This document shows, one piece after another, positions 1 through 28,611 of a stretch of DNA of 28,611 bases. The translations under genes were made by a program, and so were the position numbers. The stretch is from a virus. Numbering within the stretch: position 1 is the stretch's first letter; each line of letters opens with the position of its first letter. The stretch lies in IMG/VR virus record IMGVR_UViG_3300035157_001086, positions 1 to 28,611 of that record; one strand, 5' to 3'. The notes under the pieces are model-generated. The model had not been told where the DNA came from, did not search any database, and saw only the letters and a program-made list of their open reading frames with translations.

Positions 1-3000
1 TATCCTGTAATATTACTAAAGTCAGGATTTCCTAAAGCATTTTCAGGTGCTAGTAATGTTTGTTTAATTACAGTACCATCTTGATTATTATAAGTTAATT
101 TCTTTGCAATAATATTGTCAGTAGATGATACTTGACCTTGGAATGTAACTGGACCAGCAAATATAGATTCTAACTGGTTAGATGCACCACCAATAACTGT
201 TAGTTTATCAGTAAGAACAATCTCTGAGAATGTTTCGATGGTTGTGTTCTCTTCACCAATAACATTTAACTGTGCAATGTCCTCATTGGTGATCTGACCT
301 GTAACTGGGTTAATAACTTGGTTACCAATGAATAGGTCACCATTAGAGTTAAGACCAGAGTAGAAAGCAACACCTGCTTCTTCCTTAATAGACTGAGAGA
401 ACTTAACCTGATCATTAGATAATGTCTCAACTTGTGTTTGAGGGAACGCAGTTGAATAGTTACCTGGACCAAAACCAAGATACTCAAACGTATGGTTACC
501 TGATCTTAGAATTGAATGTCGTCTAAACTCAACAGGAATAGGTGCTACAGAACCATCATTATTTTCTCTAATATTAATCTTTCTAACTTCTTCATCACCA
601 GCACGAGCAGTTAATTCAACATCAGAAAGTTCTCTATTAATTGCATCCCATCCAGGAGTTGTACCTGGTTGTGTCCATCCATTATCAGCAAGAATGAATT
701 CTATTGCTTCTTTAGTAATAGACAATTTAGGATCTTTATTAGGAGTTGGTGTAGCACCATCAGTTGCATTTACAAGACCTATAATTTCATTATCAGCAAC
801 AGATACAGCAGCATCAGGGTCAGCAACAGGGTTATCTCTATCAAACGTAGGATATACTTCGTTAACATTTTGACTGAACTTCCTATCATTGAAATTAGAA
901 GTTGAAGGTGCAATAGATCCACATAGGAGAGTTATATAATAGATACCATCATCAACACCTCGAACAAATGGTTGTACTACTTCAATATCATAAACATAAT
1001 AACACTTATTTAAAGAATAAGAGGTAGTATCAGTATTCAAAGGTTGCATTACATAACCAGATAGAGGATCTCTTGGTAATGGATTTGCCTTATCTTTATC
1101 AATTACAAATCTAACACGATATGTTCTATCTTGAAGATCCCTACCATCAGAAATTCTCTTAATGAAAGTTGTAGGAGTAAAGTTTACATTATTATATTGT
1201 GTATTTGTGTTGATTGATGTGTAAATTTCATTATTAACCTCTGATACAGTAATATACCAACCACCAACAGTACCTGCTACTCCACCGATAGTATATGTAC
1301 CATCATCATATTGTAATGGTGAACCATCAGTACCTGGTGTTTTACCAGAGACAGAAGGTCCATAAGGAGTAATTGTTGCAGATTGAACAGTTGCTTCACT
1401 AGCACCACTAGCAATTAACAGACAATTCAATTTATCAGGTACTGCACTACCACCTGTACCATCTTGTCTAGCACCAACTGTGAAACCCTGTACTTTACTT
1501 GTTGGTGGAGATGCTTCAACAGTATAACCATATAAGTAAAGTCTAGTTCCAGGTGTTCCACCAGCACTTGCGAGTGCTTGATTAATTACTCTAGTTCTTT
1601 GAATATCAACGTTTACCCAGTTGACAGTAGTTTCTTGCCCAAATATTACATTACCACTAACAGTTCCAGTATTTGCTGCTGAAAGAGTAACTACTCTAGT
1701 ATTTGTGTTAAAAGAAACGATTGTTGCACCAGTAGCAATACCATCACCACTAACTGCAACTCCTTGAACAAGTCCATTAACCGAACCATCATCAGCAATA
1801 GTAATTGTTGTACCACCTGAATTACCAGTACCAGTTGTTGAAATAACTTGTAGTGCTTTAGGTGGTATGATATGAGTAATCGCTGCTGCTTTATCTTTTG
1901 AGAATGATTTTGCTTTAAATCCAGCAGATCTAAGTGCAAGATTACCAAAGTTACTGTTACTGTTGGTAATTGACATGTCAGCACCACGTTCAGCAGTGAA
2001 GTGTGCATAATATCCAACAGCGAACACAGAAACCGCCTGAATAAATGCGTCATCAGTTGCAACAATATGCCTATGACCCCAATCTTTTCTATACTCAGCA
2101 AATCCATCTAAGTGGGCACCATCTCCAGCAGTTGCTACATCATAATTACCAGTTGATGCATTATATCTTACAAATGCTCTATCGTCTTTCTGTAGTGATA
2201 GTCCAGTGAACTGTGCCACAACCATTGATTTGAAACCAGTTGCCTTACTACCATCTGCCTTCATACCATTCATACCCCACACTGATCTTAGTGATAGGTT
2301 GAAAGCATAAGGTGATGCTGAGTCAACAGTATCAATCTCAGTCTTAACACTTATGTTTGAACCTACAGCATTACCTGTTGGTTCTGATTGCATTTGGTAA
2401 GTAAAGACGTTACCAGATGCAGATGTGACCGTGAAAGATCCGTTATAAACTCCTGCGTCTGCTTCAGATGACGGTCCAGTTGATCCAGTAACTCCAGAGA
2501 TGTTAATGTTAACACCAACAGAGAATCCATGATCTCTTGGGTTATCAAATTCATCAACAGTAACAGCAGTAGCAGTTTGACCGTTTCTTGTAATCTGTAG
2601 GACTCTATATTCATCAGAAATCGGACCAACAATTCTATTTTCTTCAACCCTTGCCTGAATCTGGTCAGTATCAGGATCACCAGATGAATCAGGAACAGCA
2701 GCAAATGCTTTCGATATTTTTTGATAATAAATTTCTAGATCAGTTCTCTCTTGAATATTTGCAACAGCAGTATAATCATCTTGAGGTACCGTACCTTGAG
2801 CAATAAGAGTTGATAATGGATTCAAACCATCAGCAAACTCAAAACATGTAAGTCTATGATGTGAGAACTTAGGTGCTAAAGTATCCGTACTATCAGGTTT
2901 GTAGAACACACCTTCTTCTGCACCATCAAAGAATGAGAATTGCCAGAAATAAGTACCACCAGTTACTTTAAAGATTGCTGTACGTGGGGGAATATCTGCT

Positions 3001-3470
3001 TCAGTATTAATACCTTTCGCAGCATACGTTGTTGGATAAGGTATATACTTTGGAATTATTTTAGTTCTTCTAAGGTCAGTACCAACAAGAGAACAACCTC
3101 TAGGTACAATGACACCACCTTCAACGGAGTTGTATTTGTATAGTACATTACTAGATGATGTAATATCTAAGTTAGAGTTAGAATCAATAGGGGGAACATT
3201 AGTATAAAGAACCTCACCAGGACGATTATCAATAACATATTCAGATGGATAGAGCATGATACTGAAAGCATCAAACTCGTCATTACTTAAACCAACTCTA
3301 TATGAAAACTTAGCAACTTCTAGAAATGCTCTTTGAATAGTTTTAAAAGGTCGCAGTGCTGAGTTTCCTCTATTGTCAATAGCATCAGAAGCATCGAAGT
3401 CATCTGGGTTGACATATATGATACGTCCAGTTCTGGACGTAATAATATTCTTTAACCTGGTGAGTGCCAT
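1..3470 (-). CDS. Large virion structural protein, 3' end outside window
   Basis: An open frame of 1156 codons runs from the ATG at 3470 to the left edge without a stop, so the C-terminus is missing. The N-terminus reads MALTRLKNIITSRTGRIIYV, followed by a segment with NPDDFDASDAIDNRGNSALR and FKTIQRAFLEVAKFSYR. I know this signature from large structural proteins of T4-like cyanophages, though not with a defined T4 counterpart. The rest is Ser/Thr/Gly/Asn-rich, without membrane segments or signal peptide, and looks beta-rich, as expected for a fibre or baseplate-attached protein. A late-type promoter box lies 21 bases before the start and overlaps the stop of the upstream gene. It is the last of three consecutive large structural genes. 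Coding status is clear; the exact virion location is inferred. Confidence 0.85.
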   Translation of the reverse strand, partial: MALTRLKNIITSRTGRIIYVNPDDFDASDAIDNRGNSALRPFKTIQRAFLEVAKFSYRVGLSNDEFDAFSIMLYPSEYVIDNRPGEVLYTNVPPIDSNSNLDITSSSNVLYKYNSVEGGVIVPRGCSLVGTDLRRTKIIPKYIPYPTTYAAKGINTEADIPPRTAIFKVTGGTYFWQFSFFDGAEEGVFYKPDSTDTLAPKFSHHRLTCFEFADGLNPLSTLIAQGTVPQDDYTAVANIQERTDLEIYYQKISKAFAAVPDSSGDPDTDQIQARVEENRIVGPISDEYRVLQITRNGQTATAVTVDEFDNPRDHGFSVGVNINISGVTGSTGPSSEADAGVYNGSFTVTSASGNVFTYQMQSEPTGNAVGSNISVKTEIDTVDSASPYAFNLSLRSVWGMNGMKADGSKATGFKSMVVAQFTGLSLQKDDRAFVRYNASTGNYDVATAGDGAHLDGFAEYRKDWGHRHIVATDDAFIQAVSVFAVGYYAHFTAERGADMSITNSNSNFGNLALRSAGFKAKSFSKDKAAAITHIIPPKALQVISTTGTGNSGGTTITIADDGSVNGLVQGVAVSGDGIATGATIVSFNTNTRVVTLSAANTGTVSGNVIFGQETTVNWVNVDIQRTRVINQALASAGGTPGTRLYLYGYTVEASPPTSKVQGFTVGARQDGTGGSAVPDKLNCLLIASGASEATVQSATITPYGPSVSGKTPGTDGSPLQYDDGTYTIGGVAGTVGGWYITVSEVNNEIYTSINTNTQYNNVNFTPTTFIKRISDGRDLQDRTYRVRFVIDKDKANPLPRDPLSGYVMQPLNTDTTSYSLNKCYYVYDIEVVQPFVRGVDDGIYYITLLCGSIAPSTSNFNDRKFSQNVNEVYPTFDRDNPVADPDAAVSVADNEIIGLVNATDGATPTPNKDPKLSITKEAIEFILADNGWTQPGTTPGWDAINRELSDVELTARAGDEEVRKINIRENNDGSVAPIPVEFRRHSILRSGNHTFEYLGFGPGNYSTAFPQTQVETLSNDQVKFSQSIKEEAGVAFYSGLNSNGDLFIGNQVINPVTGQITNEDIAQLNVIGEENTTIETFSEIVLTDKLTVIGGASNQLESIFAGPVTFQGQVSSTDNIIAKKLTYNNQDGTVIKQTLLAPENALGNPDFSNITG

Positions 3471-3490
3471 TACTTATACTGCCTTTTGAT

Positions 3491-3498
3491 TATTTATG
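3491..3498 (-). promoter_or_regulatory. T4-late-type promoter box
   Basis: The minus strand reads CATAAATA, one base from the T4 late consensus TATAAATA, about 20 bases before the ATG at 3470. It overlaps the TAA stop of the 485-aa gene. No -35 box is visible, as expected for gp55/gp33-type late promoters. Confidence 0.5.
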
Positions 3499-4951
3499 AT
3501 TGACCAAATATTCTAGTCGTAATTGCATTTGAAGCATCTTCAAAACCAACTAAACTGAATATATTATTTGCTGTTGTTGATTTTACAACAAGTGTTTCAC
3601 CAGGTCCAACAACTAATGAAGTAATTCTATCTACTTCATTATTACCAGTAGCATCACCATCAACGAGATAATTAGATACCTCTACTGCTGCAGATGCAAC
3701 ATCAACACTATTAATAGTTGCAGTACTTCTAGATGCACTGTTTAGTTTAGGAACATCCCTAAACGTATCTGAACCAGAAAAGTCACCAGAATTAAGTCCC
3801 TTAATAAACGTCAAAACACTACCAGTATAGTCTCTAACATATCCATAAGCACCAGCAGTTTGACTGGTAATAGTGTAAGTAACACCATCTAAAAGAAAAG
3901 TATCAGTATTATCAACGATAGTACCTACTTTATCAAAAACATAAAATCCAGGATAGGTATAAATGTTAGTGAAAGTAATGACTCTATCAGTACCACCATA
4001 ATTAGCATTCGATGCAGTACCTGTTCCACCATCATAAAAGAATAATGCTACTGGAGTTGTGCTGTCTCCGAACGCATATTGTACATATGCACCAGAGGAA
4101 CCAGCAGTACCATTGGTAGTTTTACCAGTAGTATATTCTGTACCATTATCTGCTGTTGTAGAAGCATCACCATCAGGTCCATACTCACCATTAATAGTTT
4201 CAGAGAGATGAAAGTCTCTACCACTCATGGTTGCATCTGCAACATTAAATCTATAGGTACGATCATCAAAAAGTAGAAAGGTATCTCCACCTCCCTTATA
4301 AAGATTGTAAACTCCACCAGCAGTTGTAGTTGAGAATGCAAATTCATTATTTGCGGCAGTAATAGCAGGTGCTGCTGAGATAGTTGCAGCAGCACCACCA
4401 GAAACACCTATACTATCACCAGCAGCGAATTCTGCACCAGTTCCATTAAGTGTAGAAGGACCAATATGAAGAAGAGTAGCATCTACACCATATACAACCG
4501 CAGTTGTATCGTTAGGAGAAGTACCTTTACTAATTGTATCACCAACAGCAAATTCCCCAGTTATAGACTCTACAGGAATTGATCTAATAGAAAATACTTT
4601 GACAAAAACTTCTGTAAATGGGGGAGTGTAAAATGATTCAAATTTAAATGATTTTTCCTGATCGGTTGTAGTAATTGTATTACCAACAAGAAGTGGTGCA
4701 GTTGATGGAATTGGAGTTCCAACTTCAACAACAGAAGATGTTATCAAATCACCTTCGTGAAGTTTATATGTTGCAGCATCAAGAGTAAATTTTTGATCAT
4801 AATTCTTTAGTGCCACATCATAAGCGGAACCTGTTCCGTCATTGGCAATCGTCAACACCGTACTAGCAGTCCTATTAATAGGTACTGAGTATAACACCGT
4901 ATCAGCGTTAGCAGATGGTTTAAGTTGTGCTAGAAGTCCTTGTTTAGCCAT
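3494..4951 (-). CDS. Virion structural protein (485 aa)
   Basis: A complete 485-aa frame starts MAKQGLLAQLKPSANADTVL. The N-terminal 60 residues (VLYSVPINRTASTVLTIAN...) resemble a family I recognise from cyanophage virions but cannot tie to a T4 gene number. The chain is rich in Ser, Thr, Gly and Asp with many short beta-prone segments, has no signal peptide or membrane helix, and ends TRIFGQS. It lies between two other large structural genes with a 9-base gap upstream, so it is probably co-transcribed with the 440-aa gene from the late promoter at 6311-6318. The role is probably tail or baseplate decoration or a fibre; that part is inference from context. Confidence 0.8.
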   Translation of the reverse strand: MAKQGLLAQLKPSANADTVLYSVPINRTASTVLTIANDGTGSAYDVALKNYDQKFTLDAATYKLHEGDLITSSVVEVGTPIPSTAPLLVGNTITTTDQEKSFKFESFYTPPFTEVFVKVFSIRSIPVESITGEFAVGDTISKGTSPNDTTAVVYGVDATLLHIGPSTLNGTGAEFAAGDSIGVSGGAAATISAAPAITAANNEFAFSTTTAGGVYNLYKGGGDTFLLFDDRTYRFNVADATMSGRDFHLSETINGEYGPDGDASTTADNGTEYTTGKTTNGTAGSSGAYVQYAFGDSTTPVALFFYDGGTGTASNANYGGTDRVITFTNIYTYPGFYVFDKVGTIVDNTDTFLLDGVTYTITSQTAGAYGYVRDYTGSVLTFIKGLNSGDFSGSDTFRDVPKLNSASRSTATINSVDVASAAVEVSNYLVDGDATGNNEVDRITSLVVGPGETLVVKSTTANNIFSLVGFEDASNAITTRIFGQS

Positions 4952-4960
4952 GGTTAGTTA

Positions 4961-6283
4961 TTAGAATCCTGCGTAGAAGAATTGTTGATGTCTAGTTAAT
5001 CCAGTAAGGTTGTTACCACCAATACCAGCACCAAACGAAACATCTTCTAGAGTTACGTTTTCAGTAGATAGTAAAGTTGCATCTGAATCTGGAAATTTGA
5101 TTGTTCTAGTTCCAGTAATGTTACTCATATCAAGAGTAACATTTGTACTTGAACCAACCGCCTCTTGGAGAACAGGAGCAACTATAGTTTTACTAGATAA
5201 AATTTGAGTTGCTGTATTGGTAACAAATACATTATTGTCACTGCCATTATTTAGATCATTTGTAGGTGGAACTTCAAATGTCTGGTTAGATGATGCGTTT
5301 TGATTAGTGACACTAAAAGTAATCTTCTTAGTACTATCTGTACCATCCTGAAGAATTAGTGACTCAACAGTCTTGTTTTGAAGAATTTGAGTAGTTTCCG
5401 TACCAACTAATGTAAGACTTAAATCTGGAACTGTGATAATTCTATTTGCTGTTAAAGCATCTGTATTAAGTTGTGCAAAAGCAGTTCCAATCTCAGCATC
5501 AGTTTGAAACTTAATATCAACAAAACTTTTATTGAGAACAGTTTGTTCTGCTTTAGTATCAAGTAATGTAGATGATGTAGCAGTAGGTTCAGCAGTTGTC
5601 GTTACAGTTCCTGCATCAGGAAGTAGATAAGATCGACGAGTATCAGATGTAGTTGTCCAGTTGATTTGGAAGATTGCTTCTTCATCACCATCAGTAATAA
5701 CTAAATTATCTTCATCAATAAGAAGAGTCTTGTTAGTTAATGTCTGAGTAGTATTATCACCAACAACGGTAGTTCCGTTACCAGAGGTAATGGCGGGAAG
5801 GGTAAAGATACGAGTATTAGTACCAGTACCAATATTGCTAACTTCAAATCTTGCCTTTGGACCTTGAGCATCTTCGAGAATAAAAGTTTGATCAGAAACT
5901 ACAAAGTTACCAGTAACCTTTACAGCACCAGTTCCTTTGGGAGCAAGAACAATATCAGCATTTGTAGAAGTTTCGTGAACCGCAGTAATGTATAAAGATT
6001 TGCTAGTCTCACTATTTGAGATAGTGGTCATATAAAAACCACTTGTACCAAAAGATAATCCTAACTGATCATATGCAGATTGATATAAACCAGTGTTACG
6101 ATCAAGATCGAAACAAAGTCCTGGAGATCCCTTTTCTCCTTGGGCAAGACCTTTATGGAGTTGATTTATCTTTACTTTTCTATTTGGGATCAACGGATCA
6201 GATACAACTACAGGTAGAATTCCTTCTCCAGATAGATTTGAATCTGATATTGTATCCAGTTGAGAAATTTTACGAGTTCCCAC
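4961..6283 (-). CDS. Tail fibre-like virion structural protein (440 aa) with TQ-x-L-x-NKT repeats
   Basis: A complete 440-aa frame starts MGTRKISQLDTISDSNLSGE. A degenerate repeat centred on T-Q-x-L-x-N-K-T recurs: TQTLTNKTLL, QTVLNKSFVD, TQILQNKTVE and TQILSSKTIV. The spacing is roughly 45-60 residues, each copy preceded by a short beta-type segment ending in a 'D-x-T-L' or 'G-T-x-T-T' motif. Such repeats are common in phage fibre-like structural proteins. The C-terminus is Gly-rich (FGAGIGGNNLTGLTRHQQFF). It lies downstream of a perfect late promoter box and upstream of two more structural genes. The exact position in the virion is not determinable here. Confidence 0.8.
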   Translation of the reverse strand: MGTRKISQLDTISDSNLSGEGILPVVVSDPLIPNRKVKINQLHKGLAQGEKGSPGLCFDLDRNTGLYQSAYDQLGLSFGTSGFYMTTISNSETSKSLYITAVHETSTNADIVLAPKGTGAVKVTGNFVVSDQTFILEDAQGPKARFEVSNIGTGTNTRIFTLPAITSGNGTTVVGDNTTQTLTNKTLLIDEDNLVITDGDEEAIFQINWTTTSDTRRSYLLPDAGTVTTTAEPTATSSTLLDTKAEQTVLNKSFVDIKFQTDAEIGTAFAQLNTDALTANRIITVPDLSLTLVGTETTQILQNKTVESLILQDGTDSTKKITFSVTNQNASSNQTFEVPPTNDLNNGSDNNVFVTNTATQILSSKTIVAPVLQEAVGSSTNVTLDMSNITGTRTIKFPDSDATLLSTENVTLEDVSFGAGIGGNNLTGLTRHQQFFYAGF

Positions 6284-6310
6284 GAATAATCACACAATTT
6301 GCTACAAGTT

Positions 6311-6318
6311 TATTTATA
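6311..6318 (-). promoter_or_regulatory. T4 late promoter (perfect consensus)
   Basis: The minus strand reads TATAAATA exactly, 28 bases before the ATG at 6283 and just past the end of the oxygenase gene at 6342. It marks the boundary where the late structural genes resume after the accessory island. Confidence 0.65.
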
Positions 6319-6341
6319 AAGGTATCTGCATTGGTAACATT

Positions 6342-6971
6342 CTATCCCGCACAAGATAGGAACTGTGTCATAGTAAATCTACCAAGTTTTTTACCCATAT
6401 CTTTTTCTTCCATACCAACTTTATCTACTCCATGATGTATTGATGATGGAAATACTATAACTCTATTATGTTTACACTCAATTTCCATGTCAAACTCAGG
6501 AAATCTTAAATTTCCACCAGTAAATTTTTTTGGTTCTCTATAAAACCAAGTAATAGCGGTCAATCTTGCAAGATCTCTATGTGGTTTGTATTCATCGTTA
6601 TTTTCATAGTATAAAATTTGAGTATTATCTTCATTAAGAGCATCCCAGTGATTAAATAACCAATGAGGATGATTCTTAAATATTTCCTGATCACGAAATA
6701 ATTTCCTATTAATTTCAAGAATATTAGAAAAATCTCTTAAGGTAAAAAAACTATCCAACCGCAGATCCCATGTATTTTTTAGGGATTGGTGAACACCATT
6801 TTCATCAGGTGCCCCTGCAGCACCACGTTCAAGACTAGATCTACCCATTCTTCTTGGATGACAAAAGTAGTCTAGTTCTTGCCAAATATCATCTAATTCA
6901 GATTGATTATAAAAATCATCAATCAAAATATAGGGAAAAGGTTCATTCTTAATAATTGGTTCACCCATCAT
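6342..6971 (-). CDS. 2-oxoglutarate/Fe(II)-dependent oxygenase (209 aa)
   Basis: The protein has the signature of the prolyl-4-hydroxylase-like 2OG-Fe(II) dioxygenase fold. The metal ligands H131 and D133 (KPHRDLARLT) are followed by a distal His, H180 within FPSSIHHGV, and the 2OG-binding Arg R198 (GRFTMTQF). These enzymes couple decarboxylation of 2-oxoglutarate to hydroxylation of a substrate; the substrate cannot be read from the sequence. The gene starts at ATG-ATG (6971 or 6968) and overlaps the upstream frame by 11 bases, so it is translationally coupled. It is the last gene of the accessory island, before the late promoter at 6311. It is one of three oxygenase-type genes in the window, too diverged from the others to be a recent duplicate. 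Confidence 0.85.
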   Translation of the reverse strand: MMGEPIIKNEPFPYILIDDFYNQSELDDIWQELDYFCHPRRMGRSSLERGAAGAPDENGVHQSLKNTWDLRLDSFFTLRDFSNILEINRKLFRDQEIFKNHPHWLFNHWDALNEDNTQILYYENNDEYKPHRDLARLTAITWFYREPKKFTGGNLRFPEFDMEIECKHNRVIVFPSSIHHGVDKVGMEEKDMGKKLGRFTMTQFLSCAG

Positions 6972-7374
6972 ATTTTGTTAGTGTGTATTGTTCTGGTCTT
7001 AGTTTTAATCGTGCAATTTGTTTACATACATCATCATAATCTCTAAACCATGACCTATTAAATGTATCCTTAATAACTGGATGGAGATACCAAGGCATTG
7101 TATTCTTTATATTACCATTACCATTACCTAGTTCCCATAGATCACCAGACTTAACTTTAGTGAATACTGGTTTCTTATCAATCCTTGTCTTTCTAACCTT
7201 CGTTGATGCTAGACTCTTGAGATTCTTCTCCAAGTTTTTCTGCGTTTTCACGTTCTGCACAGAGACGGAAGAACCTCGTGAAGTCTTCTTTCGTCCAGTC
7301 GTTGAAGAAACTTTCGTCTTCGTCGTTTTCGTCCCATTCGACTGTGAACGAACCGTCTTCGTTGTCTTTGACAT
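6961..7374 (-). CDS. Small protein with a conserved-looking C-terminal half; start uncertain
   Basis: The 137-aa frame opens at ATG 7374, only 7 bases inside the preceding gene and in its +1 frame. The first 60 or so codons are Lys/Ser/Thr-rich (MSKTTKTVRSQSNG...), the composition expected when an acidic GAN-rich gene is read out of frame. From about codon 66 it becomes an ordinary protein (KPVFTKVKSGDLWELGNGNG, then MPWYLHPVIKDTFNRSWFRD and a Tyr-Asp-Gly end) with no overlapping gene. Possible starts are ATG 7374, internal GTG or TTG codons about 30-45 codons in, or a frameshift from the upstream frame. No ATG occurs between the end of the upstream gene and the conserved part. I do not recognise a function. 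It overlaps the oxygenase by 11 bases. Confidence 0.6.
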   Translation of the reverse strand: MSKTTKTVRSQSNGTKTTKTKVSSTTGRKKTSRGSSVSVQNVKTQKNLEKNLKSLASTKVRKTRIDKKPVFTKVKSGDLWELGNGNGNIKNTMPWYLHPVIKDTFNRSWFRDYDDVCKQIARLKLRPEQYTLTKYDG

Positions 7375-7381
7375 TGATCAT
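7193..7381 (-). CDS. Small acidic protein (62 aa), early gene
   Basis: The frame starts MINVKDNEDGSFTVEWDEND and continues with an acidic, aromatic-containing stretch (FFNDWTKEDFTRFFRL). I recall similar short acidic proteins in cyanophages but no function. The codons are strongly GAC/GAA/TTC-type, and the composition is that of a real protein. The frame stays open 17 codons upstream (ending LKFPFK before the Met) but offers no start codon there. A sigma70-like promoter at 7403-7431 would start transcription about 15 bases before this ATG, so ATG 7381 is the likely start despite a weak ribosome binding site. It overlaps the 137-aa frame over nearly its whole length. Confidence 0.7.
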   Translation of the reverse strand: MINVKDNEDGSFTVEWDENDEDESFFNDWTKEDFTRFFRLCAERENAEKLGEESQESSINEG

Positions 7382-7402
7382 CTTGAAGGGGAATTTAAGT
7401 GT

Positions 7403-7431
7403 AGTGTACCATGCTTTTTTAAGAGCGTCAA
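7403..7431 (-). promoter_or_regulatory. Sigma70-like (early-type) promoter
   Basis: The minus strand reads TTGACG (7431-7426), a 17-base spacer, then TACACT (7408-7403). The predicted start point is about 15 bases before ATG 7381. It would drive the acidic 62-aa gene, the overlapping frame and the 209-aa oxygenase. Confidence 0.6.
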
Positions 7432-7439
7432 GTTATATA

Positions 7440-7919
7440 TCAGAAATAATTAATGGATACTACTACTCTTATCTTTTGATCTGTACAAGTAGAACTATTG
7501 TGTGGTGTCGACCCATCAAAAAAGACTATCCTGTTCTCCACACTCTCTACTTTTGTACCATCTTCAAACTCTGTGTAACCATTATTAGTATTCACATAGA
7601 ATACAGCAGTTTTGTGTGGAAACTTAAAATCAATATGCTTTTCATGTACAATTTGTCTACCTTGATTCGTATATAATAATGCTCTTGCTCTGACAAGAGC
7701 ATTCATTTCTAACTGTTTAAAAAAAGGTATGAACTCTTCAAATATTGAACTGCTAGGTTGAAACTCCTGAAAAAGGTTATGAGTAAAATAAAAATCTGGG
7801 TCTCCACTATTAGCAACCTCTGCGTTATACAACCAAGGAAAATTATGATCTAACATCATTCTCTGTAAATGCACAAGGTAATCCTGTGGCAAAAAATTAT
7901 CTATTATCTTTTTATCCAT
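7440..7919 (-). CDS. 2-oxoglutarate/Fe(II)-dependent oxygenase (159 aa)
   Basis: A compact double-stranded beta-helix oxygenase. The iron ligands are H95 and D97 (HEKHIDF) and H140 (GSTPHNSS); R151 (KIRVVVSINYF) is the likely 2-oxoglutarate anchor. Between them lie the typical core strands TAVFYVNTNNGYTEFEDG and NRIVFFDGS. All key residues are present, so it should be active; the substrate is unknown. The N-terminal 70 residues (MDKKIIDNFLPQDYLVHLQR) resemble the lid region of phage-type oxygenases. It overlaps the upstream membrane-protein gene by 16 bases (start ATG inside AAGATGGATA), so the two are co-translated. Its end at 7440 nearly abuts the -35 box of the next promoter. Confidence 0.85.
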   Translation of the reverse strand: MDKKIIDNFLPQDYLVHLQRMMLDHNFPWLYNAEVANSGDPDFYFTHNLFQEFQPSSSIFEEFIPFFKQLEMNALVRARALLYTNQGRQIVHEKHIDFKFPHKTAVFYVNTNNGYTEFEDGTKVESVENRIVFFDGSTPHNSSTCTDQKIRVVVSINYF

Positions 7920-8185
7920 CTTGGTAAATAAAATATAATGAAACTTAAAGACCAGAAGGTTGCTAACGCTGCAATATGTAGTATCCTATTAGGATTAACT
8001 ATTAATCCAATGGTTACAAGTCCTATCCATGTGTAATCTAATGTACCATGAAAACGATACCATGCATTAGCACTATACTTATCAATAAATTTTTGTCTTT
8101 GTTTTGAGAACCATGGTGAAACATGCCTCATCATAACAAAACCCTCATTAAAAAACATGAGGGTGAAACCAATCCAGAATATCAT
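7904..8185 (-). CDS. Small membrane protein (93 aa), unknown function
   Basis: The frame MIFWIGFTLMFFNEGFVMMR... has three hydrophobic stretches: about residues 2-18, 48-63 (YTWIGLVTIGLIVN) and 69-88 (ILHIAALATFWSLSFIIFYL). Between the first two is a basic, polar loop (SKQRQKFIDKYSANAWYRFH), and the tail is basic (RWIKR). Likely an inner-membrane or thylakoid protein; I do not recognise the family. The ATG at 8185 lacks a clear Shine-Dalgarno. An alternative start is M18 (8134), preceded by TGAGGG at a good distance, but it would lose the first helix. A perfect inverted repeat (8141-8164) lies inside the first 15 codons. It overlaps the downstream oxygenase. Confidence 0.65.
   Translation of the reverse strand: MIFWIGFTLMFFNEGFVMMRHVSPWFSKQRQKFIDKYSANAWYRFHGTLDYTWIGLVTIGLIVNPNRILHIAALATFWSLSFIIFYLPRWIKR
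8141..8164 (-). terminator. Perfect 8-bp hairpin followed by TTTGTT, possible terminator or attenuator
   Basis: On the minus strand ACCCTCAT, an 8-base AT loop and ATGAGGGT form a perfect stem, followed by TTTGTTATG. It lies about 55 bases after the 47-aa early gene and within the first codons of the 93-aa gene. It resembles a weak intrinsic terminator; the T tract is short and the hairpin is also coding, so it may be coincidental. Confidence 0.35.
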
Positions 8186-8220
8186 AATGATAATAAAAAA
8201 TTAATAAGGGGGCACTCTTT

Positions 8221-8364
8221 CTACCTAGAGATCTTTTGTACTCCCCCTAATTTGCGTTTAAGTGCTTGGAGTCTTGCTTTTGCTTGTCTGATCGCAACAG
8301 GACTTTTCCTCGATTTATCGTTGCGACCTCTTTTTCTTGGTGTTTCGTGACTTTTGAGGTGCAT
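8221..8364 (-). CDS. Small basic protein (47 aa), early gene
   Basis: The frame starts MHLKSHETPRKRGRNDKSRK, continues with a helical Arg/Lys/Ala stretch (VAIRQAKARLQALKRKLG) and ends ISR. About a third of the residues are Lys or Arg, so a nucleic-acid- or polymerase-binding role is plausible; that is inference only. It lies directly after a near-consensus promoter with a leader of about 15-20 bases. No other frame in this stretch gives a sensible minus-strand protein. The gene is short but its composition, start position and promoter agree. It is followed by a GGGGG...CCCCC inverted repeat with a long loop. Confidence 0.65.
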   Translation of the reverse strand: MHLKSHETPRKRGRNDKSRKSPVAIRQAKARLQALKRKLGGVQKISR

Positions 8365-8385
8365 CGTCTTGCCCTGTACTCGTCT

Positions 8386-8413
8386 ATTATATAGCAATAT
8401 CAGGAAATGTCAA
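8386..8413 (-). promoter_or_regulatory. Strong sigma70-like (early-type) promoter
   Basis: The minus strand reads TTGACA (8413-8408), a 16-base spacer, then TATAAT (8391-8386). Both hexamers are perfect consensus. The -35 box is inside the last codons of the halogenase gene (Leu-Asp-Ile). It would drive the 47-aa basic protein and the genes beyond it. Confidence 0.75.
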
Positions 8414-9527
8414 GTGAATTTTCATACCAATTTTTAAAACTAAGATATGACCATTGCCCATATAACTCACTAACCTTGGGATCATACTGTTTATCTATTT
8501 CTAAGTTAGTCATACCCTTGGATTTCTCTAACATATAATTAAATTTATCATCAGGATTAAATGGAAGAGATTTAGCATATTCCCAGAAAGGAGTATCATA
8601 CTTTGAACCAAATTGATAATGCCACAATATAAATTTTTCTAATCTAAACATTTCCTCTCTAACATAAGTATTAACACTTTGCCTAGGTATCGCACCAATA
8701 GTCGTACAATAAATCGCCTGACATACATTCTGATAGAACCCTGTAGCAGTTGCTTCTAAAGGTTCTAGGAATCCACATCTATTCCCATTTAAGAAAGTTC
8801 TCTCACCCACACAAACATTCTTAGCAATATAATTCTCAAAGGTTAAATCACCATCAGGTTCTACATCAAACAATTCCATCATATTATAAGTTGCTTCTTC
8901 CTTAGATGTTATTTTATTATTATAAAGATAACCATAGGATGTACTATCTTGATTAGGAACAACAAACGTCCATCCATCAGGAGTCGCAACAGTTCTCGTA
9001 TAAATTAAATCATTATCTCTTCCCTCTTTCCGACAGAGAAGACAAGCATTTAAAGGATTGATAAGTGGTTCATAGTTATCTTTATCTCGATTATGCCTTC
9101 CTCTACAATCAATTATTATATCAGCATCTATTTCTTTTTCAGGATCATTTATAGTTTGTTGCTTAACTTTAAATAAACCAGATTCTAATACAGCATTTGA
9201 TAACTTTTGAGGAACATAGTGCATTGACATGTTAGTCATTGGAAAGGGATGAAAAAATTCATCCTTAGACTTACCCCACCCTTCATATAATATACCACTC
9301 TTAAATGTAGCACCTATAAGATTCTCTGGTGCATACCAATTTAAATCCAACACACTAGCAATAAGTCCTGCAGGTGGAACTACTGTTCCCTGTCCTACTC
9401 TCTCTATTGGATGTTCCCCTGGACTATGATAGATTTCAATCTCATACTTATCATGGGAATAATAATAAAAATGTAATGCACTAATACATCCTGCATTACC
9501 AGCACCAATAATTGCAATCTTTTTCAT
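8400..9527 (-). CDS. Flavin-dependent (tryptophan-type) halogenase
   Basis: A 375-aa FAD-dependent oxidoreductase of the tryptophan halogenase family. The Rossmann dinucleotide motif GAGNAG is at residues 8-13. K76 in GATFKSGILYEGW aligns with the catalytic Lys of PrnA-type enzymes. GFLEPLEATATGFYQ at about 252-266 matches the family's F-x-E-P-L-E-S motif with the active-site Glu. The W-x-W-x-I-P motif is degenerate (GWTFVVP, about 181-187). Known members usually exceed 500 aa, so this is a short version. These enzymes use FADH2, O2 and halide to halogenate tryptophan or other aromatics; the substrate here is unknown. Its ATG shares one base with the purS stop (TAATG), so it is translated from the same message. 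Confidence 0.85.
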   Translation of the reverse strand: MKKIAIIGAGNAGCISALHFYYYSHDKYEIEIYHSPGEHPIERVGQGTVVPPAGLIASVLDLNWYAPENLIGATFKSGILYEGWGKSKDEFFHPFPMTNMSMHYVPQKLSNAVLESGLFKVKQQTINDPEKEIDADIIIDCRGRHNRDKDNYEPLINPLNACLLCRKEGRDNDLIYTRTVATPDGWTFVVPNQDSTSYGYLYNNKITSKEEATYNMMELFDVEPDGDLTFENYIAKNVCVGERTFLNGNRCGFLEPLEATATGFYQNVCQAIYCTTIGAIPRQSVNTYVREEMFRLEKFILWHYQFGSKYDTPFWEYAKSLPFNPDDKFNYMLEKSKGMTNLEIDKQYDPKVSELYGQWSYLSFKNWYENSLDIS

Positions 9528-9850
9528 TACTCATCAAATAAATGATGTTTTGATGTACCAGCATTATCATTAGATATATTACCAATACCTGTTTCTTCTG
9601 TCTCTTCTAATTTATATTCCCAATCTTCTATCACAGTATTAGAAAGCATCCTATCAGACAGAAGATCCATCTCTTCTCTTGCTATCTCTTCACTCTCTGC
9701 ATCAAACCAAAAATCAATTGCCTTCCCAATCCTTAATAGATGAGGTTTAAGTCTAGGGGCAACCATGTGTGTATTCTTCATCACTGCATTACCAGCAGCA
9801 TCCGATACAGACCCTCTGAGTCTGACATGTACCAATGCTTTGAATCTCAT
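9527..9850 (-). CDS. purS: Phosphoribosylformylglycinamidine synthase subunit PurS
   Basis: The 107-aa protein matches PurS, the small structural subunit of the FGAM synthase complex PurLQS in de novo purine synthesis. The pattern is MRFKALVHVRLRGSVSDAAG, then a variable region, an RIGKAIDFWFDAESEE strand-helix unit, and a conserved end MLSNTVIEDWEYKLEE. PurS is usually 80-90 aa; this one has an extra polar tail of about 20 residues. purS is a common auxiliary gene of T4-like cyanophages, where it is thought to raise purine supply for phage DNA. The ATG overlaps the preceding stop (ATGA), and the halogenase follows by a TAATG overlap. Confidence 0.9.
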   Translation of the reverse strand: MRFKALVHVRLRGSVSDAAGNAVMKNTHMVAPRLKPHLLRIGKAIDFWFDAESEEIAREEMDLLSDRMLSNTVIEDWEYKLEETEETGIGNISNDNAGTSKHHLFDE

Positions 9851-10026
9851 TTTTTAGTAGTGTTGGAGCGTGTTCTATTAATTATACTAATAAATTTATC
9901 ACCTGCAAATGTACCACCAAGACAGACATCTATCTCATCACCATCTTTCCAGTTGGTTTCACCATTCATTTTGGTGTGAGTCATTGCTAATTGAATTTCA
10001 TCAATTATCTTTTGTGTTATTCTCAT
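9847..10026 (-). CDS. Small protein (59 aa), unknown
   Basis: The frame runs from ATG 10026, which overlaps the preceding stop as ATGA, to TGA 9847, which overlaps the purS start. It reads MRITQKIIDEIQLAMTHTKM, then a Gly/Asp-rich segment and a basic end (NRTRSNTTKK). It is soluble, with an N-terminal helix and one Cys. The overlaps at both ends support its being real. I do not recognise it. Confidence 0.6.
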   Translation of the reverse strand: MRITQKIIDEIQLAMTHTKMNGETNWKDGDEIDVCLGGTFAGDKFISIINRTRSNTTKK

Positions 10027-10106
10027 TTTTTAAATGCACCTAACTTCATTAAGATGTAGATTGTAAGAGTTGTCCAAAAAACAACTTCTAATCCAACATA
10101 ATTCAT
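10023..10106 (-). CDS. 27-aa single-helix membrane peptide
   Basis: A 27-codon frame starts at ATG 10106 (ATGA overlap with the previous gene) and ends at TGA 10023 (ATGA overlap with the next). The sequence MNYVGLEVVFWTTLTIYILM then KLGAFKK is one transmembrane helix with a positive C-terminus. Its size resembles the tiny one-helix subunits of photosystem II or the cytochrome b6f complex, but I could not match it to a named one (PetL, PetN, PsbT and PsbM were considered). Overlaps at both ends and the lack of wasted bases support translation. Confidence 0.55.
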   Translation of the reverse strand: MNYVGLEVVFWTTLTIYILMKLGAFKK

Positions 10107-10282
10107 TTAATATACTCCACTTGATATGGTGGCATCTTTTCAATCACAACTTTAACAGGTTGTTCAAGTATATTAGCAAGTTTATTATATGCTATTGCTG
10201 TGTATACTTGAGGTACAATGAATGCTACCATTGCAACAATCCAAAACATATAGTAATAGTTTTCTTTGTTTTGTGTTCTCAT
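10103..10282 (-). CDS. Small membrane protein (59 aa), paralogue of the 65-aa neighbour
   Basis: The frame runs from ATG 10282, sharing one base with the upstream stop (TAATG), to TGA 10103. It reads MRTQNKENYYYMFWIVAMVA, then FIVPQVYTAIAYNKLANILE and a C-terminal segment ending PPYQVEYIK. It has one transmembrane helix (about 9-32). It aligns with the preceding protein: YY-x-FW-x-VA, then Q-x-Y, Y-x-x-x-A-x-x-L and P-Y-x-x-x-Y occur in the same order in both. Function unknown; probably an inner-membrane or thylakoid protein. Confidence 0.65.
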   Translation of the reverse strand: MRTQNKENYYYMFWIVAMVAFIVPQVYTAIAYNKLANILEQPVKVVIEKMPPYQVEYIK

Positions 10283-10479
10283 TAATAAAACCTCTCATAG
10301 GGACTACCACCAACTTGTACTTCAATAGTATCGAATATTCTATTCAATGAGCGAGCAAACATTCTATATCCAGAACCAACATATAGTTGACCAAATAGTA
10401 CAGATGCTGTTGCTACACCCCAAAAGATGTAATAAAATTTAGATTTCACTTGTGCTCTTTGTTTTTCTTTAGTAATCAT
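10282..10479 (-). CDS. Small membrane protein (65 aa), unknown
   Basis: The frame starts MITKEKQRAQVKSKFYYIFW at ATG 10479, an ATGA overlap with the PsbN-like gene. It has a basic N-terminus, one hydrophobic segment (about 15-35, YYIFWGVATASVLFGQLYVG) and an amphipathic C-terminal half ending GGSPYERFY. It is a paralogue of the 59-aa protein downstream. Its position between a PsbN-like gene and other one-helix proteins suggests a thylakoid or photosystem-related role, but no family could be assigned. Confidence 0.65.
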   Translation of the reverse strand: MITKEKQRAQVKSKFYYIFWGVATASVLFGQLYVGSGYRMFARSLNRIFDTIEVQVGGSPYERFY

Positions 10480-10775
10480 TGGTCTTCATGTTTATGTTCA
10501 AGTTTACCAGACATTTCATATGCACCTTTGTTTCCACCGTGTCCATGTGCAATGCCTAGTTCATGCATTTTAGCATGTTCATCAATAGGATCTCTTAATT
10601 TTTTCTTACCTCCTCCTACTGTAAGATATAATCCCCATCCAACTAAACCAAAAAGAACTAAACCAAAGAATAAAATAAATCCTTGATCAGGAGTAAGGTT
10701 TAAATGTTGGATCATAGGTTGTTTCTCCCATGTACCAGGTAAATTATACACTGATGGTTTTGATAAAAAAATCAT
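10476..10775 (-). CDS. PsbN-like membrane protein
   Basis: The 99-aa protein has one transmembrane helix (about 32-53, FILFFGLVLFGLVGWGLYLT), followed by GGGKKKLRDPIDEH (54-67). Cyanobacterial PsbN has the same layout: one helix ending in a GYALYTAFG-type segment, then K-K-L-R-D-P-F-E-E-H. PsbN assists photosystem II assembly and repair. Differences are a 20-residue N-terminal extension and a His/Gly-rich tail of about 30 residues with several histidines (HGHGG, HKHED). The ATG at 10775 overlaps the upstream stop as ATGA. An internal ATG at codon 21 (10715) has GGGAG nine bases upstream and would give a PsbN-sized N-terminus. PsbN-like is well supported by the motif; the precise function in the phage is inferred. 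Confidence 0.7.
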   Translation of the reverse strand: MIFLSKPSVYNLPGTWEKQPMIQHLNLTPDQGFILFFGLVLFGLVGWGLYLTVGGGKKKLRDPIDEHAKMHELGIAHGHGGNKGAYEMSGKLEHKHEDQ

Positions 10776-11335
10776 TTGTATTTTTTAAATAATGTTGATG
10801 AAGATTCTTCAGTTAATATTTCCATATTAATAGAGTATCTCCAATTTTGAGAAGTAGTTCTCGCAGCGTTATGATTTAAATCATTAGGAAAAATAAGTAA
10901 TTCTCCTTGTTGAGGTATATAATGGAATTCTTTTCCATTACGTTCAAAGAAAATCCCATCTCCCTCTACTTGATAATAGTATACACCATTTATAGTAGAA
11001 GTGTGAAGATGATTATGCCACCCAGATCTGAAATCATTTATATTACTCCTATAACACCAACACGTAGTTTTATTTTGTGGAGTAATATGAAAGTTTCCAA
11101 AAAGTTCATAACATAATACTTTATATGTTTCATATAGATGAGAAAAAAATGAAGTATGATCATCATATAAAGGGAATTGATTATTTGTAGAATCATCAAA
11201 AGGATTTTGTAAATAATTTTTCTCAATAGAATTATTAATTAGTATTCTCTCTTGTGAATTTACCTCCGCAAAATTCTCAACACTAATTAAACTCCATTCT
11301 GGTAGGTTTTTAACTTTCACAGTTGGTCTTGTCAA
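10772..11335 (-). CDS. Putative 2OG-Fe(II) oxygenase-like protein (TIGR02466 type)
   Basis: About 187 aa. The C-terminal half has the double-stranded beta-helix layout of the TIGR02466-type family: WHNHLHTSTINGVYYYQV (metal-ligand region, H107/H109/H111), then GELLIFPNDLNHNA (distal His H155) and RYSINMEI (R166 as 2OG anchor). The usual H-x-D is H-x-H here, as I recall for this family. Substrate unknown. The start is uncertain: no ATG exists at the beginning. TTG at 11335 or GTG at 11320 are the candidates, both inside the end of the upstream gene; the GTG gives a cleaner N-terminus (MKVKNLPEWSLISVENFA). It ends in an ATGA overlap with the PsbN-like gene. Confidence 0.7.
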   Translation of the reverse strand: MTRPTVKVKNLPEWSLISVENFAEVNSQERILINNSIEKNYLQNPFDDSTNNQFPLYDDHTSFFSHLYETYKVLCYELFGNFHITPQNKTTCWCYRSNINDFRSGWHNHLHTSTINGVYYYQVEGDGIFFERNGKEFHYIPQQGELLIFPNDLNHNAARTTSQNWRYSINMEILTEESSSTLFKKYK

Positions 11336-11534
11336 AAAACTGTTTTTGAAATTCTTCTACTTGGTTTTGTATCTCATCAGGAATCGGAGAAACTTCATTT
11401 ACAGGAACAATCATAGCAGATCCTGCATCTTCACGAGTAATTTTCCAACAAACACGTTGTGTATCTGTTAGACTCAAAATAAAGTCAAAGTGTTCTTCTG
11501 CTTGACGTTGTGTGATTCCAATAGGTCCAATCAT
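11310..11534 (-). CDS. Small protein (74 aa), unknown
   Basis: The best start is ATG 11534, which overlaps the upstream stop as ATGA; an upstream in-frame Met at 11549 would overlap more. The protein reads MIGPIGITQRQAEEHFDFIL, continues SLTDTQRVCWKITREDAG and ends DKTNCES. It is soluble and moderately acidic with no recognised domain. It is the second gene after the strong promoter at 11751-11779. Confidence 0.7.
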   Translation of the reverse strand: MIGPIGITQRQAEEHFDFILSLTDTQRVCWKITREDAGSAMIVPVNEVSPIPDEIQNQVEEFQKQFFDKTNCES

Positions 11535-11728
11535 GTTACAGCATAGCAATAAGTGATCATATCAGGATCAAGAATATCTTCGATATCCTTTACAGTTTCA
11601 GAGAAACCTTCAGAACCTTCGTTATCCCATTTCCAATTCACAGTCTTATCATACCCTTCATCATCAACGACCTTGATCGTTCTTTTTGAAAAGTTGACAA
11701 AAACGTGTGCTAGTTTAGATTCCACCAT
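11531..11728 (-). CDS. Small acidic protein (65 aa), early gene
   Basis: The start is ATG 11728, preceded by GGAG with a 4-base spacer. The frame is open upstream to a TTG at 11779, but that TTG is the -35 box (TTGACA), so the longer version would begin before the transcript does. The protein reads MVESKLAHVFVNFSKRTIKV, then an acidic Trp-containing stretch (TVNWKWDNEGSEGF) and ends MITYCYAVT. Unknown function. It is the first gene of the accessory island and is followed by an ATGA overlap. Confidence 0.7.
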   Translation of the reverse strand: MVESKLAHVFVNFSKRTIKVVDDEGYDKTVNWKWDNEGSEGFSETVKDIEDILDPDMITYCYAVT

Positions 11729-11750
11729 GTGACTCCATACTATAGTATCT

Positions 11751-11779
11751 AGTATAGCAGTCAAGAGATACCCTGTCAA
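11751..11779 (-). promoter_or_regulatory. Strong sigma70-like (early-type) promoter at the head of the accessory island
   Basis: The minus strand reads TTGACA (11779-11774), a 17-base spacer, then TATACT (11756-11751). It lies three bases after the gp5 stop codon. A 12-base palindrome (ATACTATAGTAT, 11737-11748) covers the expected start point. It probably drives the chain of overlapping genes from 11728 to the halogenase at 8400. Confidence 0.75.
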
Positions 11780-11782
11780 GGG

Positions 11783-14332
11783 TCAGTTGATAAAGACTGT
11801 CTTACCAAGGATTAGTACTGCTGCTCCTGCTTCAAGAAGCATACCAGCACCAGCGAGAATAGTTACAGCAGTAGATGCTTGCATATAGACGAATCCAGCA
11901 ACAGCATTAACATTGTATGCACCAGTGAGAACATTACAGTTATATCCTGTTGTACCGCATGTCAATGAATATGGTCCAAGTGGGTTTGCAATAATATACC
12001 TAGGAACAGCATCAGCAGACATACCAGGTGTCATAACTGTTTCAACTGAACCACCAACCATTCTACGAATACCTGTAATTGCCTTAGGAAGAGGTGAAGG
12101 TGGTGTATTAATCATTTCAACTAATGAAGGTGTAATGAGATCAATAGAGTTATCTCCACTAATAATAACTTCTCCTGCAGAAATAGCTGCTTGTCCACCA
12201 CTAGATTCAAAAACACTACTGGTAAATTTACTAGAAACAGATCCTACATTAAATTCTGCACCTTGAACTTCAAACTTAGCACCAACAGTATTGATGTCAA
12301 TATCAGATCCAAATTTGATTGTATGCTTTTGAACTTTTTCGTTCTTCTTATTACCTTTTTTATCTACAACTTTAGGAGCACCTTCAGCATCCATGAAGAA
12401 CCCACCACCAACTTCAAGATGACAATCACCAGTAACCTTGATGAAATAATCACCATCGATGTTTAAAACATGATCACCATCAATTTGTTTACAGTTGTCA
12501 CCATGAGTTTCTTCTGTATAATTACCAGCATATGTTGTATGGTCAGCAACTAAAGAACCAGTATCACCCTTACCACCATTTGCCGATTTTACGGAAGCAT
12601 CTACTTGTCTTTCAAGTTCATCTGCATCCATGTCTGGATTTTGTTTCCTAATCTCTTTACGAGCATTGAACTTGGCATACTCGTTCTGATTTATCTTTAC
12701 AGATGTTGATGTTGTTCCACTTGCTTTTTTATTTACACTTGCCTGACGACCAGGAGTTCCAACAAACATTTCATAGGAACCATCTAAGAAAGTTTTAGCG
12801 GCAGTTAAATATGGATCTGCTTCATTGAAAATATTATCAAAAAGACCACCAGATCCTGCACTACCACCACAAGTTCCTCTACTCTGTCCTCTAATTGCGT
12901 TAATTTCTGCAAGTTCTTCAGGAGTACAATGAGTAACACCAAATAAAGGATACCAACCTACAGTATCTTTACCACCATCAGGTTTACGATCACAATTACT
13001 ACCAGCAAACTTAATGAACAATTGAATCAATCCAGTAATGCTAGTGATACCTTTCTTAAGAAGGTCTGTTCCTGCTTCAAAAATTTCACTACCTGCTTTC
13101 CATGCCTCAATAATTTCTTTTGCTTTACCAATACCATCTACAATTGATGATACAGTATCAACAATACCTAAAACTGAATCAAGAAGTCTTTGAACTTGGC
13201 AGATAACACCATCGATTGCTGCTTGAACACCCTGCATAACCATGGTTGCTTTATCAATAATTCCATCAAGAAAACCCTCAAGAACATTCATAATGCTTCC
13301 TATGGGATCTGAGATAAAACTAAGTAACTTACTATCAACATTACAAAGAGATGAAAGAATTAATTTAACTGCTGCTTGAATTGCTGTAAACACAACAAAT
13401 GGCACACCAGTTGCACCACCAAGAAGATTAACCAACTCTAATTGTTCGGCAAGATTAGCAAGTGCTTGACGCATTGCAGCAACTACTTGAGCGAATACAC
13501 CACTCAAGAAATTTTGAAGTCTTACCGTAAGTTGTTTTGCACTAACTAACTTACCAGTAACAACATCTAAGAACTCACCATCCTCCGCACGAATCAAAGA
13601 ACCAGCATGATCTGCAAGATCTTCTACAAGATATGATAACTTATACTCTAACGTCTTCCAAGGACCACCAACACCATTAGCAGCAGGATTAGGTTTGTCT
13701 GAATTTCTTGGTTTGATAGGATTACCACCACTACCATTCATCACAGTTCCTATATTATTAGGAGAACCACTACCAGAAATAGCAGCACTCTGATTCTCAC
13801 CCTTTTGGTTAGGAAGATCTACAGTGTTAGCAATATTTGCCCTATGAAATCCTTCCTCCTTTGTCGCTGCCATACTTGAGTTAGGATTGCCAGGTGTCAT
13901 TGTGGTCATATTGGGACCAACGCCAGGTTCCATGTTCTCACCAGTAAAGGCAAATACTTTCTTCTCCTGTGACTCTGCAGATTTCTTAACTCTCATAACA
14001 CCAATAACTATTGGCATTTGAGCAGACTCTCCATCCATGAAGAAACCCATAACAATAGCACCAGGTTGCAGTTGACCAGAACTTTCACCCTGACCATCAT
14101 TTCCTGGTTGGCATGTATGTTGTAATACTGTTGCCCATGGAAGATTTTCTGTAGGAAGATCTGCTGTCGTCCCACCTCTTACATTAGTATAATATCCAAG
14201 CACACGAACTCTAACCCTACCTAACTCCATAGGATCTTCATTATCTTCTACTTCACCAACCCACCAGAAAAATCCGTCTTTCCCTACAAAGTTTACGGCA
14301 GGTTCATTAGTAATTCCTTCAATTGATGGCAT
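11783..14332 (-). CDS. 5: Baseplate hub / central spike protein gp5
   Basis: The 849-aa protein starts MPSIEGITNEPAVNFVGKDG. Its N-terminal domain (about 18-130) has the OB-fold signature of gp5/VgrG-type spikes (FFWWVGEVEDNEDPMELGRV, then VRVRVLGY and PGAIVMGFF). A central part (about 230-470) is unusually helical and hydrophobic for a virion protein (AAIDGVICQVQRLLDSVLG-type helices). The C-terminal part (about 600-849) has short beta-helix repeats of the V-x-G/I-D-G-D type (QIDGDHVLNIDGDYFIKVTG), as in the spike of T4 gp5. No lysozyme domain is visible, unlike T4 gp5. It would form the central spike on the gp27-like hub. A late-type box and AAGGAT precede the ATG. The pcyA gene ends 15 bases upstream. 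Confidence 0.8.
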   Translation of the reverse strand: MPSIEGITNEPAVNFVGKDGFFWWVGEVEDNEDPMELGRVRVRVLGYYTNVRGGTTADLPTENLPWATVLQHTCQPGNDGQGESSGQLQPGAIVMGFFMDGESAQMPIVIGVMRVKKSAESQEKKVFAFTGENMEPGVGPNMTTMTPGNPNSSMAATKEEGFHRANIANTVDLPNQKGENQSAAISGSGSPNNIGTVMNGSGGNPIKPRNSDKPNPAANGVGGPWKTLEYKLSYLVEDLADHAGSLIRAEDGEFLDVVTGKLVSAKQLTVRLQNFLSGVFAQVVAAMRQALANLAEQLELVNLLGGATGVPFVVFTAIQAAVKLILSSLCNVDSKLLSFISDPIGSIMNVLEGFLDGIIDKATMVMQGVQAAIDGVICQVQRLLDSVLGIVDTVSSIVDGIGKAKEIIEAWKAGSEIFEAGTDLLKKGITSITGLIQLFIKFAGSNCDRKPDGGKDTVGWYPLFGVTHCTPEELAEINAIRGQSRGTCGGSAGSGGLFDNIFNEADPYLTAAKTFLDGSYEMFVGTPGRQASVNKKASGTTSTSVKINQNEYAKFNARKEIRKQNPDMDADELERQVDASVKSANGGKGDTGSLVADHTTYAGNYTEETHGDNCKQIDGDHVLNIDGDYFIKVTGDCHLEVGGGFFMDAEGAPKVVDKKGNKKNEKVQKHTIKFGSDIDINTVGAKFEVQGAEFNVGSVSSKFTSSVFESSGGQAAISAGEVIISGDNSIDLITPSLVEMINTPPSPLPKAITGIRRMVGGSVETVMTPGMSADAVPRYIIANPLGPYSLTCGTTGYNCNVLTGAYNVNAVAGFVYMQASTAVTILAGAGMLLEAGAAVLILGKTVFIN

Positions 14333-14347
14333 TGTATACTTTTATCC

Positions 14348-15064
14348 TTACGACTTATTTATTACGTTTGTATCAAAGAGAATTTCGTTGATGTAATCTT
14401 CTGCCCATTGGGGATCGAACCATTGACTCAAAACTGCTTTAGTCTTTTTATTCTTTCTTTGTTGTTTACAATAATAAATCTGATCATCAATCCTCTTCAT
14501 AGTATTGATCCATTGCATATCAAACTCAGAATTTTCTACTATACCTTTATAGAGTTGAATAGATTCTTTAATTAGATTCATATACATCTCTCGTTCTTCC
14601 TCTGTTTTGATACGCATGAACTTACATCCTTGTGAGAAAACATCATCAGTCCATAAAGGTAAGACTCTATTCTCTTTAAACTTATACTTGTATGATATGT
14701 CTCTGTATACATCAACATATTTTTGAGTTCCAAACACAGGTGATATATCAACAATTGCTGCGGTAACTGCATTAGGAGTTTCTACAATATCAGCACCGAA
14801 AATAGGGATGGGATAATCAGGAATAGGATATAATACACAATGCATTACAGAAATATTTTCTGTATATCCAGTTTCCAAATGCATCTTTCTAAGTTTATTA
14901 CTCCGATGCATTTCATTTATAATGAATACATTATCATTTTCCACAATAGGATATTTGTTTTCCATATGCGTAACATCAGGAAAACTTTTTAATTCCTCTC
15001 TTATGTAATTGGCAACTGTCATTGACAGTCGAACCCATGGTTTTATATACTTTCCTGAATCCAT
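14348..15064 (-). CDS. pcyA: Phycocyanobilin:ferredoxin oxidoreductase PcyA
   Basis: A 238-aa ferredoxin-dependent bilin reductase, which would reduce biliverdin to phycocyanobilin. It matches PcyA better than PebA/PebS. The substrate pocket residues are E64 (KMHLETG), H75 (MHCVLYP) and D92 (PIFGADIV), with the 17-residue His-Asp spacing of PcyA (H88/D105 in Synechocystis). The C-terminal part (YYCKQQRKNKKTKAVLSQWF then WAEDYINEILFD) is PcyA-like. All three key residues are kept, so it should be active. It follows cpeT by 2 bases and precedes gp5, in an operon with cp12. In cyanophages such genes are thought to keep host pigment metabolism going during infection. Confidence 0.9.
   Translation of the reverse strand: MDSGKYIKPWVRLSMTVANYIREELKSFPDVTHMENKYPIVENDNVFIINEMHRSNKLRKMHLETGYTENISVMHCVLYPIPDYPIPIFGADIVETPNAVTAAIVDISPVFGTQKYVDVYRDISYKYKFKENRVLPLWTDDVFSQGCKFMRIKTEEEREMYMNLIKESIQLYKGIVENSEFDMQWINTMKRIDDQIYYCKQQRKNKKTKAVLSQWFDPQWAEDYINEILFDTNVINKS
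14356..14363 (-). promoter_or_regulatory. Late-type promoter box before gp5
   Basis: The minus strand reads AATAAATA, overlapping the end of pcyA, 24 bases before the gp5 ATG at 14332. One base differs from TATAAATA. AAGGAT follows as ribosome binding site. Confidence 0.4.
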
Positions 15065-15066
15065 AA

Positions 15067-15498
15067 TTAAACTCTCACAAACTTATATATTTCATCTGCA
15101 CCCCAAACAATTCTACCTTTAGAGTCTAAGAATTTATCTCTCATAAAAAGTTTATTGCCATACACAGCAAGTTCAGCATGAATATTATCAGTATCAAACT
15201 GACCCATCCATACTGTACCATCAAATTTTAATACCATATCACATTCTTCATTGCGAGTTAAACCACTATAGGTTCCACCCCAATGTTCTAAAATAACTTC
15301 TTTATCCGACACCTCTACCAATTTCTTATAAGTTTTTAAATACGGATCATCGGATTTTCTTCTACCCCAATGAATCGAATTTATAAACTCATCATTTTGC
15401 TCCCACTTAACAGTTACAGATTTATATAAAGTAGGAGCTGATTGTGCTTGATGCTTATTAGACCAAGTTCCAAGTAACCATGATAAAAAGTTTGTCAT
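15067..15498 (-). CDS. cpeT: CpeT-like bilin-binding protein
   Basis: A 143-aa CpcT/CpeT-family protein. The N-terminus MTNFLSWLLGTWSNKHQAQS matches the family's L-x-x-W-x-x-G-x-(F/W)-S-N-x-x-Q-A signature. The core has DDPYLKTYKK, a GTYSGLTRNEECDMVLKFDG segment and the C-terminal VWGADEIYKFVRV (compare VWG-x-x-x-G-x-Y-x-F-x-R). Host members are phycobiliprotein lyases of about 190-200 aa; the phage form is shorter. From what I know of a cyanophage CpeT, it binds phycoerythrobilin and may act as a bilin carrier rather than a lyase. The start is ATG 15498, sharing one base with the cp12 stop (TGATG). The adjacent pcyA makes a bilin-producing and bilin-handling pair. Confidence 0.8.
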   Translation of the reverse strand: MTNFLSWLLGTWSNKHQAQSAPTLYKSVTVKWEQNDEFINSIHWGRRKSDDPYLKTYKKLVEVSDKEVILEHWGGTYSGLTRNEECDMVLKFDGTVWMGQFDTDNIHAELAVYGNKLFMRDKFLDSKGRIVWGADEIYKFVRV

Positions 15499-15725
15499 CA
15501 ATCGTCATATACTAAGCACTCTGGCTCGTCTGGATGCTGGTCACACCATAGTTCTATTGTGTTAGGATCGTGATGATCTCCTGCTGCTATCTCTGCTGCA
15601 TGATGAGACTTATACTCTTCCAAGTCATGTAGTTCGCCTTCAATGTGACGACGCATCTGTGGATTAGTAGTTGGATCGCCAAGAATAGCTTGGTCTTTTT
15701 CAATATGTTGTTCTATTGTTTTCAT
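15498..15725 (-). CDS. cp12: CP12-like Calvin cycle regulator
   Basis: From ATG 15725 (GAGG seven bases upstream) the protein is 75 aa. Its C-terminus, ELWCDQHPDEPECLVYDD, is the CP12 signature: C61 and C70 eight residues apart, with a Y-D-D end. CP12 binds GAPDH and phosphoribulokinase through disulphide-dependent folding and shuts the Calvin cycle. The N-terminal part (MKTIEQHIEKDQAILGDPTT) is helical and acidic but has no Cys, so the N-terminal pair that binds phosphoribulokinase in host CP12 is absent. Phage CP12 is thought to redirect carbon from the Calvin cycle to the pentose phosphate pathway. It is the first gene of the cp12-cpeT-pcyA operon. Confidence 0.9.
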   Translation of the reverse strand: MKTIEQHIEKDQAILGDPTTNPQMRRHIEGELHDLEEYKSHHAAEIAAGDHHDPNTIELWCDQHPDEPECLVYDD

Positions 15726-15749
15726 TGTTGTACCTCGTTGATACATTAG

Positions 15750-15757
15750 TATTTATG
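15750..15757 (-). promoter_or_regulatory. Late-type promoter box for cp12-cpeT-pcyA
   Basis: The minus strand reads CATAAATA, 25 bases before the cp12 ATG at 15725 and just before the end of the upstream hub gene. A GAGG ribosome binding site follows. The metabolic genes therefore seem to carry a late-type promoter rather than an early one. Confidence 0.5.
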
Positions 15758-15761
15758 GGCA

Positions 15762-17141
15762 TTATGAAGTTTTCCTTGGTATAGAATCTTTCAATAATAA
15801 TGCTTCAGTAGTCATATTAGTACCAACAATCTTATGTGTCAACCCACCAATGACATATCTTCCACTATATTTTCTATCTATATCTGTGGTTTGATTCCTT
15901 TTATATGTTGCAGGTATAATTACATTCATTCCTGATCCTGCATACAGATCAAGATTACCAGGAAATTTAATCATTAACTTAATATTCTTTAAAGATTCAA
16001 ACCTCATCCATTGGTATGCCTGAAGTTCTACCAACTCTTCATAATTTTTTTGAGGATTATCTTGAAATTTTGGATCAAAAATTTGATTTGATAGAGCAGT
16101 ATATCTTGTACGTCTTGGATACTGAGTAATTTGTTTAATGTTATCATCCAATTGTGATAATGGATTAACTGCTTTACTCTCATTCAAATGCGACATCTTT
16201 GGCCACATCGCATCTATACCATAACGGTAAGCATTCACTGACATATCTGTACTCAATCCCATCTTAGATTGAGTTACGGTAACAGGATCAAAACCCATAC
16301 TAAATCCTGCCCAAGCACCATTACGCAATCCAGTTAGGAAGTCTCTCTCTTCTGGAAATACTATAGTCTCAATTTTAAATTGATCAGATGCATCTGAACC
16401 AGATGACTTTGTTGAATAAGCATAGGTGTACAACTTAGTCGCACCTGTAGTAAAATTACTGTCTGACTCAGTTTGATTGTTTACATTATCAATAATTTTA
16501 TCAATAGACTTAAAATTAAGACCTAAACCATTTTCCCAAAAAATAAACCCATTTTGAAGAGTACCACCCTTTCTTGCTTTTCGTGTTGACCTTTGTGCAA
16601 GCCAATAGATACAATCATATGGTCTCCAATTTGTTGCTATAAACTGCTGTTTGTTTGTAGATTCTTCAATATAAATCTTCTTTTGAGTTCTTATATACCT
16701 TTGATCTGTCTTCAGAAGTTGCTCTACAATCTCAGAAGATGACGTAGAATCAAATACAACTTGACTATTTCCAAATACATTAGTGATCTCATTCTGGAAA
16801 AATTCATCACTAGCACAATTAACAATAAATGAATCTGCAGTATTCATTCTTGTTCTTGCCTCAATATTATATGCTCGAACATAATAAACTCTGTCAAGAA
16901 TTGTTCCTTTAATTACAATTCTAAACTGTTCAGATCCAGTCATAGCACCTATAAATCCAGAACCATCATTAAAGAGAAGTTGTACCTCTATGGTTGATGA
17001 AGTAATACTTTCATAGATTTCAATACCCGTAATAAAATCATAAATGTCATCATTACCGTCAGAACTTTGAAGTTTTTGACCATTCCTAAAGACGTTGACT
17101 CTTACCTCAACATCCCCCGATTCATTTCTTCTAATTGTCAT
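15762..17141 (-). CDS. Baseplate hub protein, gp27-like (459 aa)
   Basis: The 459-aa protein starts MTIRRNESGDVEVRVNVFRN. Its domain order fits the T4 gp27 hub. First comes a beta-type N-terminal part (GIEIYESITSSTIEVQLLFN, GSEQFRIVIKG). Next is a middle helical part with NWRPYDCIYWLAQRS and GFIFWENGLGLNFKS. Last is a C-terminal beta part (DLYAGSGMNVIIPATY, YSGRYVIGGLTHKIVG) resembling the gp27 region NLTPGVKIIF...FYVDEVIHEL. I judged this by eye only. It sits one operon upstream of gp5, its expected partner, and immediately downstream of the 959-aa tail protein with a 4-base overlap. The assignment is inferred from weak similarity and position. Confidence 0.65.
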   Translation of the reverse strand: MTIRRNESGDVEVRVNVFRNGQKLQSSDGNDDIYDFITGIEIYESITSSTIEVQLLFNDGSGFIGAMTGSEQFRIVIKGTILDRVYYVRAYNIEARTRMNTADSFIVNCASDEFFQNEITNVFGNSQVVFDSTSSSEIVEQLLKTDQRYIRTQKKIYIEESTNKQQFIATNWRPYDCIYWLAQRSTRKARKGGTLQNGFIFWENGLGLNFKSIDKIIDNVNNQTESDSNFTTGATKLYTYAYSTKSSGSDASDQFKIETIVFPEERDFLTGLRNGAWAGFSMGFDPVTVTQSKMGLSTDMSVNAYRYGIDAMWPKMSHLNESKAVNPLSQLDDNIKQITQYPRRTRYTALSNQIFDPKFQDNPQKNYEELVELQAYQWMRFESLKNIKLMIKFPGNLDLYAGSGMNVIIPATYKRNQTTDIDRKYSGRYVIGGLTHKIVGTNMTTEALLLKDSIPRKTS

Positions 17142-20017
17142 CTGACTAAACCTCTCAAAGGATTAAGGTTAGATTGTAAAGTAGATGCGATAGATCCGAC
17201 TCCACCAGAACTACTTGGAAGCAATGTCGGATTACCTGCACCTGTTTGTCCTGCCACTGATGCTAATGCTGTTTGTGCTGCTTGGATTGCTTGAGTATTT
17301 ACCCCATTTTGGTGAGCAACTGCTGCCATAACTTCCTTAATCATTTCTTGACTTCTCTCAGCTACCTGACGACGTGCATTATTTCTTTCTTTTGTCTGTT
17401 GCTCTAGTCTTTTCTGTTGCCTTGCTTGTTGGAATTGAGCTGACCTGGTGTCACTACCTGGTGCGATTTTGTTATCTCCTGGTTTCTGTCCACCACCCCC
17501 CTCTTGGTTTCCAAATAGATTTCCCATTCTCATTTTTTGTGATTCTAGAGATCCTTGTTTATTTGTCCCTTTACCACTATCTCCACGAGAACCCTCACGA
17601 GCACCTTCACCTATATGTCCATGAAGACTATTACCACCAGCATATTCTTTACCAGCTTCTGATAAAATCGGTGTAGTACCTGCTTTAGCACCAACATACT
17701 TAAAGTGAGCACTATCAGGATTATGGTTGTAAACATATTGCCAACCAAAACGTTTACCATTTGCTTTCAACCATTGATATCCTTCACCATTAATATCAAG
17801 TGCTTCACCATATAGATGATATGACTCAGGATCTCCACCAATTTCCTTGTTCTTATCTTTACTTCTACCAGAACTTGCAACAAATGATCCTAAGTCGATT
17901 CCAGAATCTCTCATTGCTGCAGCAAACATTTGTGCTGCTGGTTCTGAGAATACTAAAGGTCTACCACTTTGATCCCTTGTTCCTGCAACAGTAAATCCAG
18001 AACCTGTATCAGGGTGTGATGCAGGTTTGACTGCCTTTACTTTATTTTGTGTTTTTGTCTTCTTATTATTACTTTCTGATTTATCACCAAGTCCAAGGAA
18101 ACTCTTAACACCACCTATTAAATTTGAGAGCATGTTATCATTCGGTCTTTTTCTCGAACCACTTTTAGATGAAGACTTAGGAGTTTTATCTTTCATATTA
18201 CTAATATCAAATCCACCAACTTTTAATGCTCTGATCATTCCTGCACTATACGTGTCAGTAGTATGTCCTTTTTTAATATTTTCAGGATCTGCATTGGGTG
18301 AATATACTGGTGCAACTGAAGCAATACCATCTAAAATATTACCAAAAGCATTATAGTTTCCAGGATGATTAGAAACATCATGCCAAAGTTTAATATTATC
18401 GCCTATTGCACTTAATAAAGTATCATATTTTGACCAACCTACTTTAAAACCCTTTCTAATAATAGTACCAAATCCTCTGTCACCAGTTTGACCGAAAGCA
18501 TTAGTTCTGTCTGTGGCATTATAAACACTATTAATCCTAGGATCTAGATAGTTTGATTCGTGCATTGCCTGAGCAGCAACAATTTCAGGGTATTTTGCTC
18601 CTCCTGCTAGTTTTGCTAGATTATATACATGATCAAATGCAGCTTTCTGCGAAAGTATCATATCTTTTGGTAAAGTTCCTCCTTTACTAAAACCATCTAA
18701 GTCAAATCCTAGTCTCTTACCCTCATTTATCCTCCTTTCTGTTAGGTTTGGTTGTGTTTTTGTTCCAGGAGTATCAAAAGGAACGATGAAAGCTCCCCCA
18801 TCGCTCTTTCTAGCAACGTACTCAGTTCCATGTCCGATGAACGAAGTGGATCTCCCTCCATCCAATGAAACTCCATATCCTGATTGTGGTCCACTAATCC
18901 ATCCTCCTTGTGCAAATGAAGGTAATAAACCTCCAGTAGATTTAAATAGGTTAGTTAACCAATTACCTTCAGACTTATCATCTGAAGTTGTATTAGTATT
19001 CGTAGAAGAGATACTGTTCCCTATGTTGAATAGATTAGTTAACCAATTACCTTCCTTCTTATCATCTGGAGTTATATCAGTATCCGTATTTATTTGGATA
19101 TTAACATTCTCACCTAAAGTAAAGTCTAACGCACCTGTGAGACTACCATCCTTATCAAGGGTTACGTTTCCACTATCACCTAAGGTTATACTTGCTTGAT
19201 CAACTCCTGCATATTCTTCAGACCCGTCATCTCTTGGATCTGCTCTTCCACCCGATCCATCTTCCTTCATATATTCATAAAGTTTATATCCACCATAAGC
19301 AGTTGCTGCAATTAATCCAAGTGCTCCAGCTCTACCTAGTAATCCCCTTCTACCTCTAATTAGATTATTATGAAGGAAGATGAGTACATTACCAAAATCT
19401 GTAATAATTCTAGTTGGATTACTCAACCAACGAAGACCTAACAATAAAGTTCCAAGTCCAGTTAATCCTTGTACAAGTCCTCCTATTCTTTCCCAAGGAG
19501 CAGAGGTATCTGATAGTAACTTATATAATCCTTCAATAGTATTAACAACACCAAATTCTGCGACTTTAAAGATGAACGTTAGCAACTTAGAAAGGGTTTC
19601 GATCATCCTTGATATTTTTTCTCTGTTCGCAGGATCAGATAACCATTTCAAAGCAGGAATAATAATCGCTGCTTTAATCAGTCCACTCAACATCTTAAAT
19701 AGACCTTCTAACCAATTAGGTTTTTTTACTAAAGCAGCAGGACTAAATCCAGCAAAAGGTTTCCTCTTTTGTGTTTTTGTAAATGTTGCTTCAAAATCCT
19801 TTAAAGATTTCCTTGAAAGTATTAACTTTTCAAGTTGAATCTTTTTAAAATCTTTAACGATTACTGCAATAGAGTTTACAGTTGCACCCAAATTATTGAT
19901 AGCGGTAGTATTCGAAATAATGGGTTTCAACTCCATTTTCGTTTTTGCACTAACATTAGGTACCTTTACTTGTACAAATTTATAGAAATTAATTTTTGAA
20001 TTCTTTTTTATCGCCAT
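17138..20017 (-). CDS. Virion protein with glucosaminidase-like and M15 peptidase-like domains
   Basis: The 959-aa protein has three parts. Residues 1-260 are paralogous to the neighbouring 963-aa protein (V-x-N-V-S; NLGATVNSIAVIVKDF; WLSDPANREKIS; LGLRWLSNPTRIITDF). About 455-620 resembles a FlgJ/endo-glucosaminidase-type domain (EIVAAQAMHESNYLDPRINS, with the Glu near 486). About 680-775 is a VanY/M15 D,D-peptidase-like domain with SYHLYGEALDI and AHFKYVG, containing the expected His, Asp and His metal ligands. Two copies of GNWLTNLF lie in the linker. The C-terminus is Gln/Arg-rich and low in complexity. It probably digests peptidoglycan during injection, the job done by the gp5 lysozyme in T4. 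The start is ATG 20017, overlapping the tape-measure-like gene's end. Confidence 0.75.
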   Translation of the reverse strand: MAIKKNSKINFYKFVQVKVPNVSAKTKMELKPIISNTTAINNLGATVNSIAVIVKDFKKIQLEKLILSRKSLKDFEATFTKTQKRKPFAGFSPAALVKKPNWLEGLFKMLSGLIKAAIIIPALKWLSDPANREKISRMIETLSKLLTFIFKVAEFGVVNTIEGLYKLLSDTSAPWERIGGLVQGLTGLGTLLLGLRWLSNPTRIITDFGNVLIFLHNNLIRGRRGLLGRAGALGLIAATAYGGYKLYEYMKEDGSGGRADPRDDGSEEYAGVDQASITLGDSGNVTLDKDGSLTGALDFTLGENVNIQINTDTDITPDDKKEGNWLTNLFNIGNSISSTNTNTTSDDKSEGNWLTNLFKSTGGLLPSFAQGGWISGPQSGYGVSLDGGRSTSFIGHGTEYVARKSDGGAFIVPFDTPGTKTQPNLTERRINEGKRLGFDLDGFSKGGTLPKDMILSQKAAFDHVYNLAKLAGGAKYPEIVAAQAMHESNYLDPRINSVYNATDRTNAFGQTGDRGFGTIIRKGFKVGWSKYDTLLSAIGDNIKLWHDVSNHPGNYNAFGNILDGIASVAPVYSPNADPENIKKGHTTDTYSAGMIRALKVGGFDISNMKDKTPKSSSKSGSRKRPNDNMLSNLIGGVKSFLGLGDKSESNNKKTKTQNKVKAVKPASHPDTGSGFTVAGTRDQSGRPLVFSEPAAQMFAAAMRDSGIDLGSFVASSGRSKDKNKEIGGDPESYHLYGEALDINGEGYQWLKANGKRFGWQYVYNHNPDSAHFKYVGAKAGTTPILSEAGKEYAGGNSLHGHIGEGAREGSRGDSGKGTNKQGSLESQKMRMGNLFGNQEGGGGQKPGDNKIAPGSDTRSAQFQQARQQKRLEQQTKERNNARRQVAERSQEMIKEVMAAVAHQNGVNTQAIQAAQTALASVAGQTGAGNPTLLPSSSGGVGSIASTLQSNLNPLRGLVR
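18951..19054. repeat. In-frame 84-bp repeat unit coding for GNWLTNLF
   Basis: Near-identical stretches beginning TTAGTTAACCAATTACCTTC at 18951 and at 19035 are 84 bases (28 codons) apart inside the 959-aa gene. Each codes for a D-D-K-x-E-G-N-W-L-T-N-L-F unit followed by a Ser/Thr/Asn-rich linker. Confidence 0.7.
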
Positions 20018-22908
20018 TATTTCATTCGCTCAAGTAATGAATTAGGTGCCGTGACTATTATTTGGTTACCACCCCCAGTATTTATTGCTACTGCTTGAGG
20101 AATAGTAACGATCTTTTCAATGATCGTTGGAATAGGAATAAACTCCATAGCTTGTTCCATAGCCCATTGAGAAGAAATACCACCTTCGGTTAGTGCTTGC
20201 TGATGTACTGACTTTACTGCACCAAGAACTTTAGGATCGATACCCATCTCTGATGCAATTTGTGTCATAGCAGTAACTTTATCACCACCACCAAATAAAC
20301 CAGTAACTGCCTTAAGGAGTCCTCCCATACCTTGCTGTTCTGCAATATTACTAATCAAACCCATAGGATCTTGCCTAAATGAGTCTATCATTGACAACCC
20401 CTTTGTAACCGCCGCACCCATTTCAGGATTGAAAGCACTTAAAGCACCACCATAGTTACCACTCATAATATCAGAAGCAATACCACCCCACTTAGGATTA
20501 AACGTATTTAAAGCACCCATATAGTCGCCACTCAGAACTTGCTGTCCAATTTGTCCCCATTTGGAACCCATGAAATTATTAAATCCACTGGTTAAGCTAC
20601 TCCATGCATTAGCACCACTAGTATACAAATTCGATAAACCTTGACCAAAACCACTCATACGCAAGTTCATTAACCAATTTGGTGTGTTTACTACAGACTG
20701 AGCAGTAGAACCAATAGCAGCAAATTGACTTAATCCACTAAAGGCACTCATTACAGCACCCATAACATTACCCTGCTGTAAAGAATTAATACCATTAATC
20801 ACTGCCATTGGTATTTGCATACCAGGAATGAATGATAATGCAGTACTTATTATAGGATTACTAGATATTTTATTAACAACATTAGTTACACCATTCCATA
20901 TACCACTACCAATTTTCTTAACTCTCTTCCATAGACCGCCAAAAAGCATCTCTTGAAGTTCTCCACCCTCTGCAAAAGGCCACCAACTACTCTTCTTCTC
21001 TTTCTTTTCAGGTTTTTTCTTAGAGAAGAGACCAGACCACCAATTTGTCTTCTTCTTTTTCTGTTTTTTCTTTGGTGTCTCTTGCTTCTTATTACCACCA
21101 AATAGATTACTAAACCAATTACCTGACTTCTTCTTCTTTTCTTCCTTCTTTTCTTCCTTCTTACCACCAAATAGATTACTAAACCAATTACCTGACTTCT
21201 TCTTTTCTTTTTCTTTCTTTATCTCTTTGTTTGCTTGCTCCTTGTCATTCTTAAATAAATTAGTAAACCAATTATCATTCTTCTTTTGCTGTAATTTAGG
21301 GGTTTCAAATTTTGAAAATAAACCACTAATATCTCTATTTTCTGTAAGAGATCTAGCATAATCAAGTTGATGTTGCAACCTTCCTTGCTGCACATCATCC
21401 AATTGATTTCGTGTCCCTAAATTTAACTTTCCCCACCAAGATTGTTCTGCTCTTAGTTTTTGACGTGCCTCTAATTCATTTTGATAGTATTGTATAGTTG
21501 CTTCTGCACCAGTTGCTAAGAATCTTTCATCTACAGCATTTTCAAGTTTCTTATCTTGATACCTTCCCAGTGGATCAAATACAACAGCGTCTATGATCTC
21601 ATTAATTGCCCAGTCAATACCAGCATAAGCAACACCACCTTTTATAAAGTTACCACCACCTCGTATAAGACCACCAGGTTTAAACTTTGTTATAAGATTC
21701 CTACCTTTAGTCCAGAAATTACTCTTAAGTCCACCTTGACCCTGTGTTACATTACTGCCACTGAATAGCTTACTAAAGAAATTACCTGATTTACCACCCA
21801 CCCCTTCTGTTATCTTACTGGGATCAGCTTTGCTTTTGAATAATCTCTGTAACCAATTACCTTTTACACCACCAGTACCTTGAGTAAAATTCTTTTTCTT
21901 GAATAGATCCTTCCACCAATTACCTGTTTTTGGGGTACCACCTTTTCCACTACTTACTCTATCAGAAGCTTTCTGACCAAATAGTTTTTGCCACCAACCA
22001 CCACCAGTACTTCCAGAAACACTTACATTAGGTTTTTGCCCAAGGAATCTTCTACCCTTTCTTAAAAATTCTCTAAGTCCTCTAAATGGTCCTGTTGATT
22101 GTCCTCCACTTGTAGTGACTTTATTTCTAAATCTTTGACCAGGTCTGCTGCCTGGTTTTTGATTTGGGTTTAAATTTCTATTACCACTTTGGTTTCTACG
22201 CCTTCTACCACCCCTTCTACCGCCGCCCCTATCTCCAGTAAGTAAATCGACTAGTGCTAGAATATCAGTAATAATACTGAAAGGGTTCATCAGGTATTTC
22301 AACCCGATCAAACCCTTCATTATAGATCCAAGACCACCTAACCTTTCTATAAATGTCCCATTAGGATCTGTTAGAGCAGAAAATCCTTCTAGAATATTGT
22401 CAGTAAATCCTGCTGCCCAACCAAATAGTTTTTTAAAGACAAAATGCGTCTTCTCTAGAAAATCTGATAACTTCTCAATATTAGCAGGATCTCCTACCCA
22501 TTCAAGTACTTCCTTTGTGATAGCAATTCTAGCTATAAAACCAAGAAATTTTCCAATCGGTGCTAAGAATTTTTCTATCCAACTAAGACCACCCTTAGCA
22601 ATCTTTAAAGATGTTTTGCTTAATTTAGGTTTTTTAGTTTTTGCTGCCTTCTTATTTTCTATTGCTTCTTCTGTCGCCTGATCTAATTCTCTTCTTTCTC
22701 TGCGACGTTCTGCTTTTGCTCTTAACTTATCATTCTTAATTTGACGGATTGCAATCCTTTCTATATCACTAACAAGCGTTCCTATTGAGGAAACTGTACC
22801 TCCTAGTCTATTCAACGCTAAGGTTTGTTTTCTAGCAGCAGCAACTGTTGGAGATTTCAGATTTGAAACTCCAGGATTTACAAATTTGTATACTTGTAAT
22901 TTAGCCAC
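20017..22908 (-). CDS. Putative tail tape-measure-like protein (963 aa)
   Basis: The protein starts with GTG at 22908 (MAKLQVYKFVNPGVSN), overlapping the -1-frame chaperone tail by 8 bases. Residues 1-240 share the paralogous module with the 959-aa protein (NRLGGTVSSIGTLVSDIERI; FIARIAITKEVLEWVGDPAN; GLKYLMNPFSIITDI). About 240-645 is a Lys/Gly/Arg-rich linker with two clusters of the motif N-W-(F/W/L)-x-x-L-F: about 303-395 and 546-641. About 645-963 is Gly/Ala/Ser-rich and hydrophobic (PIISTALSFIPGMQIPMAVI; GLSQFAAIGSTAQSVV). The position directly after the gp26/gp51-like chaperone genes is the standard place of a tape measure. It is a tape-measure-type or hub-proximal tail protein; I cannot exclude a different internal virion role. 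Confidence 0.65.
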   Translation of the reverse strand: MAKLQVYKFVNPGVSNLKSPTVAAARKQTLALNRLGGTVSSIGTLVSDIERIAIRQIKNDKLRAKAERRRERRELDQATEEAIENKKAAKTKKPKLSKTSLKIAKGGLSWIEKFLAPIGKFLGFIARIAITKEVLEWVGDPANIEKLSDFLEKTHFVFKKLFGWAAGFTDNILEGFSALTDPNGTFIERLGGLGSIMKGLIGLKYLMNPFSIITDILALVDLLTGDRGGGRRGGRRRRNQSGNRNLNPNQKPGSRPGQRFRNKVTTSGGQSTGPFRGLREFLRKGRRFLGQKPNVSVSGSTGGGWWQKLFGQKASDRVSSGKGGTPKTGNWWKDLFKKKNFTQGTGGVKGNWLQRLFKSKADPSKITEGVGGKSGNFFSKLFSGSNVTQGQGGLKSNFWTKGRNLITKFKPGGLIRGGGNFIKGGVAYAGIDWAINEIIDAVVFDPLGRYQDKKLENAVDERFLATGAEATIQYYQNELEARQKLRAEQSWWGKLNLGTRNQLDDVQQGRLQHQLDYARSLTENRDISGLFSKFETPKLQQKKNDNWFTNLFKNDKEQANKEIKKEKEKKKSGNWFSNLFGGKKEEKKEEKKKKSGNWFSNLFGGNKKQETPKKKQKKKKTNWWSGLFSKKKPEKKEKKSSWWPFAEGGELQEMLFGGLWKRVKKIGSGIWNGVTNVVNKISSNPIISTALSFIPGMQIPMAVINGINSLQQGNVMGAVMSAFSGLSQFAAIGSTAQSVVNTPNWLMNLRMSGFGQGLSNLYTSGANAWSSLTSGFNNFMGSKWGQIGQQVLSGDYMGALNTFNPKWGGIASDIMSGNYGGALSAFNPEMGAAVTKGLSMIDSFRQDPMGLISNIAEQQGMGGLLKAVTGLFGGGDKVTAMTQIASEMGIDPKVLGAVKSVHQQALTEGGISSQWAMEQAMEFIPIPTIIEKIVTIPQAVAINTGGGNQIIVTAPNSLLERMK
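21092..21203. repeat. 43-bp exact direct repeat, 69-bp period
   Basis: The same 43 bases, beginning TTACCACCAAATAGATTACT, occur at 21092-21134 and 21161-21203. The 69-base period is 23 codons. It codes for two identical KSGNWFSNLFGG blocks separated by a Lys/Glu linker in the 963-aa gene. This is a recent in-frame duplication. Confidence 0.85.
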
Positions 22909-23101
22909 CAGATGCTTGTTGCTCCTTCATTCTACGTTCCTCTTCTTTGAGGAAATTGACTAACATATTCACATAAATCTCCTTTTCCCAAGGCATCAGA
23001 TTATCAATATTAGCGATATCCCATTTATGGTGATGCATTAAGGAAAAGTTTCCTTCATAATAAGCCTGTAGATTGGTGTGAAGAAGAGCTATTCGAAAAA
23101 A
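22901..23101 (-). CDS. gp51-like chaperone tail, predicted to be made by -1 frameshift from gp26
   Basis: The -1 frame of gp26 stays open through the gp26 stop and ends at TAA 22901. After the slip it codes for 64 residues: RIALLHTNLQAYYEGNFSLM, then HHHKWDIANIDNLMPWEKE and IYVNMLVNFLKEEERRMKEQ. The pattern Y-E-G-N-F-S-L-M-H-H-H-x-W...M-P-W-E-x-E-x-Y is one I recognise from cyanophage proteins annotated as gp51. The stretch before LMHHH has no ATG, GTG or TTG in this frame, so the conserved part can only be made by frameshifting (or truncated from the ATG at codon 22). The predicted fusion is 298 aa. It lies between gp26 and the tape-measure-like gene, as tail-assembly chaperone extensions do. 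Confidence 0.75.
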   Translation of the reverse strand, partial: FFRIALLHTNLQAYYEGNFSLMHHHKWDIANIDNLMPWEKEIYVNMLVNFLKEEERRMKEQQASGG

Positions 23102-23796
23102 CTCGCTAGACCCTCCAGTACAACCTCACTCTCAACTCCAGTATTAGGGTTAGTAACCTTAACAATGTGTTGAAGTTTAGGCATTTTTTCAAAAAATTCC
23201 TGTATCATCATGAATTGCTTGCTATTCATTTGATCAAAAAATTCTATTAGTTCTTTTTTAGGAACAGTAGAACAATCATAAACTTGATTGGCATCACTAA
23301 TTGATTCTACACAACTTGCTGCCATATCAAAAACTTGGTCAACCTCAGCACCCTCACCAAAGTTCATAGCAACGAATGTTTCAATAGTGGGGTATCCCAT
23401 TGTAATAGCAACTTCCTCAGAAATTTTAAGATCCTTTTTATGACCTCTAGTTTTCTTGACTTTAATTTCGTCTAAAGGAATAGAAACTGATACAGTAGTT
23501 TCATTATCATCAGGACAAGTTACATTGACATCTACACTTTCACCAACAGATTTTGTACGAATCTGCAAGAAAACGAATTCAATATCAAATGTAGCAAGTT
23601 TTTCTACATCTGTAATGTCTGTACAATCTTTGATGATATCTTTGATTGCAGAAACAATAACGTTTTGATCACCATTTTCAGTAGCTAAGAGAAGGACTTT
23701 CTCCTCCTTTACAAGAAATGGTCTATAATTCACAGTTCTACCGTCTGAGGGTAGTTTCATTTTGTACTTAGGTACACTAATCTTAGGTAATGCCAT
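23089..23796 (-). CDS. 26: Baseplate hub assembly protein gp26 / tail assembly chaperone
   Basis: A 235-aa protein starting MALPKISVPKYKMKLPSDGR. It resembles the T4 gp26-like family: the N-terminus VPKYKMKLPSDGRTVNYRPF then LVKEEKVLLLATENGD; a middle with VDVNVTCPDDN; and a C-terminal helical part with MIQEFFEKMPKLQHIVK. The end is GLASFFE, where the Phe-Phe codons are the slippery site. T4 gp26 is needed for hub assembly; in this position (between tube genes and tape measure) it may work as the short form of a tail-assembly chaperone pair. Downstream of a late-type box. Confidence 0.8.
   Translation of the reverse strand: MALPKISVPKYKMKLPSDGRTVNYRPFLVKEEKVLLLATENGDQNVIVSAIKDIIKDCTDITDVEKLATFDIEFVFLQIRTKSVGESVDVNVTCPDDNETTVSVSIPLDEIKVKKTRGHKKDLKISEEVAITMGYPTIETFVAMNFGEGAEVDQVFDMAASCVESISDANQVYDCSTVPKKELIEFFDQMNSKQFMMIQEFFEKMPKLQHIVKVTNPNTGVESEVVLEGLASFFE
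23095..23116 (-). promoter_or_regulatory. Programmed -1 ribosomal frameshift site
   Basis: The minus strand has GGAGGG (23116-23111), a 9-base spacer, then the heptamer T TTT TTC (23101-23095) with the gp26 frame as X XXY YYZ, followed by GAA TAG. This is the layout of the E. coli dnaX signal: a Shine-Dalgarno-like stimulator about 10 bases before a slippery heptamer. No strong downstream hairpin was seen; the nearest is a short AT-rich stem about 40 bases on. Confidence 0.75.
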
Positions 23797-23816
23797 AGAT
23801 ATTCACATCAGTACAT

Positions 23817-23824
23817 TTATTTAG
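23817..23824 (-). promoter_or_regulatory. Late-type promoter box before gp26
   Basis: The minus strand reads CTAAATAA, overlapping the stop of the gp54-like gene, about 21 bases before the ATG at 23796. It is weaker than the TATAAATA box at 6311. Confidence 0.35.
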
Positions 23825-24687
23825 GCGATACCAGTAACGGTCAATGCTGCGTTAACGATAGTATTCAAGACTGATGTATTATTGGAAGTTGTATTAGAAG
23901 TATAATCATCTAATGTTCCACTTACAGTCATATATTGAATTGTATTAGAATCAAACTGATCAGCAGTATAGAAACGATATCTCTCATAATAAAAACCAAC
24001 ACTCAAAGTCATTGTCTGAGCATTAGAGTTATTCAACTGAACCGAACCGATATTATATGGATATAAATTTTGAAGTTCCCAAGCAGCAGTTAGTTGATAC
24101 TTTCTTGCTAGTAATAAATCTGCGTTTCCACTTTCTCTTATAGCATTAATTAACTCAGGATCACTAACTGCTAAACCTCCACCACCTCTTTCCCACTTGT
24201 AAATCATCATTTTCTTACAAACATAATCATCATAATATCTTGTATATTGCTCACTATCACTTGCCATCATAGTTGTCCATCTCTCAAAGAAGTTTCTTGA
24301 ATATTGAGAACGTGGCATTCTAAAGTTTATACTAATCTGACTATATGCTGTATTTGTTGCATACTTAAACGGTGATCCAACATAAGGAGTTTGTGAAGTA
24401 GTAATCTGCTTACTTGGAAGATTTACAGTATCAGCATAGTAATCAAGTAACCAACCCAAATCATTACTATCTTGATTAATATCGAATGCTCTTTGAGGTG
24501 GGTTTTCTTGTATTGGTCCCACAAAATAATGAGAGGTTTGTGCAGCTGGGGTTTGCAGCATCTTCGGTGACATAAATCTTACCGAAAATAAATTACTAAA
24601 ACTAGGAGCATTATCTTTACCCTTTGTGTTAGCTATAAATTGCTTGAATGACGGGTATCTTGCGAAGTCTGGTGTAGGGATTGCCAT
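23821..24687 (-). CDS. 54: Baseplate tail tube initiator, gp54-like (288 aa)
   Basis: A 288-aa soluble protein starting MAIPTPDFARYPSFKQFIAN. Seen features are an N-terminal segment NLFSVRFMSPKML, an aromatic middle (GWLLDYYADTVNLPSKQITT), a strand SQISINFRMPRSQYSRNFFE and a C-terminal beta part (TMTLSVGFYYERYRFYTADQ). This is the tube-like fold expected for gp54/gp48/gp19 relatives. The length is near T4 gp54 (320 aa). It lies between gp4 and gp26 and close to gp48, with which gp54 starts the tail tube. Assignment to gp54 rather than another tube-type protein rests on family resemblance and position. The start shares one base with the gp4 stop (TAATG). Confidence 0.65.
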   Translation of the reverse strand: MAIPTPDFARYPSFKQFIANTKGKDNAPSFSNLFSVRFMSPKMLQTPAAQTSHYFVGPIQENPPQRAFDINQDSNDLGWLLDYYADTVNLPSKQITTSQTPYVGSPFKYATNTAYSQISINFRMPRSQYSRNFFERWTTMMASDSEQYTRYYDDYVCKKMMIYKWERGGGGLAVSDPELINAIRESGNADLLLARKYQLTAAWELQNLYPYNIGSVQLNNSNAQTMTLSVGFYYERYRFYTADQFDSNTIQYMTVSGTLDDYTSNTTSNNTSVLNTIVNAALTVTGIA

Positions 24688-25106
24688 TAGATTTTAAGTT
24701 CCTTTTCTGTGACTACCATAAATTCCCAACCGTGATCTTTACAAAACTCAGTCGCTGCTTTAAACTTTGCTTGATTTACAGCATAAGTCATAACTTCACT
24801 TATATATTTTTTAGTGTTTCGCTTTTGAGTTTTTGGTTCTTTCGTTTGATATGATGGTTTAACTTCTGCAATATATTTCTTTTTTCCTACTTTAACGTAG
24901 AAATCTGGAAAATATCTATGTCGTTTACCATCAACAGGTGAAATATAAGGTATAATAAATTCTTCACTACTCCATTCTTCTACAGAAGGACTAGATTCGC
25001 ACCATTGCATAAATTTATACTCCCATGAGGAGCGATATACCACGTTTCGTGGGTCACCTTTGTATTTCCTGGGATTAGAAACACGATACTTACCTCGATA
25101 TCTCAT
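24687..25106 (-). CDS. 4: Head completion protein gp4 (nuclease-like)
   Basis: A 139-aa homologue of T4 gp4 (gp50/gp65), the head-completion protein needed for joining heads to tails. The family pattern is clear: KYRVSNPRKYKGDPRNVVYR, SSWEYKFMQWC, SEEFIIPYISPVDGKRHRYF, EVKP and the end VNQAKFKAATEFCKDHGWEF. The TnsA-like PD-(D/E)xK nuclease core is intact: E29 (SSWE), D68 (FPDF) and E81-V-K83. The start chosen is ATG 25106; the frame also opens at a TTG four codons earlier (25118). A late-type box lies about 20 bases upstream. It is head-related but embedded among tail genes. Confidence 0.9.
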   Translation of the reverse strand: MRYRGKYRVSNPRKYKGDPRNVVYRSSWEYKFMQWCESSPSVEEWSSEEFIIPYISPVDGKRHRYFPDFYVKVGKKKYIAEVKPSYQTKEPKTQKRNTKKYISEVMTYAVNQAKFKAATEFCKDHGWEFMVVTEKELKI

Positions 25107-25111
25107 AAATA
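25104..25111 (+). promoter_or_regulatory. Late-type promoter box for gp48
   Basis: The plus strand reads CATAAATA, about 33 bases before the gp48 start at 25144. It overlaps the gp4 start codon on the other strand. Together with the minus-strand box at 25127-25134 it forms a compact divergent late promoter pair. Confidence 0.45.
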
Positions 25112-25126
25112 CATACAAGTCACGTA

Positions 25127-25134
25127 GTATTTAG
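25127..25134 (-). promoter_or_regulatory. Late-type promoter box for gp4
   Basis: The minus strand reads CTAAATAC about 20 bases before the gp4 ATG at 25106. It is one half of the divergent pair; two bases differ from TATAAATA, so support is moderate. Confidence 0.35.
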
Positions 25135-25143
25135 GTAGAAAAG

Positions 25144-26160
25144 TTGACAATATATCGCTACCCCTTAGATCCACCTGTAACAGGAAACACTTCTGTAGAT
25201 AATCCTACACAGACAGTTGACTATGTAATGTTTCAGAGAAAAAGAATTCAGTATGATGATAGTAATGGTTCAAATTACTATGGTTTAAACATTCCTAACA
25301 ATAACGTTGCATTTAATACTAATCCTAATCGTTGCTATATCGCAATGCCTCAGAATCTCTCAACTCAATATCAACCAACATATCGTCAAGTTGATGTAGG
25401 AGTTGCTGGAGTAGCAGCGGCTACTGGATTGGGTGTTAGTGATTATGATCAAGCTGCTGCAGCATTACAAACAGCTGCACAACAAGCATTACCAGAATTC
25501 GCAACTGGTACACTGTCATCAATTGCTCAAGGTGCTTCACAATTTTTAGGATTAGCAGGTACTTTTAGTGCAAATGATATATTGGCATTATCTAAAGGAA
25601 AGGTTTTCAACCCTTACACTGAGCAATTATATAGTAATATGCAGTTTAGAAATCACTTGTTCTCATTTAAGTTTTTTGCTCGTAGTGATAGAGAATCTAG
25701 GGAAATTAATCGTATTATCAAATATCTGAAAAAAGGTGCTTTACCGATATATGGAGCAACAGGTGGAGGAACTGGTATTATTAATGATGATGATGCTAGA
25801 GATCAGGATGATAATTCTATTAGTGCTCAAGGATTCATTGATAAATTAGATGAAAACCTGAATAGCGTAGGAGCTGCCCGATTCTTCGAAGTTCCAGACA
25901 AATTTGATATTAAATTTATTCGTTTAAATCCTAATTCAGATGGTAACGTTACAAGTCACGATCTTCATTATAAAGTACATACATCTGTGTGTACTGGAAT
26001 TGATGTAAATTACACTCCAGACGGTCAATATAATGCTGTCAAAGGTGGAATAACTAATGTTACAACAAATGCACCATTACAAGTTCCTGCAGTTACCGTG
26101 AATTGTAGATTTACAGAAACTCAACTTGTAACACAAGGACAAATCGATCAGGGGTACTAA
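25144..26160 (+). CDS. 48: Baseplate tail tube cap, gp48-like (338 aa)
   Basis: The 338-aa protein begins with TTG at 25144 (TTG ACA ATA TAT CGC). No ATG is available before codon 29, and the N-terminal YRYPLDPPVTG looks conserved, so a TTG start with AGGTAG upstream is likely. Seen features: FQRKRIQYDDSNGSNYYGLN, an Ala/Gln-rich helical insert (about 85-125), and a tube-like C-terminal half with FRNHLFSFKFFARSDRESRE and YTPDGQYNAVKGG. Members of this family cap the tail tube at the baseplate and start its growth with gp54. It is followed after 1 base by gp53 on the same strand, and it is divergent from gp4. Confidence 0.75.
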   Translation: MTIYRYPLDPPVTGNTSVDNPTQTVDYVMFQRKRIQYDDSNGSNYYGLNIPNNNVAFNTNPNRCYIAMPQNLSTQYQPTYRQVDVGVAGVAAATGLGVSDYDQAAAALQTAAQQALPEFATGTLSSIAQGASQFLGLAGTFSANDILALSKGKVFNPYTEQLYSNMQFRNHLFSFKFFARSDRESREINRIIKYLKKGALPIYGATGGGTGIINDDDARDQDDNSISAQGFIDKLDENLNSVGAARFFEVPDKFDIKFIRLNPNSDGNVTSHDLHYKVHTSVCTGIDVNYTPDGQYNAVKGGITNVTTNAPLQVPAVTVNCRFTETQLVTQGQIDQGY

Positions 26161-26161
26161 A

Positions 26162-27070
26162 ATGTCAGGATATTTTTCTTATTTTCCTAATGTATACGTT
26201 GGTGAGGGTGTCGAAGATGATGAGGCATTCAAATACCGACTAGTTAAAAATATTTTTAGAAAAATTAAAGCAAGACCCGATTTAAATCAATATACAACTC
26301 TTTTTGAAGCATATTCAATTAGAGTTGGAGAAACTCCTTCTACACTTGCAGGAAGATTATATGATGATCCAAAACTAGATTGGGCAATCCTCTTAATTAA
26401 TGATATCACTGACGTATATGAACAATGGCCAAAGGAGCAAGACCATTTAGAATCTTATGTAGATGAAATCTACACTGCCGATAAAAGAGATGACATTCAT
26501 CATTGGGAAACTAATGAGATTCTACTTGATAATGGTACACCAGTTATCAAAGAAGGTATTGAAGTAACTGAAGACTGGAGAACTATAATGCCAAATGGTG
26601 ATGTAAAAACTGCAGAAGAATCAAGAGCACCAGTAACTAACTATGAACATGAATATTATAAGAATGAAGTAAAAAGACAAATTTTACTTCCAGTTAGTAA
26701 TATGTTAAATATCATGACTGAAGAGTTCGAAGACTTAGTTGCATACGAACCTCATAGTGAACTTGATGATGCAAATAACAAAAAAACACCATTAAATATT
26801 ATCTCTAGATTCTTAAATAACACAGGATCTGCTAGTTTTGCTAGTGCAGTTCGCTCTGCAGTAAATGGAACTGGTGTAGTTACCTATGATGATGGACCTG
26901 GTAACGTTGGTGGTACGAATACTTTATCATTAACTGCTGGAGTTAGTAATGTGGTAACTAGTACTACAAGCACAAGTACAAGCACAAGTAGTAGTTCTTC
27001 AAGTTCTAGCAGTAGTTCTTCTTCAAGTTCTAGCAGTAGTTCTTCTTCAAGTTCTAGCGGCGGATACTAA
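26162..27070 (+). CDS. 53: Baseplate wedge subunit gp53 with a poly-serine tail
   Basis: The 302-aa protein starts MSGYFSYFPNVYVGEGVEDD. Residues 1-200 match the gp53 wedge family: LVKNIFRKIKARPDLNQYTT, a LysM-like EAYSIRVGETPSTLAGRLYD unit, and DDPKLDWAILLINDITDVYE. T4 gp53 is 196 aa; here about 100 residues are added. The extension ends in a Thr-Ser alternation, then 24 consecutive serines and G-G-Y. The poly-Ser stretch is encoded by a 24-bp tandem repeat with mixed AGT/AGC/TCT/TCA codons. It is the last gene before a bidirectional terminator. gp53 identity is well supported; the tail's function is unknown. Confidence 0.85.
   Translation: MSGYFSYFPNVYVGEGVEDDEAFKYRLVKNIFRKIKARPDLNQYTTLFEAYSIRVGETPSTLAGRLYDDPKLDWAILLINDITDVYEQWPKEQDHLESYVDEIYTADKRDDIHHWETNEILLDNGTPVIKEGIEVTEDWRTIMPNGDVKTAEESRAPVTNYEHEYYKNEVKRQILLPVSNMLNIMTEEFEDLVAYEPHSELDDANNKKTPLNIISRFLNNTGSASFASAVRSAVNGTGVVTYDDGPGNVGGTNTLSLTAGVSNVVTSTTSTSTSTSSSSSSSSSSSSSSSSSSSSSSSSGGY
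26990..27058 (+). repeat. 24-bp tandem repeat coding for the gp53 poly-serine tail
   Basis: Two identical 24-base units occupy 27011-27034 and 27035-27058, beginning AGTAGTTCTTCTTCAAGTTC. A 21-base unit lacking one TCT codon precedes them (26990-27010). All units are in frame and code only for Ser. Unit number is likely to vary between relatives. Confidence 0.9.
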
Positions 27071-27087
27071 AAAACCCTACAGACAAA

Positions 27088-27118
27088 AAAATACCCCGAT
27101 TTTTTTTCGGGGTATTTT
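27088..27118. terminator. Bidirectional intrinsic terminator
   Basis: A 12-bp perfect stem (AAAATACCCCGA / TCGGGGTATTTT) with a 7-base T loop lies between the convergent gp53 (+) and secreted-protein (-) genes. The arms end in A/T runs on both sides, so it can stop transcription in both directions. Confidence 0.85.
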
Positions 27119-27142
27119 GGTAATTAAAAGTCGAATTATATA

Positions 27143-27682
27143 TCAACCTCCATCAATATCACAACCTATCACACTACCACTGACAATTCCAAGAGGGATT
27201 GCCCACCAACGTCCATCTCCTTGAGATATTGCTGCGGCAGCTCCACCACCTAAGATACCACCAAGGATTGCTCCTTCACTACACTCATTACCATCAGGTG
27301 AAGGTTCTCTTTGAAAGATAGGTCTTGATGGTCTTGAATGATTACATGGTACTTCAACAGTATCATGCCATGAATTAACATATCCTGGTCGATTTGCTGT
27401 GCCAGGAACATACTCTTCTCTATACTCTTTACGAGTACATGTACTACTAGACGAATAACCTGGTTGATAACTATTACTCGTTCTCCACCAAGGTCTTACT
27501 GGTTCTCTTCTTACTCCTCTATATTCGTGAGGAGTAGAACTTGATGCTGTTGTAATTAATCTATCAACCCAATTTCTAGAGGGAGCATCTTCATATGCTT
27601 GACGATTACTACGATCACCAATACTCTCTGCACTAACAGGGGCAATTAGGAATGGTAGTAACAACAGAGGTAATGCTTTCAT
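27143..27682 (-). CDS. Secreted glycine-zipper protein (179 aa)
   Basis: The N-terminus MKALPLLLLPFLIAPVSAES is a typical signal peptide with a V-S-A cleavage site near residue 18-19. The mature part is Arg/Ser/Tyr-rich, with three Cys in the middle and C-terminal regions and little homology I can name. The C-terminal 50 residues (EGAILGGILGGGAAAAISQG, then DGRWWAIPLGIVSGSVIGCD) form two Gly-rich helices of the glycine-zipper 2TM type, seen in outer-membrane-associated bacterial proteins. It likely acts in the host envelope. It has its own promoter (TATAAT) and a good ribosome binding site (AAGGA five bases before ATG). Role in infection unknown. Confidence 0.75.
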   Translation of the reverse strand: MKALPLLLLPFLIAPVSAESIGDRSNRQAYEDAPSRNWVDRLITTASSSTPHEYRGVRREPVRPWWRTSNSYQPGYSSSSTCTRKEYREEYVPGTANRPGYVNSWHDTVEVPCNHSRPSRPIFQREPSPDGNECSEGAILGGILGGGAAAAISQGDGRWWAIPLGIVSGSVIGCDIDGG

Positions 27683-27704
27683 TGTAATCCTTTTTAATAT
27701 GTAT

Positions 27705-27732
27705 ATTATAGCATAAAAAAGGGGGTGTGTAA
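27705..27732 (-). promoter_or_regulatory. Sigma70-like promoter for the secreted-protein gene
   Basis: The minus strand has TATAAT (27710-27705) preceded, 16 bases upstream, by TTACAC (27732-27727). The -35 box is in the loop of the preceding terminator. AAGGATTACAATG follows as ribosome binding site and start. Confidence 0.6.
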
Positions 27733-27740
27733 CCCCCTTT
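27715..27740 (-). terminator. Intrinsic terminator after the gp32 operon
   Basis: On the minus strand AAAGGGGG, a 7-base loop and CCCCCTTT form an 8-bp stem followed by TTT. It lies 11 bases after the stop of the 66-aa gene and should end the gp32 transcript. Confidence 0.8.
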
Positions 27741-27751
27741 GTGACAGTTTC

Positions 27752-27952
27752 CTATTTGGTTTCTAGGATTGCTTCTTTAATCACCGTCTTTAATTGTCTT
27801 AGTTTTTTCTTACCAAGACCTGCTCTTGTATCAATTTGTACCTTTAACCAGTACACAAAGGCAAGTACCAGTATAAACTGAATGCCTTCTCCCCATGACA
27901 GATTCCATGCTTCATTAAGATCTAATGAAGCAGCAGCTAATAAATTAATCAT
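27752..27952 (-). CDS. Small one-helix membrane protein (66 aa) downstream of gp32
   Basis: The frame MINLLAAASLDLNEAWNLSW has one hydrophobic helix (about 24-37, GIQFILVLAFVYWL), then a basic, amphipathic tail (GLGKKKLRQLKTVIKEAILE). Its ATG abuts the gp32 stop (TAAATG), so it is translated from the gp32 message. I do not recognise it. Confidence 0.65.
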   Translation of the reverse strand: MINLLAAASLDLNEAWNLSWGEGIQFILVLAFVYWLKVQIDTRAGLGKKKLRQLKTVIKEAILETK

Positions 27953-28611
27953 TTAATCTTCACCTGCAAGTTTAGCAAAATATGAAAGAGTATCTTCGGA
28001 ATCCTCAACAGGAGACGAAGCAACTGCATTCTTAAGACCAGCGAGGTCAGAATCATTGAAACCACCAGAAGGTTTTGGTTCATACTCCTCACTATCAACA
28101 CCAATATTAGGACGTACAGGTGCAGCACCTTTACCAAGAACTAAGTTAAGGCGTTTCTGTAGATCTTCATATGACTTGAAGTTCTTCTCCGCTTCAAACT
28201 CTGCAAGAGAGTAACCCTCTTTCCAGATACCTTCTAGTTTATCATCATCGAAGTTACCTAACACTTTAGGTGCAGCGAACTCAGACTTATCATAGTTCCA
28301 GTAACCATCAACCTTGCGTATCTTCAATTTGAAGTCAGCACCCTTCCAGAAATTGAAAGGATCAATAGGACTCTCATCTGCAAATGCAGGTTGCATTGCT
28401 TCAACAAGTTTATCAAAAATCTTCTTACCAAATTTGTATAGGAAGACACGACCCTCATTCTCAGGGTGAGCAGGATCTTGAACAACATAAATGTTGCTGT
28501 AGTAGGAAAGTTTACGCTTCTGAGCACGTGCGATTTCCTTATCGCTATCACGACCACTGTTCCAAAGTTCCCTGTTCAGTTCTCCAACGGGATCATCCTT
28601 ACCAAGTGTAG
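27953..28611 (-). CDS. 32: Single-stranded DNA-binding protein gp32, 5' end outside window
   Basis: The last 218 codons of a T4 gp32 homologue, open to the right edge. The core domain is recognisable: RKLSYYSNIYVVQDPAHPEN, EGRVFLYKFGKKIFDKLVEA (compare T4 GKVFKYRFGKKIWDKI), WKGADFKLKIRKVDGYWNYD and the helix FKSYEDLQKRLNLVLGKG. The C-terminus is acidic (SSPVEDSEDTLSYFAKLAGE), as in T4 where it binds other replication proteins. The N-terminal cooperativity region and most of the zinc-binding region lie beyond the window. It is followed directly by a membrane-protein gene and a terminator. Confidence 0.9.
   Translation of the reverse strand, partial: TLGKDDPVGELNRELWNSGRDSDKEIARAQKRKLSYYSNIYVVQDPAHPENEGRVFLYKFGKKIFDKLVEAMQPAFADESPIDPFNFWKGADFKLKIRKVDGYWNYDKSEFAAPKVLGNFDDDKLEGIWKEGYSLAEFEAEKNFKSYEDLQKRLNLVLGKGAAPVRPNIGVDSEEYEPKPSGGFNDSDLAGLKNAVASSPVEDSEDTLSYFAKLAGED

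Follow-up and report, generated by a model that had tools for sequence, protein, structure and literature searches.

A stretch of DNA that viruses of ocean cyanobacteria appear to read in two frames, for an acidic and a basic protein

In viruses of marine cyanobacteria, the same DNA seems to serve twice, one frame encoding an acidic protein and the next a basic one. The reading that best explains the data, to which a probability of about 0.85 is given, is that two genes of a T4-like cyanophage (Kyanoviridae) overlap by reciprocal overprinting. An acidic protein of the phrog_1364 family would be encoded in frame 0, and a basic protein would be encoded in the +1 frame from a nested ATG. The case is built on the comparison of related sequences, through the openness of the second frame, the conservation of its start, codon choice, the substitution pattern and the occurrence of the +1 gene over several unrelated hosts. 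Ribosomes would initiate at the nested ATG seven bases into the acidic gene, and both proteins would be made. The +1 product would have a disordered N-terminus rich in Ser, Thr and Lys, then a helix, and at the C-terminus a small conserved domain. The two genes seem to have grown into each other. The first 41 or so codons of the +1 gene would have been added when its start was extended into the acidic gene, frame 0 being probably the older there. From about codon 42, the +1 gene would be the older, and the acidic tail would have been added by reading on into it.

The window, i.e., the whole stretch of DNA analysed (28,611 nucleotides of the IMG/VR record IMGVR_UViG_3300035157_001086), is a cyanophage fragment. 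Among the phages of the collection searched, Prochlorococcus phage P-SSM7 (Kyanoviridae) matches it best, with 92.9% identity across 89% of a 601-base query. The acidic open reading frame (ORF) of 62 aa (pI 4.05) runs on the minus strand from 7381 to 7193 in frame 0, and the basic ORF of 137 aa (pI 10.4) from 7374 to 6961 on the same strand in the +1 frame. Their start codons, nested in ATGATCAATG (7372-7381, minus strand), lie at 7381 for frame 0 and at 7374 for the +1 frame. The preliminary description was thus correct on both ORFs and on starts seven bases apart; the dual-coded overlap measures 182 nt (7193-7374, minus strand). Residues 1-59 of the acidic protein match positions 31-92 of the 123 in the phrog_1364 profile (E 7e-25), and the +1 protein has a relative, PSSM7_031, in P-SSM7. 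Several landmarks of the +1 ORF can be placed on the minus strand. GTG codon 39 (7258-7260) is the start in the P-SSM7 annotation, and GTG codon 42 (7249-7251) is close to the start site of stand-alone relatives. The KTQKNLEKNL segment (residues 43-56, 7207-7248), a predicted helix within the overlap, aligns with the N-terminus of these stand-alone relatives. The C-terminal domain covers approximately residues 89-134 (6973-7110) and is made of a short helix, strands, a helix and a strand.

Some neighbouring genes on the minus strand of the window deserve mention. The product of 7440-7919 matches phrog_274, labelled DNA endonuclease V, and no Pfam family at 0.01. By eye, its motif looks more like that of a 2OG-Fe(II) oxygenase, so the endonuclease label may be wrong. 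The gene at 8400-9527 encodes a 375-aa protein with a tryptophan halogenase match (PF04820, E 2e-31), and a PurS-like gene (9527-9850) adjoins it. A 99-aa protein (10476-10775) has a weak match, below the cut-off, to the photosystem II protein PsbN (E 4e-5).

Judged from the window alone, the open +1 frame could be chance, since it stays open in 15% of the synonymous resamples of the acidic gene under the window's own codon usage (P about 0.15). Composition is more telling. Among the two-fold C/T codons of acidic codons 5-41, 16 of 17 end in C (P about 3e-11); the 16 further ORFs of the window that were counted each have a C-ending share of 8-29%. Hydrophobic residues number 9 across 59 codons of the +1 frame, where 26.3 would be expected (z -6.4), and none of 20,000 resamples was as low. 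The other shifted frame, taken as a control, is likewise a little low, with 15 hydrophobics against 19.2 expected (z -2.5), and contains two stops.

Across relatives, both phages and contigs, the +1 frame is already open and similar in its first codons. In total, 67 acidic genes, distinct by their first 120 nt, were kept, 50 of them partnered, i.e., with a C-domain ORF in the +1 frame. Among the 17 others, four are cut by contig ends (L051, L108, L122 and L125) and 13 are complete, including L133, whose C-domain overlaps another gene. The +1 frame is open over the whole overlap (182-425 nt) in 50 of the 50 partnered genes against 3.2 expected from synonymous resampling; these genes are not independent, as 28 of the 50 representatives were retrieved by +1-protein queries and all 50 fall into seven single-linkage clusters at 80% identity over codons 1-38 (32, 8, 6, 1, 1, 1 and 1 members). 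The start is conserved as well. In 48 of the 50 relatives, a +1 ATG lies at most 25 nt from the position of the window's acidic start, and the remaining two (L041 and L201) have a TTG at +4. Where codon 3 is unable to make an ATG, the +1 start is shifted to a later suitable codon or to TTG. From the +1 start to codon 38, 410 of the 429 Asn/Asp codons end in C, and the ones that form the ATG end in T. The acidic gene begins 30 codons further upstream in 15 of the 50 relatives. Just upstream of 7381 (minus strand), the window's clade carries this frame-0 extension (MNYKYPLYAP..) as a remnant without a start codon.

The +1 proteins of these relatives end in either of two ways: type a is that of the window, and type b is marked by a CWFxC..HAxKY motif. 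Later in-frame starts are present in many type-b relatives (ATG 58, or GTG-ATG near codon 87), from which shorter products may be made as well. Forty of the 50 genes have no Shine-Dalgarno match at the +1 start, and 43 have none at the core ATG of the acidic gene, an ATG that is internal to that gene in 15 of the 50. A Shine-Dalgarno sequence shared by both starts was rejected as a general feature, being seen in L195, L201, L184 and L194 only. In 34 of the 50 genes, the TGA within ATGA terminates the +1 frame immediately ahead of the start; this TGA is also where the upstream gene stops in several records. Termination-reinitiation would suit such an arrangement; it does not apply to the window, where the upstream gene ends at 7440.

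The codon bias of the acidic genes is strongest in the overlap. In acidic codons 7-38, 594 of the 628 two-fold codons of the partnered genes end in C, compared to 50 of 130 in the 13 complete unpartnered genes, controls that are mostly distant from the partnered ones and in which L131 and L132 supply 22 of the 50 (28/104 without them). The closest controls, L202 and L124, have 5 of 13 and 2 of 12, and flanking genes have a background of 16-30%. Internal controls come from the 15 acidic genes that carry a frame-0-only extension: C-ending codons make up 59/146 (40%) before the +1 start, 168/177 (95%) in codons 8-38 and 94/278 (34%) in the +1-only tail. An expression-linked codon preference would not stop at the borders of the overlap. 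The choice made in the acidic frame favours Ser, Thr and Lys in the +1 frame. In +1 codons 8-38, a mean of 1.9 hydrophobics in 31 codons is found against 14.6 expected, an approximately 7-fold depletion, and z is -3.8 or lower in all 50 partnered genes. This speaks against the suggestion in the preliminary description that the first 60 or so codons are a frame shadow of the acidic gene. Dual coding, one of the options it had listed, is supported by this composition, the open frame in relatives and the conserved nested start. Of the 13 complete genes with no partner, ten have z values from -1.7 to +0.9; low +1 hydrophobics are found without a partner in L127 (z -3.5), L131 (-5.4) and L132 (-5.2). 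L131 and L132 have no downstream domain, yet retain both the C-ending choice and the scarcity of +1 hydrophobics. They are probably recent losers of the partner domain.

Substitutions also bear the mark of two frames. In 15 matched pairs, synonymous change is reduced in the overlap, with 29 differences in 395 in the dual core against 120 in 660 in the +1-only tail (P 6e-7); synonymous constraint was one of the checks that the preliminary description had proposed. Without matching, the counts are 14/243 against 33/247 for CT codons and 6/127 against 30/168 for AG codons; the frame-0-only extension has 6/64 (CT) and 3/32 (AG). By frame-0 codon position, changes number 44/31/73 in codons 8-38 (22 pairs) and 63/25/34 from codon 42 on (13 pairs; P 0.0004). 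This switch indicates that frame 0 dominates first and the +1 frame later. Substitution classes were counted over codons 8-38 in the 22 nearest pairs, with 48 of the 50 genes kept (WDE motif at codon 16). The counts are 70 NN (non-synonymous in both frames), 37 NS and 41 SN, and dNN/dNS is about 1.16 by this crude count. No amino-acid-specific purifying selection on +1 codons 8-38 was detected in the 22 pairs, as NN changes are not depleted. The exact +1 residues there are therefore not strongly conserved, and selection acts on residue class.

The association is not restricted to one acidic family. A census was made by the type-b C-domain only, independently of any overlap. It kept 80 of 93 confirmed relatives, and the 80 loci gave 64 distinct ORFs, or 57 after seven truncated ones were set aside. 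Each of the 57 lies in +1 phase over a host ORF, with an overlap (stop to stop) of 119 nt or more. Hosts were assigned by N-terminal profiles, as the full acidic profile also matches the shared tail: 35 are WDENDP acidic proteins, 19 are MazE/AbrB-like (for instance in ACG-2014h, ACG-2014j, ACG-2014e, S-CAM4, Sf-CH11 and Sf-CH3) and three are other. A coiled-coil-like host is found in Sf-FR1. The alternative hosts match phrog_661 and PF04014, above the Pfam cut-off in L205, L217 and L133 and below it in L209 and L215. When the WDENDP and MazE/AbrB-like profiles are compared, only the tails align (columns 51 on), as expected if the host tail comes with the +1 gene. At L217 (594-905), the Sf-CH3 host is annotated as MazE antitoxin and the overlapping +1 ORF is unannotated. 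In L253, where the +1 start is near the old one, the overlap takes in just the end of a phrog_1615 gene.

The codon bias recurs in each kind of host. C-ending codons amount to 59/195 before the +1 start, 929/1033 in the overlap and 266/655 in the +1-only tail for the WDENDP hosts. The corresponding counts are 11/58, 351/420 (84%) and 233/377 (62%) for the MazE/AbrB-like hosts, whose tail is itself C-rich and thus gives a weaker contrast on that side, and 15/41, 60/72 and 17/56 for the other hosts. At nine non-WDENDP loci tested, the +1 hydrophobic z ranges from -4.5 to -8.7 with pooled codon usage. Openness alone is unremarkable at some of these loci (P up to 0.94 in L216).

Stand-alone relatives give hints on the origin of the overlap. 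Of 17 candidate loci examined, 15 proved to be stand-alone, with type-a or intermediate proteins. L133 and L205, considered as stand-alone cases with a separate basic gene, were rejected; each overlaps a MazE/AbrB-like frame-0 gene. Most of the 15 start with M-x-[KR]TQ at approximately the codon 42 site, and others nearby or later, e.g., MMKTK in L018-L020. They are without the N-terminal 41 codons of the +1 protein, so that part is dispensable. The preliminary description had taken the C-terminal half, beyond the first 60 codons, as clearly coding; homology to the stand-alone proteins begins at about codon 42 and not at codon 60. The same description had regarded relatives with two separate genes as the refuting case. 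Stand-alone downstream genes do exist; the acidic profile has a hit at none of the 15 loci, and no +1-phase host lies over the start of any of them. These loci therefore mark the older start and not two separated genes. Codon 42 is GTG in the window and GTA in 8 of the 20 overlapping relatives printed (six of the eight belong to one clade), which indicates that the old start decayed there.

An internal start would make the downstream protein from GTG 39, GTG 42 or a later codon and leave the earlier +1 codons as an untranslated shadow. Improbable as it is, it survives best among the alternatives. The start sites of the stand-alone relatives, the P-SSM7 annotation from codon 39, the two GTG codons of the window and the later starts of many type-b relatives are all in its favour. 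GTA at codon 42 in the eight relatives is against it, as is the observation that codon choice and hydrophobic depletion set in soon after the nested ATG and not at codon 42. An internal GTG as the sole start is thus disfavoured by selection on the +1 frame upstream of it, in codons 8-38. In the clade of the window, codon 42 may still provide an additional start.

A +1 ribosomal frameshift is less probable still. Ribosomes would start in the acidic frame and slip by +1 to give a fusion product, in keeping with the +1 phase relative to every census host and with +1 starts that mostly lack Shine-Dalgarno matches. A slip after about codon 8 cannot account for the selection on +1 codons 8-38, so a late slip is disfavoured as a form of the +1 frameshift listed in the preliminary description. 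The unrelated hosts would also each need a shift site, and a +1 ATG lies inside the overlap in 56 of the 57 census loci. The only version that keeps some plausibility has the ribosome slip at one of the first codons. That chance or codon bias in acidic genes rich in GAC, AAC, TTC and GAA left an open +1 shadow is barely credible and already contradicted: the openness of the window alone would permit it, but all 50 partnered genes are open, and the bias is weaker in the frame-0-only and +1-only parts of the same genes, while neither the other ORFs counted in the window nor most of the acidic genes without a partner show it.

Structure prediction gives the layout of the +1 product. The model of the window's +1 protein has a mean pLDDT of 67.5 and a pTM of 0.41; residues 1-40 are of low confidence (blocks of 47-53) and probably disordered, residues 43-56 are helical, and from residue 91 the model is confident (81-92). 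An AlphaFold2 model of the type-b domain reached a mean pLDDT of 89 and a pTM of 0.68. This type-b model, used as the query in place of the window's own, matches the predicted structure of the P-SSM7 protein E3SNE9 (99 aa; prob 1.00, E 0.012, TMq 0.84, rmsd 1.8, 18% identity), which was taken as the type-a protein PSSM7_031 by its length. Types a and b are thus likely to be one family, and with the type-b model the same fold was found for the C-terminal domain of phrog_1609/phrog_23641. Against the PDB, fold searches gave nothing better than E 0.9 with the window model and E 1.1 with the type-b model. A second comparison with the type-b model had a best Z of 4.0, a commonly reached value, and no fold is therefore assigned. 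In a viral structure library, the type-b model has three matches at E 0.001 or lower, all to uncharacterised cyanophage proteins.

Known families cover the pair in part. The window's 137-aa protein matches no PHROG family at E 1e-3. Two families of unknown function, phrog_1609 (59 aa) and phrog_23641 (104 aa), match type-b +1 proteins over the C-terminal domain and the middle; their matches stop short of the first 37 residues in six WDENDP-overlapped +1 proteins. The entries for phrog_1364 and phrog_661 describe the frame-0 protein and do not mention an overlap. Pfam has no match above the cut-off for the acidic ORF, known antitoxin domains included, or for the +1 protein. PDB sequence searches gave weak hits only (DSAD1, E 0.45; E 0.33 at best for the acidic family), and there was no match in PADLOC or in a plasmid search with the acidic ORF. 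As a guess from the modelled tail, its basic charge might serve in nucleic-acid or partner binding, for example. By analogy, the acidic-basic pairing and the MazE/AbrB-like hosts raise an antitoxin-toxin-like role, likewise a guess.

A broader scenario is conceivable, though on balance doubtful, in which a small basic phage gene swaps hosts. Its +1 start would have been extended repeatedly into varied upstream genes (for acidic WDENDP, MazE/AbrB-like, coiled-coil-like and other proteins), each time producing a similar disordered tail rich in Ser, Thr and Lys, and the hosts would have gained an acidic tail by reading into the incoming gene. The result would be a charge-matched pair, possibly a regulator and an effector of the antitoxin/toxin kind.

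Overlapping phage genes are already known. According to passages of PMC5295617, the lambda spanin gene Rz1 is read in the +1 frame within Rz, and the two products are membrane proteins of lysis. The pair described here resembles them as a same-strand +1 overlap in a dsDNA phage, with constrained parts opposite less constrained ones (PMC5295617, in part). In contrast to Rz1, which lies wholly within Rz in these passages, the +1 gene outruns its host and has several unrelated hosts. Passages of the review PMC8227390 describe a bias towards disorder-promoting residues and reduced synonymous change in overprinted viral proteins, as seen here; one gene overprinting several unrelated hosts is absent from these passages. 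No report of the acidic/+1 pair was found in a search of titles and abstract openings, in which subscription journals are poorly covered.

Annotation largely passes over the +1 gene. The annotation of 25 phage records carrying the +1 ORF was examined: 20 have no in-frame gene and five (P-SSM7, S-CAM22, S-RIM8, S-H35 and Sf-FR1) annotate the C-terminal part only; the nested start is used in none. In P-SSM7, for instance, the gene is annotated only from codon 39 (PSSM7_031, 99 aa). PHROG matches likewise omit the overprinted first part of the +1 protein. If dual coding is confirmed, gene callers and PHROG-type families would need the longer +1 protein. The findings point to a widespread gene of marine T4-like cyanophages that has been missed or shortened in annotation. 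Its hosts, the unpartnered controls and the stand-alone forms make up a comparative set for how overlapping genes arise, which is also suited to asking whether selection acts on residue class rather than on sequence.
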